Made by a program: the position numbers and the translations under genes. From Clostridiaceae bacterium OM02-2AC (lineage in GTDB: Bacteria > Bacillota_I > Bacilli_A > Erysipelotrichales > Erysipelotrichaceae): DNA of 64,000 bases. Under the pieces are notes generated by a model that saw only the letters and a program-made list of their open reading frames with translations, searched no databases and was not told the origin of the DNA. The stretch spans positions 23,382 to 87,381 of the forward strand of contig QULU01000016.1 of the NCBI GenBank assembly GCA_003481775.1, written 5' to 3'. Every line of letters begins with the position of its first letter. Position 1 is the stretch's first letter. Below are positions 1 to 64,000 of this stretch, one piece after another.

Positions 1-3000
1 ATAATAATTTTGTTAATGACCTCTTGTGAAGCATCCGCTGATAACGGTGAGGATATTTTTTCCTTACTCCAACCGGCAAAGATTGCTCCTTCTCTTTTCA
101 AATTGTCCGGCTTTGCCGCTATTGGAACAGATTCATTGGCAATGTGCGCAGAGGATCCCGGCACATCGCCAGTGCCACCATTACCATCATAACGTACGGT
201 GTAAAGCTTGTTTATCTGAGCGGTAAACATCCTATCCTTCATGATCGGCAATTCTTTGAGCTCCTCGGTACTATATACTTTATTATCGGCATCAGACCAT
301 TGACCATCAAAACGCCAGCCATCTGCTTCTTTAACAGTTGGAATCGTCCCAACCGTATTTTTGTGCCATACCTTTATACTTGCCTTACTGATCGTAGCAT
401 TTTCTGCTTTGAAAGTAATCGTGTGAGGCGCTTGAAGCCCAATCGATAAATTCGTATTCTTTTTGAGATTTTCCTCGTCACAGTTAACAACAATGGTGCC
501 TGTAGCACTCTTGTTGTTGCCGTCTTCTTTAAATATCCCATCTTCCGGCAACGAGAACTTCAAAGGATATGCGCTATTTATATCAGTATTCCCGGGGTTT
601 GTAATTTTCACATGGTAAGTATCAGCTCGGCGTCCGGTAAATTTAAAAGTTCCGTTCTTCGCAGTTGTTTCATGACTTTCTGTATCGTCACTTCCCACTG
701 CATTCTGATGAGGCGCTTCTATCTTTACATCACCTTTGTAAAGCTCGTCCGTATCCTCATCATAAACGCCATTGAAATTCCTGTCTACAAAAATCTTTCC
801 TTCAATGATTCCTGTCTGGAACTCCGCTTGTATATGCGGCAAAGGCATATGTCCACCGTTTTCTTCATTACCTACTGTATACGGCGTATACCCGCAAGGC
901 CCGAAATTAACAACACTCCCCACCAAAGCTGATGTTGCCTTTTCTGCTTCATAATGCAGATAGATTTTTATTTCTGCATTATTTGGTATTTCTGTGACCG
1001 TATCCTTCGCGCTGATACGAAGCATTTTTACTGTAGACCAATCTGATATTTTATCTGCATCTACATAATTATCTTTATTATTATAATAGAGCGGATCACC
1101 TATCGCTGCTTTGGAATCAACCGTTGTACTATACTGCACCTGTAAATCACTTTGAGAGCTTCCTATCATCGTAGCAGGTCCACTCATTTTCATATTAAAT
1201 TCAAACGGCTTGTCCTGAATATGGGTATCCCAGTTGTCCCCCTTCTTGGGTACTGGAATATAATAATAAAAGGCTTTTGCGTCTTCCTCACCAAATGGTC
1301 TGCCGGTTTCGTTTTTGGCAGTAAACCGAAAATCAATGCTATGAGTATCTTCTTTTAAAAACTCAATTTTCTTATCTATCTCATAATTGGCATATCCTTT
1401 ATCGCTGATATCAGCAGAATCACCCTCAGACAGCTTTGCGCCAAAGCCAAAGCTCAGACCAAGACGCGCCGCTACAATTGATAGCTTTGTATCATCAGCA
1501 TTTTTATTAAAGGTACAAAATTTCTCTGTTGTATCCGCATCGCCATCCCAATCATCGGTATCTGACTGTATATATTCACTCTGCGTACCACCGGCCTTAT
1601 CAGATGCCAGAGATGCACTTTTTATTCGCACACAGTTCCGCATATCCAGGGCCATGGCATCCGCAACCTTATCAATTTTCATATCGAAAGACAGACCAAT
1701 CTGATACTGTCCCAGATTCTGCGTAAACCAGCCGACCGGAGCCTTGCCACTCTCAAATGAAATTTTGTACATTCTGTAATCATTCGCGCATTCACTATCA
1801 AGAATAGTATAATCCGTCTTTTCCTGCAATGGAGCACTTTTTACCTTTCCAGTCTCTGGCGTACCATCCCCTAACAGGACGCGGTCGGCCGTACTTCCTT
1901 CCAATCTGGTTAGCTTCAAATTCTCTATCTTAATGGATTTTGGTAACCGGATATAGATTTCCGTATCCATTACCAGCCTATGAATTGAGTACGGATACGC
2001 CGTGGAGGCGATAACACCGTTGAATTGAACTGTCTCTCCGGCAATCGTGGAATGTATATCCAATACTGGAATTTTTTTGCCATTTTCTATTGTATTTATC
2101 AGCGCAAGAGACACCTGATTGCTCTCACTGGCTGAAACAAATTTTGCGTCGAAGGTAGCTGGAACAACAGTTTCATCACGGGTTTGCGTATCGTACATTT
2201 TCATAGTCACAAACGATGGGATATTTTTAGGTTCCGTGGCTTTTTTTAGCTTTCCCAATGTTCCTGCACAAGCGGAAGACGGATCTGCTGTTCGAGACTC
2301 GACATAGCCCATATAGTTAGCATCATAAACACCGACATTTGCGCGTATATTGGTGAAATACTCGTCCTTCTTGAGCCCTGCCATCTCAGCAGTGAACAAA
2401 GCAAAGCCGTTGATACTTGTAAGTGCATGGGAGTATTTCGTTTCTGACGTCTTGTTCGTCGTATACCAAACCTCAATCTGATTCCCACTGGTAGCAGGAA
2501 TTCGCTGTGCAATTACTCCAAGTTCATCCGAGTCCTGATAAATAAATTCCACAGTCTGTGGTTCACTCTCCATTGTCCCTTGGTTAGACACAAGAAACTG
2601 CCCAAGGAAATAGACCATATCCGGCGCTGAATCATAGACGCTGACAATACCTGGTTTCCCAGAGATACCATCGCCTGAGCTTTGTCCCTCCATCCTTATA
2701 TCACTCGCGTTTCCGGCCTCGAATTGATCCAAATTTTCCTTATTAAAATCGTTGTTTAATATATTGACAGTATTCGCAGTCGTTTCATAAAGACCGTCTG
2801 CATAGGTAATCGTTCCACCCACTGCTGTAGGATTAACTGTCCCTATTCCGTCCGCCTTTATAAGTTGAATCTTCGGATTTCTCCACTCAATTTTATCTTC
2901 AGCATCACAAGGCTCTCCATCCTTCCATTGAAAATAAGGCGTGAAATAATCATCCCGGGGAATATACATGTTTTCCCAGATCAAAGTAACAGTATGATTG

Positions 3001-4079
3001 ATATTGTCGATTTTCTCATTAAATTGAAATTTCTGCTCATCCTTGTGATGAACAGGATCCATCCAGTTATCGCCATATTCCTTTGTATCAAAATCTGTCC
3101 GCACATACTCCGCATAGGTGCCCCTTGTACTATTGTACGGCAGCGCGATAGTAACCTCCAGTTTTTGAAAGAACATCCCCATGCTGTAGCGGGTTTTGTC
3201 CGGGCGAAAACGAATCTGCTGCATTTTAAAAGGTGTATTTGCTGCTGCAGGAACTATTCTCTTTGAATCCCAAGAGGTCATAACAGGGCCAGAAGTAAGC
3301 TTGTCACCTGCGATTACAGCTTTTCCGGAAACCTTCTGATATTCTCTTTGTTCATCCCCTTGTCCGGAATAAACACTGACTTCTAATGGATTTTTCATCG
3401 TTGCGCCAAGTTTCTTATTCCAAAGTGTGGTATCCGGTGCCAAAATGATATTGAAGCTGCTATATTCTGCTGTATCACGAAGAGAATAGGTAATCGTACC
3501 GGATTTAGGGCGATAGCTTCCATAGGTGTTATCACTATTCAACTCTTCGATATTTTCTGGTGATACACTCGCTACCAGGCCTGTCATAGAATTTGGTTTT
3601 GGATACTCTACGACGATCAGACCGTCCGGAACGTTTATTTCCACCCTTTTATTCTTTAAATTCAGTGTGCTTTGAACTTTGACATGCAAAGTTACCGACT
3701 TCGTATAATCAATGGTAAAAAAGCCATTTCCTTCTAACAAGGATTGTTCCGTACCTGCATCATCTTTAATTACTGCCGTCGTAATCTGCATTCCCAGATT
3801 TTCTTTTGCCAAAGTCTTTTTCGGCATCTCGGATAACACATTGTCAGCTTTATGCTCTGGTGCTTCTGTTGATGGATCCTCCGTTTGCGATGTCTCGTTC
3901 AGCTTATCCGCGTCTTGTTGCTTGTTTGCATTTGACTCGGGTATCTTCTCCTCAGAAAGAAAAGAGTCCTCTTCCTTGTACTCCTCAGCCAGAACCCCCG
4001 CTATATTTGTAACAGTAATCCCCGTACAGAGGATTGCACATACAAGATTTCTCCCTCGTATCTTCTTCAGACCTCTCAT
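1..4079 (-). CDS. Large secreted cell-surface protein, C-terminus beyond the window edge
   Basis: An uninterrupted minus-strand reading frame begins at ATG 4079 and is still open at base 1, so at least 1359 residues are present and the end is missing. The first ~32 residues form a signal peptide (basic MRGLKKIRGR, hydrophobic core, cleavage near VLAEE). A low-complexity acidic, Ser/Thr/Glu-rich linker follows, then long beta-rich adhesin-like sequence. Around residues 1083-1143 lies an SdrD B-like / prealbumin-type module (starting near EGKIFVDRNFNGVYDEDTD). Near residues 1288-1340 is a Listeria-Bacteroides (InlB B-type) repeat with the YDGNGG...AGWS pattern. These modules are typical of wall-attached adhesins of Firmicutes. 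A sorting signal (LPXTG or other) would lie outside the window, so the anchoring mode is unknown. The ribosome binding site is weak (AAAGTGAGTGATTG). The specific ligand cannot be inferred. Confidence 0.85.
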   Translation of the reverse strand, partial: MRGLKKIRGRNLVCAILCTGITVTNIAGVLAEEYKEEDSFLSEEKIPESNANKQQDADKLNETSQTEDPSTEAPEHKADNVLSEMPKKTLAKENLGMQITTAVIKDDAGTEQSLLEGNGFFTIDYTKSVTLHVKVQSTLNLKNKRVEINVPDGLIVVEYPKPNSMTGLVASVSPENIEELNSDNTYGSYRPKSGTITYSLRDTAEYSSFNIILAPDTTLWNKKLGATMKNPLEVSVYSGQGDEQREYQKVSGKAVIAGDKLTSGPVMTSWDSKRIVPAAANTPFKMQQIRFRPDKTRYSMGMFFQKLEVTIALPYNSTRGTYAEYVRTDFDTKEYGDNWMDPVHHKDEQKFQFNEKIDNINHTVTLIWENMYIPRDDYFTPYFQWKDGEPCDAEDKIEWRNPKIQLIKADGIGTVNPTAVGGTITYADGLYETTANTVNILNNDFNKENLDQFEAGNASDIRMEGQSSGDGISGKPGIVSVYDSAPDMVYFLGQFLVSNQGTMESEPQTVEFIYQDSDELGVIAQRIPATSGNQIEVWYTTNKTSETKYSHALTSINGFALFTAEMAGLKKDEYFTNIRANVGVYDANYMGYVESRTADPSSACAGTLGKLKKATEPKNIPSFVTMKMYDTQTRDETVVPATFDAKFVSASESNQVSLALINTIENGKKIPVLDIHSTIAGETVQFNGVIASTAYPYSIHRLVMDTEIYIRLPKSIKIENLKLTRLEGSTADRVLLGDGTPETGKVKSAPLQEKTDYTILDSECANDYRMYKISFESGKAPVGWFTQNLGQYQIGLSFDMKIDKVADAMALDMRNCVRIKSASLASDKAGGTQSEYIQSDTDDWDGDADTTEKFCTFNKNADDTKLSIVAARLGLSFGFGAKLSEGDSADISDKGYANYEIDKKIEFLKEDTHSIDFRFTAKNETGRPFGEEDAKAFYYYIPVPKKGDNWDTHIQDKPFEFNMKMSGPATMIGSSQSDLQVQYSTTVDSKAAIGDPLYYNNKDNYVDADKISDWSTVKMLRISAKDTVTEIPNNAEIKIYLHYEAEKATSALVGSVVNFGPCGYTPYTVGNEENGGHMPLPHIQAEFQTGIIEGKIFVDRNFNGVYDEDTDELYKGDVKIEAPHQNAVGSDDTESHETTAKNGTFKFTGRRADTYHVKITNPGNTDINSAYPLKFSLPEDGIFKEDGNNKSATGTIVVNCDEENLKKNTNLSIGLQAPHTITFKAENATISKASIKVWHKNTVGTIPTVKEADGWRFDGQWSDADNKVYSTEELKELPIMKDRMFTAQINKLYTVRYDGNGGTGDVPGSSAHIANESVPIAAKPDNLKREGAIFAGWSKEKISSPLSADASQEVINKII

Positions 4080-4289
4080 GATCAATCACTCACTTTCTAA
4101 AACCTAATAATAACCTGATAGTATAATAAGCTTCGTTACTTATATAAAATTCCAAATTCTCAACGAAATCGCTTTTCCATAATCTGCTCAACTTCTAAAA
4201 TATAATATTTCTTGAAGTCTCCACGCTATCCGCTGATTATTTTAAAGGCAAATAGCATAATCAATCGATGATATAAAAGGATGGAATTG

Positions 4290-4302
4290 AAGGTGTCACC
4301 TT
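4290..4302. repeat. 13-base palindrome AAGGTGTCACCTT
   Basis: This is a perfect inverted repeat around a single central T, lying ~210 bases before the surface-protein start. It is too short and lacks a T-run, so it is not a convincing terminator. It could be a protein-binding site. Confidence 0.55.
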
Positions 4303-4318
4303 ATTCTGTTAAGTACAT

Positions 4319-4330
4319 AAGACATGTCTT
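4319..4330. repeat. 12-base palindrome AAGACATGTCTT
   Basis: This perfect palindrome lies four bases beyond the stop codon of the recombinase-like gene. Its centre is ~28 bases from that of the 13-base palindrome at 4290-4302. The two share AAG/CTT ends. A role as an operator pair is inferred. Confidence 0.5.
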
Positions 4331-4334
4331 CCCA

Positions 4335-4775
4335 TTATTTCTTTTGAATATTCTGTTCTGCCTCCTCCATTAGGATTGCATGCTTGATAAGATTTGCATG
4401 CCGATAAAAGGTAGACCTCTTGATGTTCAGTTCTTTTTGGTATTCACTTAATGCCTCCCTGTCAACTAAACGTTTTCTTATTTGTTCCTCAAAGTCATTC
4501 GGCAAATCAATTGATGGCCGTCCATAATTTCCTTTTCCCTCTAATTTTCTTTGCAAAGCCTTCTGGATGCCTCTATGCTGACTTTCCTTCATCTTCTTGC
4601 GGTTCAAATCTATAATATATTCATAAAAGGAAGAAAGTACAGCTGCATCAATGACCATCCCCTGAATGGATAGCTGTATTCCGTTTTTTGCATATTCCCG
4701 CAATTCATTTTCCACCTGTATGACATCCTCTCCCAGAGCGGTGAATGATGTAAGTTTCAAATTTTTATGTTTCAT
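4335..4775 (-). CDS. Serine-recombinase-derived DNA-binding protein lacking the catalytic N-terminus
   Basis: This 146-residue protein aligns by eye with the second half of resolvase/invertase family recombinases. Residues 15-75 follow the pattern of the long E-helix region (ELREYAKNGIQLSIQGM, then IDAAVLSSFYEYI). The GIQKA...GNYGRP hinge follows, and the C-terminus is a Hin-type helix-turn-helix ending in KRSTFYRHANLI. The N-terminal ~65 residues that carry the nucleophilic serine are absent. The position of the conserved DRLGR arginines reads TALGE. It should therefore bind DNA but not cut or rejoin it. It has its own good start (AAGAAAGGA before ATG 4775) and no upstream remnant in another frame within 150 bases, so it is a defined short gene rather than a fresh truncation. 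It lies between the phosphorelay genes and the surface-protein gene on the same strand. A regulatory role is inferred. Confidence 0.7.
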   Translation of the reverse strand: MKHKNLKLTSFTALGEDVIQVENELREYAKNGIQLSIQGMVIDAAVLSSFYEYIIDLNRKKMKESQHRGIQKALQRKLEGKGNYGRPSIDLPNDFEEQIRKRLVDREALSEYQKELNIKRSTFYRHANLIKHAILMEEAEQNIQKK

Positions 4776-4927
4776 CCCAGTATCCTTTCTTATGTTTTAT
4801 ACGTTGCATCTAATTTCCATGCGCTAGTGAGGTCATACGAAATCCAAAACACCACTGCAGGATTTCCATGCATTATATTTTTACAGCACCTAGTAATTCA
4901 CTTCACTAAGCAATGCTATCCCCGTGT

Positions 4928-7480
4928 CTAACTGCTGGTTTCCAAATATTTCTTCAAGAGCCTTGTAAGCACCTGAAGATCGATTGGCTTTGCAATATGG
5001 GCATTCATTCCGCAACGCAGGCATTTTTGAATATCTTCAGAAAAAGCATCTGCTGTCATAGCGATAATAGGTATTGATACAGCAGCTGCATGCTTTGATG
5101 TACGAATCGCCTGTGCAGCCTCATATCCAGTCATATGCGGCATTCTAAGATCCATGAGGATAGCATCATAATATCCAACAGGTGACTTTTCAAACATCTT
5201 TAAACAGCTTCGTCCATCCTCTGCCCACGCAACCTCCATCCCTATATCCATTAGCAATTCTCGTGCAATCTCCGCATTTAATTCATTATCCTCAGCAAGC
5301 AGAATACGGTATCCGGATAGACGCATATCTGTATTCCTATCCTCATCCTTTTTTATTTCCATATCCATATATTGTCTTAGACCATGAAATAATGTTGATT
5401 TGAACAGAGGCTTTGAAATAAACCCAGAGATACTGGCTTCACGCGCTTCTTGTTCAAATTCACTCCAGTCATATGCCGATATCAATATAACAGGCATTTC
5501 ATTTCCTAATCGATGCCGTATCTCTTTTGCCAGCTGAACACCATTCATACCGGGTAGCTTCCAATCCGATAATACTATTTGATAATCGTCTCTGTTTCTG
5601 TTATGCTCAATCAGCAATTCAATGGCAGCTTCCCCGCTCTGCGTCCATTCAGCATGAACTCCCATAGATTTCAAGATACGGATAGTGTTTTTGCCAAACA
5701 GCTCATCATCATCTACAACGAGTATTTTCCATGGAGGAAGAACCATATCATAAGCAGCAGAAGGAGCTTTTTCAAAATCGAGGGCTATATGAACTTCAGT
5801 GCCCTTCTGCAGCTCACTCTGTATATCTATGGTTCCCTGCATGGCATCAACTATATATTTTGTAATCGCCATTCCCAAGCCTGCTCCCTCTGTTTTCTGT
5901 ACTCTTGCATCATCTACCCTGCTATAGGAATCATATATTTTTTTCAAAAAATCAGGAGACATTCCGATTCCATTATCCTTTACACAGATATGTAGCTGCA
6001 CATAGTCTTCTCCCTTTAAAGATTTCTCTTCATATAAAGTTAATTGAATGAATCCCTCCTCCGGCGTGTACTTTACCGCATTTGTTAACAGATTCAACAG
6101 TACCTGATTTAAGCGTACACCATCACACCATACATGCTCTGTCGCTATCGTATCGATTTGTACTTCAAAGCTCTGCTGCTTTGCTTTCACCTGCGGCTGC
6201 ATTATGTTGACAATTCCTTCCACAACCTCTTTCAAAGATACCTGCTCAGAAGACAAGGTCAATTTACCGCTTTCGATTTTCGACATATCTAAAACGTCGT
6301 TGATAAGTCCCAGCAGATGTTTACCGGACAGTGTGATTTTTTTCAAACAGTCCTTCACATGTTCCCGATCATTTATATGATTTTCAGCTATCGCCGTCAT
6401 CCCTACAATTGCATTCATCGGTGTTCGGATATCGTGGCTCATATTTGCTAAAAACTCACTTTTTGCTTGATTTGCCTCCATTGCAAGTCTTCGAGCATGA
6501 TCAAGCTCCTGTACCTGCTGCTGGCTGATATAATAAAAACGAATGAATATAATCAATAAATAACCTATGACAAAGCTACAGGCAAGCATGGTTGCCATCA
6601 TCCTTTGAGACCCTAAAGCATTCATCGTCTCACTTAATATACCGTACGGCATAACTGCAACCAGAATCCATTCAGAGTTTGGTAACGCGGTTCCAAAAAT
6701 CTGCCGGTATTCGCCCTGAACTTCCAACGTTGTTGCATAATTCCCCTGTCTCTTCCATGCCGCTGCAAGACCATACAGCGGATTGTTTTGTTTTGTGCCG
6801 TTTCCCTGATGTAATTGATCAAAATATTTCCATAGCTCCGGATTTTCATTGCGTATTACAAAACTATAGTCAGGACGTATGATATGATAATACAGTATGT
6901 CAGTTGCATCATCCAGTGATAAGAAATCAGTAATATATGCTAACGGTACTGCTGCTATCAAGCCAATTGATTTCTCTTCACTTTCCATCGGATATACAGC
7001 CTTAACACCAAATAAAACTATTTCGCGTCCATTTGCGTCCACTCCTATAGCCACTCGATGTTCCCCCTGCTTTAGCGCTTTTACAAACGGCTCTGGATTC
7101 TTGGGCTGCATTTGTTCTCCATAAAGGGGTTCAATACTTCCCTTATCGGAACAGAGTGCCAGATATTCAAAGTCTCTGATTTGTGCTCTGTAGACCAGCT
7201 CGTTGTACAGATTCTCCTTATTGCTGTTCTTTGTCGTAACAGCGGTAATAATGCCCTCAACCTGACGGAAACGTAAATCTATAACATTCTCAAAATTTTT
7301 TGAAATCTCACGATTCATTCCCGACATATATAGTTCGCCGACCTTATAAATACTTTTATTGCTTTTCTGATCCATAAAAAATACGAGCAGGCCAAAAACA
7401 GCCATGCTGATCAGCAGAAAACCAGTGAAGCTGAATGCTAGAAATCGCATTACATACCGATGTGAGCGCTGCGTTTTCAT
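4928..7480 (-). CDS. Membrane hybrid sensor histidine kinase with two receiver domains
   Basis: The 850-residue protein has a transmembrane segment at ~13-35, an extracytoplasmic sensor region of ~255 residues (Cache-like by layout), and a second transmembrane segment at ~294-317. The HisKA domain carries the phosphorylatable His349 in [10 protein letters not shown]. The HATPase domain has [10 protein letters not shown] and DNGIGM boxes, and two C-terminal receiver domains carry acceptor aspartates in LSDWKLPG and LMDLRMP. It should autophosphorylate and pass phosphate via its receiver(s) to an Hpt protein. Its start overlaps the stop of the Hpt gene by ATGA (7477-7480), so the two are translationally coupled in one operon. 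The signal is unknown. The family assignment is firm; the partner assignment is inferred from the operon. Confidence 0.93.
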
Positions 7481-7845
7481 TTACAAAAATCTCCCAGTCT
7501 CTGATACGCTTTTATGGCAGCTATTTGCTGATCATACAATTTAGAAAGCTGAGGAAGGTGCTTTTCCACGCTTTGATAATCTCCTTCTCTACATGCTTTT
7601 GTAATTTGACTGCTGCATTCATACAGCCTGGTAAACGAAAGATTCTGACAGATTCCCTTTAGCATATGGATAAAGCGAAGGGCCTCATCATAATCTTTGC
7701 GAGCAAAAGCCTCTATGAACATAAAAAAGCTCTTGTCCTCGGAAAATTTCAAAAGGAATTTCGTAACCGTCTTTTCTAAGCGCAGTCTTGTCATCACTTC
7801 CTCATAATCACCGCCAAAAGCAGTATAGCAATCCTTTAAATTCAT
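7477..7845 (-). CDS. Histidine phosphotransfer (Hpt) domain protein
   Basis: This small 122-residue helical protein has the Hpt motif around His60 ([13 protein letters not shown]), matching the family pattern H-x-L-K-G-x(3)-N-L. Hpt proteins shuttle phosphate between receiver domains in multistep relays. The gene overlaps both neighbours by four bases (ATGA at 7842-7845 and 7477-7480), which fits balanced synthesis with the hybrid kinase and the HD-GYP/GGDEF response regulator. The likely route is kinase receiver to His60 to the receiver of the upstream gene product. That direction is inferred. Confidence 0.88.
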
Positions 7846-9497
7846 CGTATGTCTTCCTCTCTTTTATCCGAATCCGCTGTTTCTTCCTTCAAAAGACTCA
7901 CTATCCCCAGATTTTTGTTCGCTTTCGCTTGATACATGAGTTCGTCCGCAGTTATGAAAAGCTCTTCAGCTCCCCCTTTCTCATATACACCGCCAATGCT
8001 CACCGAAACAGTTAGATTTGGATAGTCCGCCAGCGTCATTTCAGATACAGAATTGCGTATCTTTTCTAAGCGTTTGGTGAACAACGCTATCGGCAGATTC
8101 CAAAAGATAATGATGAACTCATCTCCGCCATAACGTATAACAGTGTCTCCTTTTCTAACACTGGAGCATATCAGCTTGGCGATTTTTTGTAAAACGATAT
8201 CTCCGACAAAGTGACCATAGGAATCATTGATAGCCTTGAAATTATCGATATCAATTACGGAGAGATTTTGTATTTCATGAAGAAGAATATAATCTTCATA
8301 ATATCTGCGGTTATATACTCCTGTTAATGCATCTGTATATAATAATTCAAGAGTTTCTTCATAGGTCAGAGTGTTCACAGCATCACGCCTTTTATGCTGT
8401 ATTCCCTTTTTCAACAAGCCCTGCACATTATAGGAATCCGTTTGATCATAGGTAAGATTTAATGCAAGTGTAGTACTTATGTCTATCAGACCTTGTATAA
8501 GCATTGGATTAAACACACCGCATTCTCCATTTACAATCATGTGCAATGCCTTAGTATGTGAATATGCCTTTTTATAGCACCTCTCACTGGTTAGTGCATC
8601 ATATACATCTGCCAGTGCTACCACCTGTGCTGCGATCGGTATCTCTTCTCCCTTCAGCCCATCCGGATAGCCGCTTCCATCATATCGCTCATGGTGCCAG
8701 CGGCAAATTTCAATGGCTACCTTGACAAGCTCGGATTCCCGCTGTTCCGCCGGTAATTCCATTAGCATTTTAGCGCCAATCTCCGTATGCGTCTTCATTA
8801 CCTGAAACTCCTCAGCTGTTAATTGTTCCGGTTTATTTAAAATTGCATCGGGTATCGCGATTTTCCCTATATCATGAAGTGCTGAGGCTATGCTGATGAT
8901 GTCTATATCGGTATCTGTCAGCATATACGAAGTGCTTTGGTGAACAAGGGTTTCCAACAAAAGCCTTGTTATCGTATGAACATGCTGGATATGCGAGCCA
9001 CTTTCACCATTACGAAATTCTACAATATGGGATAGGATAGAAATCATCAGCTTATTATTTTCTTCCTGACTTTGATATTGCTGTGCAATTATTTCTTCGA
9101 GATAATGCTGCCGCGCATATAACAGCATTGTATTCGCTATTCGATGCTGGACAATCGCAGGGTCAAATGGCCGGCTTATATAATCAAATGCCCCGAAGTC
9201 ATATGCCTGTTTTATATTCTCAGGAGAATTGTCCGCAGAGATCATAATAACCGCGAGGTTGGCATTCCAGCTTCTTTTTTTTATAAAAGCCAAAACTTCG
9301 AAACCATCCATTTCCGGCATCATGATATCCAGTAATAAAAGTGAAAATTCCGTTTTGTAGCGAGAAAGAAGAGTTATTGCCTCCACTCCATTTTTTGCTT
9401 CTACAATGTCATACTGGTTCTCAAGGATTTCAATCAGAAGAGCTCTGTTTATTTCTGAATCATCTGCTATAAGAATTTTTTGTTTATTCACATGCAT
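7842..9497 (-). CDS. Response regulator with HD-GYP and GGDEF output domains (c-di-GMP turnover)
   Basis: The domain order in 551 residues is receiver (1-125, acceptor Asp57 in LLLLDIMMPEMDG), HD-GYP phosphodiesterase (~150-350, HDIGK at 209-212 and HHERYDGSGYPDG at 268-280), then GGDEF diguanylate cyclase (~385-535). The GGDEF signature at 457-461 is intact. An RxxD (RKGD, 448-451) sits exactly five residues before it, which is the position of the allosteric product-inhibition I-site. Both opposing c-di-GMP activities therefore look catalytically competent, presumably switched by phosphorylation of the receiver. It is the first gene of the phosphorelay operon and has a strong promoter. The start at ATG 9497 lacks a strong ribosome binding site. 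Confidence 0.92.
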   Translation of the reverse strand: MHVNKQKILIADDSEINRALLIEILENQYDIVEAKNGVEAITLLSRYKTEFSLLLLDIMMPEMDGFEVLAFIKKRSWNANLAVIMISADNSPENIKQAYDFGAFDYISRPFDPAIVQHRIANTMLLYARQHYLEEIIAQQYQSQEENNKLMISILSHIVEFRNGESGSHIQHVHTITRLLLETLVHQSTSYMLTDTDIDIISIASALHDIGKIAIPDAILNKPEQLTAEEFQVMKTHTEIGAKMLMELPAEQRESELVKVAIEICRWHHERYDGSGYPDGLKGEEIPIAAQVVALADVYDALTSERCYKKAYSHTKALHMIVNGECGVFNPMLIQGLIDISTTLALNLTYDQTDSYNVQGLLKKGIQHKRRDAVNTLTYEETLELLYTDALTGVYNRRYYEDYILLHEIQNLSVIDIDNFKAINDSYGHFVGDIVLQKIAKLICSSVRKGDTVIRYGGDEFIIIFWNLPIALFTKRLEKIRNSVSEMTLADYPNLTVSVSIGGVYEKGGAEELFITADELMYQAKANKNLGIVSLLKEETADSDKREEDIR

Positions 9498-9533
9498 CCA
9501 TCGCTTTCATAACAAGGTATACTTCACGATTTT

Positions 9534-9562
9534 ATTATAATTTCAGTTAAACACCCTGACAA
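9534..9562 (-). promoter_or_regulatory. Promoter of the phosphorelay operon
   Basis: On the minus strand, TTGTCA (9562-9557), a 17-base spacer and TATAAT (9539-9534) form a near-consensus sigma-A promoter ~37 bases before the first gene of the operon. Confidence 0.75.
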
Positions 9563-9569
9563 CATCCCG

Positions 9570-9613
9570 ATTGGTAAGGTATACCCATACGTTTTATACA
9601 AAATTGGTAAGGT
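9570..9613. repeat. Two direct repeats ATTGGTAAGGT with 33-base period
   Basis: Identical 11-base units occur at 9570-9580 and 9603-9613, three helical turns apart, between two divergent promoters. The first lies just upstream of the phosphorelay operon -35 box. This is a plausible pair of operator sites, possibly for the adjacent GntR-type regulator. The regulator assignment is inferred. Confidence 0.55.
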
Positions 9614-9638
9614 GAACAAATAGCTTCGCATATGCATA

Positions 9639-9667
9639 CTGACAAACAGAAGGTCGCATACTATAAT
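9639..9667 (+). promoter_or_regulatory. Promoter of the duplicated GntR-type regulator gene
   Basis: CTGACA (9639-9644), a 17-base spacer and TATAAT (9662-9667) lie ~26 bases before the preferred start codon on the plus strand. Confidence 0.75.
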
Positions 9668-9693
9668 GGAAAAAAACCGGAAAGGATATGGGT

Positions 9694-11160
9694 ATGGAAG
9701 CACAAGAAACGAAATTCTCATTTGTCTATCATGAAGTAAAGCAGCGCATCCTTACAAACCAAATACCACCCGGTGATTATATGCCCTCCTCAAGAATACT
9801 CTGTCATCAATTCAATGTGAGTCGTTATACCATCAATCGCGTCTTTGATGCACTGCAAAAGGAGGGATATATTGAAATAAAACCTCGCATCGCTCCTATC
9901 GTATTACCGCGAGAAGCCGTAATAAAGCAGGGGACGGAAGGTATTGACATTTTGCGAAGTCGTGATAACATTCTACAGTTATATCAGACATTCGCCTTAA
10001 TACTTCCCTCCTTGTTAAGCTTTGCAGCAAAGCACTGTGATCTGGAAATCCTGTATCATTACAAAAAAGCTATAAAGGTCTCCCGTATGGGGATTTCCGC
10101 CGGAGGGTGGCGTCCTGTATCAAATCTGTTAAAAGAAATTCTGACAGTTGGAGGAAGTCCCTTGCTGGGAAACCTTTATTCTGTCTTTGAACTACATTCT
10201 CATTTAAGCTTTTTCACAGAAAACAGTACCTTTTTTCTGAAAGTCTTACGAAAGGATTCCATCCCCATAACAGCAAATCTTATCAGTATCCTGAAAGAAA
10301 AGGATACACATGTTATGTATACTCAGCTGACTCATCTTCTTCACAAATTTGTATATGCTGTTCAAGAAACTCTGCAGCATCTGGCAGATACATTGGAGAC
10401 TTATCCCCTGCAGAGCCCTGCTGCCTTTTCATGGAGACCAACGCGCGGCAAGGATTATTTCTATACTCGCATCGTCAGTGATCTGAACCGCAGAATAGGC
10501 CGCGGTGATTATCCGCGTGGCACTTTTCTCCCCAGTGAAAAGCAATTGGCTGCAATCTATAATGTTTCTGTTTCCACAATACGAAAAGCACTGACAGAAC
10601 TTTCACAACGAGGCTTTGTCAAAACGATAAATGGAAAAGGTACAATGATTATAACCCCGGATGATACCCGTGTAAGGCAGATTCTTCCCAATCCGGGACG
10701 AACAGAGGAGGCATTGCGGTACTTGCATGCTTTGCAATTACTGGCATTGATCATGCATCCTGCAACGGTTAATGCTGCCGCAAAATTCAAGAAAAAGGAG
10801 CTGAAGAGTTTAGAGGAAAAGCTCTATCTTCCGGATTCTATCTGTATTATAGATATATTTGAAGCTATTTTATACCATACGGATGCACAACCCCTGAAAA
10901 GCATACTGGAAGAGGCCTTTCGCCTCACAGAATGGGGGCATTATATTGCTTATTACGATCATAAAAAGCAGGTATTGCAGACAGTTAATAAAGGTCTGCG
11001 CTTAGCAGTACATGAGTTGCATACAGGAGACTACATAGAATTTGCTAATCGAATTGCTGATTGCTATTACCACATATTTCAGCATGCCAGAGACATCATG
11101 ACAAACAAATACGGATTTTCTTCCGCTGCATCCATCCAGTTACCGGAGAAGTATTATTGA
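9694..11160 (+). CDS. GntR-family regulator with tandemly duplicated winged-helix and helical modules
   Basis: The start is set at ATG 9694, because AAAGGA (9681-9686) is seven bases away there and only one base from ATG 9688. The protein has ~488 residues and two GntR-type winged helices. One is at ~8-73 (PPGDYMPSSR...VSRYTINRVFDALQKEGYI), the other at ~253-323 (YPRGTFLPSEKQLA...VSVSTIRKALTELSQRGF). Each is followed by ~170 mostly helical residues that share a similar LQ-L/ALI pattern at their beginning. The chain thus looks like two DNA-binding-plus-effector units in one polypeptide. The helical parts match no effector domain that I recognise. It is transcribed divergently from the c-di-GMP phosphorelay operon, so it may regulate that operon and itself. 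Confidence 0.85.
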   Translation: MEAQETKFSFVYHEVKQRILTNQIPPGDYMPSSRILCHQFNVSRYTINRVFDALQKEGYIEIKPRIAPIVLPREAVIKQGTEGIDILRSRDNILQLYQTFALILPSLLSFAAKHCDLEILYHYKKAIKVSRMGISAGGWRPVSNLLKEILTVGGSPLLGNLYSVFELHSHLSFFTENSTFFLKVLRKDSIPITANLISILKEKDTHVMYTQLTHLLHKFVYAVQETLQHLADTLETYPLQSPAAFSWRPTRGKDYFYTRIVSDLNRRIGRGDYPRGTFLPSEKQLAAIYNVSVSTIRKALTELSQRGFVKTINGKGTMIITPDDTRVRQILPNPGRTEEALRYLHALQLLALIMHPATVNAAAKFKKKELKSLEEKLYLPDSICIIDIFEAILYHTDAQPLKSILEEAFRLTEWGHYIAYYDHKKQVLQTVNKGLRLAVHELHTGDYIEFANRIADCYYHIFQHARDIMTNKYGFSSAASIQLPEKYY

Positions 11161-11494
11161 AAACTTCATTTGAAAGCATTTGTATATCTATATTTCCGGC
11201 ATGGTTACTCTTTCTTTTCATCGATTTTTATTGTTTTTCTTTTCCTGCTCTACGTTTTAGCTATCGAAAATATCATCAATTTTATCTAAAAAGCAGGCTG
11301 TCTTTCCATAATGGCAATTCGCTCTTTCTTTTATTTTATCAATTTATCCTATTTGATATGCTTATGGACATTTGATAGATGAATAGCAGCGATAGATAAG
11401 TAAACTGAATTTTGCTTGATAAGCATTCCGCTATATTATCAGAAAGTATGTCTTATATTCTCACACTATATAAGAAAAACCCGCCATAGCGGGT
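11161..11494. other. Intergenic stretch between convergent genes
   Basis: This AT-rich DNA between the plus-strand regulator and the minus-strand phnX contains no gene that I can support. The only clear element is the phnX terminator at its right edge. Confidence 0.6.
11473..11494 (-). terminator. Terminator of the aminoethylphosphonate operon
   Basis: Read on the minus strand immediately after the phnX stop codon, ACCCGC-TATG-GCGGGT forms a tight hairpin followed by TTTTTCTT. Confidence 0.85.
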
Positions 11495-12277
11495 CTATTT
11501 ATCGTTCAGCTTTGCAATCAGTGCAGGCAATTCACGTATATCCTGCACGACATAATCGGCTCCTGCCTGTATATACTCCTTGCGCAGGCGTGCACATAGC
11601 GCTTCCTTTTCCTGTGCGCTGAGTGCCTCGTACTCCGTTTGCGTCAGTCCCATCAGGGAGCTTCCCTCCAGAATTCCAACAGAGATCACACCTGCCGCAA
11701 CGCCTTCCTTAATATCAGAGATTGTATCCCCTACCTTAACGGCTGCGTGTACATCACGGATATGCAGCTGCTTCAGGTTCTCAAAAATCATATACGGGTA
11801 TGGTCTTCCATAGTTATCCACGCTGTTCGGTGAAATCCAGAAATCCGGAGCATAGCCCTTTTCCTTTGCGACACGCGTTACAACCGTCATCATCTGATCG
11901 GTATAGCCGGTGGTAGAGCCAATCGCCAGTCCCATAGCCCGCAGCCTTGCAATCGTTTCCACGACATAGGGCTTCGGGTCGGCAAACTGATCCAGTATGC
12001 TCATCAACTTTTCCGTAAAGGTATCATGCATTGCATCGATATCCGCTTCCGTTACTGCACGGCCATGTGCGCTTTTCCACAATCCCTCAATTCTCGGCAT
12101 TTCCAGCATGGTCTTGATGTGATCACGCTTCAGCATCCCCATCGGCTTTCTCGTTTCCTCCATCGTAACCTCCATGCCAAACGCATGAAATACCTCCACA
12201 AATGCCTGTACCGGTGCAAAGCAGCCGTAATCTACCGTCGTTCCTGCCCAGTCAAATATAATTCCCTCTATTTTCAT
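11495..12277 (-). CDS. phnX: Phosphonoacetaldehyde hydrolase
   Basis: This HAD-superfamily enzyme of 260 residues (usual ~265) splits phosphonoacetaldehyde to acetaldehyde and phosphate. The nucleophilic aspartate is Asp9 in IIFDWAGTTVDYG, a phrase diagnostic for PhnX. The Schiff-base lysine of the cap domain is expected at Lys50 in KPMGMLKRDH. The late motif KVGDTISDIKEG binds metal and phosphate. The start codon lies one base after the phnW stop, so the two are coupled. It performs the last step of the 2-aminoethylphosphonate pathway encoded by this operon. Confidence 0.95.
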   Translation of the reverse strand: MKIEGIIFDWAGTTVDYGCFAPVQAFVEVFHAFGMEVTMEETRKPMGMLKRDHIKTMLEMPRIEGLWKSAHGRAVTEADIDAMHDTFTEKLMSILDQFADPKPYVVETIARLRAMGLAIGSTTGYTDQMMTVVTRVAKEKGYAPDFWISPNSVDNYGRPYPYMIFENLKQLHIRDVHAAVKVGDTISDIKEGVAAGVISVGILEGSSLMGLTQTEYEALSAQEKEALCARLRKEYIQAGADYVVQDIRELPALIAKLNDK

Positions 12278-12278
12278 A

Positions 12279-13373
12279 TCAGTTTCCTCTGCTTTCCATA
12301 TACTCTTTCATAATCTGTGCCAGCCGCAGGATATCCTCCTCATAAATCTCACCAATCGTTCCGATGCGGAAGGTATCCTTATCCGTCAGCTTTCCCGGAT
12401 AAATCGCATAGCCTCGCTCCTTGATAAAGCGATACATCTGTGCGAAATCAAAATCTGTTTCCGGATACAGGAAGGTTGTGATGATTGGACCCTGTACCGC
12501 CTTTTCCACATAAGGATGGAAGCCAAGCTTGCCGAATTCCTCAATCAATACATCACGATTATGTGCATAGCGTTTACTTCTTGCAGGAATACCGCCTTCC
12601 TTTTGCAGCTCCTCCATCGCCTTGGCAAATGCCAGAACAACATGCGTAGGAGAGGTATAGCGCCATTTTCCATCCTTCTCCATGCCGGCCCACTGATCGT
12701 ACAGGTCCAAGGACAGGCTGCGTGCACAGCCTTTAGAAGCGACCAACAGCTCTCTTCTTGCGATGATAAAGGAGAAGCCTGGAACCCCCTGAATACACTT
12801 ATTGGCTGAGCTTACCAGAAAATCGATGTGCCAGTCATGCATCGGAATATCCACACCGGCAAAGCTTGACATCGCATCCACGATAAAGACCTTATGATAC
12901 GTCTTTGCCAGCTCGCCAATGGATTGAATATCATTGAGAATGCCGGTTGTCGTTTCACTGTGAATCATTGCGATATGCGTAATTTCCGGATGCTGCTGCA
13001 GCGCTTCCTCTGCTTTCATCCGATCCGGTATTTTATCATAATCCTGTGCAATATGAACGCAGTTAATGTGATGATAGCGACACATTGCGGCGATTCGTTC
13101 CCCATAAGCGCCATTGCTGAGCAGCAGCAGACAGCCATCTTCAGGAATCACACTGGAAATCACACTTTCCACACCGAAGGTGCCGGAGCCCTGCATCAGT
13201 ACGGTTGTATATGCAGTCTCATCGACATGTGCCAGCTGCAGCAGCTCTCTTCGGATCCGCTGCGTAATCTGCTTATAATCCTCATCCCATGTACAGTGGT
13301 CAAACAGCATCTCCTGCTTTACACTGTCTGTTGTCGTCAGTGGTCCCGGTGTTAATAGCTTGTATGTTTTCAT
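12279..13373 (-). CDS. phnW: 2-aminoethylphosphonate--pyruvate transaminase
   Basis: This PLP enzyme of fold type I (364 residues from ATG 13373) converts 2-aminoethylphosphonate and pyruvate to phosphonoacetaldehyde and alanine. The N-terminus KLLTPGPLTTT and the PLP lysine in SSANKCIQG (Lys192 from this start) are characteristic. A TTG at 13406 would add 11 residues, but AAGGAGAG seven bases before ATG 13373 supports the shorter form. It lies 13 bases after the transporter fusion gene and one base before phnX. The operon context confirms the substrate. Confidence 0.95.
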   Translation of the reverse strand: MKTYKLLTPGPLTTTDSVKQEMLFDHCTWDEDYKQITQRIRRELLQLAHVDETAYTTVLMQGSGTFGVESVISSVIPEDGCLLLLSNGAYGERIAAMCRYHHINCVHIAQDYDKIPDRMKAEEALQQHPEITHIAMIHSETTTGILNDIQSIGELAKTYHKVFIVDAMSSFAGVDIPMHDWHIDFLVSSANKCIQGVPGFSFIIARRELLVASKGCARSLSLDLYDQWAGMEKDGKWRYTSPTHVVLAFAKAMEELQKEGGIPARSKRYAHNRDVLIEEFGKLGFHPYVEKAVQGPIITTFLYPETDFDFAQMYRFIKERGYAIYPGKLTDKDTFRIGTIGEIYEEDILRLAQIMKEYMESRGN

Positions 13374-13386
13374 TTGTCTTCTCTCC

Positions 13387-15993
13387 TTATTTTCTACAGC
13401 CTTCAAAGAATGCCTGATGCTCTTCTAAAAGCTCTACACTCAATGCTCTCTTAAATACCCGCGGATATTTACTTGCATATTTTTTCTCCACCTGTTCGCC
13501 TTCATAAAGTGCAGTTGGATAGGTATACAGAATATCTCTTCTCCCATTTTCCATAATGCAGCGTGCCATAGCCATTGCCGTCTTATTCACGTTTTCCTTT
13601 TTTACAACGGCAATGCTTTCCGTAAGGGAATAATTGCCTTCAATCGGATCAATACAGTCGATAGGAAGTCCCTTTTCCTTATCCGCAAGGGCCTGATGCC
13701 GCAGCCCGAAGGCAATGCCGACCTCTCCGGAGCGTACCTTTTTCAAAGGACCTGAGCCACTGGATTCCAGATGCGGACCGACATTATCAAGGATTGCGGT
13801 TAGGATTTCTTTGCCCTCCGCTTCCCCATAAGTATCCAGCAATGCCTGTACGAGTAGCCAGCCGGTACTGCTTGCCTTGATATCAGGTATTGAAATCATT
13901 CCCTTATATTTCGGATTCGCAAGCTCCTTCAGGGAGACTGGCACCGGCAGCTGCTTTTCCTTCAGTACGCTGGTATTCACAATCATCGCTCCCTCCAATG
14001 CCGTCAGCGGAGTATCGTAATCGGAATAGGTTTTCAGTGTCGGTGTCGGAAAGGTCAGCTTATCAAACATATCGTTTTTTTGCTGGGCACTGTCTATATA
14101 ATAGGAGCTCATCGTGATAATATCCGCTTCCAGATTCTTACCTTCCGCCATGATTTTTCCACCAAGCTCACTCGTTCCAAACGATTGCAGGACATATTGA
14201 TCCTGAAAGCCGTTTTCATCCAGTGCATGCTGTATCGCCACCAGTGCTTCCTCATCCGCATTGGAGTAAATTACTACAGGCTCCTTTCCCTGTCCGAATA
14301 CGAAGGTGAACAGCACAACACCGCCGGCAAGAATGCCAAGTGCATATTTCTTCATACGGACACTTCTTGCTTTCTTCTCCTCCTTCTTCTGTGTAACGAA
14401 GAGAATGATTCCCTTTACCAGCAGATTTGTCAGAAGGATCAGTAGAGACAGAACGAAAATCTGATCGAATTTCGCAAAATGCTGCAGCTCCTTGATCTTG
14501 GTTGTCAGCACTGCTGTTTTTGCGCCAACAATGAAAATCAGGGCAGAAATCGTCACCATGGAATTGATGAAATAATAGCTGAACATCTCCAGTATCGTGC
14601 TTTTGGAATTGGGAATAACCACTCTTCGTATCGTTTTGAACCAGCTGTCCCCCATCAGCATTGCCGTAGTTTCATAGGAGGTATTCAGCTTTCCCAGTGT
14701 GTTCTTCGCCATCACATACGGGGTGGAGAAGAAATGAATCATATTACAGAGAATGATGATCCAGAAGGTGTTTTGCAGCGGTGTGCCGCTGAATGCGAAC
14801 AGGAAGGCAATACCGATGACCATTCCCGGTATGGTATTGGCTATACTGCTGATGGCATCAATACTTTTTCTGCACAGTACAGGAAGCGTGCTGCGTGTCG
14901 TCACAAGAGCCGAGCCATACGCGACCAGTGTTCCACAAGCCGCTGTGCCCAGGGATACAATGAGTGAATTGCGGTAAACCGACAATAAGTTGGCACTGGC
15001 CAGCGTATCTGTGAAATGCTGCAGGGAAAAGCTGATATCATACGGCCATTCCTTTACAAACGGCAGCAGGATGATAACTGTAAATACAAGCAGAATACTG
15101 CATAGGATAAGACCTGAGCCAAGACCGCACCACAAATCACGCCCCTTGTTTTCCGGCAGCTCAATGCTGCTGATTTTATTGTAGCGAACATTATAGCGTT
15201 CCAGATAGTTCAGAAGAACGATACTGATGATGGAAGGAAGCAGCATCATCATGGCGACAACCGCACCGTTGCTGAAGTTCGGGATGGAGCCGAGCATTTC
15301 ATTGTACAGCGTGGTTGCGACAACCGCAAACTCGCCACCAACGGCCGCCGGGATACCAAAGTCGGTAAAGCTCAGAAAGAATGCCTGAAGAAAGGCTGCC
15401 GCAAGGGTTGGAATCATCGGTGACAGGGCGGTCATCCAGAAGCGCTTCCCTCCGGAATCCCCCATGATTTTTGAAACGATAATAAATTTCTTATCAATGA
15501 ATTTCATCGTATTGTTCACAAGCAAAAAGGCAATCGGCAGCGTATAGATCACATAACCGATCAGAAGACCGTTGAAGCCGTATATATCAAACAGCTGCAC
15601 ATGCAGCAGCTTACTCAGCAGTCCCTGCTTTCCGAATGTATATATAATGGCAAAGCCATAGGTGATCGTAGGCAGGAGCATCGGCAGAGTGGCAATACTG
15701 CGGATTCCCTTCTTCAGCCTCTGCGATATATTGGTATAATTGATGGTGTAGGCCATAAGAAAGGCAAGCAGTGTTGTCACCAGGGCACTGATGCCGGATA
15801 CGGTGAAGCTGTTGGCAAAGGCGTTCACAAATTTGTCGCTGAAGATCAAATCACGATAATGCTGCAGTGTCAGCGAGGCTCCGCTTTCAAAGGATTTATA
15901 CAGTAGAATGGCGACCGGCATAAAGAGAAATACGAGAAACAAAACTGCCAGAACCACATAGATTCCCTTTAGCTCCAGCTGCTTTTTATGCAT
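13387..15993 (-). CDS. 2-aminoethylphosphonate ABC transporter, permease fused to substrate-binding protein
   Basis: One 868-residue chain combines two functions. Residues ~1-540 are a double-length permease (about 12 membrane segments) with two EAA-type loops, one around MGDSGGKRFW and one around MGDSWFKTIRR. Residues ~547-868 are a family-1 periplasmic-type binding domain that starts with its own membrane segment (MKKYALGILAGG) and continues EPVVIYSNADEEALVA. Separate genes are the norm for this transporter class, so the fusion is notable. The start is ATG 15993 with GGAG six bases upstream, overlapping the ATPase stop by eight bases; the TTG at 16005 is less likely. Substrate specificity comes from co-transcription with phnW and phnX. 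A GGAGG stretch lies 23 bases before the internal Met, probably too far to drive separate translation. Confidence 0.88.
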   Translation of the reverse strand: MHKKQLELKGIYVVLAVLFLVFLFMPVAILLYKSFESGASLTLQHYRDLIFSDKFVNAFANSFTVSGISALVTTLLAFLMAYTINYTNISQRLKKGIRSIATLPMLLPTITYGFAIIYTFGKQGLLSKLLHVQLFDIYGFNGLLIGYVIYTLPIAFLLVNNTMKFIDKKFIIVSKIMGDSGGKRFWMTALSPMIPTLAAAFLQAFFLSFTDFGIPAAVGGEFAVVATTLYNEMLGSIPNFSNGAVVAMMMLLPSIISIVLLNYLERYNVRYNKISSIELPENKGRDLWCGLGSGLILCSILLVFTVIILLPFVKEWPYDISFSLQHFTDTLASANLLSVYRNSLIVSLGTAACGTLVAYGSALVTTRSTLPVLCRKSIDAISSIANTIPGMVIGIAFLFAFSGTPLQNTFWIIILCNMIHFFSTPYVMAKNTLGKLNTSYETTAMLMGDSWFKTIRRVVIPNSKSTILEMFSYYFINSMVTISALIFIVGAKTAVLTTKIKELQHFAKFDQIFVLSLLILLTNLLVKGIILFVTQKKEEKKARSVRMKKYALGILAGGVVLFTFVFGQGKEPVVIYSNADEEALVAIQHALDENGFQDQYVLQSFGTSELGGKIMAEGKNLEADIITMSSYYIDSAQQKNDMFDKLTFPTPTLKTYSDYDTPLTALEGAMIVNTSVLKEKQLPVPVSLKELANPKYKGMISIPDIKASSTGWLLVQALLDTYGEAEGKEILTAILDNVGPHLESSGSGPLKKVRSGEVGIAFGLRHQALADKEKGLPIDCIDPIEGNYSLTESIAVVKKENVNKTAMAMARCIMENGRRDILYTYPTALYEGEQVEKKYASKYPRVFKRALSVELLEEHQAFFEGCRK

Positions 15994-16738
15994 ATGTTTC
16001 TCCAAACAGCGTAAAGATATTATTGCGTTTGATCTCCAGCTGGTTCAGGATGAATTCCTTCACAAAGCTGTTTTGCGGATGCTCGATGATATCCTTTGGC
16101 TTCGCATACTGGGAAATGCTGCCATCCTTCATGATCAGCACGCGGTCAGATAAGGTCAGCGCCTCCTCCGGATCGTGGGTGACAATGATCGTTGTCAGGT
16201 GAAATTCCTTGGCGATCGTTTTGATCTTCTCCTTGATGCTTTCCTTGATGACACCATCCAGCGCACTCAGCGGCTCATCGAGCAATAAAATTTTCGGTTT
16301 CATGACCATGGTTCTGGCTAGTGCCACACGCTGCTTCTGGCCGCCGGACAGCTGGTCGATGTGCTTATCCAGATGCTGAGAAAGCCCCAGCAGCTCAATC
16401 AGCTCATTCACCTCCTGCTGTGTGGAAATACCGGGCTTATTCTTCAGACCATAGGTGATATTTTCATAGGCGTTCAGATTCGGAAACAGGGCATAGTCCT
16501 GAAATACGATATTGAAGCCGCGCTCCTCCATGGATACTCCGGTGACATCCTGTCCGTTGAATACCACACTCCCGCTGTCAATGTCTGTAATGCCCAGTAT
16601 ACAATTCAGCAGGGTTGTTTTTCCGCTTCCGCTCGGTCCCAGAATGGAAACGATTTCCCCGGTCTCTATCGATAGACTGATTCCGTTGAGAATCGATGTC
16701 TGATCATACGATTTCTTCAGATTATTCAGTGTCAGCAT
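15986..16738 (-). CDS. 2-aminoethylphosphonate ABC transporter ATP-binding protein
   Basis: This 250-residue ABC ATPase has Walker A GPSGSGKTT, signature LSGGQKQRVALA, Walker B ILLLDEPLSALD and the switch histidine in IVTHDPEEAL. It resembles the PotA/FbpC/PhnT group that drives double-permease importers. GGAGAG precedes the start. It is the first gene of the phosphonate operon and overlaps the permease fusion gene by eight bases. The assignment to aminoethylphosphonate rests on the downstream phnW and phnX. Confidence 0.92.
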   Translation of the reverse strand: MLTLNNLKKSYDQTSILNGISLSIETGEIVSILGPSGSGKTTLLNCILGITDIDSGSVVFNGQDVTGVSMEERGFNIVFQDYALFPNLNAYENITYGLKNKPGISTQQEVNELIELLGLSQHLDKHIDQLSGGQKQRVALARTMVMKPKILLLDEPLSALDGVIKESIKEKIKTIAKEFHLTTIIVTHDPEEALTLSDRVLIMKDGSISQYAKPKDIIEHPQNSFVKEFILNQLEIKRNNIFTLFGETYA

Positions 16739-16780
16739 ACTTCACTCTCCTCATCGCGATGGTTTTACTCGCTTGTGTCC

Positions 16781-16808
16781 ATTATAGAAAAGTGAAAAAA
16801 GATTACAA
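16781..16808 (-). promoter_or_regulatory. Promoter of the aminoethylphosphonate operon
   Basis: On the minus strand, TTGTAA (16808-16803), a 16-base spacer and TATAAT (16786-16781) lie ~43 bases before the ATPase start. No regulator gene for phosphonate use is seen nearby. Confidence 0.65.
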
Positions 16809-16920
16809 TAGCTTTCATCAAGTGTTAACGCCCTTTTTACCAACCCTTAACATTTTATAAATTATGTAAATTCTCTGTTATATTTCCTGCTTCGCCTGGC
16901 ATATGTTCACAGAAAAGCAA

Positions 16921-16963
16921 TGAAAAGAGCTGTTATTTAACGAATTGGTAAATAACAGCTCTT
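16921..16963 (-). terminator. Terminator after the TraX-like gene
   Basis: A perfect 15-base inverted repeat (AAGAGCTGTTATTTA at 16925-16939 against 16949-16963, nine-base loop) is followed on the minus strand by TTTTCA. It can fold on both strands and separates this gene from the phosphonate operon. Confidence 0.75.
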
Positions 16964-17055
16964 CTATGTTCATAATTCAATTTCATAGACAAAAAATGAA
17001 TATTTTGCAGGATTCGTGCAAGGAACGGCTTTTAATTTGAATTTTCCTGTCATTT

Positions 17056-17838
17056 TTAATGCATGGCGGTATATAAAGCAACCAGAATGGTGATATGCAG
17101 GGGATAGAAGGTATAGAAGATCCATTTTGGCAGGGTTCCTTTTTTACCGTTATACCGGGATAACAGCAGCAAAGACAACGAAGCGTAGAGGATATATAGG
17201 AAAGTATACAGCAGATCATCTGCCTGCAGGCTTTGTCCCTGTATGAGAAGAGTGAAGGCTTCCAGTAAGATGACCCCTCCCAGACGATACAGACGATATT
17301 GATTGCTTCCGTAATAGCAGACAAAAATTGCCAGAACACCAAGGGCACCGTAGTATGTTTGCAGGAAATATGCGAGGAGCATGCAGAGCAACAAGGGAAG
17401 AAGGGAGAGCTTTTGAAGCGCTTGTCTGCTTCGGAATGCATTATAGGCCATAATAGCAGCGGCTCCCAGAAAAAGGGTGAAAAAAATGTTCGTTAAAGCA
17501 AGGTGTAGAGTGAGCGGAGCATCCAGCAAAATACAAATCATATACTGAAAGGGGATTTCCGATATCAGCCCCATAATCAGCAATCGAATCAGGTAGGCGC
17601 TGCGATTGCGGGTTCTGCGGCAGCCCTCCGCTATGAAAAATGCAAAAATCCAGAAGGAGGCGGCGCCAAGCATGCCAATCAGCTGAATTCCCCACTGTAT
17701 TACCTCCTGTGGCATGGTGGTATGAGCCAGAAGAAAATCCAGTATATCAAAACAGAAAATCTTATATATATGGTCCAGCAGCATCAGCCCCATTGCAATC
17801 AGCTTCAAGGACGCCTGATTCAGTGTTATATTCTTCAT
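17056..17838 (-). CDS. TraX family integral membrane protein
   Basis: This ~260-residue protein has about eight membrane segments. It opens with the family phrase LKLIAMGLMLLDH and a FAFFIAEGCRRTRNR loop, the hallmarks of TraX-like proteins, whose archetype acetylates F-pilin in Escherichia coli. The chromosomal Firmicutes members have no settled substrate. No conjugation genes are nearby. The start is uncertain: ATG 17838 begins right at the conserved region with a weak GAGAAAG site, while GTG 17880 would add 14 residues. It ends before a long terminator hairpin. Confidence 0.75.
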   Translation of the reverse strand: MKNITLNQASLKLIAMGLMLLDHIYKIFCFDILDFLLAHTTMPQEVIQWGIQLIGMLGAASFWIFAFFIAEGCRRTRNRSAYLIRLLIMGLISEIPFQYMICILLDAPLTLHLALTNIFFTLFLGAAAIMAYNAFRSRQALQKLSLLPLLLCMLLAYFLQTYYGALGVLAIFVCYYGSNQYRLYRLGGVILLEAFTLLIQGQSLQADDLLYTFLYILYASLSLLLLSRYNGKKGTLPKWIFYTFYPLHITILVALYTAMH

Positions 17839-18078
17839 CTGCTTTCTCAGTCGATATAACGTTGTTCTTGTCGTTTCCACCAGCCTTGCGCCTGCTTTTC
17901 TCCATAAATTTACCCAAGCTGTACTATTCCATTATAATATACAAAGCACACGATGCCAATAGCTGTGATAGCTCACCTCCACAAAATAAGAGACGCTCTG
18001 AAACAGAAAAAACAACTTTCCTGACAACAGACACAGTAACATCTGCTCAATTTCTCTGCACTCAGCCATATGTATTAT

Positions 18079-18118
18079 AAAAAAAGAAACAGGTGTAGGC
18101 TAAGCCCGTTCCTGTTTC
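18079..18118 (-). terminator. Terminator of the TcyP-like symporter gene
   Basis: On the minus strand, GAAACAGG (18118-18111) pairs with CCTGTTTC (18093-18086), with an inner GGC/GCC pairing, followed by seven Ts. A further hairpin (TACGTGC arms, 18129-18157) lies between the stop codon and this element. Confidence 0.8.
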
Positions 18119-18159
18119 TCCTGTTTCATACGTGCGTGGGTTCAGTCCATGCACGTATT

Positions 18160-19563
18160 TTATTCCTTTTCCGATTCCTTACCCGTCATATCCTGATACA
18201 GCTCCATATCCATCAGCTCCAGCTGACGGTCAACCATGATCGCATTCGTCAGTGATCCGGATACATTCAGCATCGTACGCATCATATCGATAATGGGATC
18301 AATCGCCAGAATCGGTGTGATATAGGCAAAGGATGCGCCAAGACCGACACCGGAGAGTGAAACAGAGGCTGCCATGGTACTTGTTCCCGGAATGCCGGCA
18401 ATACCGATGGAGCCAATGGTGATGACGATGATGGACATGATGATCAAACTGATGTCAATCGGTGTTCCACTGGTATTCGCCACATAGACTATCAAAAGCG
18501 CCGGAAATACACCGGCACAGCCCTGCATACCGGCTGTGGTTCCAAAGCTGGACACAAAGCTTGCGGTTCCCTGTGACACACCGAGCTTTTGCGTCAGTGT
18601 ATCAATCGTTGCCGGCAGAACCCCCAGAGAGCTTCGGGAGGTGAAGGCAAGCAGTAACAGAGAATAGCTTTTCTTCAAATACGTAATCGGATTGACCTTG
18701 AAGAAGGAAATGGCGAGCAGCTGGATGAGCAGTTGTACCAGACATGCGATATACAAAATTACAATGAATTTTCCAACCTCCAGAATGCTGTTCAATCCGC
18801 GCTGTGCAATCGTATTCGCCAACAATGCCAAAACCGCATACGGCATTCCTTTAATAATCGTCATGGCAATACTGATGATAATCTTGTGCAGAGCATCGAT
18901 CAGCTCATAAAACACCTTCATGGTATCCGGGTGCTTTTTCTGCATACGGCGTGCCGCAAGCCCGAAAAATGCGGAGAAGATTACCAGTCCAACAACATTG
19001 CTGTTGACCATGGCTTCCACAGGATTGGCAGGTATCAGATTGCGCAGAGTCGTCACAACCGGTACGACCTCCTTCATCTCTCCGTTTGTGATGGATGCGG
19101 CACTTCCGCTGCCTCCAAGCTGAAAGACGATTCCCAGTGTCAGACCGACAACAGCGGCAACGGCCACCATACCCATGGTAGTAAGAATACTGTGTTTTAC
19201 AAGCTTGCGTACATTTTCACGCTCATCCATATGAAGGATAACATGAATGATGGAAACCATGACAAGCGGAATTACCAGCATACGGATAAAATCAATGAAG
19301 CCGTTACCGATAAGCGAATACCACAGTGTCGTTTCATTCACAAACGGAATCTTCATCGGGTCTGCCGCAAAACCGGATACCGCCTGCATGGCAAGTCCCA
19401 GTGCCAGACCGAGCACAGTCGCAATCAGCACCTTGCTGGAAAAGCTGAATTTTTTCTTTGGAAGCTTATATACTGCAAAAGCCAGCAGCAGATAGGCGAT
19501 GAGAAACACAATGGTTTTCCACTCACTGATCATCAGAAACTGGCTTAGAAACACGTTTTTCAT
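18160..19563 (-). CDS. tcyP: Dicarboxylate/amino acid:cation symporter, L-cystine uptake type
   Basis: This 467-residue protein of the DAACS (glutamate/sodium symporter) family has about nine membrane segments and the re-entrant loop region around AFTSRSSLGVLPATI. Its extra first helix and overall phrasing are those of the TcyP/YhcL L-cystine group rather than GltP. The start is ATG 19563, with GAGGAGGGG upstream. It stands alone with its own promoter and terminator. Sulfur-source uptake is inferred from the subfamily, and another amino acid is possible. Confidence 0.85.
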   Translation of the reverse strand: MKNVFLSQFLMISEWKTIVFLIAYLLLAFAVYKLPKKKFSFSSKVLIATVLGLALGLAMQAVSGFAADPMKIPFVNETTLWYSLIGNGFIDFIRMLVIPLVMVSIIHVILHMDERENVRKLVKHSILTTMGMVAVAAVVGLTLGIVFQLGGSGSAASITNGEMKEVVPVVTTLRNLIPANPVEAMVNSNVVGLVIFSAFFGLAARRMQKKHPDTMKVFYELIDALHKIIISIAMTIIKGMPYAVLALLANTIAQRGLNSILEVGKFIVILYIACLVQLLIQLLAISFFKVNPITYLKKSYSLLLLAFTSRSSLGVLPATIDTLTQKLGVSQGTASFVSSFGTTAGMQGCAGVFPALLIVYVANTSGTPIDISLIIMSIIVITIGSIGIAGIPGTSTMAASVSLSGVGLGASFAYITPILAIDPIIDMMRTMLNVSGSLTNAIMVDRQLELMDMELYQDMTGKESEKE

Positions 19564-19589
19564 AAAACCCCTCCTCGTTGTACCTGACT

Positions 19590-19618
19590 ATCATATACAA
19601 GCAGCTTTGTTTTTTCAA
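19590..19618 (-). promoter_or_regulatory. Promoter of the TcyP-like gene
   Basis: On the minus strand, TTGAAA (19618-19613), a 17-base spacer and TATGAT (19595-19590). No S-box or other riboswitch was recognised in the short leader. Confidence 0.7.
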
Positions 19619-19794
19619 GTCATATGCTTACTGCTCTTTTATGTTATGAACCATATCCAAGCTTTTATACCTGTTTTTTATCATATGCTGTTTAAAAGCC
19701 CTCGGTACAGGCGAAAACAGCAGCTTGCTTTCCTTAACCCACATTTTGCAGGCATGAAAAGGAAATGTGCATTTTTGAGAACATCTGCAAACAG

Positions 19795-19819
19795 AAAAAC
19801 GACCTGCCGATAGCAAGTC
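19795..19819 (-). terminator. Terminator after truA
   Basis: On the minus strand, GACTTGC-TATCG-GCAGGTC (19819-19801) is followed by GTTTTT. It lies nine bases after the truA stop codon. Confidence 0.8.
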
Positions 19820-19828
19820 ATTTTGTAC

Positions 19829-20587
19829 TTATTCCTTTGTTTTTTTCGTATCCGCATAGGTTACGTGGACCAGATAAAGTCCTTCCGCCTGTGCCTTATA
19901 CCGGCACAGATGCTTATCTTGCCCATACAGCATCTGTTTGACATCCGCAACATCCAGACGATGCTTGCCTGCTTCAATCAGGGTCTGTGCAATCATACGC
20001 ACCATATAGCGCAAAAAACCGTTCCCCTCGAAAACAAGGCGGACAGCATGCTCCTCCTGTACGATATCCAAACGGGTGATGGTTTTGACCTTTGATTTGC
20101 GCGGATCAAGCTTGCTGCTGGTGAAGCTTGTAAAATCATGGGTTCCCAGAAACACTCTGGCACATTCACTCATACGTTTTACATCCAGCACCTTGCGATC
20201 CTTCCCCATATAATGATAATAAAACGGATTGTTCACATCCGTTGTAATCAGATAATCATAGCGCTTGCTTACCGCATGAAAGCGTGCGTGGAAGTCATCC
20301 TCTACAAGACATACATCCTGTATCCGGATATCGTGAGGAAGCAGGGAATTTAAAGCACGCCTCCAGTTCTCCGGTGCCAGATCCTTAGCGGAATCAAAAT
20401 GAAATACCTGTCCGAGTGCATGCACATGGGCATCTGTTCTTCCACTTGCCGTAATACGGATAAAGCTGCCTTCGATTTTTTCCATGGCTGCTTCAATTTC
20501 CTGCTGTATGGAATGCGTATTCGTCTGCCGCTGCCAGCCTCCGTAGGCAGTACCGTCATAGCTGAGAATCACCTTATATCTAGGCAT
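19829..20587 (-). CDS. truA: tRNA pseudouridine(38-40) synthase
   Basis: This 252-residue enzyme isomerises uridines 38-40 in the anticodon arm. The catalytic aspartate lies in ASGRTDAHVHALGQ, and the start YKVILSYDGTAYGGWQRQ is typical. The start ATG overlaps the ecfT stop by eight bases, so it is translated as the last gene of the ECF cluster, an arrangement common in Firmicutes. A terminator follows. Confidence 0.97.
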   Translation of the reverse strand: MPRYKVILSYDGTAYGGWQRQTNTHSIQQEIEAAMEKIEGSFIRITASGRTDAHVHALGQVFHFDSAKDLAPENWRRALNSLLPHDIRIQDVCLVEDDFHARFHAVSKRYDYLITTDVNNPFYYHYMGKDRKVLDVKRMSECARVFLGTHDFTSFTSSKLDPRKSKVKTITRLDIVQEEHAVRLVFEGNGFLRYMVRMIAQTLIEAGKHRLDVADVKQMLYGQDKHLCRYKAQAEGLYLVHVTYADTKKTKE

Positions 20588-21380
20588 ACAGCATCATAGC
20601 AACCATTGCAGCGAAAACCAGAACAGATGCACTAAGCAGAACATAATCTCTGCCTTCCATCTTCAGCTGCTTATAGCGCGTCCGCATACGGTTGGGGATA
20701 TAGCCTCTTGCCTCCATGGCATACGCCAGATCCTCGGCACGCTGGAATGCAGATACAAACAGCGGTACAATCAGAGAAAGAATCGCCTTCACCTTTTCCA
20801 TCAGGCTTCCCTCCTCCATATCCACACCACGGGATGCCTGCGCCTTCATGATGCGCTGTGTTTCTTCAATCAGCGTTGGAATAAAGCGCAGCGCGATGGA
20901 AATCATCATGGCAATTTCATGAGCAGGTACATGAATGACCTGAAACGGCTTCAGCAGGTCTTCGATTCCCAGCGTCAGCTCCAGCGGCTTTGTGGTGGCA
21001 GTCAGAATTGTGGTAATCATAATCATTAAAGCAAGACGGACAACGATATACAGGGTCTGTGCAATTGCCCCGGTGTAGACAGAAAATCCGAATATGGTAA
21101 ACAGAACATCCCCGTCACGGATAACCAGCAGATTGATGATGAGCAGAAACGTCAGCATGAACAGCATCGGCTTCATTGCTCTCCATAAAAAGGACAGCTT
21201 TAAACGTGCCAGCAGAGCAGTTCCGATGACCGCAGCCGCAATAACTCCATAGCCCGCATAGCCTGCCGGTATGAAAATCGCAATCATCATAATCAGCATG
21301 GCACCGATTTTGGCTCTGGGATCCATATGATGAATGATGGAATCCAGCGGCAGATATTTTCCAAGTGCGATATTATTCAT
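20580..21380 (-). CDS. ecfT: Energy-coupling factor transporter transmembrane protein EcfT
   Basis: This 266-residue membrane protein couples ECF ATPases to exchangeable vitamin or metal binding (S) components. Two Ala-Arg-Gly-type coupling motifs are visible, AQASRGVD and AMEARGY, after about five membrane segments. It overlaps ecfA2 by eight bases and truA by eight bases. No S component is encoded in the cluster, so it is a shared (group II) module. Confidence 0.95.
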   Translation of the reverse strand: MNNIALGKYLPLDSIIHHMDPRAKIGAMLIMMIAIFIPAGYAGYGVIAAAVIGTALLARLKLSFLWRAMKPMLFMLTFLLIINLLVIRDGDVLFTIFGFSVYTGAIAQTLYIVVRLALMIMITTILTATTKPLELTLGIEDLLKPFQVIHVPAHEIAMMISIALRFIPTLIEETQRIMKAQASRGVDMEEGSLMEKVKAILSLIVPLFVSAFQRAEDLAYAMEARGYIPNRMRTRYKQLKMEGRDYVLLSASVLVFAAMVAMMLYA

Positions 21381-22233
21381 GCTTCTTCACCTCACAAGCG
21401 ACAGCCGCAGCCAGCTTGTCCATGTCCAGCAGAGTGCGGTCGATGGAAAAGCCGCGGCGAATCAGCTCTTCCCGAAGCCGTATCACAGCCGGGGGATTGA
21501 TATTCAGCTCCTGCAGGAGCTCTACGGTTTCAAAGAAGGACTGCACATCACAGTGCTTTTTGATGCTTCCGTCCTGAACAACGACAACCTCTTCACAATA
21601 TTGTAATACATGCTCCATATCATGTGTTACGATCAAAACGGTTTTTCCGTATTTCTTATTCATATCCACAAACAGCCGCATCATATCGCTGGCTCCCTGC
21701 GGATCCAGTCCGGCTGTCGGCTCATCCAGTACAAGCACATCCGGGTTCATGGCAAGGATTCCGGCAATGGCAATTCTTCGCTTCTGTCCCCCGGATAAAT
21801 CAAACGGTGAGCGCTGCAGGTAGCTTTCATCCAAACCGACGACCTTCAGTACCTCCTTCGCACGCTGTGCCGCTTCCTCAGCACTGACGCCGAAATTCTT
21901 CGGTCCGAAGCTGATATCCTTTTCAATGGTTTCTTCAAACAGCTGATATTCCGGAAACTGGAACACCAGACCGACCAGACGGCGCAGCTCCTTCAGATTT
22001 TTTGGCTTGCTGCCGGCGGTAATCGTTTTATCCAGAATCTGCACTTCTCCCTCCGTAGGAAGCAGCAGCGCATTCAGATGCTGTACCAGGGTAGACTTTC
22101 CACTGCCGGTTTCACCGATAATGGCAGTTACCCTACCCTCGGGAATCTCCAGATCAATGCCCTTTAAGGCTGCATAGGAAAACGGAGAATCCGCATTATA
22201 GGTATGTGCTACTTTTCGAAATGTAATCGGCAT
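21373..22233 (-). CDS. ecfA2: Energy-coupling factor transporter ATP-binding protein EcfA2
   Basis: This 286-residue ABC ATPase has Walker A GETGSGKST, signature LSGGQKRRIAIAG and Walker B VLVLDEPTAGLDP. It is the second ATPase of the ECF module and forms a heterodimer with EcfA1. Its start lies within the last 25 bases of ecfA1, so the two are coupled. The assignment A2 rather than A1 rests on gene order and on the GETGSGKST and GLDPQG motifs. Confidence 0.95.
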   Translation of the reverse strand: MPITFRKVAHTYNADSPFSYAALKGIDLEIPEGRVTAIIGETGSGKSTLVQHLNALLLPTEGEVQILDKTITAGSKPKNLKELRRLVGLVFQFPEYQLFEETIEKDISFGPKNFGVSAEEAAQRAKEVLKVVGLDESYLQRSPFDLSGGQKRRIAIAGILAMNPDVLVLDEPTAGLDPQGASDMMRLFVDMNKKYGKTVLIVTHDMEHVLQYCEEVVVVQDGSIKKHCDVQSFFETVELLQELNINPPAVIRLREELIRRGFSIDRTLLDMDKLAAAVACEVKKHE

Positions 22234-23036
22234 ACTTCATCCACCACCTTTTCCATCGTTGTGCAATCCATCATATCCACACCATGTGCACGCATGGCCT
22301 TTGTGAACTTTAAGGCAAACGGTATATCCAGCTGAAGATCGATCAGCTCTTTTTCTTTTCTTAAAATATCGTCAGGAAGTCCCTTCATAACCACGTGTCC
22401 GCCATCCATGACGATGACATAGTCCGACTTACTGACCTCTTCAATGTCATGGGTTATCGAAATAATTGTAATCTTGCTTTCTTTATGAATTTCCTGAATC
22501 AGCTCATTGATTTCCGCTTTTCCCTGCGGGTCCAGCATACTCGTGGATTCATCAAAAATAAGAATCTGCGGAGACATGGCAAGAACACCGGCGATTGCCA
22601 CACGCTGCTTCTGCCCGCCGGACAGCTTGGTCGGTTCACTCTGCATATATTCCGTCATTTTCACCTTCTGTGCAAAACGTTCGATAATCGGCTGCATTTT
22701 TTCCATTTCCACCTGATGATTTTCCAACCCGAACGCGATATCATCCGCTACGGTAGCGCCGATAAACTGGTTGTCGGGATTCTGAAACACGATTCCCACC
22801 TTATTGCGAATATCATACAGGGTGTCCATGCTCAGTTCATCCTGATCCACATAAATATGTCCCTGATCCTTATCCAGCAAACCGATCAACAGCTTAGCAA
22901 TCGTTGACTTGCCGCTTCCGTTATGTCCGATAATGGTTGTATAGCTTCCCTCTTCAATTGAAAAAGAAACATGCTCCACTGCATTTGTTTCCTTATCATA
23001 AGAGAAGGTCAGATCCTCCACACGTATTTTTTCCAT
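22209..23036 (-). CDS. ecfA1: Energy-coupling factor transporter ATP-binding protein EcfA1
   Basis: This 275-residue ABC ATPase has Walker A GHNGSGKST, signature LSGGQKQRVAIAG and Walker B ILIFDESTSMLDP, the form usual for EcfA1. A GAGGTGAG site precedes ATG 23036. It is the first gene of ecfA1-ecfA2-ecfT-truA. In many Firmicutes this cluster directly follows rplQ; here it is ~15 kb away with its own promoter. Confidence 0.95.
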   Translation of the reverse strand: MEKIRVEDLTFSYDKETNAVEHVSFSIEEGSYTTIIGHNGSGKSTIAKLLIGLLDKDQGHIYVDQDELSMDTLYDIRNKVGIVFQNPDNQFIGATVADDIAFGLENHQVEMEKMQPIIERFAQKVKMTEYMQSEPTKLSGGQKQRVAIAGVLAMSPQILIFDESTSMLDPQGKAEINELIQEIHKESKITIISITHDIEEVSKSDYVIVMDGGHVVMKGLPDDILRKEKELIDLQLDIPFALKFTKAMRAHGVDMMDCTTMEKVVDEVCRLHFEK

Positions 23037-23064
23037 GTTCTCACCTCAAAATTATAGCGTTTTT

Positions 23065-23093
23065 ATTATACAACGAATCGAAAGTGAACACAA
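23065..23093 (-). promoter_or_regulatory. Promoter of ecfA1-ecfA2-ecfT-truA
   Basis: On the minus strand, TTGTGT (23093-23088), a 17-base spacer and TATAAT (23070-23065), about 29 bases before ATG. Confidence 0.7.
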
Positions 23094-23310
23094 TAAATCT
23101 ACTGTGTAAAACAAAACTAACAGCATAAACCATGGATTCTTCCTTATATGTATGAGGTTTCTTCATGCTTTTTCGGTTCTGGTATGTAAAGCAGAGAAAC
23201 CATCAATTCTTCATTATATAAACAGCGATTATGCTGTATCCTATATAAAATTTTTTCACCTGCTGATTTACGGATGTCACCCGCGTTAAACATCCTGTTC
23301 TTTATCAATG

Positions 23311-23346
23311 AAAAGCAGGATAATCAATAAAATTATCCTGCTTTTT
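23311..23346 (-). terminator. Terminator of the ATPase-FtsX exporter gene
   Basis: The stem AAAAGCAGGATAAT (23311-23324) pairs with ATTATCCTGCTTTT (23332-23345) across a seven-base loop. It is flanked by A/T runs on both sides, so it could act in either direction. Confidence 0.8.
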
Positions 23347-23384
23347 TTCGATGAATGGATTCTGTTTGATCATTGTTCTTTCAT

Positions 23385-25895
23385 TTACTTCTTGATTGCG
23401 TCTATCGGACGCTGACGGGCAATTCTTGTTACCGGAAGGATACAGGCGATAAAGGTTACTGCCGCAACGATTACCAGCATCAGCAGCGGCTGACGCAATG
23501 TAATGATGACCGGTGAAATCAGAACACCGATTTCCTCCTTTGCGAACGTATTGGTGATCAGTGACACCAGCTGCAGACCTATCATGGTTATCACATAGGA
23601 GATCACCGCCAGCATGACTCCTTCCCAGATAAAGATTTTCAAAACATCTGTGCTTCTTGCACCGATGGCACGAAGGATTCCGATATCCTTTTTACGATAG
23701 GAAATCGACACAATGATGAAATTCATCATCAGCACTGCCGCAAAGATGAACAGGGCAATGCTTGCATAGAAGAATACCTTCGTAGCAAAGCTCGCAAAAT
23801 CCTTGATGCTCTTGACATCCTGCGTAGCTACCGTGTTGGCATACAGATTGTTGCCGATATCGTATTGTTCAAGAAACGGCTTCAATGTGGTATCATCAAA
23901 GCTTCCCAGCAGCTCACTGACATACAGCGTATCCGGAATGTAAGCGGCAATCAGCTCCTGATTGACCATATTATCATTGATCTGATAAACATCCTCCATA
24001 CTGAACTTTCCCTCCGGCATCACTACACCGGCAATGCGTACCTGCTGCTTCAAAAGCTCACCGCTGTTTCCAAAGCCCTCCTGTACATGCAGCTCCACAC
24101 TTCTTCCAATCAACCGTTTTACACTGTCCTGCAGAACCTTGCGAATCTCTTCTGTAGATTTCTTCGCCATGGCATCACTATAGAAGCTCTCCGATTTCCC
24201 GAGAATCTGCATCAGCATATCCGGCGTAAGAAGGATTTCATCTTTTTTCACGCTCTTAGTGGAAACCATTTCCGTACCATTGAAATAGGTAACCGTCTGC
24301 GCAGGATAAGCCAGTGAGGACATGCCCATATCCTGCTCATTCACACGCAGATATAATGTATGCTTACTGCTGTCCAGAACCGTTCCCTTCTGCTGCTTCA
24401 CTGTGTTTACAAAGCCCTCTTTCACATACAGCTTATTACAGCTTATGCTTGCTATATTTCGGAATTCACGAACCAGCTTGTACGTTTCACTGTCGATATT
24501 ATTCGCACTGACCTTCTTCAGGGATTCATATTTGCCGGTATCCTTGACTACAATCCCACTGATGCGCATCCATGTATCTCCGATTGGAAGCTTTACGTTT
24601 TGTAGAATATCATCATATGTCTTCGGAAACTGCAGCTTTCCTTTCTCATCTGCGATTCCCTGTGAAAGGATGATATCCGCCAGATAGGAGGAAATTGCCA
24701 TTTCCCTGTAATCCTTGGGAAAGGATCCCTTGATATCCTTGTAGCCCAGAGTATCAAAGCTGCCCATTTCCGTCAGCTTATACTGGTCGACGGCAGCGGA
24801 ATACGCCGTGCTGTCCAGCTCTTCGATTCCCAAATCTCCCAGACGCAGCGGCATCGTGTCCCAGGAATAGACCTTTGCGAACTTCTGCTTTTCATTCTCC
24901 TTTAAAACAGCATGGATATCCGAATCCTTTATCTGCGTATCCATGCCGGTATAGATGGTATTTCCATTCTCATCCAGGTACTGATAACGAACACCGGCAT
25001 ACGGTTCCTGTAATTCCTCAGCTGCCTTATACTGGGCATTGACCGAGCTGAAATTTCCAACAGCATCCGAAAGTGCCAGAAGCAGCAGTGCGAAGCTGGT
25101 CAGCAGAATGGTGAATACCATTCGGATCTTTTTGTGTCCAAGACAGGAAAATCCAAGCCGGAAGCTGTCTTTGAACGGCAGATGGGAATGAATAGCTTCA
25201 AATACCTCATGCTGCTCATCGACATCGGGTGCTGTATCACATTCCACAACACCGTCCTTGAACTCAATGATTCGATCCGCATAGGCTTGTGCAGATTCAC
25301 GGTCATGACTGACAACGATGACCAGCTTTTCTCTACTCAATTCCTTTAGTGTATCGAAAATTTCTTTCCCTGTCGCAGAATCCAAGGCCCCCGTCGGTTC
25401 ATCCGCCATCAGGATTTGCGGTTCCTTGATCAAGGCACGCGCGATGGCAACGCGCTGCTTCTGTCCTCCGGATAATTCATTCGGATATCTCGTCGCATAG
25501 CCGCTCAGACCCAGACGTTCCAGCAGCTGCTCGATTTGTGCAGAAGACGCTTCCTTCTGCTGCAGCTGCAGCGCCATGGCGATATTTTTCTCGATGGTGT
25601 ATTCCTCCATCAGATTGAATTCCTGAAAGATAAATCCCACATACGTATTGCGGTAGGAATCATAATCCGATTGCTTGAAATCCGCAGAGCTTTTTCCGTT
25701 GATGATGATTTCCCCTGTATCTGCCTGATCCAGCCCGCCGATGATATTCAGCAGGGTGGATTTCCCAGACCCTGATTTTCCTAATACGAACACCATCCCG
25801 CGCTGTGGAAAGCGCAGATTGATATCCTTCAAAGCCTCAGTCCTCACTCCCTTTGTTGTTTTATACGTCTTTGCTATATGTTTAAGCTCCAGCAT
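23385..25895 (-). CDS. ABC exporter, ATPase fused to FtsX-type permease
   Basis: This single chain of ~836 residues begins with a MacB/LolD-type ATPase (~1-225: Walker A GKSGSGKST, signature LSGGQKQRVAIA, Walker B ILMADEPTGALD). It continues with one membrane segment near 265, a ~400-residue extracytoplasmic region, and three C-terminal membrane helices of FtsX type (YRKKDIGILRAIGARSTDV...RPIDAIKK). Such transporters export peptides or lipids, or act mechanically on the envelope. The substrate here is unknown. The start is ATG 25895 with GGGAGGAG six bases upstream; TTG at 25916 is unlikely. It is monocistronic, and its promoter overlaps tandem repeats that suggest a repressor. Confidence 0.9.
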   Translation of the reverse strand: MLELKHIAKTYKTTKGVRTEALKDINLRFPQRGMVFVLGKSGSGKSTLLNIIGGLDQADTGEIIINGKSSADFKQSDYDSYRNTYVGFIFQEFNLMEEYTIEKNIAMALQLQQKEASSAQIEQLLERLGLSGYATRYPNELSGGQKQRVAIARALIKEPQILMADEPTGALDSATGKEIFDTLKELSREKLVIVVSHDRESAQAYADRIIEFKDGVVECDTAPDVDEQHEVFEAIHSHLPFKDSFRLGFSCLGHKKIRMVFTILLTSFALLLLALSDAVGNFSSVNAQYKAAEELQEPYAGVRYQYLDENGNTIYTGMDTQIKDSDIHAVLKENEKQKFAKVYSWDTMPLRLGDLGIEELDSTAYSAAVDQYKLTEMGSFDTLGYKDIKGSFPKDYREMAISSYLADIILSQGIADEKGKLQFPKTYDDILQNVKLPIGDTWMRISGIVVKDTGKYESLKKVSANNIDSETYKLVREFRNIASISCNKLYVKEGFVNTVKQQKGTVLDSSKHTLYLRVNEQDMGMSSLAYPAQTVTYFNGTEMVSTKSVKKDEILLTPDMLMQILGKSESFYSDAMAKKSTEEIRKVLQDSVKRLIGRSVELHVQEGFGNSGELLKQQVRIAGVVMPEGKFSMEDVYQINDNMVNQELIAAYIPDTLYVSELLGSFDDTTLKPFLEQYDIGNNLYANTVATQDVKSIKDFASFATKVFFYASIALFIFAAVLMMNFIIVSISYRKKDIGILRAIGARSTDVLKIFIWEGVMLAVISYVITMIGLQLVSLITNTFAKEEIGVLISPVIITLRQPLLMLVIVAAVTFIACILPVTRIARQRPIDAIKK

Positions 25896-25942
25896 AGTAT
25901 TCTCCTCCCTGTACAAAACGATAACTGTACTACTGTATCTAT

Positions 25943-25980
25943 TACACTAATACACTATAAGAAATAGCTGGATTTGTCAA
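25943..25980 (-). promoter_or_regulatory. Promoter of the ATPase-FtsX gene with overlapping tandem repeats
   Basis: On the minus strand, TTGACA (25980-25975), a 17-base spacer and TAGTGT (25957-25952). The -10 box lies inside two near-direct copies of TAGTGTA(T)TA (25943-25958), with a related TACAGTAG just downstream. AGTGTA/TACACT-type sequences are known operator halves for YtrA-class GntR repressors of ABC exporters. No such regulator is in the window. Confidence 0.55.
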
Positions 25981-26138
25981 TATATTCATAGAAATGTGAC
26001 CATTTTGTAAGGTTCAGAGCTTTCCTTTACATTCTCATTAAGGAAGACTGCACATGTATACCCGTAAACGATCACACACAGCAGGAAATTTCGTACAGCT
26101 ATTGTTTATCCTATTTGCAAATTCGTAAGCTTTCTTCT

Positions 26139-26195
26139 AAAAAAAAGACTTATCAGCCGCAGATGTGTAACTACTTCGCTCTGCTTTGATAAATC
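26139..26195 (-). terminator. Terminator after the DUF308-type gene
   Basis: On the minus strand, GATTTATCA (26195-26187) pairs with TGATAAGTC (26155-26147), with an inner GCAGA/TCTGC stem, followed by eight Ts. Confidence 0.75.
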
Positions 26196-26254
26196 CTGAT
26201 GTGTGCTTCCGATTCTGTACCATTTGGCGATTATTTATAGATTTCAGATATGCT

Positions 26255-27562
26255 TTAATCAAACTGATCCACATCCTTTTTCCGATATAGTCTGCGGGAA
26301 ACAATAAATCCCTTGTGACTTTTAAACTGCTTGTTTAAAAAATCATAATACGCTCCCGGAGATATAATACCGCTGAGGTCAAACAGATTCAAGCCGATGG
26401 AGCTCAGCAGGTTTCCCAGAAAAAATACGCAGTTGCTCGAAACGACAAAAAAGGTTTTCAGCTTTCCTTCCCGTATCTTATAAAATCTGGCATCCGGTGA
26501 TGTTCTGGTTACACGGCTCAGATAGTCATCACACGCTCCCTTGCAGGGAAGTCCTTTCTGTTTCAGCTGCTCGTCACACTCGAAATCGCAAAAGGTCTCA
26601 AATACCTCCAGAATGCGGTCATTCAGCCTTTTTTTCTGTTCCTCATTCAGAGATACACCAAAGCCGATCAGTGTCTTATTCTCATTCTCCAGACAGTTTC
26701 GGATATAGGTATCCTTTGGTGCGATAATGACGACACCATCTCCCAGTGTTCCAAACAAATGTCGATTATGCGGATCATAGCAGCCATAGGATATGACCAG
26801 TCCGCGATACACGACATCCGCATGTCCAAACATAGCGGGTCCACTTGGCGCTAAATGTATCAGTACCTCCATATCAACGGGAATATCCTCTTTTATGGCA
26901 TCAAAGCGTTCCTTGATTTCATCCTCTTTATCCTTGTTCAAAAGGGTACTCATCAAATGCGGAGGGATAACGGCAGATAATACCGGAGGTACCGAGAGCT
27001 GAATTTTCTGATCCAGCTTATCCCCGCTGCCGCTCGGAAGAATTTCCCGTATCAGATCAAGCAGGGTGTTTCCTCCGTAAATAAGGAAATAGGCACCCAG
27101 AAAAAAGCTGATTACATCCTCATGTGCGCCCGGATTTACAATCAGAAAAAAGGCTATGATCAAATCGCCGCATAGAAAAATCACCTTCATAAACGGAATC
27201 GGCAGCCGATCCTTGATTTTGATATAGAAGACAATGATTTTGATAATGGCATGCAGCAGAATCCAGCAGCCGATCAAACGCGGAAAGATGGCGAAAAAGG
27301 TTTCCGGTATCGCCAGTGATATGATAATCGCAATCAGCCACACGATGATATCCAGAAACTGTCCGCCCTTGTGCTTCAGCTTGCGGTAATTCAGAATCAT
27401 ATTGAAAATACGAATAACACCGGCGACGGATATACCGATAACAAGCGTTGTATACAGCCAGTTCCAGACAGCAAGAGAATCGAAGATAAAGGAAAAACCG
27501 AGCACACAGAAAAACAGCCCGGTCGCAAACATAGTAAAATAATTAAAATTTTTCTTCAGCAT
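26255..27562 (-). CDS. Membrane protein with DUF308-like domain and putative permuted papain-like domain
   Basis: Residues 1-170 contain about six hydrophobic helices in the HdeD/DUF308 style. After a charged linker (~175-230) comes a soluble domain. It begins MEVLIHLAPSG with GHADVVYRG (His247) and ends with FFVVSSNCVFFLGNLL (Cys378). A His ahead of a Cys in a helix-start N-C-x-x-F setting is the layout of circularly permuted NlpC/P60-like enzymes (YiiX, LRAT and DUF4105 groups). If so, the protein would be a membrane-tethered cysteine hydrolase or acyltransferase. This reading is by motif only, and the cleaved substrate is unknown. A monocistronic unit with its own promoter and terminator. 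Confidence 0.6.
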   Translation of the reverse strand: MLKKNFNYFTMFATGLFFCVLGFSFIFDSLAVWNWLYTTLVIGISVAGVIRIFNMILNYRKLKHKGGQFLDIIVWLIAIIISLAIPETFFAIFPRLIGCWILLHAIIKIIVFYIKIKDRLPIPFMKVIFLCGDLIIAFFLIVNPGAHEDVISFFLGAYFLIYGGNTLLDLIREILPSGSGDKLDQKIQLSVPPVLSAVIPPHLMSTLLNKDKEDEIKERFDAIKEDIPVDMEVLIHLAPSGPAMFGHADVVYRGLVISYGCYDPHNRHLFGTLGDGVVIIAPKDTYIRNCLENENKTLIGFGVSLNEEQKKRLNDRILEVFETFCDFECDEQLKQKGLPCKGACDDYLSRVTRTSPDARFYKIREGKLKTFFVVSSNCVFFLGNLLSSIGLNLFDLSGIISPGAYYDFLNKQFKSHKGFIVSRRLYRKKDVDQFD

Positions 27563-28126
27563 GCCCTCATCTCCCTACTTCCTATAATTATAGCGAAAAG
27601 AAAAAATTCCGCAATCTATTTTTCTGGATAATACAAAGAAAGAACCATAGCGGACATGTGTTGGATACATATTCATGCAGCATAAAAAAATATACATACG
27701 TTATATGCCTGGTCTGTGCTTCAATAGATATTCCCTGTTCTCCTGAAATTGGTACCGCCTGTCCACGTTAGACCGTTTCCAAGCTTACGTAATACTCAAA
27801 TGCTTACCCTTTCAGAAATACAGGCAGTATGATCAACAGCTGCTTTTGCACGCATTGTCGAAATGGATATGAATTTCTGTTTCCCCAAGTATGAAATCAG
27901 AATCAGGTATGCCTTTGCTATGTGAGCCTTTTTCACCACAAGATCCATCAGCCAGTTTAGAGAAAAACGTAGTTATGTTATCCTGCAACGTCTAGCCACA
28001 GCCTTGTAATGGATAACGCAGACTGCTGCAGGAGTCAGATAGAAATTATTTTTGTCTGGATCCAAAGTCATTGGAATGGATACCGTGGCTCCTATTGGAA
28101 GCAGGGAGTGCCAATAGCCTTAACCA
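27563..28126. other. 564-base stretch without a supported gene
   Basis: It holds the promoter of the DUF308-type gene at its left edge. The rest has only short frames with no ribosome binding sites and no recognisable protein, tRNA or riboswitch. A decayed gene or small RNA cannot be excluded. Confidence 0.5.
27587..27614 (-). promoter_or_regulatory. Candidate promoter of the DUF308-type gene
   Basis: On the minus strand, TTGCGG (27614-27609, weak), a 16-base spacer and TATAAT (27592-27587), 25 bases before the ATG. Confidence 0.5.
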
Positions 28127-29719
28127 TCATTTCAAATGGAAGGTTTTCGGCGCCAGACGATATACCAGAAGAAGCGCAATCGGGATATATAGAAGTGTAG
28201 AAGCCAAAACACCGCTGACAAACAACAGACTTCCCTCCAGCTGCATGCAGAAATAGCAAAAAAGATACACAAGACCGTTGAGGATGGACATAAACGGGTT
28301 TTTCATATCAAACTGCTCATTATACGGCTGAAAGATATAGTAGACAAACAGATAATGAACACTGAAAAACACAGCCAGACAAAGCAAAGCAAAATCAAAC
28401 AGAAGAAGCGTGGAGAGAGTATAGGGCAATCCAACAAGCACAACGGTGCTATTCATATACAGGCAAAGCACCATGATCAGCAGGAGATTATAGAAGCAAA
28501 GCTTTTTTAAGCGAAGTCGGAAATTCACCAGCACCGCCTCCCTGCTACGATAATAGCTGTAATGCAGCAGCGATACATCACAGTTCATAAACATCGCCTT
28601 ACAGACACGCTGTGAGATGCTGAGAATATAGGAAAGGAATACAAATGGCGGAAGCAGCTCCAGAATATCCTTCGTGAGTTTCATTTCATCCTTCAGCACG
28701 ATCAGCAAACATGTACCTGCAAGCCAGAGCACTGTCATGACAGCCAGACGAAACCTTACCGGCTTATAAATCAGATGCTTATGACGGCGGAAGAATAGTT
28801 CATTTAAAAAGGCATAGCCCGTATTCTTTGTTCGATATTGCAGCTCCTCACTGGTATAGCTATTTTCATCCACCGCTACCTCCATCTGCTTCATCTGGCT
28901 GCTGTCCAGCTTCAGTATTTCATAATTCTCCACAAGCAGGCATGTCAGCAGCTCACTGTAAGCATGATAGCTGTTTTCAAAACGCCGATAGGGAATAATG
29001 GCTGCTGCACACACAAACGAAGTGATGCAGAACAGCCATGGAGCAAAGCTGAAATCCACATTCAGCCAGTATAGCGCATACAGCAGGAGCAAGGAGCCAA
29101 GTGGAATGAGAAGCTTCCATGTATTCGCATGCAGATAAAAGCTGTTTTTCCTTTGAAAGTGCCGCATCTGCAGCATGTCCATACACTGATGGGAGCCCAG
29201 ATAGCCAAAGCCGGCCATACCTGCATACCAGAAGGGAAACGAAAACATAAAGGACAAAAGCAGGCATGCCAGAAAGAGTCCGATGGCATTCATGCTATAG
29301 CTGTACCAGCTGCGGGAGCACAGACAGCGTCTGGCCTCCATATGCATCTGGCGGCTGAGAATAAAGGTTTCATCATCCGCTGTAAGAAGCTTGCTGTTGC
29401 TTATACTTCCTGCTACAAGGCTTAACAGCACAAAGCCAAACAGAAACCCATTTGTAATCTGCCCATCATCAGCATGCTTTTGCAGATTGATCAGCGGTAC
29501 AGCAATCACCACAAACAGATACAGCAGATTTTTCAACAGGTTCATCAGGATATCCACAAGGAAGGAGAAGACACTCAGCACTCCCTTTAGATTTACAGCA
29601 GCATAACAGGATTCCTTCAATAGCCTGCCAATCAGGGGGAGTCGTTTCACATAATAGAAAAATCCGTTCACCTTTCTGGTCATCCGAATCCGAAACAGCA
29701 GCAGAATATCACCCAGCAT
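28127..29719 (-). CDS. ABC exporter membrane subunit, unclassified
   Basis: This 530-residue protein has about ten or more membrane segments spread along its length and a soluble stretch at ~250-300. It lies directly downstream of an ABC ATPase gene and overlaps its stop by 11 bases, so it is almost certainly its permease. The topology (multiple helix pairs, no EAA loop, no FtsX ending) fits an ABC-2-like or bacteriocin/immunity-type exporter. I do not recognise a named family. No terminator was clear downstream. Confidence 0.75.
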   Translation of the reverse strand: MLGDILLLFRIRMTRKVNGFFYYVKRLPLIGRLLKESCYAAVNLKGVLSVFSFLVDILMNLLKNLLYLFVVIAVPLINLQKHADDGQITNGFLFGFVLLSLVAGSISNSKLLTADDETFILSRQMHMEARRCLCSRSWYSYSMNAIGLFLACLLLSFMFSFPFWYAGMAGFGYLGSHQCMDMLQMRHFQRKNSFYLHANTWKLLIPLGSLLLLYALYWLNVDFSFAPWLFCITSFVCAAAIIPYRRFENSYHAYSELLTCLLVENYEILKLDSSQMKQMEVAVDENSYTSEELQYRTKNTGYAFLNELFFRRHKHLIYKPVRFRLAVMTVLWLAGTCLLIVLKDEMKLTKDILELLPPFVFLSYILSISQRVCKAMFMNCDVSLLHYSYYRSREAVLVNFRLRLKKLCFYNLLLIMVLCLYMNSTVVLVGLPYTLSTLLLFDFALLCLAVFFSVHYLFVYYIFQPYNEQFDMKNPFMSILNGLVYLFCYFCMQLEGSLLFVSGVLASTLLYIPIALLLVYRLAPKTFHLK

Positions 29720-30419
29720 GCTTTACTTCCTCCTGCAGCAGCGAAACGATGCGATCCTCAAAATCATTCTGTTGCAGCAAAGCATGATCGAGCTGTTCCA
29801 GTATCCCGTTATGCAATAGCACGATTTCATCACAGAGATCACTTGCCAGCTGCAGAATATGGGTAGAGAATATGAGAATGTGTTCCGCCTTCATTTCCAG
29901 CAGCAGATGCTTCATTTCATTTGCCACAACAACATCAAAGGAAGTCAGCGGTTCATCCAGTAAAATGACCTTCGGCCGTGAAATCAGAAAGCCCAGCATC
30001 TGCAGCTTGTTCTTCATACCGTGGCTGTATCCCTTAATCAGACGATGCCGGTCCTTTGGAACGATGCGCATCAGATCAAAATAGGAATCTATAGTCTTCG
30101 CAGGATCAATTTCCTTTGCATGAATATCCATATAAAAGCGTATATATTCAAAACCAGTCATAAATTCAGGCAGAATCGGGCTGGAGTAAGCATACCCAAT
30201 ATCTCTGTCCTCTACCTTTCGCAATTCCCCGTGCTCCTCAATCAGAACATCCCCCTCACAGGGGATCTCATGGGAAATACAGTTAAACAGCGTCGTTTTG
30301 CCGCTTCCGTTTCTCCCCAGCAGTCCATAAATCTTTCCCTGTTCAAAAACAGCACTGCTATTTTTCAGCACTTCCTTCTCATCATAGGTCTTCTTCACAT
30401 TCTGTATATGCAGTTTCAT
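29709..30419 (-). CDS. ABC exporter ATP-binding protein
   Basis: This ~236-residue ATPase has Walker A GLLGRNGSGKTT, C-loop YSHGMKNKLQM (the diverged form usual in ABC-2 exporters) and Walker B VILLDEPLTSFD. The start is ATG 30419 with GGGAGGA upstream; an in-frame extension to 30506 lacks family similarity. It is followed by the membrane subunit with an 11-base overlap. The transported substrate is unknown. Confidence 0.9.
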   Translation of the reverse strand: MKLHIQNVKKTYDEKEVLKNSSAVFEQGKIYGLLGRNGSGKTTLFNCISHEIPCEGDVLIEEHGELRKVEDRDIGYAYSSPILPEFMTGFEYIRFYMDIHAKEIDPAKTIDSYFDLMRIVPKDRHRLIKGYSHGMKNKLQMLGFLISRPKVILLDEPLTSFDVVVANEMKHLLLEMKAEHILIFSTHILQLASDLCDEIVLLHNGILEQLDHALLQQNDFEDRIVSLLQEEVKHAG

Positions 30420-30533
30420 AGGTATCCTCCCGGTAGTTCTTCTCTTATGCAGACGCTGTATGCGTGGTTTAAACACTTGTTGCCACAGAAGCACCACATC
30501 AATCATGCAGTCGTCCTTGGTAGCTGTAAGTTC

Positions 30534-30562
30534 AGAATACCTGTACGAAAATCATTTGTCAA
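30534..30562 (-). promoter_or_regulatory. Promoter of the two-gene ABC exporter
   Basis: On the minus strand, consensus TTGACA (30562-30557), a 17-base spacer and TATTCT (30539-30534). It is back to back with the promoter of the DUF2804 gene. Confidence 0.7.
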
Positions 30563-30589
30563 TGAAAATCAGGGATTTGCGACATGATA

Positions 30590-30618
30590 TTGTCATCCTG
30601 CAGGACACTTACTATAAT
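30590..30618 (+). promoter_or_regulatory. Promoter of the DUF2804 gene
   Basis: TTGTCA (30590-30595), a 17-base spacer and TATAAT (30613-30618). Confidence 0.75.
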
Positions 30619-30645
30619 GAAGATAGAAGAACAGGAGGCGATTGT

Positions 30646-31668
30646 ATGCGCAATCATGAGGTTACACAGCGTCATCCTCTGCTGGATGAGCATGGCAGGC
30701 TGAAAGAGGCAGGCTGGTCCCGTTCCTTGCTGCAGGAATATCGCAGAGAGGATATCAAAGCAAAGCGCTGGAGAATCAAGGAATGGGATTATTATCTGAT
30801 ACTCAACGATCATTACGGTGTCGCCTTCACGATTTCCGATGACGGCTACATTGGACTGCAATCCGTTTCCCTTCTTGATTTTAAAAGAGGCTGGGAGCAT
30901 ACCGAAACCATTCTGAACGCATTCCCAATGGGAAAGCTGAAGCTGCCGACCAGCTCAGAAAGCGGCTCCTGTAAATACAGGGATAAGCGACTCGATATGG
31001 AATTTCAGGTCATGAAGGGCAAACGCATCCTTCGCTGTGATTTTCAGAGCTTCTATGAAGGAAAACCATTTCATTGTGAAATCACGCTGCATCAGCCGGA
31101 TATGGACAGTATGGTAATTGCGACACCGTGGAAAGAAAAAAAGACCGCGTTTTACTACAATCAGAAAATCAACTGCATGCGTGCTGAGGGAAGTGTCAGC
31201 TTTGACGGTAACACGATACGCTTTGATCCACAGAATGCCTTCGGAACACTGGATTGGGGGCGTGGGGTATGGACCTATGACAACACCTGGTACTGGGGGA
31301 ATGGAAACGGCCTTGTAGAGGGAAAACCGTTTGGCTTCAATGTCGGCTACGGCTTTGGCGATACGACAGCGGCCAGCGAAAATTTACTGCTGTATGATGG
31401 TGTTGCCCACAAGCTGGAGGATGTCACCTTTCACATACCGCCGGACAGCTATCTCAAGCCTTGGCGTATTACATCCAGCGACGCACGTTTTGAAATGTCC
31501 TTTCAACCGATTCTTGATCGTTGTGCGAAAACAAGTGCGCTCATCATTGTAACGGATCAGCATCAGGTTTTCGGCTACCTCAGCGGAACAGCGGTATTGG
31601 ATGATGGAAGAGTATTAAAGGTTAAGGATATGCTTTGCTTTTTTGAGAAGGTTCACAACCGCTATTAA
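30646..31668 (+). CDS. DUF2804 domain-containing protein
   Basis: This 340-residue soluble protein starts at ATG 30646, with AGGAGG seven bases upstream. The N-terminal QRHPLLDEHGRLKEAGWS and later FGTLDWGRGVWTYDNTWYWG are typical of the DUF2804 family. Members are beta-rich, resemble hydroxyneurosporene-synthase-like (AttH/lipocalin-related) folds, and have no proven enzymatic role. It is transcribed divergently from the ABC exporter pair; no functional link is shown. No hairpin with a T-run was seen after the stop. Confidence 0.8.
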   Translation: MRNHEVTQRHPLLDEHGRLKEAGWSRSLLQEYRREDIKAKRWRIKEWDYYLILNDHYGVAFTISDDGYIGLQSVSLLDFKRGWEHTETILNAFPMGKLKLPTSSESGSCKYRDKRLDMEFQVMKGKRILRCDFQSFYEGKPFHCEITLHQPDMDSMVIATPWKEKKTAFYYNQKINCMRAEGSVSFDGNTIRFDPQNAFGTLDWGRGVWTYDNTWYWGNGNGLVEGKPFGFNVGYGFGDTTAASENLLLYDGVAHKLEDVTFHIPPDSYLKPWRITSSDARFEMSFQPILDRCAKTSALIIVTDQHQVFGYLSGTAVLDDGRVLKVKDMLCFFEKVHNRY

Positions 31669-31980
31669 ATTGAAAAGCCCAAAGGATGTAAGCACTGTAT
31701 ATATCCATAGAAAGGTAATGGAAGGGGGACAGCCATACCTATCAAGCTCAGAATGAAATCACATGCGCTTCTATGACGATATCAATACGAGTGCATGGAT
31801 GGAAGCTGCCGCACTGCACCATGCATGATATATACCATCCCATATGTGCGGGAAAAGCTGTGTAAGACTTATAAATCATGATGTTCAATGCTTATGTTAT
31901 ATGCATACAGCAGTAAATTTCAAGAAACCATTCGTTCTGAAAGCTGGATAGGTCATGTATATATTACGGGAGATAAGAAA
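31669..31980. other. Intergenic stretch before the lipoprotein gene
   Basis: This 312-base stretch between two plus-strand genes contains no gene or RNA that I can support. The distance suggests that the lipoprotein gene has its own promoter, but no clear -35/-10 pair was found. Confidence 0.5.
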
Positions 31981-32505
31981 ATGAAAGCAAAAATAAGGTT
32001 GCTATTTATAATCGCCTGCACAATCATGTTGTCTGCATGTAATTTCAATAAGGATACGGTTGATCCAAAGGATTATATGGACAATACTTATAAAAATCAT
32101 GAGCAATTAAATGTTATAGAAGATAAGCAAAGCTTACTATATTTATTAAAACAAAGGGACACCTATCATGTGTTGATATTCAAGAAGGAGGGATCCTCCT
32201 ATTCCTATGAAGGTGGCGTAGAATCTACTGTACCTTTCGGCTATATGAAGGTTGGAACGCCCGATAATATCCATATCGTCGTCTTTATAGATAACAGTAT
32301 CGTGAAAGCAGAGCGCTATGAATTTGATTTGCGTGCTTCCAAGAATGATAAAGATAAGCTCACTATATCGCTGGATGGATTATCAGAGCTGGATACCTAT
32401 CTTATCAAAAGTTATGACTTCCTTCCGCCTTATTCAAGTATTTCGCAATTACGTTTTTATGATAAGCATGGAAAACGCATAGATGAAACAGTGTTTATGG
32501 ATTGA
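31981..32505 (+). CDS. Lipoprotein of unknown function
   Basis: This 174-residue protein has a lipoprotein signal: KAKIRLLFIIACTIMLSAC with the modified cysteine in the lipobox LSAC. A Lys/Asp-rich spacer and a beta-rich mature domain follow. The start is ATG 31981 (GGGAGA upstream); the frame extends further 5' but without a signal peptide start. No family is recognised. It should sit on the outer face of the membrane. Confidence 0.75.
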   Translation: MKAKIRLLFIIACTIMLSACNFNKDTVDPKDYMDNTYKNHEQLNVIEDKQSLLYLLKQRDTYHVLIFKKEGSSYSYEGGVESTVPFGYMKVGTPDNIHIVVFIDNSIVKAERYEFDLRASKNDKDKLTISLDGLSELDTYLIKSYDFLPPYSSISQLRFYDKHGKRIDETVFMD

Positions 32506-32512
32506 AAAATGC

Positions 32513-32537
32513 CCCGGTGCGATAGCCGGGAATTTTC
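32513..32537 (+). terminator. Probable terminator of the lipoprotein gene
   Basis: The hairpin CCCGG-TGCGATAG-CCGGG is followed by AATTTTCC eight bases after the stop codon. The T-run is weak. Confidence 0.55.
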
Positions 32538-32606
32538 CTATATAGAAAAGGATTTCTACTGTGTCATAAGGCATCCATCGAATGAAAGACGCCGATTCAT
32601 GGGTGA

Positions 32607-32638
32607 GAAAAAGACGCCACAGTACGTGACGTCTTTTA
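32607..32638 (-). terminator. Terminator of the RraB-like gene
   Basis: On the minus strand, AAAAGACGTCAC (32638-32627) pairs with GTGGCGTCTTTT with one wobble, ending in TTTTTC. It could also act for the convergent lipoprotein gene. Confidence 0.75.
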
Positions 32639-32650
32639 TATTTGTATGAC

Positions 32651-33352
32651 TTAATAAATAACCTTACTGCTCCATCCCTGATATTCACCATGATGCAGCT
32701 TCGCTTCTCCGGCAATATACAGAATATTTCCCATCAGCTTGACATCATCAATCGGTGTGATATGCAATACGATCAGCTCCAGGTCTTCATCCCCTCTTGT
32801 GATGACGAAGCCCTTATTGATAACCTCATTTTTAAAGCTGTCCATATCCTCGGCCGTTTTGAATACCACGCTGTGCTGAACCGGACGCTCGTTTTCATGC
32901 ACGTCACCTTCCTGCAGCATGTCATCCATCAATTTCTTTGCCTGCTCCTTCAGAGCTGCCGTTTCACTCTTCAGGAGAGACGGAAAATCCGTATCAAATT
33001 CCTCTGCAGCATCCACTACAATATCCTTTGCTTCTGCTGCTTTATCCTTGACAGCATCCGCAAAATCCTCCGCTGCTTCTTTTCCTTCTTCTACAGCATC
33101 CATTGCCAAATCCTTTACATCCTCTGCAGCAGCTGCCGCCTCTTCTTTCACAGACTCCATACAGGAAGCAGGATCACTAATCGGACCTTCTTCTATTTCA
33201 TCGTCCAAATCCATTTCATTCAGATCTTCCTCATCCGCAAGAAGTCCCTGATCCAGATCAACGATCTGTTTTTCCTCATCCTTTTTCAGCTTGTAGGCAA
33301 CCAGTGCCGCAGCTCCGGCAATTACCGCCAGTGCAGGTATTATCTTTTTCAT
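32651..33352 (-). CDS. Membrane-anchored acidic coiled-coil protein with RraB-like C-terminus
   Basis: The 233 residues begin with an uncleaved anchor (4-20). A very acidic, Ala/Glu/Asp/Lys-rich region (~25-150) of apparent coiled coil or YtxH/LEA-like character follows. A globular end (~155-233) starts QHSVVFKTAEDMDSFKNEV and finishes HHGEYQGWSS. The end resembles the RraB/DUF695-type fold, where a gapped GGxYDGW motif closes the domain; RraB inhibits RNase E in enterobacteria. Firmicutes usually lack RNase E, so any RNase-related role would need a different partner. The extended -10 TGATACAAT precedes the gene. The family call is tentative. Confidence 0.6.
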   Translation of the reverse strand: MKKIIPALAVIAGAAALVAYKLKKDEEKQIVDLDQGLLADEEDLNEMDLDDEIEEGPISDPASCMESVKEEAAAAAEDVKDLAMDAVEEGKEAAEDFADAVKDKAAEAKDIVVDAAEEFDTDFPSLLKSETAALKEQAKKLMDDMLQEGDVHENERPVQHSVVFKTAEDMDSFKNEVINKGFVITRGDEDLELIVLHITPIDDVKLMGNILYIAGEAKLHHGEYQGWSSKVIY

Positions 33353-33477
33353 AGTATCACCACTTTCTTGTTTCTATTGTATCACAAAACATGCAAAATG
33401 ATACATGAAATAGCTTAATTTCAGGAATAGTTTCCTTCCTGATTCCACAGGCTATGCCGTTTCCTTCTGCTACATAC

Positions 33478-34059
33478 TCACACTTTTTTCCTGCTGATTC
33501 CCACACCGTCTCCAAAATCATAAAATTGTGTATCATAATCCTCACGCTGCTTCAGATACTCGACAAAATTTCCGATTTTACGTACCAGACTTCGCAGATT
33601 GCGGCTTTTAATCGTTTCCGGATGCTCCACTAGACCATGAAAATTCAGATTATCCGTTATTACATATCCGTCCTTTTTCAGCAACGGCTCATAGCGCTCA
33701 AAAAACTTAGTATACTGTGCCTTTGCCGCATCGATGAACAGCATATCGTAGCTGCCCGCAACGACAGTCTCCAGTGCATCGCCAAACAGCAGTGTAATCT
33801 GATCCTGCAGGCCGCTTCGCTGTACATATTCCACTGCCTGATCATAGCGCTCTTTGTCCCGCTCGATTGTCGTAATATGCATATCCGTATCCAGCATTGC
33901 CATACGGATTGCCGAATAACCGATGGCACTTCCGATTTCCAGAACATGCTTCAGATTATGCTCCCGCAGAAAGGAACACATGAAATCTATCCCCTCCTTC
34001 TGCATAATCGGCACATCATGCTCCTGTGCATAAATCTCCATTTCTTCAATCAGTGTCAT
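33478..34059 (-). CDS. Class I SAM-dependent O-methyltransferase, YrrM/TrmR-like
   Basis: This 193-residue methyltransferase has the SAM motif VLEIGSAIGYSAIRMA, motif II acidic residue in TTIERDKER and MLFIDAAKAQY, as in the catechol-O-methyltransferase-like group. The closest named relative that I recognise is Bacillus YrrM (TrmR), which methylates 5-hydroxyuridine in tRNA. Small-molecule methylation is an alternative. Its start overlaps the capA-like stop by ATGA, so it is the third gene of that operon. Confidence 0.85.
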   Translation of the reverse strand: MTLIEEMEIYAQEHDVPIMQKEGIDFMCSFLREHNLKHVLEIGSAIGYSAIRMAMLDTDMHITTIERDKERYDQAVEYVQRSGLQDQITLLFGDALETVVAGSYDMLFIDAAKAQYTKFFERYEPLLKKDGYVITDNLNFHGLVEHPETIKSRNLRSLVRKIGNFVEYLKQREDYDTQFYDFGDGVGISRKKV

Positions 34060-35234
34060 TTCGCATCCCCTTTTCCTATAACAGGTATTTCCGTAATCAC
34101 CTTTTTCGTACGTGCGTACAGATCCTCAAGGCGAACCCGTTGTCCGTCCACCCCATTTAATCCATGCTTCTCAGCCAGCTCCTCGCTGTAATCACGCAGC
34201 TTATAAACGGTGAAATTCTTTCTCGTATTCATGATATCCGCAGCATCCCCTGTATAATGCGTTATCAGCGGCTCCCATTTCACATTTTGAATAGAAATCT
34301 CCTTGCTTTTTGCATCCCTGACAAAATCGAAACGGATCATACCGCCCAGTACATTGTTCACATCCAGCATACCATTTAAAAAATTTCCGAGTGAATAGAT
34401 CACCAGCGTCTTATTCCCCTCTTTTCCTTCCATCCATGTGACCGGCTGTATTACATGCGGATGCTCACCGACAACGACATCTACCCCCAAGTCTGCAAAC
34501 AGCTTCGCATATTTCTTTTGAAACTCCGTAGGGGCTGAAACATTCTCATCTCCCCAATGCGCAGATACGATCACGACATCACTGAGCTTCTTTGCCTTTT
34601 TCACATCCTCACGGATCTGGTCCTCATCGAAATAGGCAACGCTATAGGGGTTGGGCGGCTCGATTCCGTTTGTTCCATAGGTATAGGCAAGGAAGGAAAA
34701 TGTGATTCCCTTACGTTTGATTGTCCGTATTGTATCCCGATCCTTCTGGGAGGTATAGGTTCCCGCCGTAATAATTCCCTTTTGCTTTCCCCAGATTTCA
34801 TGGGAATAATCAATTCCCTCCTGATATTTATCCAGACAGTGGTTGTTTGCCGTGTTCACGATATCAAATCCGGTATCTGCAACATTCTTTGCGATATCAG
34901 CAGGCGTATTGAATGTTGGATAGCCACTGATGCCAAGCGCATCTCCTCCGACAATGGACTCCTGATCGATATAGGCAAGATCGGCTTCCTGAATATCCTT
35001 CTTTACATGCGTATACATTTCCGTAAAATCATATGTTCCATCATTCATCTCACCGGCAGCAGCATCTGCCTGCTTGTAGATCATTTCATGAATCAGATTA
35101 TCTCCGACTCCGACAAAGGATACCGTTGTATGTTCATTTTCCGGATCCTTTTCCGGTGTTTCTTTTTTCTTATTCTCTGATGTACTGCATGCACACAGCA
35201 GCAGGCTCAGCATTACAACCATAAGTTTTTTCAT
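34056..35234 (-). CDS. CapA-family lipoprotein (poly-gamma-glutamate synthesis type)
   Basis: This 392-residue lipoprotein has lipobox LCAC at ~15-18. Its calcineurin-like fold of the CapA/PGA_cap type starts at VGVGDNLIHEMIY and includes NTANNHCLDK, VSAHWGDENV and GEHPHVIQP. CapA proteins assist poly-gamma-glutamate capsule export or anchoring, but lone homologues are widespread without capsule genes, as here. Overlaps of four bases with both the upstream M15 peptidase and the downstream methyltransferase indicate a tightly coupled three-gene operon. The function in this strain is not settled. Confidence 0.88.
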   Translation of the reverse strand: MKKLMVVMLSLLLCACSTSENKKKETPEKDPENEHTTVSFVGVGDNLIHEMIYKQADAAAGEMNDGTYDFTEMYTHVKKDIQEADLAYIDQESIVGGDALGISGYPTFNTPADIAKNVADTGFDIVNTANNHCLDKYQEGIDYSHEIWGKQKGIITAGTYTSQKDRDTIRTIKRKGITFSFLAYTYGTNGIEPPNPYSVAYFDEDQIREDVKKAKKLSDVVIVSAHWGDENVSAPTEFQKKYAKLFADLGVDVVVGEHPHVIQPVTWMEGKEGNKTLVIYSLGNFLNGMLDVNNVLGGMIRFDFVRDAKSKEISIQNVKWEPLITHYTGDAADIMNTRKNFTVYKLRDYSEELAEKHGLNGVDGQRVRLEDLYARTKKVITEIPVIGKGDAK

Positions 35235-36217
35235 TTCTGCACATCCTTTCTGGCGATATATTCATCCAGTGTAAGCCCCTGCTTCACGATTTCCTTTGCG
35301 ACATCCTTTCCAACATAGCGCAGATGCCAGGATTCATACTGATATCCGGTCACATCCACTTTATCCTCCGGATATCGCAGGATAAAGCCATACTCTGCCA
35401 TATGCTGAAGCAGCCAGTCATAATGCTCTGATTTTTCAATTTCATTGAAATTTTCATCATTGATCGTCACATCTACGGCAAGGGCACTGTTATGCTCACT
35501 CTGTCCCGGACGGGCATAGTATTTGTCCGCATACTCCGTTCCCTGACTCTGTGCATAATAATCGTACAGATTTTTCTGATAGGCAAAGCTGCGATAGCTC
35601 GCAATTGCCTTAATGTGAATTTGCTCTGCTTCCCCTGCCTTCACCAGCTCGGAAAATGCGTCCGCAACCTCCTTACGCAAATACTGAGGCTCACTCTGAC
35701 AGGAGAAATCCTTTCCTATCACACAGGCATTTGGTGTTTTCACTAGATTTTTCGGCTCATAATCATCAGGCAGCCGGTGATATTTGTTAATCAGCAGGAG
35801 GATATCATCAGTATCCCGGATAATATCAACATTGGTGAAATACGGCTGATCCAGACCGATATTGACATAGGTCACAATATCCTGTACATCCTTTTTCCCG
35901 TCATCATATGCAATATAGCGCTTGGTCAGCTCCTTGTGATAGTATGGAAGCTTTAAAAATGCAGTGATCCGCTTTGCATCATAATCCTTTTTCACAAAGG
36001 CAGTCGCCTGGTCGAGATTCTTATCCGTTGTGATGGCGCAGTAGACACTTCCCTTGTCCTTGACAAGCTCGTCACCTGCCTGCTTCACAGCCGCAAGATT
36101 GTCACAGCTCTTTGTATCTTCTACCCCATACTGTTTTAGGGCGTCCTCTTCTTCATTGGAATTACAGCCGGCAAGCAGAAGCCCTGCCGTCAAAAGTATC
36201 ATTAGTTGTTTTTTCAT
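35231..36217 (-). CDS. M15-family peptidoglycan carboxypeptidase, lipoprotein
   Basis: This 328-residue lipoprotein (lipobox LAGC) has an ~150-residue N-terminal region and a VanY-type D-Ala-D-Ala carboxypeptidase domain. The zinc-site and active-site motifs are SEHNSALAVDV and ESWHLRYVG, with the YGFILRYPEDK strand between. It would trim the stem peptide of cell-wall muropeptides at the outer membrane face. It is the first gene of the operon with CapA and the methyltransferase. A -10 box TATAAT lies at 36246-36241. Confidence 0.9.
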   Translation of the reverse strand: MKKQLMILLTAGLLLAGCNSNEEEDALKQYGVEDTKSCDNLAAVKQAGDELVKDKGSVYCAITTDKNLDQATAFVKKDYDAKRITAFLKLPYYHKELTKRYIAYDDGKKDVQDIVTYVNIGLDQPYFTNVDIIRDTDDILLLINKYHRLPDDYEPKNLVKTPNACVIGKDFSCQSEPQYLRKEVADAFSELVKAGEAEQIHIKAIASYRSFAYQKNLYDYYAQSQGTEYADKYYARPGQSEHNSALAVDVTINDENFNEIEKSEHYDWLLQHMAEYGFILRYPEDKVDVTGYQYESWHLRYVGKDVAKEIVKQGLTLDEYIARKDVQK

Positions 36218-36240
36218 ATGTACATCCCTCGCTCCTCAAT

Positions 36241-36246
36241 ATTATA
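36241..36246 (-). promoter_or_regulatory. -10 box of the M15-CapA-methyltransferase operon
   Basis: TATAAT on the minus strand, 23 bases before ATG 36217. A CTGTAC 17 bases upstream is a mediocre -35 box. Confidence 0.5.
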
Positions 36247-36382
36247 ACAGTTTCTGTTTATTCGTACAGTGACATTCGCAAAAAGCAGGTGAATCTTCCC
36301 TGTTTCTTAAGATTATATATGGATAGCATGCTGTTCCTCCCAGAAGTACGGATGCTTTATGAAGCCATTGGATATACGCAAA

Positions 36383-36413
36383 AAAAGCGAACTCTATGCT
36401 GGCAATAGAGCCC
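36383..36413 (-). terminator. Terminator of the second M15 peptidase gene
   Basis: On the minus strand, GCTCTAT-TGCCAGC-ATAGAGT is followed by TCGCTTTTTTT. Confidence 0.65.
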
Positions 36414-36428
36414 ACCTGTTTTCTATGC

Positions 36429-37595
36429 TTATATATCTCCCAGATATTCCTCCAGCGTGATTCCCTGCGCCATGATCTGAGATGCAATTTCTTTACCAAC
36501 GTAGCGGACATGCCATGGCTCATACTGGTAGCCTGTCATGCTTTCCTTACCTGCCGGATAGCGAATAATAAAGCCGTAGTCTGCACAATGGGCATGCAGC
36601 CATCTTCCATCCGGCGTATTGCCATACCCGTTATCCAAGGCGCCAATGTCAAAGGCAAGTCCGCTTTGATGCTCGGAATGTCCCGGTCTTGCTGAATAGG
36701 TATCAGCAAGCGCCTGTCCATCCTGTGCGACATAGCTGTTATACAAGGAAGCCTGATATGCATAGGAACGATAGCCACTAATCAGCGGCATGGAATAACC
36801 TGCTGCCTCAGCTCCCGCCTGAAGCTGCTGCAGAGCTGCGTAAGCGTTGGAATCCATTCCTCCGTAATTCTGTGGCAGTGCATGCTTTTTATTCACTAGA
36901 AGCACTCCATTGACGTAATACGGCTCAACCGATGCGGCTGTGGCCCCCCCTGACTGTGATGGTGATGACGGTTCATCAGAAGGAGTATTTACCTTCTTCG
37001 GCTTCTGCTCCACTTTTTCTTTTACCGTTACCGTAAACTTTTGGTCTGCACGGTTTCCATTTCGATCCTGCGCATGTATGGTGATGGTGTAGCTCCCTGC
37101 CTTCAACGTATTCAGCCTGCCATCTATCCAATAGCTTCCGGCTGCTGTTTTCTTTGCTTTCTTCAAGGGTCCGTCGATCGGATCACGAACGCTTTTTATA
37201 TTATCTGCGACATCGTACGTTTGCCCATATTCCAGAGTAACATGGTTCTCCTTCAGTTTGATTTCCGGTTTCTTTGTATCCTGTACGTCAATCGTATACG
37301 GTATGTTTTTCGTCTGCCCTTCATAGCTCAATACATAGGTGATTGTCTGGATACCTGTTTTCTTTGTATGAACGCTCGGATAGGTTTTCACTTCACCAAC
37401 TGAATGCTTTACGAAGGAGCTGCTGTCTATCTTTTCCCCATATTCCAGAATCTGACGATCCTTATGGAACGTTATCTCCATCTTTGCATAATCCTGTTCC
37501 TTTTTTTGGTTTTGTGACCAGATATATCCAACAGTGCCGGAAGCTGCGAGTATCATTGCAATACCGGCAATGAGAACCGTTTTCTTAATTCGCAT
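36429..37595 (-). CDS. M15-family D-alanyl-D-alanine carboxypeptidase with Ig-like domains
   Basis: The 388-residue protein has an N-terminal anchor (~6-24), then two Ig-like/cadherin-like repeats (~40-105 and ~108-195). The second repeat has the DUF5011 pattern KPEIKLKENHVTLEYGQTYD...AQDRNGNRA. A Ser/Pro/Gly linker and a VanY domain follow (~230-388, with HSEHQSGLAFDIG and EPWHVRYVG). It is predicted to act on cell-wall peptides at a distance from the membrane. It is a paralogue of the M15 lipoprotein just downstream, but with a different anchoring and spacer design, and it is a separate transcription unit. Confidence 0.9.
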   Translation of the reverse strand: MRIKKTVLIAGIAMILAASGTVGYIWSQNQKKEQDYAKMEITFHKDRQILEYGEKIDSSSFVKHSVGEVKTYPSVHTKKTGIQTITYVLSYEGQTKNIPYTIDVQDTKKPEIKLKENHVTLEYGQTYDVADNIKSVRDPIDGPLKKAKKTAAGSYWIDGRLNTLKAGSYTITIHAQDRNGNRADQKFTVTVKEKVEQKPKKVNTPSDEPSSPSQSGGATAASVEPYYVNGVLLVNKKHALPQNYGGMDSNAYAALQQLQAGAEAAGYSMPLISGYRSYAYQASLYNSYVAQDGQALADTYSARPGHSEHQSGLAFDIGALDNGYGNTPDGRWLHAHCADYGFIIRYPAGKESMTGYQYEPWHVRYVGKEIASQIMAQGITLEEYLGDI

Positions 37596-37937
37596 AAGCT
37601 AACCACTCCCTTTACTACACTATAATACTACAATGCAGGTAAAAAGAATACATGTAGCCCTTCTATTCAATGTAAAAGAAATTGCTAGAGTATACCATAA
37701 AGCTAGGTTTGTTTCCACGTTCCTCTTTCCCTCCACCTTAGTTTAAGATTATTTGTTTTCTCTGCGTGCATGATTCCTTCTCAAATCTGAAACCGAAGGA
37801 ACCCCATTGCCGCTTGCACAGCTACGCTTGCAATCAATTCCAGTAGGGGAAGCAGCCAATCTTTGTGGATATCTAAATTATCGCAGGCATAAAAAAAACT
37901 GCAGCGTTATTGATTTGCGTTGCAGTTCTCCTGTTAT
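37596..37937. other. Intergenic region between rplQ and the M15 peptidase gene
   Basis: Apart from the rplQ terminator and an AT-rich block around 37615-37635 that probably holds the peptidase promoter, nothing is recognised. Confidence 0.55.
37891..37926 (-). terminator. Terminator of the S10-spc-alpha operon
   Basis: On the minus strand, AACTGCAACG pairs with CGCTGCAGTT (one mismatch) across an ~11-base loop, followed by eight Ts, 12 bases after the rplQ stop. Confidence 0.8.
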
Positions 37938-38303
37938 TTATTTAACTAATTCAATGATAGCCATAGGTGCTGCGTCTCCGCGACGTACTCTTGTCTTAAC
38001 AACACGAGTATATCCACCCTTACGGTCTGCATAAGCAGGTCCGATTTCTTCAAACAGCTTCTGCAGAGCAGTCTGTCCTGTCTCTTCATTGACAACAACA
38101 TCACGTACAAAGCTTGCAGCCTGACGACGAGCGTGCAGGTCTCCACGTTTTGCCAGTGTGATCAGTTCATCAACAACGGAACGAAGTTCCTTTGCTTTCA
38201 TTTCAGTAGTTTCAATCTGACCGTAAGCGATCACGGATGTAGCCATGTTACGTAATAAAGCTTTACGGTGGTCAGCTTTACGTCCTAATTTACGATTCCA
38301 CAT
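37938..38303 (-). CDS. rplQ: 50S ribosomal protein L17
   Basis: The 121-residue protein begins [20 protein letters not shown], the normal L17 start, and has the usual bacterial length. It is the last gene of the ribosomal superoperon, 27 bases after rpoA, and is followed by a terminator rather than by ecfA1 as in many relatives. Confidence 0.98.
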
Positions 38304-38330
38304 TGGTCCATTAACCTCCCTTGCGAATAT

Positions 38331-39290
38331 TTATTCGTATGATTTGAAACTCAGTCCCAAATCATAGATCTTATCTTTAACTTCTTTCAATGATTTCTTA
38401 CCAAGGTTTCTTACACGCATCATTTCATCCTCTGTTCTCTGTGTCAGTTCCTCCACGGTCTGGATTCCTGCACGCTTCAAACAGTTGTAGGAACGTACGG
38501 ATAAGTCAAGGTCTTCAATCATCATGACAAGTCCCTTGTTCTGTACCTCGCCCTGTGCTTCCTTCATCACGGATTCCATATCATTTACTGCTTCATGAAC
38601 ATTTGTCAGCAGCTCCAGATGGTCGATTAGAATTTTGCTTGCCAGTGCAACGGACTCTGCCGGACTCAGTGAAGAGTCTGTCCAGATTTCCAGTGCAACC
38701 TTGTCATAGTGAGCATCCTGTCCAACACGAGTCGGCTCTACATTATAGGATACCTTCTCGATTGGTGTATAAATTGAATCTGTGTAAATGATTCCCAGAG
38801 GCTGATTTGGTGTCTGGTACAGCTGCTTGTTCGTGTCAGCACTTACGTACCCGCGGCCAATACGAGCCTGCAGTTCCATTTCCAGCATTCCGCCCTCTTC
38901 CAGTGTACAGATGTGTAAGTCCTTGCTTATTACCTCCACACCTTCCGGGCAAATAATATCAGCACCGGTTACTGCGCCTGGACCCTGTTTTGAGATACGC
39001 AGAGTATAAATTTCATCATCCTGAATACTCATCACAAGGGTTTTGATATTTAAAATGATTGCCGTTACGTCCTCTACAATTCCAGGAATTGAAGTGAACT
39101 CGTGGTAAACACCATCAACTTTAATTGAAAATACGGCAGCTCCCGGTAAAGAGGAGAGCAAAACACGTCTTAGTGCATTTCCAATGGTTGTACCAAAACC
39201 TCTTTCCAAAGGTTCAAACACAAACTTCCCGTAATGTTGAGATTCATCATATTCTTTTACTTCAAAATGTGCACGTTCGAATTTTTGCAT
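38331..39290 (-). CDS. rpoA: DNA-directed RNA polymerase subunit alpha
   Basis: This 319-residue subunit has an N-terminal assembly domain (GFGTTIGNALRRVLLSSLPG) and a C-terminal domain for UP-element and activator contact (DLDLSVRSYNCLKRAGI...MMRVRNLGKKSLKEV). It lies between rpsK and rplQ as in most bacteria. Confidence 0.98.
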   Translation of the reverse strand: MQKFERAHFEVKEYDESQHYGKFVFEPLERGFGTTIGNALRRVLLSSLPGAAVFSIKVDGVYHEFTSIPGIVEDVTAIILNIKTLVMSIQDDEIYTLRISKQGPGAVTGADIICPEGVEVISKDLHICTLEEGGMLEMELQARIGRGYVSADTNKQLYQTPNQPLGIIYTDSIYTPIEKVSYNVEPTRVGQDAHYDKVALEIWTDSSLSPAESVALASKILIDHLELLTNVHEAVNDMESVMKEAQGEVQNKGLVMMIEDLDLSVRSYNCLKRAGIQTVEELTQRTEDEMMRVRNLGKKSLKEVKDKIYDLGLSFKSYE

Positions 39291-39318
39291 AGTTTACCTC
39301 CTCAATTACAGTTAATCA

Positions 39319-39717
39319 TTAACCACGTGGTCGTTTAGGTGGACGACAACCGTTGTGCGGGATCGGTGTCACATCGTTGATCAATGTGATTTCCAGTCCT
39401 GCTACCTGCAGAGCTCTTACAGCTGCTTCACGTCCTGGTCCCGGCCCCTTTACGCTAACTGCAATCGTCTTCATACCATTCTCTATTGCTGCTTTTCCTG
39501 CAGCTTCTCCAGCCATCTGTGCTGCGAAAGGAGTGGATTTACGAGATCCCTTGAATCCTAAAGCACCAGCACTAGACCATGCTACAGCATTTCCGTTTTC
39601 ATCAGTAATAGTAACGATGGTATTGTTAAATGTTGAGTGGACATGTGCAACTCCACGAGCAATATTCTTGCGTGCCTTACGTTTACCACGTGAGTTCGCT
39701 TTTACGTTCTTTGCCAT
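39319..39717 (-). CDS. rpsK: 30S ribosomal protein S11
   Basis: This 132-residue protein has the S11 core [15 protein letters not shown] and the C-terminal [18 protein letters not shown]. It is located at the cleft of the 30S platform. Gene order rpsM-rpsK-rpoA is conserved. Confidence 0.98.
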
Positions 39718-39738
39718 TATTTACTTCCTCCTATCGTC

Positions 39739-40104
39739 CTATTTCTTTTTGTTTGCTACCGTACGTACTGGACCTTTACGTGTACGAGCATTCGTTTTTG
39801 TACGCTGTCCGCGTACCGGTAATCCTCTTCTGTGACGGATTCCGCGATAGCATCCGATTTCCATTAAACGTTTGATGTTTAACTGAACCTCACGACGCAG
39901 GTCACCTTCAACCTTGATTGCATCGATTTCGTTACGGATTGCATTTACCTGATCTTCTGTTAAGTCTTTTACACGGATATCTTCGCTGATTCCAGTTTTT
40001 GCCAGAATTTTTTCTGATGTGGAGCGACCGATACCGTAAATATACGTTAATGATACTACTACGCGCTTATCGCGTGGTAAGTCTACACCTGCAATACGAG
40101 CCAT
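39739..40104 (-). CDS. rpsM: 30S ribosomal protein S13
   Basis: The 121-residue protein begins [20 protein letters not shown] and ends in the basic tail [15 protein letters not shown]. It contacts the 50S subunit and P-site tRNA. It is 15 bases downstream of rpmJ. Confidence 0.98.
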
Positions 40105-40119
40105 TACATTACACCTCCG

Positions 40120-40236
40120 TTAGTTTCCCTGTCTCTGTTTGTGTTTTGGATTTTCGCAAATAACCATGACGCGGCCTTTACGTTTGATAATGCGGCACTT
40201 ATCGCATATTGGTTTGACAGATGGTCTTACTTTCAT
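40120..40236 (-). CDS. rpmJ: 50S ribosomal protein L36, zinc-binding form
   Basis: This 38-residue reading frame begins [14 protein letters not shown] and ends KHKQRQGN. The zinc ligands Cys-X2-Cys, Cys and His (CDKC, ICENPKH) are all present, so this is the C+ form. It lies between infA and rpsM, its standard place, with AAGGAGG upstream. Confidence 0.97.
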
Positions 40237-40260
40237 GCGTTTTCCTCCTTAATTCACGAC

Positions 40261-40479
40261 TTACTTGTGTCGGAATGTTATACGCCCACGTGTTAAATCA
40301 TACGGTGAAATCTCTACGGTAACACGGTCCCCTGGTAAAATGCGAATGTAGTGCATGCGGATTTTACCAGAAACGTGAGCCAGAATTTCGTGTCCGTTGG
40401 CCAGTTTCACCTTAAACATTGCATTTGGCAGAGTGTCTACAACAACTCCGTCAATTTCAATAACATCTTGTTTACCCAT
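40261..40479 (-). CDS. infA: Translation initiation factor IF-1
   Basis: This 72-residue S1-type OB-fold protein contains [17 protein letters not shown] and ends [11 protein letters not shown]. It occupies the 30S A site during initiation. Its first eight bases overlap the end of map (ATGGGTAA), which couples their translation. Confidence 0.98.
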
Positions 40480-41245
40480 TATCTGGACGTTCCTCCTTAT
40501 TCAGTGTTGTGAGTATTTCATACCCACCGTTTGTAATCACAATCGTGTGTTCAAAATGAGCTGCCTTACTGCCGTCTCTTGTGACGACACCCCAGCCATC
40601 CTTCAACATTCTTGTCTGTGGTTTGCCCGCGTGAACCATCGGCTCCACTGCCAGCGTCATGCCCTCCTGCAGAAGGATGCCGCGGCCTGCCGGGCCAAAA
40701 TTTGGAACTGTCGGATCTTCATGGACAGAAGTTCCAATACCATGTCCTGCATAGTCTCTTGGAATCGAATACCCGTGCGTAAACACATATTCTCCGATTG
40801 CATGAGAAATATCAGTTAAATGATTCCCCGCTCTGGCCATGTTTAAACCTTCATACAAAGATTCTTCACTGACGCGCATCAGTCGTTGATCTTCCTCACT
40901 GAGCTTGCCAATTCCATAGGTCCAGGCAGAGTCTCCATGGTACCCCTGATAACAGGCACCGATATCTACTGAAACAATGTCTCCATCGCATAAAACGGTA
41001 TCGCCTGGGATACCATGTACTACGACAGAATTTATAGAAATACAGGCTGCTGCCGGAAAGCCGTACAGACCCTTGAATGACGGTGTTGCACCGTTTTCCA
41101 GAATCACATTTTCAATGATTCTATCCAATTCCTGTGTGGTAATTCCGGGCTGCATTGCTGCACTTGCTGCACGATGTGCAAGCGCAACAATTATACCCGC
41201 TTTTCTCATCTTTGTCAACTCCTGATTTGTTTTGGCTTTCACCAT
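40472..41245 (-). CDS. map: Type I methionine aminopeptidase
   Basis: This 257-residue enzyme removes the initiator methionine. Metal ligands are visible in [35 protein letters not shown] and LAVEPMV. The position between adk and infA is the Firmicutes standard. The start is one base after the adk stop. Confidence 0.97.
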
Positions 41246-41246
41246 T

Positions 41247-41894
41247 CTATTTCTCCAGAGCTGTCAATGTATCATTCCATACGCTGTCAATCGGCTGACT
41301 CGCATCAATTCTTGTAACGATTCCCTTGCTATCGTAATAGTCAAGCACCGGAGCCGTCTGCGAGCTGTACTCCTCCAGACGCACAGTTAAGCTTTCCACT
41401 GTATCATCCTTACGCTGGAATAATTCTCCACCACATACGTCGCAAACCTTGTCGACTTTGCTCGGCTTGGATTTGATGTGATAGATTTCTCCACATTCTT
41501 TGCAAATGCGGCGTCCGGTTACACGGTCTGCCAGCTTTTCAAAGTCAATTTCAAGTGCGATGACTTTGTCAATGGCAAGCTCGCTGCCTTCTGCCAGTGC
41601 ATCGAATGCTTTGGCCTGGTCAAGTGTTCTCGGATAGCCATCCAGCAGGAAACCGTTTTTCTTGTCTTCCAGCTTTTCCAGATAACTCTTCACCATATTG
41701 TTAACGACTTCGTCGGGAACCAGCAGTCCTTTATCCATGAAGCTTTTCGCCTCCATGCCAAGAGCTGTTCCCTTTCCGATTTCACTGCGGAAGATATCTC
41801 CCGTAGAAATGTGGTTAACGTTAAACTTCTCGACGATTTTGGCAGACATCGTACCTTTTCCGGCACCAGGTCCTCCCATAATCAGGATATTCAT
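41247..41894 (-). CDS. adk: Adenylate kinase, zinc-binding LID type
   Basis: This 215-residue kinase interconverts ATP, AMP and ADP. The P-loop is GGPGAGKGT, and the LID has two Cys-X2-Cys pairs (CKEC and CDVC), typical of Gram-positive enzymes with structural zinc. DGYPRTLDQA is the AMP-site phrase. It is between secY and map. Confidence 0.98.
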   Translation of the reverse strand: MNILIMGGPGAGKGTMSAKIVEKFNVNHISTGDIFRSEIGKGTALGMEAKSFMDKGLLVPDEVVNNMVKSYLEKLEDKKNGFLLDGYPRTLDQAKAFDALAEGSELAIDKVIALEIDFEKLADRVTGRRICKECGEIYHIKSKPSKVDKVCDVCGGELFQRKDDTVESLTVRLEEYSSQTAPVLDYYDSKGIVTRIDASQPIDSVWNDTLTALEK

Positions 41895-41913
41895 AGGTTC
41901 ACCTTCTATCGTT

Positions 41914-43218
41914 TTATCTCTGCAGGAATCCGCGGTAGGATTTCTGTGTCAGGCGTCCCTCGATCTGTTTTACCGTTTCCATTGCCACACCGACAACGAT
42001 GATGATTCCGGTTCCACCAATACCCATTGACTGTGGAAGATTGATGCCTGGAATCAGAGGCAGTGCATGCGGCAGAACAGCGATAAAGGCAAGCCCGATT
42101 GCTCCCAGAACCGTGATTCTGCACAATACTTTATTAACATATTCTTTTGTTTCCGTACCCGGACGGATTCCCGGGATATACGTACCGGATTTTCCAAGGT
42201 TTTCTGCAATCTTTTCCGGATCCACCTGCAGCTTCGTATAGAAGAAGGTGAATAGCAGAATCAGAATTACATAGATTACAAGGCTGACCGGAGTCTGCAT
42301 TCCCATATAGGTTTCCAGTGTTTTGACCCAGCCTGCTGCAGGCCAGACCATTTTGCAGATCTGCAGCGGCGCCACCATGATGGCGGATGCGAAGATAACA
42401 GGAATTACGCTGGCAGAATTGATTTTCAGCGGCAGGTAAGTCATATCCTTCTTACGAGTCGTTACGGTACTGGATGTATACTGAATCGGAATCTTACGCT
42501 CTGCAGTCTGCATGAAGACAACGAATACGATAATCAGCAGATAGCATACAATATAGAGTCCGTAGGTCAGAATACCATTGAAGGTTGCACTGCTGTTGCT
42601 TGGATCAACCAGCGTCTGCCATGCCGTTGTAAACTGATACGGCAGTCTGGCGATGATACCGGCAGCAATGATCATGGAAACACCGTTTCCGATTCCCTTC
42701 ATGCTGATACGATCTCCAATCCACAGAATGAACATGCTGCCTGCGGTCAGCAGGGTCGCAACGTACAAAATAGAAGCCCATCCGCTTCCATTTACCAGCA
42801 GTGAATCGTACTGTGTAGAGAAACTGTAAACCAGTGTAGATGCCTGGAAAAAGCTCAATACGACTGCCAGATAGCGTGTGTAGCGGTCGATCTGCTTCTT
42901 TCCGGTTGCTCCGCCCTTTGCCAGTTCGGTAAGTGCCGGAACCACATCCATGGATAACAGCTGAATAATAATGGAGGCAGTAATGTATGGACCAACACCC
43001 ATTGCAAAAATGGAAAGCTGCTCCAGACCACCACCGCCTAGCATATTGATCATCGCAAACAGTGAGCTGTCCTGTATACCTTTTATCAATTCGGTTACAT
43101 CTACGCCCGGTACAGTGATTGCTGAACCAAAGCGAAAGACGAACAACATGGCAAGAGTAAAGAATATTCTGTTACGAATATCTTTATTCTTGAACATGTC
43201 TGCAAAGGTCCTAAACAT
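41914..43218 (-). CDS. secY: Preprotein translocase subunit SecY
   Basis: This 434-residue protein with ten predicted membrane helices forms the Sec channel. It has the conserved start FADMFKNKDIRNRIFFTLAM, plug region residues and the cytoplasmic loop with GIRPGTETKEYVNKV. It is located after rplO as usual, two bases beyond its stop. Confidence 0.98.
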   Translation of the reverse strand: MFRTFADMFKNKDIRNRIFFTLAMLFVFRFGSAITVPGVDVTELIKGIQDSSLFAMINMLGGGGLEQLSIFAMGVGPYITASIIIQLLSMDVVPALTELAKGGATGKKQIDRYTRYLAVVLSFFQASTLVYSFSTQYDSLLVNGSGWASILYVATLLTAGSMFILWIGDRISMKGIGNGVSMIIAAGIIARLPYQFTTAWQTLVDPSNSSATFNGILTYGLYIVCYLLIIVFVVFMQTAERKIPIQYTSSTVTTRKKDMTYLPLKINSASVIPVIFASAIMVAPLQICKMVWPAAGWVKTLETYMGMQTPVSLVIYVILILLFTFFYTKLQVDPEKIAENLGKSGTYIPGIRPGTETKEYVNKVLCRITVLGAIGLAFIAVLPHALPLIPGINLPQSMGIGGTGIIIVVGVAMETVKQIEGRLTQKSYRGFLQR

Positions 43219-43220
43219 GA

Positions 43221-43661
43221 TTAGATAACCTCTGCTTTTCCGCCTGCCTGCTCAATGGTAGCGATTGCTGATTTAGAGAATTTGTTTGCTTTAACGCTCA
43301 GCTTCTTCTCCAATTCACCTTCGCCCAGGATTTTAATACCATCCAGTTCTTTCTTTACTAATCCACATTCAATCAGCAGTTCCGGAGTTACTTCCGTACC
43401 GTCCTCAAACCCGTTCAGGGATGCAACGTTTACGATAGCATATTCCTTGCGATTGAAGTTTGTAAATCCACGTTTTGGTAAACGTCTAGCAAGTGGTGTC
43501 TGACCACCTTCAAAACCTAAACGAACGCCTCCGCCAGATCTTGCTTTCTGTCCTTTGTGACCCTTTCCTGCTGTTTTACCATTTCCAGAGCCATGACCGC
43601 GACCAACACGGTAGCTTTTCTGTCTAGCTCCTTCAGTATATTTCATTTCATGTAATTTCAT
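43221..43661 (-). CDS. rplO: 50S ribosomal protein L15
   Basis: The 146-residue protein begins [20 protein letters not shown] and has the Gly/Lys-rich assembly arm [20 protein letters not shown]. It directly follows rpsE with 15 bases between them. The rpmD gene that usually separates the two is missing. Confidence 0.98.
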
Positions 43662-43676
43662 GTTCTAATCCTCCTA

Positions 43677-44189
43677 TTAACCGCGAATTTCTTCTGGTTT
43701 TTTACCACGGAGACGAGCAACTTCCTCGATCGTTTTCAGATCTTTCAGGGCAGAGATCGTAGCACGAACCATGTTGATTGGTGTACGGCTTCCCAGACAC
43801 TTGGAAAGGATATCGTTGATACCAGCCAGCTCCAGGACTGCACGAACAGGACCACCGGCGATAACTCCGGTACCTTCAGAAGCAGGACGCAGGAATACTT
43901 CTCCAGCTCCGTATCTTCCAGTGATTGCATGAGGAATTGTAGTTCCTACAACAGGTACTGTGAAGACATTCTTCTTAGCATCTTCGATTGCTTTCTTAAT
44001 TGCATCAGGTACTTCGTTGGCTTTACCTGTACCAAAGCCGACGCGGCCCTTCTTGTCACCGATAACAACCAGAGCTGCAAAGCGGAAACGACGTCCACCC
44101 TTGACTACTTTTGTTACACGGTTAATGGTAACTACGCGTTCTTCAAATTCTTTTTCAGCATCGCGATTTCTTCTTGGTCTACGTTCCAT
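43677..44189 (-). CDS. rpsE: 30S ribosomal protein S5
   Basis: This 170-residue protein has the double-stranded RNA-binding region [19 protein letters not shown] and [21 protein letters not shown] (44203-44198) is eight bases from ATG 44189 but only two from ATG 44195, so the inner start ([10 protein letters not shown]) is preferred. Confidence 0.97.
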
Positions 44190-44201
44190 TCGCATAACCT
44201 C

Positions 44202-44558
44202 CTAAAATTTCAAGCCAGCAACTCTTGCTGCTTCGGCCAATGCCTTTACACGCCCTGTGTAAACATATCCACCACGGTCAAATACAACACCTGTGATGTT
44301 CTTTTCAATTGCACGTTTTGCAATTTCTGTTCCTACAGTTTTAGCGGCTTCAACATTTCCACCGTTTTCTAACTTTAATTCTACACTACTTGCAGATGCC
44401 AGGGTCACACCGTTAACATCATCAATGATCTGCGCGTGAATGTTGCTGTTTGAACGGAAAACGTTCAGGCGGGGACATTCAGGAGTACCGCTGATTTTGG
44501 TACGAACACGCACGTGACGGCGTACTCGCTCGTCATTTCTAGAAACTTTCTTAAGCAT
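44202..44558 (-). CDS. rplR: 50S ribosomal protein L18
   Basis: This 118-residue protein binds 5S rRNA. The motif [10 protein letters not shown] appears as [19 protein letters not shown], and the C-terminus [20 protein letters not shown] is typical. Confidence 0.98.
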
Positions 44559-44579
44559 TGTTCAATTTCTCCTTTCCCA

Positions 44580-45125
44580 CTATTTCTTACCTGCTGTTTT
44601 ACCTTCCTTACGACGAACATATTCACCTTTATAGCGAATACCTTTTCCTTTGTAAGGTTCTGGTTTTCTCACAGCACGAATGTTTGCAGCGAATTCACCA
44701 ACGCGTTGTTTGTCAATTCCTGATACTTTGATATCCGTAGCAGAAGAGCATTCTACCTTCAGACCGTCTTCTACAGCGAACTCAACCGGGTGGGAATACC
44801 CAACGTTTAAGGTCAGTTTGCTTCCGCTTACAGCAGCACGGAAACCGATACCTACCAGTTCCAGCTCCTTTGTAAAGCCTTCAGACACACCTTCCACCAT
44901 GTTAGCCAGCAGTGCACGCGTTGTACCATGCAGCTGTTTTACATGCTTTTCGTCGTTAGGACGAGTTACTGTCAATACATTTTCTTCTACCTTGATTCCC
45001 AAAGCAGGGTTAAACTGACGAGTTAAAGTTCCCTTGGAGCCTTTAACAGTCACCTCATTCCCGGCAGCGATGGTTACTTCAACGCCGGCAGGAATGGTAA
45101 TCGCTTTATTACCGATACGTGACAT
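44580..45125 (-). CDS. rplF: 50S ribosomal protein L6
   Basis: The 181-residue protein begins [17 protein letters not shown]. The C-terminal signature [22 protein letters not shown] lies near the factor-binding site of the large subunit. Confidence 0.98.
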
Positions 45126-45146
45126 TTTCTTACCTCCGTTAAGCTC

Positions 45147-45542
45147 TTACCAAACGTAAGCGATGACTTCACCGCCAACATGTTTAGCTTTTGCTTCTTT
45201 ATCTGTTATCACACCGTGAGATGTAGAGATGATCGCAATACCCAGACCGTTCATTACGCGAGGAATGGAATCCACCTTTGCGTAAACACGTAAACCTGGT
45301 TTAGAGATTCTCTTCAGCCCATTGATTACTTTTTCGTTGTTAGGACCATATTTCAGAGTAACTGTGATGGTTTTCTTAACATCACCATCTACTGTGTAGT
45401 CTGTGATGAATCCTTCATTCTTTAAAATCTTAGCGATTTCAACTTTTTCTTTGTTTGCAGGAATTTCCACTGTTTCGTGACGAGCCTGAAGCGCGTTACG
45501 AACTCTAGTAAGCATATCTGCAATCGGATCTGTCATAATCAT
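45147..45542 (-). CDS. rpsH: 30S ribosomal protein S8
   Basis: This 131-residue protein has [13 protein letters not shown] at the start and [14 protein letters not shown] near the end, the 16S-binding signature. The first ATG (45542) has AGGAGG nine bases upstream; a second ATG two codons on is less well placed. In many bacteria S8 represses the spc genes by binding their mRNA. Confidence 0.97.
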
Positions 45543-45563
45543 GACTGTATTCCTCCTATCTGA

Positions 45564-45749
45564 CTACCAACTTGCCTTTTTCACACCCGGGATCTGACCT
45601 TTGTAAGCCAGCTCACGGAAGCAAATACGGCAGAGTTTGTATTTACGTAAAACTGAGTGAGGACGTCCACAACGCTCACATCTAGTGTACTCGCGCACTT
45701 TGTACTTCTGAGGACGTTTTGATTTGTTAACCATTGCTTTTTTTGCCAT
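45564..45749 (-). CDS. rpsN: 30S ribosomal protein S14, zinc type
   Basis: This short 61-residue S14 has the zinc site [10 protein letters not shown]...CRIC (Cys-X2-Cys ... Cys-X2-Cys). This is the C+ form normal for the spc operon of Firmicutes. Confidence 0.98.
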
Positions 45750-45765
45750 ATACGTCTAAGTCCTC

Positions 45766-46305
45766 CTATTTCTTGAAAGGCATGCCCATTTCTTCCAGCA
45801 GTGCCTTTGCTTCTTCGTTCGTGTTTGCTGTCGTAACGATGACGATATCCATACCACGAACCTTGTTGATCTTATCGTAATCGATTTCCGGGAAGATCAG
45901 CTGTTCCTTTACACCCAGCGTGTAGTTTCCACGACCGTCAAAGGAAGTGGCACTGACACCGCGGAAGTCACGTACACGTGGCAAAGAGATGTTCATCAGC
46001 TTATCCATGAAATCATACATTTTTTCTTTTCTCAGAGTAACCTTACATCCGATCGGCATTCCTTCACGAAGTTTGAAGTTTGCGATAGACTTCTTAGCTT
46101 TTGTGATTACCGGAGCCTGTCCAGTGATCTGTGCCAGCTCAGCAACTGCTTCATCCAGCACTTTTGGGTTTGAAATAGCTTCACCGATACCCATATTGAT
46201 AACGATTTTATCTACGTGAGGTACTTCCATGACTGATTTGTAGTTGAATTTCTTCATCAGGCTTGGTGTTACGACCTCTTTATATTTCTGTTCTAGGCGA
46301 TTCAT
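45766..46305 (-). CDS. rplE: 50S ribosomal protein L5
   Basis: This 179-residue protein has [20 protein letters not shown] text ([19 protein letters not shown]) and [20 protein letters not shown]. It binds 5S rRNA and P-site tRNA. Confidence 0.98.
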
Positions 46306-46317
46306 CCTTTAGCCTCC

Positions 46318-46641
46318 CTACTTAACTTCAGCGCCGGTTTTTTTGTAGACGCGTACCTTTTCTGTGTTACCTTTTTTGTCAGTCTTTGTTTCATAACCGA
46401 CACGGCTTGCCTTCTTCGCTTTGGAATCGTAAGCCATAACGTTTGATACATGGATTGGAGCTTCCTTCTCGATGATTCCTCCATCTGGATTCGCCTGTGT
46501 AGGTTTCAGATGTTTCTTCACCAGGTTAACGCCTTCCACAATCACTTTGTCTTCTTTTGGGAAGACTTTGGTTACTTCACCGATCGTGCCCTTGTAAGCA
46601 CCTGTAATAACCTGAACCTTATCACCTTTTTTGATTTTCAC
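46318..46641 (-). CDS. rplX: 50S ribosomal protein L24
   Basis: This 107-residue KOW-domain protein starts [20 protein letters not shown], then has the [12 protein letters not shown] segment. It initiates 50S assembly. Confidence 0.98.
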
Positions 46642-46653
46642 AAAGACACCTCC

Positions 46654-47022
46654 TTACAGTACTTCTGGTGCCAAAGACACAATTTTCATGAAGTCTTTGT
46701 CACGCAGCTCACGTGCAACAGGTCCGAAAATACGAGTTCCACGCGGTGTTTTGTCGTCCTTAATCAGGACAACAGCATTGTCATCAAATTTGATGTATGT
46801 TCCGTTGTCACGGCGTACTCCACGTTTTGTACGTACGATTACACCCTTGACTACGTCACCCTTTTTTACAGTTCCACCAGGAGCAGCCTGCTTTACAGCA
46901 CAGACAACGATATCCCCGATGTTTGAAAACTTACGAACGCTTCCGCCTAAGCAACGGATAACCAGAACTTCCTTGGCTCCCGTGTTGTCAGCGACGCGTA
47001 ATCTACTTTCATTCTGGATCAT
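46654..47022 (-). CDS. rplN: 50S ribosomal protein L14
   Basis: This 122-residue protein has [19 protein letters not shown] at the start and [20 protein letters not shown] near the end, a near-universal signature. Confidence 0.98.
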
Positions 47023-47039
47023 GAATGTCTACCTCCTGA

Positions 47040-47300
47040 TTACAGCTGTACAGCTTTTTCGACGATTTTCACCAGACGGAATCTCTTGGTAGCAGATAAT
47101 GGACGTGTTTCCATGATTTCTACCTTATCTCCCATTCTAGCTTCATTGTTTTCGTCATGCGCTTTGAATTTCTTAGAATATTTTACACGTTTTCCGTATA
47201 ACGGGTGTGTTTTCTTTGTTTCAACAATAACGGTAATTGTCTTATCCATCTTGTCGGAAACTACAGTCCCGCGATATACTTTACGGTTAGATCTTTCCAT
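47040..47300 (-). CDS. rpsQ: 30S ribosomal protein S17
   Basis: This 86-residue OB-fold protein contains [19 protein letters not shown] and [20 protein letters not shown], both typical of S17. Confidence 0.98.
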
Positions 47301-47316
47301 AACTTAGTGATCCTCC

Positions 47317-47517
47317 TTAATCCTGACTACCAAGCTCGCGCTCAGTCATCACAGTTTTGATACGGGCAATTGTCTTTTTCACTGTCTTTAAACGTGCAGT
47401 GTTTGTCAACTGACCTGTAGCTTGTTGGAAACGAAGATTAAAAAGTTCATCTTTAAGCGTTTCGATCTCTTGTAATAATTCAGTGTTGCTTTTTTCTCTG
47501 ATCTCTTTCGCTGTCAT
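47317..47517 (-). CDS. rpmC: 50S ribosomal protein L29
   Basis: This 66-residue two-helix protein has the family phrase [19 protein letters not shown]. It sits near the exit tunnel as part of the docking site for nascent-chain factors. Confidence 0.98.
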
Positions 47518-47519
47518 AA

Positions 47520-47936
47520 TTACTTCTCTCCTTTTCTAACAACAAATTTTGTCTTCACCGGCAGCTTGTGAGCAGCAAGACGGAATGCCTCACGTGCTAC
47601 TTCTTCAGGTACACCAGCGATTTCAAACATAACACGGCCCGGTTTTACAACTGCTACCCATCCTTCAGGAGCACCCTTACCAGAACCCATACGTACTTCA
47701 AGAGGTTTTTTCGTTCTTGCCATGTGAGGGAAGATACGGATCCAAACCTTACCACCACGCTTCATGTAACGAGTCATGGCAATACGAGCGGCCTCGATCT
47801 GACGGTTGCTGACGTAAGCACCAGTGTCAGCCATTAGACCATATTCACCAAAAGATACTTCACGACCGGCTTTTGCACGTCCCTCGTAGCTTAAACGGTG
47901 AGGTCTTCTATATTTAGTTCTCTTAGGCATTAACAT
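47520..47936 (-). CDS. rplP: 50S ribosomal protein L16
   Basis: The 138-residue protein starts near [19 protein letters not shown] and includes [20 protein letters not shown]. It helps shape the tRNA entry region. ATG 47936 is ten bases from a GGAGG; the in-frame ATG 47930 is the alternative. Confidence 0.97.
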
Positions 47937-47939
47937 AAA

Positions 47940-48731
47940 TTATTTTCCTCCTTCCGCTTTTCTAGGAGCATTTCCACCAGCAGAGTTTCTGTTGTTATTG
48001 TTTCTCTGGCTGTTGTTTCTGTTTCCACCACGATTACCACGGCGATTGCGGCGTCTGTCGTTCATGTTGTTCTTCGGAGCTTCCGGTTCCTGAACCATCT
48101 GTCCTGGCAGAACTTCACCACGGCAAATCCAAACCTTTACACCTAAACGACCGTAAGTCGTAGATGCTTCTTCCCAAGCGTAATCGATATCTGCACGCAG
48201 TGTGTGCAGAGGTACAACACCTTCGCTGTAGCCTTCGGTACGAGCCATATCAGCTCCGCCCAAACGACCGGATACAGCAGTCTTGATACCTTTTGCACCG
48301 GCACGCATTGTTCTCTGGATTGCTTTCTTCTGTGCAGTACGGAAGGAAGCACGCTGTTCCAGCTGATCCGCGATGCTGCGGGCAACCAGTTTTGCGTCCA
48401 AATCAGGGTTTGCAATTTCCAGAACCTTCAGGTAGATGTTCTTTCCACCAGTCAGCTTCTCAACTTTTTTCTTCAGCATTTCAACGTTTTCACCGTTTGT
48501 CCCGATGATCACACCTGGACGAGCGGTACGGATCATGATTTCCACACGGTTTTTAGAACGTTCGATTTCAACTCTGGACACTGATGCATTCTTGCACTCA
48601 GCGAACAGGAATTCACGAATCTTTACATCTTCTAATAATAAATCGGCATAATCCTTGTCAGCGTACCATCTGGACTCCCAGTCACGGATGACACCGACAC
48701 GTAATCCGATCGGACTAACTTTCTGTCCCAT
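47940..48731 (-). CDS. rpsC: 30S ribosomal protein S3 with Asn/Arg-rich C-terminal extension
   Basis: This 263-residue protein is about 45 residues longer than common S3. The KH domain ([19 protein letters not shown]) and the C-terminal domain ([20 protein letters not shown]) are normal. After ~residue 218 a low-complexity tail of Arg, Asn, Gly and Ser (with runs such as [11 protein letters not shown]) follows. S3 lines the mRNA entry tunnel, so the tail may touch incoming mRNA. Similar basic tails occur in some related Firmicutes. Confidence 0.96.
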
Positions 48732-48742
48732 GAGCTACCTCC

Positions 48743-49078
48743 TTAATCACGCTCGTCAACCACAACAGTAATGTGGCTGGTGCGTTTGTGGATCGCACTA
48801 GCAGATCCTTTTGCACGTGGCATGAAACGTTTCAGAGTTACACCCTCGTTTGCATAGCATGCCTTTACGTACAGCTTTTCTTCATCCATATCATGGTTAT
48901 TCACTGCATTGGATACTGCAGATTTCAATACCTTACCAACTGCTTCTGCTGCAACGTTCGGTGTGAACTTTAAGATTGCAGCTGCTTCAGCAGCGTCTTT
49001 CCCACGAATTAAATCGATAACAATACGAGCTTTTCTAGGTGGGATACGTAATGTTTTCGCTGTTGCTTTTACTTCCAT
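48743..49078 (-). CDS. rplV: 50S ribosomal protein L22
   Basis: This 111-residue protein contains [16 protein letters not shown] and the tunnel-loop segment [20 protein letters not shown]. It lines the exit tunnel, where macrolide-resistance changes arise. Confidence 0.98.
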
Positions 49079-49093
49079 TATAACGTTTCCTCC

Positions 49094-49372
49094 TTATCTT
49101 TTAGCTTTCTTGTCATTATCGCCGTGACCACCGTATTTACGGGTTGGCACGAATTCACCAAGCTTGTGTCCTACCATGTCTTCTGTAACGTAAACAGGCA
49201 GGTGTTCCTTACCGTTGTAAACGGCAAATGTATGTTCCACAAACTGAGGGAATATAGTTGAACGACGTGACCAGGTTTTAATAACTTGTTTTTTACCGGC
49301 TTTGTTCAGCTCATCCACTTTTTTCATTAAGTGGTCATCACAGAACGGGCCTTTTTTAAGACTACGACTCAT
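49094..49372 (-). CDS. rpsS: 30S ribosomal protein S19
   Basis: The 92-residue protein starts [19 protein letters not shown] and has [17 protein letters not shown]. It is located in the 30S head. Confidence 0.98.
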
Positions 49373-49391
49373 TTTTCATTTCCTCCTTTGC

Positions 49392-50225
49392 CTATTTGCC
49401 ATTACGACGACGAACGATCAGTTTCGTTGACGCTTTTTTCGCTTTACGTGTTTTCACACCCATAGCTTTTTTGCCCCAAGGTGTCATTGGAGATTTACGT
49501 CCTACTGGAGTACGTCCTTCACCACCACCATGAGGGTGATCATTAGGGTTCATAACGGAACCACGAACAGTCGGGCGAACACCCTTCCATCTCATACGTC
49601 CGGCTTTACCGTAGTTTACCAGACTGTGGTCTTCGTTACCAACCTGACCGATTGTAGCACGGCAATTAGACAGAATTCTACGAACTTCACCAGAAGCCAA
49701 ACGAACCGTTGTGTATTTTTCTTCAATACCAAGGATCTGAGCAGATGTTCCAGCGGAACGAGCCATCTGGCCACCCTTACCTGGCTTTAATTCAATATTG
49801 TGAATGAAAGTACCTTCTGGGATATCTTTCAGCTCCATTGCGTTACCAACCTTGATGTCGGCACCTTCACCGGAAACGACTGTCATTCCAACAGTTAATC
49901 CCTTAGGAGCAATGATGTAACGCTTTTCACCATCTGCATAGTTCAGCAGAGCGATGTTAGCGGAACGGTTTGGATCGTATTCAATCGTAGCCACACGAGC
50001 AGGAACACCGTCTTTGTTTCTCTTAAAATCGATAACACGGTAAGCTCTCTTGTGTCCACCACCCTGATGACGGGTTGTGATACGTCCGTTGTTGTTACGT
50101 CCACCTTTGCTTTTTAACGGCTCCAGCAGACTTTTTTCAGGCTTGTCTGTAGTGATTTCTTCATAAGACAGACTTGTCATACCACGACGACCTGGAGTGG
50201 TCGGCTTATACTTCTTAATTGGCAT
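49392..50225 (-). CDS. rplB: 50S ribosomal protein L2
   Basis: This 277-residue protein starts at ATG 50225 ([16 protein letters not shown]); the upstream TTG 50249 overlaps the ribosome binding site AAGGAGG and is rejected. The highly conserved loop [21 protein letters not shown] sequence appears as [18 protein letters not shown]. Needed for peptidyl transfer and subunit joining. Confidence 0.97.
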
Positions 50226-50284
50226 AGTGTCAATTTCCTCCTTACGCAATATTTAGTCAGGAAATAGCGTGCTTCTTCCTGAAC

Positions 50285-50581
50285 TTATTCAGCCTCTTCG
50301 CCGAATAAGTTGATGTCCTGACCTTCCTTGATTTTCACATAGGCTTTACGGACATTCTTTGTAGTACCAACATATTTTCCCATTCTCTTGGTTTTAGGTT
50401 TTACATTTACGATGTTCACTTTCTCAACATCGACACCGAAGATTGCTTCCACGGCCTGTTTTACCTGTGTTTTGTTGGTTCCCTTTTTAACTTCAAACGT
50501 TACTTTGTTATCTGCGTCCATGTATCTCATCGTTTTTTCAGTGATGATTGGACGGATGATGATATCCTTGTAGTTTTCCAT
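50285..50581 (-). CDS. rplW: 50S ribosomal protein L23
   Basis: This 98-residue protein has IIRPIITEKTMRYMDADNK and FGVDVEKVNIVNVKPK. It is the main docking point for trigger factor and SRP at the exit tunnel. Its start codon shares one base with the rplD stop. Confidence 0.98.
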   Translation of the reverse strand: MENYKDIIIRPIITEKTMRYMDADNKVTFEVKKGTNKTQVKQAVEAIFGVDVEKVNIVNVKPKTKRMGKYVGTTKNVRKAYVKIKEGQDINLFGEEAE

Positions 50582-51210
50582 TATGCAAGTGCCTCCTCAA
50601 CATCTTTCACAGCAGCTTCTGTAAAGACGATTTTGTTAGCATTTACGATATCGTAAACATTTAATCCATCAGCAGTAAGCATCATCATAGTAGGGATGTT
50701 TCTCATGCTCAGGAATGCGTTTTCAAAATCTTCACCTTCAGATACTACGAATAAGGTTTTCTTAGGTGCGTTGATATCAGCGATAATCTGATTGAAAGCT
50801 TTTGTTTTTGGCGCTTCCAGTTCAAATTTATCTACAACGCTCATTGCGTTTTCCAGCACCTTTTCAGACAGAGCTGATTTCAGAGCCAGACGACGAACTT
50901 TTTTGTTTAGCTTGTAGCCATAGTTTCTAGGAGTCGGACCGAATACGATTCCGCCGCCTCTCCACTGTGTAGCACGAATGGAACCCTGACGAGCACGTCC
51001 AGTTCCCTTCTGACGCCAAGGCTTACGTCCGCCACCGCGTACTTCTGTACGGTTTTTGGTATCGTGAGTACCCTGACGCATGGATGCTCTCTGCATAATG
51101 ACAGCATCGAAGATACATTGCTGATTTGGCTCGATGCCAAATACTGTATCTGCAAGAGTGATTTCATTCAGCTCTTTACCAGTTTGGCTTAATACGACCA
51201 TCTTAGGCAT
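50581..51210 (-). CDS. rplD: 50S ribosomal protein L4
   Basis: This 209-residue protein has the extended loop [20 protein letters not shown], which reaches the exit tunnel. In enterobacteria L4 also regulates the S10 operon through the leader; whether it does so here is unknown. Confidence 0.98.
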
Positions 51211-51213
51211 CTT

Positions 51214-51900
51214 TTATTCCTCCTCTTTCGTGTAATCTACTAATGTTACAGGTTCTGTGTTTCCCTTGGAACATTTAGCAGTGCGTACCATAACCATTCC
51301 ACGTTTTGGTCCAGGCACGTTTCCTTTGATCAATAAGTAATTGTTTTCAACATCAACCTTAATCACTGTCAGGTTCTGGTTCGTAGTTCTGTAACCACCT
51401 TCCTGACCGGCCATGATGGTTCCCTTGATAATTTTACCCTGACGTGAGGTAATACCGTTGGTAGCCAGTGAACCGATGTGTCTGTGGTGTCCGGAACCAT
51501 GGCTCTTAGGACCGATTTTCGCATTGTTACGAACGATCGTACCATTGAATCCCTTACCCTTTGATGTACCGATTACATCTACTGTTTCTCCGGCACTGAA
51601 GATTCCTACGTTTACCTCAGCACCCAGCTCCAGCTCAGCAAATTCGCTATCGCGAACTTCCTTAACGAATCTTTTTGGAGCAGTATTTGCTTTTGCAGCA
51701 TGTCCGGCTTCGCCCTTCGTACTGCGTGCTTCTTTAACATCCTCAAAACCTAACTGTACAGCTTCGTATCCGTCGTTTTCCACTGTTTTCTTCTGTAATA
51801 CAACATTTGGACAAGCCTCTACTACAGTTACAGGAATCAGTGTTCCATCTTCTGTGAAGACCTGTGTCATCCCAAGTTTACGTCCTAGAATACCTTTCAT
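51214..51900 (-). CDS. rplC: 50S ribosomal protein L3
   Basis: This 228-residue protein starts at ATG 51900 ([15 protein letters not shown]) behind GGAGG; a longer in-frame version to 51942 is an artefact of an open upstream frame. [17 protein letters not shown] is the conserved loop near the peptidyl transferase centre. Confidence 0.97.
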
Positions 51901-51913
51901 GATGTCACCTCCA

Positions 51914-52225
51914 TTACAGCTTAATTTCGATGTCAACACCACTAGGCAGTTCCAGACGACTCAGTGAGTCGATTGTTTCTGCTGTAGGTCCGACAATCTC
52001 AATTAAACGTTTGTGAGTTCTGATCTCGAACTGCTCGCGAGAATCTTTGTATTTGTGTACCGCACGCAGGATTGTTACTACCTGCTTTTCAGTTGGAAGA
52101 GGTACTGGTCCAACAATTTTTTTAGCACCGTGAGCTTGTGCTGCCTGCACGATCTTTTCTGCGGAAGCATCCAAGATTCTGTGCTCATAAGCTTTTAAGC
52201 GAATTCTTACGCTATTTTTTGCCAT
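51914..52225 (-). CDS. rpsJ: 30S ribosomal protein S10
   Basis: This 103-residue protein contains [19 protein letters not shown] and [16 protein letters not shown]. It is the first gene of the superoperon and also serves as NusE in antitermination. It follows a structured leader and promoter. Confidence 0.98.
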
Positions 52226-52343
52226 GAATATATCTCCTTTCGCCTATATGGACTATAGACTCGCTCGATGCGAATTCCCCGACCTCGCCGTCCATGACAA
52301 CGTTTCTCAGTGGGTCGGCAACCTCGCATGTCCTTGCGGTCGT
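52226..52343 (-). ncRNA. Structured 5' leader of the S10 operon
   Basis: From the expected transcription start (~52343) to rpsJ there are ~118 bases. Two nested stems are visible on the minus strand. The outer one is ATGCGA (52329-52324) with TCGCAT (52273-52268); the inner one is CCGACC (52318-52313) with GGTCGG (52284-52279). A small GTC/GAC hairpin region lies inside. This looks like an autoregulatory ribosomal-protein leader. Which protein binds it is unknown. Confidence 0.6.
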
Positions 52344-52349
52344 GATAAT

Positions 52350-52378
52350 ATTCTAACACATCCAAATATTGATTACAA
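52350..52378 (-). promoter_or_regulatory. Promoter of the S10-spc-alpha operon
   Basis: On the minus strand, TTGTAA (52378-52373), a 17-base spacer and TAGAAT (52355-52350). Confidence 0.75.
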
Positions 52379-52490
52379 GCGTTAATTACGGCTTTTTTTA
52401 GTTTTTTTCATAAATTTTTCAGAACCTCCACACTCCTCGAAATATACTGTTTATGATAGCGTTTTCATCGTTTTCCTGGTAAAAAACATG

Positions 52491-52519
52491 TAAAAAAACT
52501 TCTAAATCAATAGAAGTTT
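52491..52519 (-). terminator. Terminator of the thiXYZ-tatD operon
   Basis: On the minus strand, AAACTTCTA (52519-52511) pairs with TAGAAGTTT (52504-52496) and runs into a T-tract. The hairpin begins immediately after the stop codon. Confidence 0.8.
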
Positions 52520-53251
52520 CTACATGTAAAGCAATGTGTTCTGCAGGAAGGCTTCACAGTTTTTCTGCATCTGCTGCTCGAGCTGATGATACGGAATATT
52601 CCGCATTTCTGATATTTGAGCCATGCTGCGCTTCAATATCGCTCCATGCTCATCCGGCAAAACCTCACGCTGTTCACACCACGTACAGGCGGAAATCCCA
52701 TCCGTTTCCACAAGCAGACGTTTTAAAGGAACTGCGGCAGCCACTTGCTGAACCGTTTCATCGAACGGCAGCGAAGGACCTATGGTAAACCAGCAGCCCA
52801 TATCAATATACTCCTGCAACCAGCTTCCACAGGAATACCAATGCACCAGATAGCGGTTCTCATAACGACGCAAAAGCTCCAGCGCTTCTTTCTCCATCCC
52901 CTTCAGATGCAGAATAACCGGCAGTCTATGCTCCTGTGCAAATGAGAGCTGCTGCTCAAACACAGCGTATTGCAAGGCTTTATCCGTCTTACACCAGACA
53001 CTATCCAGACCGATTTCTCCTAGGATCCTCGTCTCCTTCAGAAACGGCAGCATCTCTTCCCAGCTAACCTGCTCCACCTTCCATGGATGGATACCGGCAC
53101 TGATCCATATCGCAGGATTATCACTTTGAAGCTTCTTCAGCTCCTCGTATTCCTTCGGCGTTGCTGCATTGGCAATGCAGGTGATGCCCTGCTGTCTCAA
53201 AATTTTAGGTGTCAATGCAGTATCCATATGCATATGCGCATCAATGATCAT
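52520..53251 (-). CDS. TatD-family metal-dependent hydrolase
   Basis: This 243-residue TIM-barrel protein has the metal site DAHMHMD at the start, GEIGLD, HLKG and LLVETDG. It is shorter and more divergent than the ~255-residue housekeeping TatD DNase. It overlaps the thiZ end by 11 bases and is therefore co-transcribed with the thiamin-precursor transporter. A role in that pathway is possible, but DNase or generic phosphoesterase activity is equally plausible. Confidence 0.85.
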   Translation of the reverse strand: MIIDAHMHMDTALTPKILRQQGITCIANAATPKEYEELKKLQSDNPAIWISAGIHPWKVEQVSWEEMLPFLKETRILGEIGLDSVWCKTDKALQYAVFEQQLSFAQEHRLPVILHLKGMEKEALELLRRYENRYLVHWYSCGSWLQEYIDMGCWFTIGPSLPFDETVQQVAAAVPLKRLLVETDGISACTWCEQREVLPDEHGAILKRSMAQISEMRNIPYHQLEQQMQKNCEAFLQNTLLYM

Positions 53252-53981
53252 GAGCGCCCTCCTTTAGAAGCTGATAAATTTCCTTCTTCAGCTGCCCCTG
53301 CTCATACAGCCACTCCCGACTTTTTTTACAGTCCTTTAAAGAAATTTCCCGGCAAATGGAAGCCGGCGAGCCCTGCAGTATAAGAATGCGGTCCGCCAGA
53401 TACAGAGCCTCCTCAATATCATGGGTTACCAGCAGCATGGTTCTGTTCAGCTCGCTTCTCAGCTTCAGCAGCCAGTCCTGCATATCATTGCGGGTGATGA
53501 CATCCAGAGCACCAAAGGGTTCATCCAGCAATAGGATATCCGCACTGCAAAGTGCTGTCCGCAAAAATGCAGCCCGCTGGCGCATACCGCCGGACAGTTC
53601 AAACGGGTATGCGCGCTCATACCCCTTTAAACCAAAGGTCTCAAATTCCTGCAATGCTTTTTCTCTGGCCTCGTTTATATGCCCGTGAAGCTTCCCATAC
53701 AGACACACATTGTCCAAAATATTCTTCCAAGGCAGAAGAAGATCATCCTGCGGCATATAGGCAAAGTGGGAGGATACCCCTGTCACCTGCACATCATCTA
53801 CATAAAAGATTCCTTCTTCACAGTGCAAAAGACCTGCCAGAATATTCAGAAGCGTGGATTTTCCACAGCCACTTGGACCAATCAGCGCTGTAAATTCCCC
53901 TTCTTCCACATGAAAGCCGACATGCTCCAGTATCCTCCTGTTATCAAAAGAAATCGCCATATCCTCAACTCGTAATTTCAT
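53241..53981 (-). CDS. thiZ: Thiamin-precursor ABC transporter ATP-binding protein
   Basis: This 246-residue ATPase of the nitrate/sulfonate/taurine class has Walker A GPSGCGKST, signature LSGGMRQRAAFLRTA and Walker B ILLLDEPFGALD. With ThiX and ThiY it would import a pyrimidine precursor of thiamin (formylaminopyrimidine or HMP). The substrate is inferred from the TPP riboswitch ahead of thiX and from the Thi5-like binding protein. Confidence 0.9.
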   Translation of the reverse strand: MKLRVEDMAISFDNRRILEHVGFHVEEGEFTALIGPSGCGKSTLLNILAGLLHCEEGIFYVDDVQVTGVSSHFAYMPQDDLLLPWKNILDNVCLYGKLHGHINEAREKALQEFETFGLKGYERAYPFELSGGMRQRAAFLRTALCSADILLLDEPFGALDVITRNDMQDWLLKLRSELNRTMLLVTHDIEEALYLADRILILQGSPASICREISLKDCKKSREWLYEQGQLKKEIYQLLKEGAHDH

Positions 53982-54003
53982 GATGACCTCCTGTGCATCT
54001 GCA

Positions 54004-54999
54004 TTATTTCACAAATTCATTCGTATATTGTTCGCTGGCCTTGATGCTTTCCGTAATCAGCTTGTTTTCATACATGAAGGCTGTATAGTTATCCCAGACG
54101 GAATCCTTCATAACACCCCAGCTCTTTGCATCCTTCGCATATTCGCTGCTCAGATACTTCTGACTTTCCTTGAGAAACTTCAAATCATAATCCGGCGCAT
54201 AGTTGCTTAATATTTCAGCTGACTCCTCCGGATGCTCGATTGCATACGTATACCCCTTCTTTACAGCATTCATAAATTTCTGAACCGTTTTTGGGTCTTC
54301 CTTTATCATCCGTTCACTGCTGATAATGACAGGCGTATAATAATCCAGGCGCTCATCCAGATCGCGTAATGGTATGTAATTCAGGTCATAGCCCTCCATT
54401 CTTCCCTTGGTTACCGCCCAGCCTTCAAATTCCCACTGGATATCAACGTTTTTACCTAATGCTGCAAAGCCGCTTCCATCAGCGCCAACCATCGTCAGCT
54501 TGGAGAAATCCGCCTTTGCGGCCTTCATCACCGCTTTGATGACTGCCTCCTCGCTCGGTGCCTGCCATCCGGCATAGACCTTACCCTCAAAATCCTTGGG
54601 AGACTTGATGTTTTCCTTTTTCAGGGATACAAAGCCGCTTGTATTATGCTGGATGATGGCTGCAATCGCCCGAATGGGCAGCGGCACCTCTGCTGTTCGC
54701 GCATAGGTGACATCCTCCTGATAGCTGACACCAAATTCCCCCTTGTTTGCCGCAACCAGCGTAGCGCTTGTCGCATCATCTCCCGGCTCTATGATATCCA
54801 CATCCAAGCCTTCTTCCTTAAAATACCCCTTATCCTTCGCCACATAAAAGCCGGTATGGTTGGTATTCGGAAGATAATCCAGAATCAGCGTAACCTTCTT
54901 AGTCGTTTCCTTATCTTTTGATGCTTCCTTATTATCAGAGCATCCGCTCACCGCAACAGCCATCAGCATGGCCATCAGCATACAGCCTAATTTCTTCAT
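54004..54999 (-). CDS. thiY: Thiamin-pyrimidine-precursor binding lipoprotein
   Basis: This 331-residue lipoprotein (lipobox VSGC, then Lys/Glu/Asp spacer) is of the NMT1/THI5-like family. The start of the mature part, VTLILDYLPNTNHTGFYVAK, is diagnostic, and YFKEEGLDVDII follows. It captures a pyrimidine thiamin precursor outside the membrane. The start overlaps the thiX stop by four bases (ATGA). Confidence 0.92.
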   Translation of the reverse strand: MKKLGCMLMAMLMAVAVSGCSDNKEASKDKETTKKVTLILDYLPNTNHTGFYVAKDKGYFKEEGLDVDIIEPGDDATSATLVAANKGEFGVSYQEDVTYARTAEVPLPIRAIAAIIQHNTSGFVSLKKENIKSPKDFEGKVYAGWQAPSEEAVIKAVMKAAKADFSKLTMVGADGSGFAALGKNVDIQWEFEGWAVTKGRMEGYDLNYIPLRDLDERLDYYTPVIISSERMIKEDPKTVQKFMNAVKKGYTYAIEHPEESAEILSNYAPDYDLKFLKESQKYLSSEYAKDAKSWGVMKDSVWDNYTAFMYENKLITESIKASEQYTNEFVK

Positions 55000-55763
55000 G
55001 TCGTTTTCCCTCTTTTCTTTCTTGCATATGGAAACAGTACCGCCTCCAGCAACACCACCGCCCCGTGCAGCAGAAGACTCAGGACAATCACAACGACTAC
55101 ACAGGCAAACACCTTATCCAGCATATAGCCGTTTTTCACTCGAATCATGTAATACCCAAGGCCTGCGGAAGCGCTCAGCCACTCTCCAACGATAGCTCCG
55201 CCGATACAGTAGGTCGCAGCTACCTTCAAGCCGGAAAACAATGCAGTGGAGGCTGCCGGTATTTTCACATATGCATATATCTGCCATTTCTTCGCTCCGA
55301 AGCTTTTCAGCAAACTGATCTGATGCTCATCTACTTTCCCCAGCGCATCACAGAAGGCGATTGCCACCGGAAAAAAGCACATGAAGATGACCATTAGAAT
55401 CTTCGGCGCCATACCAAAGCCCAGCCATATGGAAAACAGCGGTCCCAGCACCATGACCGGTACGGTCTGTGTGACAACCAGATGGGGAAATATGCTGTGC
55501 TTAAACAGCTGGGAAAGATCCATGCCGATAGCGATAACGATCGCGAGCAGTGTGGCAATCAATAAGCCGATGACAGCCTCCTGCAGCGTAACCAGCGAAT
55601 GCATCCATAGTACATCACGATTTACAAACAGCGCCTGTATAATTTTTGAGGGCGCCGGCAGGATATACAAATCGATATCAAATACATGAACACAGCCTTC
55701 CCATACCGCCAGCACCAGAAGCAGTGTGAGAAGCGGCATGCCGAATCTTTTAAAACGCTTCAT
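54996..55763 (-). CDS. thiX: Thiamin-precursor ABC transporter permease
   Basis: This 255-residue permease has six predicted helices and an EAA loop near DALGKVDEHQISLLKSFGAK. It is first in thiX-thiY-thiZ-tatD, beneath a TPP riboswitch. AAGGAG precedes ATG 55763. Its family also includes taurine and nitrate permeases; the riboswitch decides the call. Confidence 0.92.
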   Translation of the reverse strand: MKRFKRFGMPLLTLLLVLAVWEGCVHVFDIDLYILPAPSKIIQALFVNRDVLWMHSLVTLQEAVIGLLIATLLAIVIAIGMDLSQLFKHSIFPHLVVTQTVPVMVLGPLFSIWLGFGMAPKILMVIFMCFFPVAIAFCDALGKVDEHQISLLKSFGAKKWQIYAYVKIPAASTALFSGLKVAATYCIGGAIVGEWLSASAGLGYYMIRVKNGYMLDKVFACVVVVIVLSLLLHGAVVLLEAVLFPYARKKRGKTT

Positions 55764-55783
55764 CCTATGTTTCTCCTTTCCAT

Positions 55784-55806
55784 TAAAAAAACACCTCTGT
55801 GAGGCG
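55784..55806 (-). terminator. Riboswitch-associated transcription terminator
   Basis: On the minus strand, CGCCTC (55806-55801) pairs with GAGGTG (55797-55792) across ACA, followed by seven Ts, between the aptamer and thiX. It is the off-state hairpin of the TPP riboswitch. Confidence 0.85.
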
Positions 55807-55840
55807 TAAGTGAACCAATCTAATACTCAAGATAGATATG

Positions 55841-55908
55841 ACTCCCTACGCTAGCATTAACTAGATCAGGTCATAAGGGACTGTCTCAGCCTTACGGCAC
55901 CCCTGTCA
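55841..55908 (-). promoter_or_regulatory. TPP (THI-box) riboswitch aptamer
   Basis: All conserved segments are readable on the minus strand: GGGGTGC (55903-55897), CTGAGA (55889-55884), CCTGATC (55870-55864), TAATGC, and GCGTAGGGA (55851-55843). These define the THI element, which binds thiamin pyrophosphate and switches off downstream genes. The sequence CTTACG at the foot of the terminator (55810-55805) is complementary to CGTAAG inside the aptamer (55896-55891), a possible antiterminator pairing. Confidence 0.96.
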
Positions 55909-55945
55909 TGACAGTATCATTATACACGCATCGTGTAAAAAAGAA

Positions 55946-55970
55946 AAGAAAAAAGCAGACAAGCTGCTTT
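55946..55970 (-). terminator. Terminator of the YbjQ-like gene
   Basis: On the minus strand, AAAGCAG (55970-55964) and CTGCTTT (55958-55952) enclose CTTGT and lead into TTTTCTTTTC. The stem begins at the stop codon. Confidence 0.7.
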
Positions 55971-56281
55971 TACAGAAAGGTTACCGCTGTACCATAGGCA
56001 ATGACCTCTGCGGCTCCCCCCATGATTGCACTGGACGCATAGCGAATATTCACAATAGCATCGGCACCAAGGGCCTCTGCTTCCTCCACCATACGCTTCG
56101 TTGCCAGTGCACGTGCCTCATTCATCATTTCATTGTATGCCTTCAGCTCACCACCAACCAGTGTCTTAAAGCCCTGCGAAATATCCTTACCGATATTCTT
56201 TGTCTGAATTGTACTTCCCTTTACAAGCCCCAGCATATTCAGTGTTTTTCCGGTAATGTAATCAGTATTTACTAAGATCAT
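55970..56281 (-). CDS. YbjQ family (DUF74) protein
   Basis: This ~103-residue protein has the family pattern NTDYITGKTLNMLGLVKGSTI, then GADAIVNIRYASSAIMGGAAEVIAYGTAV. YbjQ proteins form pentameric rings of unknown function, sometimes labelled heavy-metal binding. ATG 56281 with GGAG six bases upstream is preferred over GTG 56293. It overlaps the preceding small membrane protein gene by 20 bases. Confidence 0.88.
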   Translation of the reverse strand: MILVNTDYITGKTLNMLGLVKGSTIQTKNIGKDISQGFKTLVGGELKAYNEMMNEARALATKRMVEEAEALGADAIVNIRYASSAIMGGAAEVIAYGTAVTFL

Positions 56282-56480
56282 CTTCTTCTCCACTCCTTAT
56301 CTCGTCAAGTCGTTCCTTGACAACATGTATCCACAGAAAAAGCAGTGCCAGCATAGGAACACCAAACAGGATTATGATAATCTTTGGTGCATCCAGAAAA
56401 AACAGAGAGCTGATCCAAATCATCATATAGCATGCGATGATGGCTCCAATTACGATGGGTGCCAGCATTTTTCTGTTCAT
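56262..56480 (-). CDS. Small two-helix membrane protein
   Basis: This 72-residue protein from ATG 56480 (GGGAG eight bases upstream) has two membrane helices, at roughly 7-26 and 33-50, and a charged cytoplasmic tail KERLDEIRSGEEDD. No family is recognised. The overlap with the YbjQ gene suggests that they work together. Confidence 0.7.
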   Translation of the reverse strand: MNRKMLAPIVIGAIIACYMMIWISSLFFLDAPKIIIILFGVPMLALLFLWIHVVKERLDEIRSGEEDDLSKY

Positions 56481-56536
56481 ACCGCCCACTCCCTTCTGTC
56501 ATTACCTGTATTATACTACAAAAAAGTACAACATAC

Positions 56537-56564
56537 AGAAAAAAGAGCACATTCGTGCTCTTTT
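56537..56564 (-). terminator. Terminator of the str operon after tuf
   Basis: On the minus strand, AAAAGAGCAC (56564-56555) pairs with GTGCTCTTTT (56550-56541) and continues into Ts, 16 bases after the tuf stop. Confidence 0.85.
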
Positions 56565-56580
56565 CCGTGTTTTTTATAAA

Positions 56581-57765
<1,185 letters not shown>

Positions 57766-57801
57766 TTTAATTTTCCTCCTAATTTATTAGTTTCCAAGTA
57801 T

Positions 57802-57830
57802 ATTCTAATTCAAAGTTTTTATAAAAGCAA
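57802..57830 (-). promoter_or_regulatory. Candidate internal promoter for tuf
   Basis: On the minus strand, TTGCTT (57830-57825), a 17-base spacer and TAGAAT (57807-57802) lie in the fusA-tuf gap. It could raise EF-Tu output above the rest of the operon. Confidence 0.45.
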
Positions 57831-57833
57831 CAG

Positions 57834-59912
57834 TTAATTTTCAGAACTATTGTTTTTAATGATTTTTTCTGCAATACTCTTCGGTACTTCGGCATAATGG
57901 TCGAATTTCATAGAGTAATTTCCACGTCCCTGAGTGAAGGAACGCAGGTCTGTAACGTAACCGAACATCTCTGACAGCGGAATGTGAGCCTTAACGATAA
58001 TCGCGTTTCCTCTCTCTTCCTGGTCAACGATTGCACCACGACGGGAGCTTACGTCACCCATAACGGATCCAAGATATTCATTTGGTGCAGTTACCTCAAC
58101 CATCATGATTGGCTCCAGAATAACCGGGTTACATTTCTTGGCAGCAGCCTTTAAAGCCATACTAGCCGCGATTTTGTACGCCATCTCACTGGAATCGACA
58201 TCGTGGTAAGAACCGTCAAACAGCGTTGCTTTGATATCGATTACCTGATATCCGGCCACAATACCGTTTGCCAGTGCATCTCTTAAACCTTCTTCTGTAG
58301 GCTTGATGTATTCACGAGGTACGCTTCCTCCGACAGTAGCGTCCACGAATTCAAATCCTTTTCCCTCTTCCTGAGGCTCGAATTTGATCCATACATGACC
58401 ATACTGTCCACGTCCACCGGACTGTTTGATATATTTACCTTCACAATCAGCAGTACCGCGGATGGTTTCACGGTAAGCAACCATTGGCTGTCCAACATTT
58501 GCTTCTACCTTGAATTCACGGCGCAGACGGTCAACGATGATGTCCAGGTGAAGCTCACCAACACCGGCGATGATTGTCTGACCTGTTTCCTGGTCTGTAT
58601 AGGTTTTGAAGGTAGGATCCTCTTCTGCAAGCTTTGCAAGAGCAAGACCCATCTTATCCTGGTCAGCCTTGGTCTTCGGTTCCAGAGACAGTTCGATAAC
58701 TGGTTCCGGGAATTCCATGGATTCCAGAATGATTGGAGAATCCTCTGCACATAAGCTGTCTCCGGTTGTTGTAACCTTCAGACCTACGGCAGCAGCGATA
58801 TCTCCTGCATATACCTGATCGATTTCCTTACGAGCGTTGGCATGCATCTGAACGATACGTCCGAAACGCTCTCTTTTTCCCTTAGTGGAGTTCAGAACGT
58901 AGCTTCCTGCTTTGGCTGTACCGGAGTACACACGGAAGAAGGAAAGCTTTCCAACAAATGGGTCTGTTGCGATTTTGAATGCCAATGCAGCAAATGGTTC
59001 TTCATCGCTGGAATGACGCTCGGATTCGCTTCCGTCCTCCAGCGTTCCCTTGATTGCAGGAACATCCAGTGGAGAAGGCAGATATTCAACAACAGCATCC
59101 AGAACCATCTGAACACCCTTGTTCTTATATGCGGAACCGCATAATACCGGGAAGAAATCACCAGCACAAACTGCAATACGCAGAACGCGCTTGATGTCTT
59201 CGATGCTTGGCTCTTCGCCTTCCAGTACTTGCATCATGAAGTCTTCATCATAATCAGCAAGGTAATCAATCAGCTTGGAACGATATTCCTCGCACAGATC
59301 CTTCAGATCTTCCGGAACGTCACCCTCCTGAATATCTGTACCTAAGTCATTGGTATAGATTTCAGATTTTCTTTCAATGATATCTACGATACCAGTGAAA
59401 GTGGATTCCGCACCGATTGGCAGCTGAATCGGGCAGGATTTAGCACCCAGACGATCTACGATCGTTTTACAGGACATCAGGAAGTCAGCTCCTGTTGCAT
59501 CCATTTTGTTACAGAATACGATACGAGGAACACCATATGTAGTAGCCTGACGCCAAACAGTTTCTGTCTGAGGCTCTACACCGGCTTTTGCATCCAGTAC
59601 CGTTACGGCACCATCAAGTACACGCAGGGAACGTTCAACCTCAACCGTGAAGTCAACGTGGCCTGGAGTATCGATAATGTTGATACGGGTACCCTTCCAT
59701 GCTGCAGTAGTTGCTGCAGAGGTGATGGTGATACCACGTTCCTGCTCCTGTGCCATCCAGTCCATCGTAGAAGCTCCATCGTGAGTTTCTCCGATTTTGT
59801 GGTTAACACCTGTATAATACAGAATACGTTCTGTAGTTGTTGTTTTACCAGCATCGATATGAGCCATGATACCAATGTTACGTGTGTTTTCTAATGAATA
59901 CTGACGTGGCAT
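57834..59912 (-). CDS. fusA: Translation elongation factor G
   Basis: This 692-residue GTPase catalyses translocation. G1 is [10 protein letters not shown], switch [20 protein letters not shown]4 NKMDATGAD, and domain [18 protein letters not shown] is present. It is in the standard place between rpsG and tuf. Confidence 0.99.
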
Positions 59913-59927
59913 AATGGATCTCCTTTC

Positions 59928-60413
<486 letters not shown>

Positions 60414-60423
60414 TCACAATTGA

Positions 60424-60846
60424 TTATTTCTTAGCTTCTTTTGGTTTTTTAGCTCCGTACAGAGAACGGCTCTGGTTACGGTTCGCTACTCCGGCGCAGT
60501 CCAGTGTACCACGGATGATGTGGTAACGAACACCTGGAAGATCCTTAACACGTCCTCCACGGATCATTACAACACTATGCTCCTGCAGGTTGTGTCCAAT
60601 ACCAGGAATGTAGGCAGTAACCTCCATACCGTTGCTCAGACGAACACGGGCATATTTACGCAGCGCTGAGTTTGGTTTCTTTGGTGTCATTGTTCCGACA
60701 CGAGTACAAACTCCACGTTTCTGAGGTGCACTTAAGTTTGTAGGACGTTTCTTGATTGAGTTATATCCTCTATTCAGAGCTGGTGACTTAGAAAGCTTCA
60801 CGCTCTGTTCACGACCTTTACGAATTAATTGGTTAATTGTTGGCAT
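60424..60846 (-). CDS. rpsL: 30S ribosomal protein S12
   Basis: This 140-residue decoding-centre protein has the streptomycin-site region [17 protein letters not shown] and the [14 protein letters not shown] loop. Lysine is present in TPKKPNSA, the streptomycin-sensitive state. First gene of the str operon. Confidence 0.99.
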
Positions 60847-60864
60847 AATATCCTCCTTTCACTA

Positions 60865-60923
60865 ACACACATTTCCGGGTGTGTCATTTTGAAGTGTAAA
60901 TGTAGTTCCCGCTGAACGGGAAC
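60865..60923 (-). other. Leader hairpins of the str operon
   Basis: On the minus strand, GTTCCCG-TTCAG-CGGGAAC (60923-60905) forms a perfect 7-bp stem. A weaker ACACA/TGTGT stem (60884-60867) is nearer the rpsL start. Neither has a T-run, so they may be leader RNA structures rather than terminators. Confidence 0.5.
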
Positions 60924-60946
60924 CTCAAAAATCCACTTGCCTAATA

Positions 60947-60975
60947 ATCATAAAGCAACTGGAATAGCTTGTCAA
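60947..60975 (-). promoter_or_regulatory. Promoter of the str operon
   Basis: On the minus strand, consensus TTGACA (60975-60970), a 17-base spacer and TATGAT (60952-60947), giving a ~95-base leader. Confidence 0.8.
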
Positions 60976-60994
60976 CACCTTTTTTTATTTTTCT

Positions 60995-61023
60995 TTGTAA
61001 AAAATTAGAGATTCTAGTATAAT
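60995..61023 (+). promoter_or_regulatory. Promoter of the HAD phosphatase gene
   Basis: TTGTAA (60995-61000), a 17-base spacer and TATAAT (61018-61023), back to back with the str promoter. Confidence 0.75.
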
Positions 61024-61064
61024 AGGGAACGAATAGACGTAGAGGGAAAGTAGAGGTTTCAAAT

Positions 61065-61865
61065 ATGGCTTATAAAATCGTGTTTTTTGATATGGATGGT
61101 ACCTTGTATCAGACAGAAAATGACATCATTCAGGAGTCCAGTCTTCAGGCGATTCAAGCATTGAAGGAACAGGGCTATATCGTATGTGCCGCAACAGGAC
61201 GTCCGCTGAATCAAATGAACCTGATTCTGGAGCGCGTACAGTTTGATTATATGGTAATGATCAACGGCGGCTATGTTCTGGATCGGGAACAGCGTCTGCT
61301 GTTTGAAAATCCGCTTGACAGACAGACGACACAGGATATCGTTGACTGGTGTGAGCAGCAGGAAAACGGGCTGATGTTCCATTTCGGTGATACATCCTAT
61401 ATATATGATAAGTTTTATCCGTTTTATTATTTCTGCCGCGATCATCATGTTTTGAATTATCTGTTTTATGATGAACAACGCTCCTATCATAAACGGCATA
61501 ATGCCTATAACGCAGTTTTGATGACAAAGGATCAGCGCTCTCTGGAGGAATTTCTCGCAAAGCATCCGTTACTGCGCAGCGATTTGATCGAGGTTGCACA
61601 GGATCATTTCTGTTTCGATGTATTCAATGCAAATAACGATAAGTTTGTGGGAATCAATCAGGTGCTGCAAAAGGAGGGTATTTCCTGGGAGGAATGCATC
61701 TGCTTTGGCGATAGTACCAATGATATCAAGATGCTGGAGATGGCAGGCATGGGAGTTGCCATGGGAAGTGCCACAGATTATGTAAAAACCTTCGCTAATA
61801 TGGTGACGGCCTCTGTATATGACAATGGCGTTGCCCGTGCGCTGCAGGAAATTTTAAAGCTTTAG
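61065..61865 (+). CDS. Cof-type HAD-IIB family phosphatase
   Basis: This 266-residue hydrolase has the nucleophile motif FFDMDGTLYQ (Asp9), motif II CAATGRP, and the metal motif CFGDSTNDIKMLEMAG typical of Cof/YidA sugar-phosphate and flavin-phosphate phosphatases, with a C2B cap in the middle. The exact substrate cannot be read from the sequence. It is a single-gene unit on the plus strand. Confidence 0.92.
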   Translation: MAYKIVFFDMDGTLYQTENDIIQESSLQAIQALKEQGYIVCAATGRPLNQMNLILERVQFDYMVMINGGYVLDREQRLLFENPLDRQTTQDIVDWCEQQENGLMFHFGDTSYIYDKFYPFYYFCRDHHVLNYLFYDEQRSYHKRHNAYNAVLMTKDQRSLEEFLAKHPLLRSDLIEVAQDHFCFDVFNANNDKFVGINQVLQKEGISWEECICFGDSTNDIKMLEMAGMGVAMGSATDYVKTFANMVTASVYDNGVARALQEILKL

Positions 61866-61913
61866 ATCAAGCTGTAAATGAAACAAGTCTCAATAAGCAT
61901 AACGACCACATAA

Positions 61914-61960
61914 AAAGGAAGACGTTTTAGCGATCATGCACAAAGAACGTTCTTCCTTTT
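61914..61960. terminator. Bidirectional terminator between HAD phosphatase and BrnQ genes
   Basis: AAAAGGAAGACGTT (61914-61927) pairs with AACGTTCTTCCTTTT (61946-61960) with one bulge. There is a T-run on the right (plus strand) and an A-run on the left (T-run on the minus strand), so it serves both convergent genes. Confidence 0.8.
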
Positions 61961-61961
61961 C

Positions 61962-63314
61962 TTATTCCTGAATTTTTGTTGGCCGGGGTCTTCTTTGATT
62001 CATTGGCCACAATGGCAGAAGTCCGATCAATGCCCCTATCACCGCTGGCAGAATCCAGCCGATACTCAGCTCATAAAAGGGCAGCCTTGCAAACCATTCG
62101 CTGATGATCCCCAGCGTAACCCCTGCACTTTCCATTCCGTTAACAAAGGATACTGCAAAGGTAAACAGCATTGCCATGACATACACCATACGCCGTGATC
62201 CGATACGCTGCTTTAGAAAAGACAGAAGCATCAGTACAACAGTTACTGGATATATCATAATCAAAATCGGAAGCGATACGCTGATGAGCTGACTCAAGCC
62301 AATATTGGAAATCACAAAGCTGAACAAACAGACTGCAGCTGCGATTTTTTTATAGGTCCAGCGCTTTGGCAGAATGGTTTGAAAATAATCCGCAAAGGAT
62401 GTTGTCAGACCAATCGAGGTTGTAAGGCAGGCAAACAAAACAGCAATTCCCAGGATGATACCACCGATACCGCCAAACAGATGATTGGTAACTGCATGCA
62501 GAAGTGCCCCGCCATTGGTGAAGGGTGTATTCGTAATGGCACCGACATAGGTTAGCATGAAATAGACAACTGCCAGAAAGCCTGCCGCCCCCAGACCGCA
62601 GAGAATCGTATAACGTGCAATGGATTTTTTATCTGTAATACCGTAACCGCGAATTGCCGTTATAACAATAATTGCAAATGCCAGACCTGCCGGACCATCC
62701 AGTGCGTTATAGCCCTCGATCATGCCCTTAAAGAACGGGATATCAGCATATGCAGGGGACGGTGCCATCATGGTGCCAAACGAGAATGCCCCATTGCTTG
62801 TATCCTGTAAAAAGGAGGCGATAAAGATAGCAAGTATACTGATTAACAAAACCGGCGTCAAATATTTACCAACAACATCTACAATTCTTCTTGGGTTACT
62901 GCTGAGATAGTAGGTGAGCGCAAAGAAGGCCGCTGTAAACAGCAAGGACCACAGCATAGAGTTTTGTTTCCCTATATAAGGAAGTAATGCTATCTCAAAG
63001 GAAACACTTCCGGTTCTTGGCAATGCGAACAGCGGACCGATCAGCAGGTATACGCCAACTGACAGAAACAAGGCAAACCTTTGGCTGACCAGATTTCCAA
63101 GATCACTCATGGAAGATCCTGCCAGTACGACAGCCGTTACTCCGAGTATGGCAATACCGGCATCGGTCAGAATAAAGCCTGCAAGGGCGCTGATAAAGCT
63201 CGTTCCAGCCAGTTGTCCCATAGCTGGAGGAAATATCATGTTTCCGGCACCAAAAAAGATTGCGAAAAGCATCATGGATACCGATATGATTTGAACAAAT
63301 GTTAATTTCTTCAT
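61962..63314 (-). CDS. brnQ: Branched-chain amino acid carrier, BrnQ family
   Basis: This 450-residue protein has about 12 membrane helices of the LIVCS family, with the N-terminal signature MLFAIFFGAGNMIFPP. It imports leucine, isoleucine or valine with Na+ or H+. The start is ATG 63314 because AAGGAG is seven bases upstream; ATG 63335 has no such site. It has its own promoter; no T-box leader was found. Confidence 0.93.
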   Translation of the reverse strand: MKKLTFVQIISVSMMLFAIFFGAGNMIFPPAMGQLAGTSFISALAGFILTDAGIAILGVTAVVLAGSSMSDLGNLVSQRFALFLSVGVYLLIGPLFALPRTGSVSFEIALLPYIGKQNSMLWSLLFTAAFFALTYYLSSNPRRIVDVVGKYLTPVLLISILAIFIASFLQDTSNGAFSFGTMMAPSPAYADIPFFKGMIEGYNALDGPAGLAFAIIVITAIRGYGITDKKSIARYTILCGLGAAGFLAVVYFMLTYVGAITNTPFTNGGALLHAVTNHLFGGIGGIILGIAVLFACLTTSIGLTTSFADYFQTILPKRWTYKKIAAAVCLFSFVISNIGLSQLISVSLPILIMIYPVTVVLMLLSFLKQRIGSRRMVYVMAMLFTFAVSFVNGMESAGVTLGIISEWFARLPFYELSIGWILPAVIGALIGLLPLWPMNQRRPRPTKIQE

Positions 63315-63343
63315 ATAAAAACTCCTTACATACATGCCTATAC

Positions 63344-63372
63344 ATCATAGCGGAAAACACGCAGATGCGCAA
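63344..63372 (-). promoter_or_regulatory. Promoter of brnQ
   Basis: On the minus strand, TTGCGC (63372-63367), a 17-base spacer and TATGAT (63349-63344). Confidence 0.6.
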
Positions 63373-63773
63373 TCACTTTTTCACTGTTTTAACAAAGGCT
63401 GTACATCCTGCTTTTCAGCTGTCCTCTATTACTTTTGTAGCTTATACAATATAGCAGAATACGACCCAGCTGCTGGTAACGACACACCTCAGCTTCGCTC
63501 ATCGATTTTCGTTATATCCCTTATTGCTGGCTCGTAAGACTTGAAGGACATGCAGTGCGGCTCACTGGATTCCTGAACATAAAATCAAGTAAGGCTCAAA
63601 ACAGCTGTGCTACATTCTACGCGGGATTCTGACAGGAGAAACGACCGTATTGTAAAGGCATGCTCCTCCTATTTAGGCGCCTCTATTACTCTTTCGATGG
63701 AATTGTTAATAAGAAAAAGGAATCATCAGAATCGTAAAGGCTTTGTACCGCCTTGATCGATTTGCTTATAAGT
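63373..63773. other. Gene-free stretch between brnQ promoter and rRNA operon end
   Basis: About 400 bases contain no coding frame with a ribosome binding site, no tRNA cloverleaf and no T-box core. I see nothing in it. Confidence 0.55.
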
Positions 63774-63801
63774 AAAAAAAAGACCCATCAGATGATGAGT
63801 C
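63773..63801 (-). terminator. Terminator of the rRNA operon
   Basis: On the minus strand, GACTCATCA (63801-63793) pairs with TGATGGGTC (63790-63782) with one wobble, followed by eight Ts, just after 5S rRNA. Confidence 0.85.
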
Positions 63802-63807
63802 AGATTA

Positions 63808-63921
63808 CCTGGCAGCGTGCTATCTTTACTGGAGCCAGTCCAGCTATTGTCGCCGCTGATATGCTTAACTTCTGTGTTCGGGATGAGAACAGGTGTGTCC
63901 ACATCGCTATCGCCACCAGAT
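63808..63921 (-). rRNA. rrf: 5S ribosomal RNA
   Basis: The minus strand reads TCTGGTGGCGATAGCGATG at the 5' side. The universally conserved loop CATCCCGAACACAGAAGTTAA follows in the middle, and GCTGCCAGG closes the terminal helix. The length of ~114 bases is normal. Ends are placed by the terminal helix and could move by a few bases. Confidence 0.93.
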
Positions 63922-63992
63922 CACTTTGAGGTCTCTCCCTCAAAACTGAATAACAGTTGACAGTTTGTTTCTTTGTACCCTTTGGGTACTTG

Positions 63993-64000
63993 TGATTAAG
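63993..64000 (-). rRNA. Possible 3' end of 23S ribosomal RNA
   Basis: The minus-strand bases CTTAATCA at the window edge match the usual 3' end of Firmicutes 23S rRNA, and the distance to 5S (~70 bases) fits the 23S-5S spacer. Only a few bases are inside the window, so this is an inference from position. Confidence 0.4.

What the first reader, a model, noticed from the sequence alone, without database searches (positions are those of the whole stretch)
1..9693. Candidate c-di-GMP signalling island feeding a giant surface protein
A hybrid kinase, a stand-alone Hpt protein and a receiver protein carrying both HD-GYP and GGDEF form one ATGA-coupled operon. It is followed on the same strand by a catalytically dead recombinase derivative and then a very large secreted adhesin-like protein. 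A regulator divergent from the operon completes the set. The sequence shows the genes and order; c-di-GMP control of adhesins is established elsewhere. The link through a recombinase-like DNA-binding protein is inference and, as far as I know, not described.
Basis: partly seen in the sequence, partly recalled or inferred. Interest (0 to 1): 0.75.

Follow-up and report, generated by a model that had tools for sequence, protein, structure and literature searches.

The report
c-di-GMP relay beside dead-recombinase adhesin locus
A gut bacterium carries a conserved four-gene set that tunes an internal signal molecule, next to an inactive DNA-cutting enzyme and a giant surface protein; the parts are real, but relatives give no sign that the signal set drives the surface protein.

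Summary
In detail: hybrid kinase, Hpt and REC-HD-GYP-GGDEF genes overlap by ATGA, followed by a 146-aa recombinase derivative and a giant surface protein, with a divergent GntR regulator.

The conserved unit is a different four-gene set: a tandem-GntR regulator divergent from the relay. It recurs in Subdoligranulum (54-62% identity) with a conserved intergenic box, without small protein or adhesin. GntR relatives face c-di-GMP enzymes in 6 of 9 loci, the window included. In 12 other relay loci neither small protein nor adhesin was seen (8 by BLASTP, 4 by annotation). The adhesin matched in 1 of 272 family genomes, about 600 kb from that genome's relay.

The small protein belongs to an apparently undescribed, narrow family of serine-recombinase derivatives that lost the catalytic residues but kept the DNA-binding end. 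Two relatives sit inside capsule operons. Three palindromes lie between it and the adhesin.

Best reading: two neighbouring modules, a GntR-controlled c-di-GMP relay and a surface gene with its own dead-recombinase DNA-binding protein. How either works is inferred.

The parts
9688..11160 (+). tandem-GntR regulator (two GntR winged-helix domains), divergent from the relay
   Evidence: PF00392, 2 stretches; relatives
9498..9687 (.). 190-bp shared control region; 50-bp box 35/50 identical to Subdoligranulum L133; CTTACCAAT twice; CTGACA-17-TATAAT promoter-like site towards GntR and TTGTCA-17-TATAAT towards RR
   Evidence: 1 of 2000 dinucleotide shuffles reaches the score
7842..9497 (-). response regulator REC-HD-GYP-GGDEF, all motifs and RxxD I-site intact
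7477..7845 (-). stand-alone Hpt protein (HxxKG intact)
4928..7480 (-). hybrid histidine kinase HisKA-HATPase-REC-REC; two strong hydropathy peaks (near residues 18 and 295) enclose a region without Pfam hit, probably the sensor
4335..4775 (-). 146-aa catalytically dead serine-recombinase derivative: begins after the catalytic N-terminal part, keeps long helix, GRP motif and HTH
4290..4330 (.). two perfect palindromes (AAGGTGTCACCTT 4290-4302, AAGACATGTCTT 4319-4330); with the AT-only one at 4198-4210 three in the 255-bp gap before the adhesin; candidate operators
   Evidence: 3 in 255 bp against 0.18 at the window's rate; 7 of 2000 mononucleotide shuffles reach 3
3..4079 (-). 5' part of a giant sortase-anchored surface protein (ATG at 4079; gene runs off the window; about 2205 aa in close homologues)

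Best explanation
Two neighbouring modules. Module A (9688-11160 and 4928-9497) is a self-contained c-di-GMP relay: the membrane hybrid kinase passes phosphate through its receivers and the Hpt protein to the receiver of the HD-GYP/GGDEF protein, setting c-di-GMP breakdown against synthesis, while the divergent tandem-GntR protein binds the shared intergenic box and sets expression of itself and of the relay. Module B (3-4775) is a surface gene, a large sortase-anchored protein, with its own small DNA-binding protein, a serine-recombinase derivative that lost catalysis and most likely binds the palindromic region before the adhesin gene and regulates it. Shown: genes, motifs, overlaps, conservation of A in Subdoligranulum, the dead-recombinase family, the palindromes. 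Inferred: direction of phosphate flow, GntR binding, the small protein's target and effect. Any coupling of A to B, through c-di-GMP or read-through, is unproven.
For: Module A: motifs; same four-gene divergent set in L133 at GntR 54%, RR 62%, Hpt 56%, HK 61%, with a conserved 50-bp non-coding box, 35/50; RR-Hpt-HK together also in L001 and in L002, where RR lacks the GGDEF part, and in G386/L169; GntR relatives divergent from GGDEF, EAL or HD-GYP genes in 6 of 9 loci, window included, while GGDEF domain matches number 21-34 in four genomes of 2.9-3.9 Mb. Module B: of 67 family rows R8 is kept in 1, S10 in 2, R68 in 1, R71 in 1, while GRP is kept in all 62 rows with letters there; of 57 active-like rows R8 and S10 are kept in 56, R68, R71 and GRP in 57; AlphaFold model pLDDT 87.5, and the five PDB chains at E<=0.001 are Sin, gamma-delta/Hin and Tn3 resolvase; two relatives sit inside capsule operons between a CpsD-like and an LCP gene, with gaps of 15 and -4 bp (L115) and 15 and 9 bp (L117); palindromes.
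Confidence: 0.6

Rival explanations
1. One reading: one functional island in which the relay, through c-di-GMP or through transcription into the small gene, controls the adhesin by way of the recombinase-like protein.
For: All five genes on one strand in order; no terminator-like site between HK and small gene and no promoter-like site on that strand in that gap; c-di-GMP control of surface proteins is established elsewhere (recalled); relay genes lie near surface-type genes in two other loci (flagellin-like gene after HK in L002, read by eye; polysaccharide genes around the Hpt-HD pair in L174).
Against: Order absent in the relatives examined; no c-di-GMP riboswitch; gaps of 152 and 255 bp, with two weak promoter-like sites between small gene and adhesin.
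Confidence: 0.2
2. The small protein is a decaying fragment of an old resolvase with no function, and module B is just an adhesin gene.
For: Lacks the whole catalytic N-terminal part, with no remnant seen upstream; several shortened variants exist (P0003-P0008).
Against: One 90% cluster with a 146-aa representative of 97% identity stands for 301 member sequences (P0001; member lengths not shown); a group of relatives of mostly 165-200 aa keeps the DNA-binding end while the catalytic residues are gone in nearly all rows; relatives are embedded in operons.
Confidence: 0.2
3. The small protein is an architectural or accessory factor for site-specific inversion or phase variation of surface loci by an active recombinase elsewhere.
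For: Active-like serine recombinases exist in the relatives (L119-L121); surface loci are common inversion targets (recalled); one exact 15-bp inverted repeat near a capsule operon (L188) exceeds all of 30 shuffles.
Against: The longest exact inverted repeats in the window's first 16 kb, in 3900-5000, and in L115, L117 and L189 are within shuffles; weak repeats only.
Confidence: 0.1

Closest known systems
Two-component/phosphorelay c-di-GMP modules (PleD-type receivers, Borrelia Hk1-Rrp1, receiver-HD-GYP regulators; recalled; PMC4013479 seen in search listing and start of abstract only)
   Same: kinase to receiver-borne c-di-GMP enzyme
   Different: separate Hpt, both HD-GYP and GGDEF on one receiver protein, and a divergent tandem-GntR regulator
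Serine resolvases/invertases (PF00239; Sin 2r0q, gamma-delta 1gdt, Tn3 5cy1)
   Same: fold of the retained part, GRP motif and C-terminal HTH
   Different: no catalytic serine or arginines, N-terminal part missing, a deletion before the long helix
GntR family regulators (PF00392)
   Same: GntR winged-helix domain above cut-off
   Different: two copies in one chain with otherwise unassigned regions; recurrent divergence from c-di-GMP enzymes
Gram-positive sortase-anchored repeat surface proteins (List-Bact repeat PF09479 and DUF7601 above cut-off; SdrD-B-like below cut-off)
   Same: repeats, VPETG tail
   Different: ordinary member as far as seen; adhesion itself not shown

Membership tests
c-di-GMP phosphorelay | kinase H-box and ATPase, receiver Asp, Hpt His | tested here: met
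c-di-GMP phosphorelay | intact HD-GYP and GGDEF signatures | tested here: met
c-di-GMP phosphorelay | phosphotransfer and c-di-GMP turnover measured | not testable with these tools
   needs biochemistry
Catalytically active serine recombinase | catalytic serine and arginines (S10, R8, R68, R71) | tested here: not met
   absent in the window protein
Serine-recombinase superfamily (by descent) | homology of retained part and DNA-binding domain | tested here: met
   (to L115, which passes the PF00239 cut-off)
GntR family | GntR winged-helix domain above curated cut-off | tested here: met
   two stretches
Sortase-anchored surface protein | signal peptide and LPXTG-like tail | tested here: met
   on P0121 (99% identical over the window's part): VPETG tail, outside the window; signal peptide by eye only
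Conserved relay-adhesin island | same gene order in relatives | tested here: not met
   and, by annotation, 30, 66-68; same-species genomes not available

The most novel reading that the evidence does not exclude
Two undescribed regulator families meet here: tandem-GntR proteins that are dedicated regulators (perhaps receptors) of c-di-GMP systems across gut Firmicutes, and a clade of dead serine recombinases turned into transcription regulators of capsule and adhesin loci; in this species the first sets the second to work on a giant surface protein.
Probability: 0.12. Interest if true: 0.78.

Novelty: new variant of a known kind. Interest (0 to 1): 0.5.

Why it matters
A recombinase clade that gave up cutting DNA but kept binding it, found inside capsule operons and before an adhesin, would be a new route from mobile-element enzyme to surface-gene regulator. 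A GntR type that recurs beside c-di-GMP enzymes would offer a handle on c-di-GMP control in gut Erysipelotrichaceae; for the species I guess, [Clostridium] innocuum, the held library gave no paper with both names.

Tried and rejected
c-di-GMP riboswitch before the adhesin: none; the only Rfam match in 3900-10000 at E<=5 was a chance-level one inside HK. Invertible promoter: longest exact inverted repeats within shuffles in five of six stretches; in L188 (upstream of one G303 capsule operon) a 15-bp pair beat 30 of 30 shuffles and is left open. Remnant of the missing recombinase N-terminus in the HK-small gap: none seen in three frames. GntR box reused before small gene or adhesin: alignment scores within shuffles, CTTACCAAT absent even with one mismatch. 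Dead family on viral contigs: none confirmed; on phage records two weak matches; on plasmid records 45 weak matches, 18 of the 20 listed annotated as recombinase family protein. Scan of genome contigs with the small protein: 51 pattern matches, no confirmed relative. Clostridia search with the GntR profile: 1 of 148 genomes, two fragments near the starts of their contigs, neighbours not examined. Profile search of 272 family genomes for the dead type returned, above 78 bits, only the four loci that were rows of the profile itself, so it added no new member. Of 9 family genomes with a strong RR match I read neighbours in two (G334, G386). Papers: searches gave listings with starts of abstracts only; no paper was opened. 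They gave no description of a tandem GntR (0 papers) or of a dead serine recombinase as regulator, in the held open-licence library only.

Full report
Observation. The window's left end encodes, on the minus strand, RR-HD-GYP-GGDEF (7842-9497), Hpt (7477-7845), a hybrid kinase (4928-7480), a 146-aa protein (4335-4775) and the start of a giant secreted protein (from ATG 4079, off the window), with a GntR regulator (9688-11160) divergent on the plus strand. The relay genes overlap by ATGA twice, and the signature residues are intact, including the product-inhibition RxxD site five residues before GGDEF. Gaps are 190 bp (RR-GntR), 152 bp (HK-small) and 255 bp (small-adhesin). So the description is correct, but only the three relay genes are tightly coupled.

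Whose genome. No genome is held for the window. RpoA is 93% identical to G200, the best of 296 genomes drawn from a larger class; the named relatives of the small protein's group come from [Eubacterium] hominis and Amedibacterium. This fits Erysipelotrichaceae; the species ([Clostridium] innocuum is my guess) is recalled, not tested.

The relay is a unit of its own. RR, Hpt and HK lie together at 61/55/63% identity in L001 and 63/51/60% in L002, where RR matches only to residue 381. Further relay loci are G386 (L169, three genes together), G334 (L168, a related set with other ORFs between), G269 (L170, Hpt-HK), L003 (RR-HK) and L004 (Hpt-RR), and annotated plasmid records from C. difficile, Collinsella and two from Monoglobus. 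In a Subdoligranulum variabile record (L133) the RR, Hpt and HK genes (62/56/61%) face a GntR of 54% identity, as in the window. The two intergenic regions share a 50-bp stretch with 35 identities; 1 of 2000 dinucleotide shuffles reaches its score. Both carry CTGACA-17-TATAAT towards GntR (read by eye; for the window). In these 12 loci neither the small protein nor the adhesin was seen: 8 by BLASTP of ORFs, 4 by annotation only. In the 80 genome-contig loci, most of them distant, only RR, Hpt and HK matched. Flanks differ in length. Two loci lie beside surface-type genes: a flagellin-like gene follows HK in L002 and polysaccharide genes surround the Hpt-HD pair in L174; L175 has a large hypothetical protein nearby.

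The regulator recurs with c-di-GMP enzymes. Relatives with two GntR domains were found in 3 plasmid records and at 5 places in 4 of 266 family genomes. With the window that makes 9 loci. The divergent neighbour is a REC-HD-GYP-GGDEF (window, L133) or a GGDEF-EAL protein (L171, L181, L182, L183) in 6 of 9; a hybrid kinase in L184; a tyrosine recombinase followed by a large surface-type protein and a sortase in L172; in L185 the upstream gene runs the same way and is not of this kind. L182 and L183 look like the same locus in related genomes, and window and L133 are alike, so about 4 of 7 are independent. GGDEF domain matches number 21 to 34 in four genomes of 2.9-3.9 Mb, roughly 1% of genes if one gene per kb is assumed, so this is far above chance. 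A further search in Clostridia gave 1 of 148 genomes with two unexamined fragments. I found no paper on such a regulator.

The adhesin. Fifteen homologues of 96-99% are 2194-2211 aa; P0121 ends in a VPETG sorting signal. The search returned 299 proteins, 120 listed; relatives of 43-62% identity are many, but most are unnamed (two names seen: Dysosmobacter and Collinsella). In 272 family genomes only G386 matches at E<=1e-60, in two frames, with at most two candidates scored per genome in the rows shown. It lies about 600 kb from that genome's relay. The 255-bp gap before the window's adhesin holds three palindromes with arms of 6, against 0.18 expected at the window's own rate; 7 of 2000 mononucleotide shuffles reach three. 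No Rfam element is there.

Mechanism. I favour two neighbouring modules: a GntR-controlled c-di-GMP relay, and a surface gene with its own DNA-binding dead recombinase. Phosphate flow, GntR binding and the action of the small protein are inferred from anatomy. It remains open within the species.

Novelty. The relay is a new variant of a known kind. The dead-recombinase clade and the c-di-GMP-associated tandem GntR appear undescribed within the searches made, and are the part worth following.

Checking. On re-reading the calls I corrected the box identity (35, not 36, of 50), the distance in G386 (about 600 kb), the capsule gap lengths, and added a shuffle control for inverted repeats.

Noticed in passing
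window 3-4079; P0137, P0139, P0142, P0145-P0159: 18 listed close variants of the adhesin (98-100% identical over the shared part) are shorter and lack 266 to about 800 N-terminal residues (starts read for ten of them); some lie on contigs over 100 kb. Could be strain variation, on/off switching or sequencing error.
   Followed up: partly
L115 4757-5065 and 3623-4735: LCP gene of one G303 capsule operon is split into two frames while its twin in L117 is one frame.
   Followed up: no
P0009: Protein joining the start of a glutamyl-tRNA synthetase to the C-terminal half of the small protein; probably an assembly chimaera.
   Followed up: no
L172 2435-10467: A tandem-GntR relative faces a tyrosine recombinase, followed by a 1402-aa surface-type protein and a sortase: a different recombinase in a similar position.
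   Followed up: partly
L188 869-883 and 3068-3082: Exact 15-bp inverted repeat upstream of one G303 capsule operon, longer than in 30 of 30 shuffles.
   Followed up: no
window 11495-16738: Phosphonate-type genes (phosphonatase-like, aminotransferase-like, ABC transporter with fused permease and binding protein) beyond the GntR gene; names by eye.
   Followed up: no
window 55826-55914: TPP riboswitch before what looks by eye like a thiamine-precursor ABC transporter.
   Followed up: no
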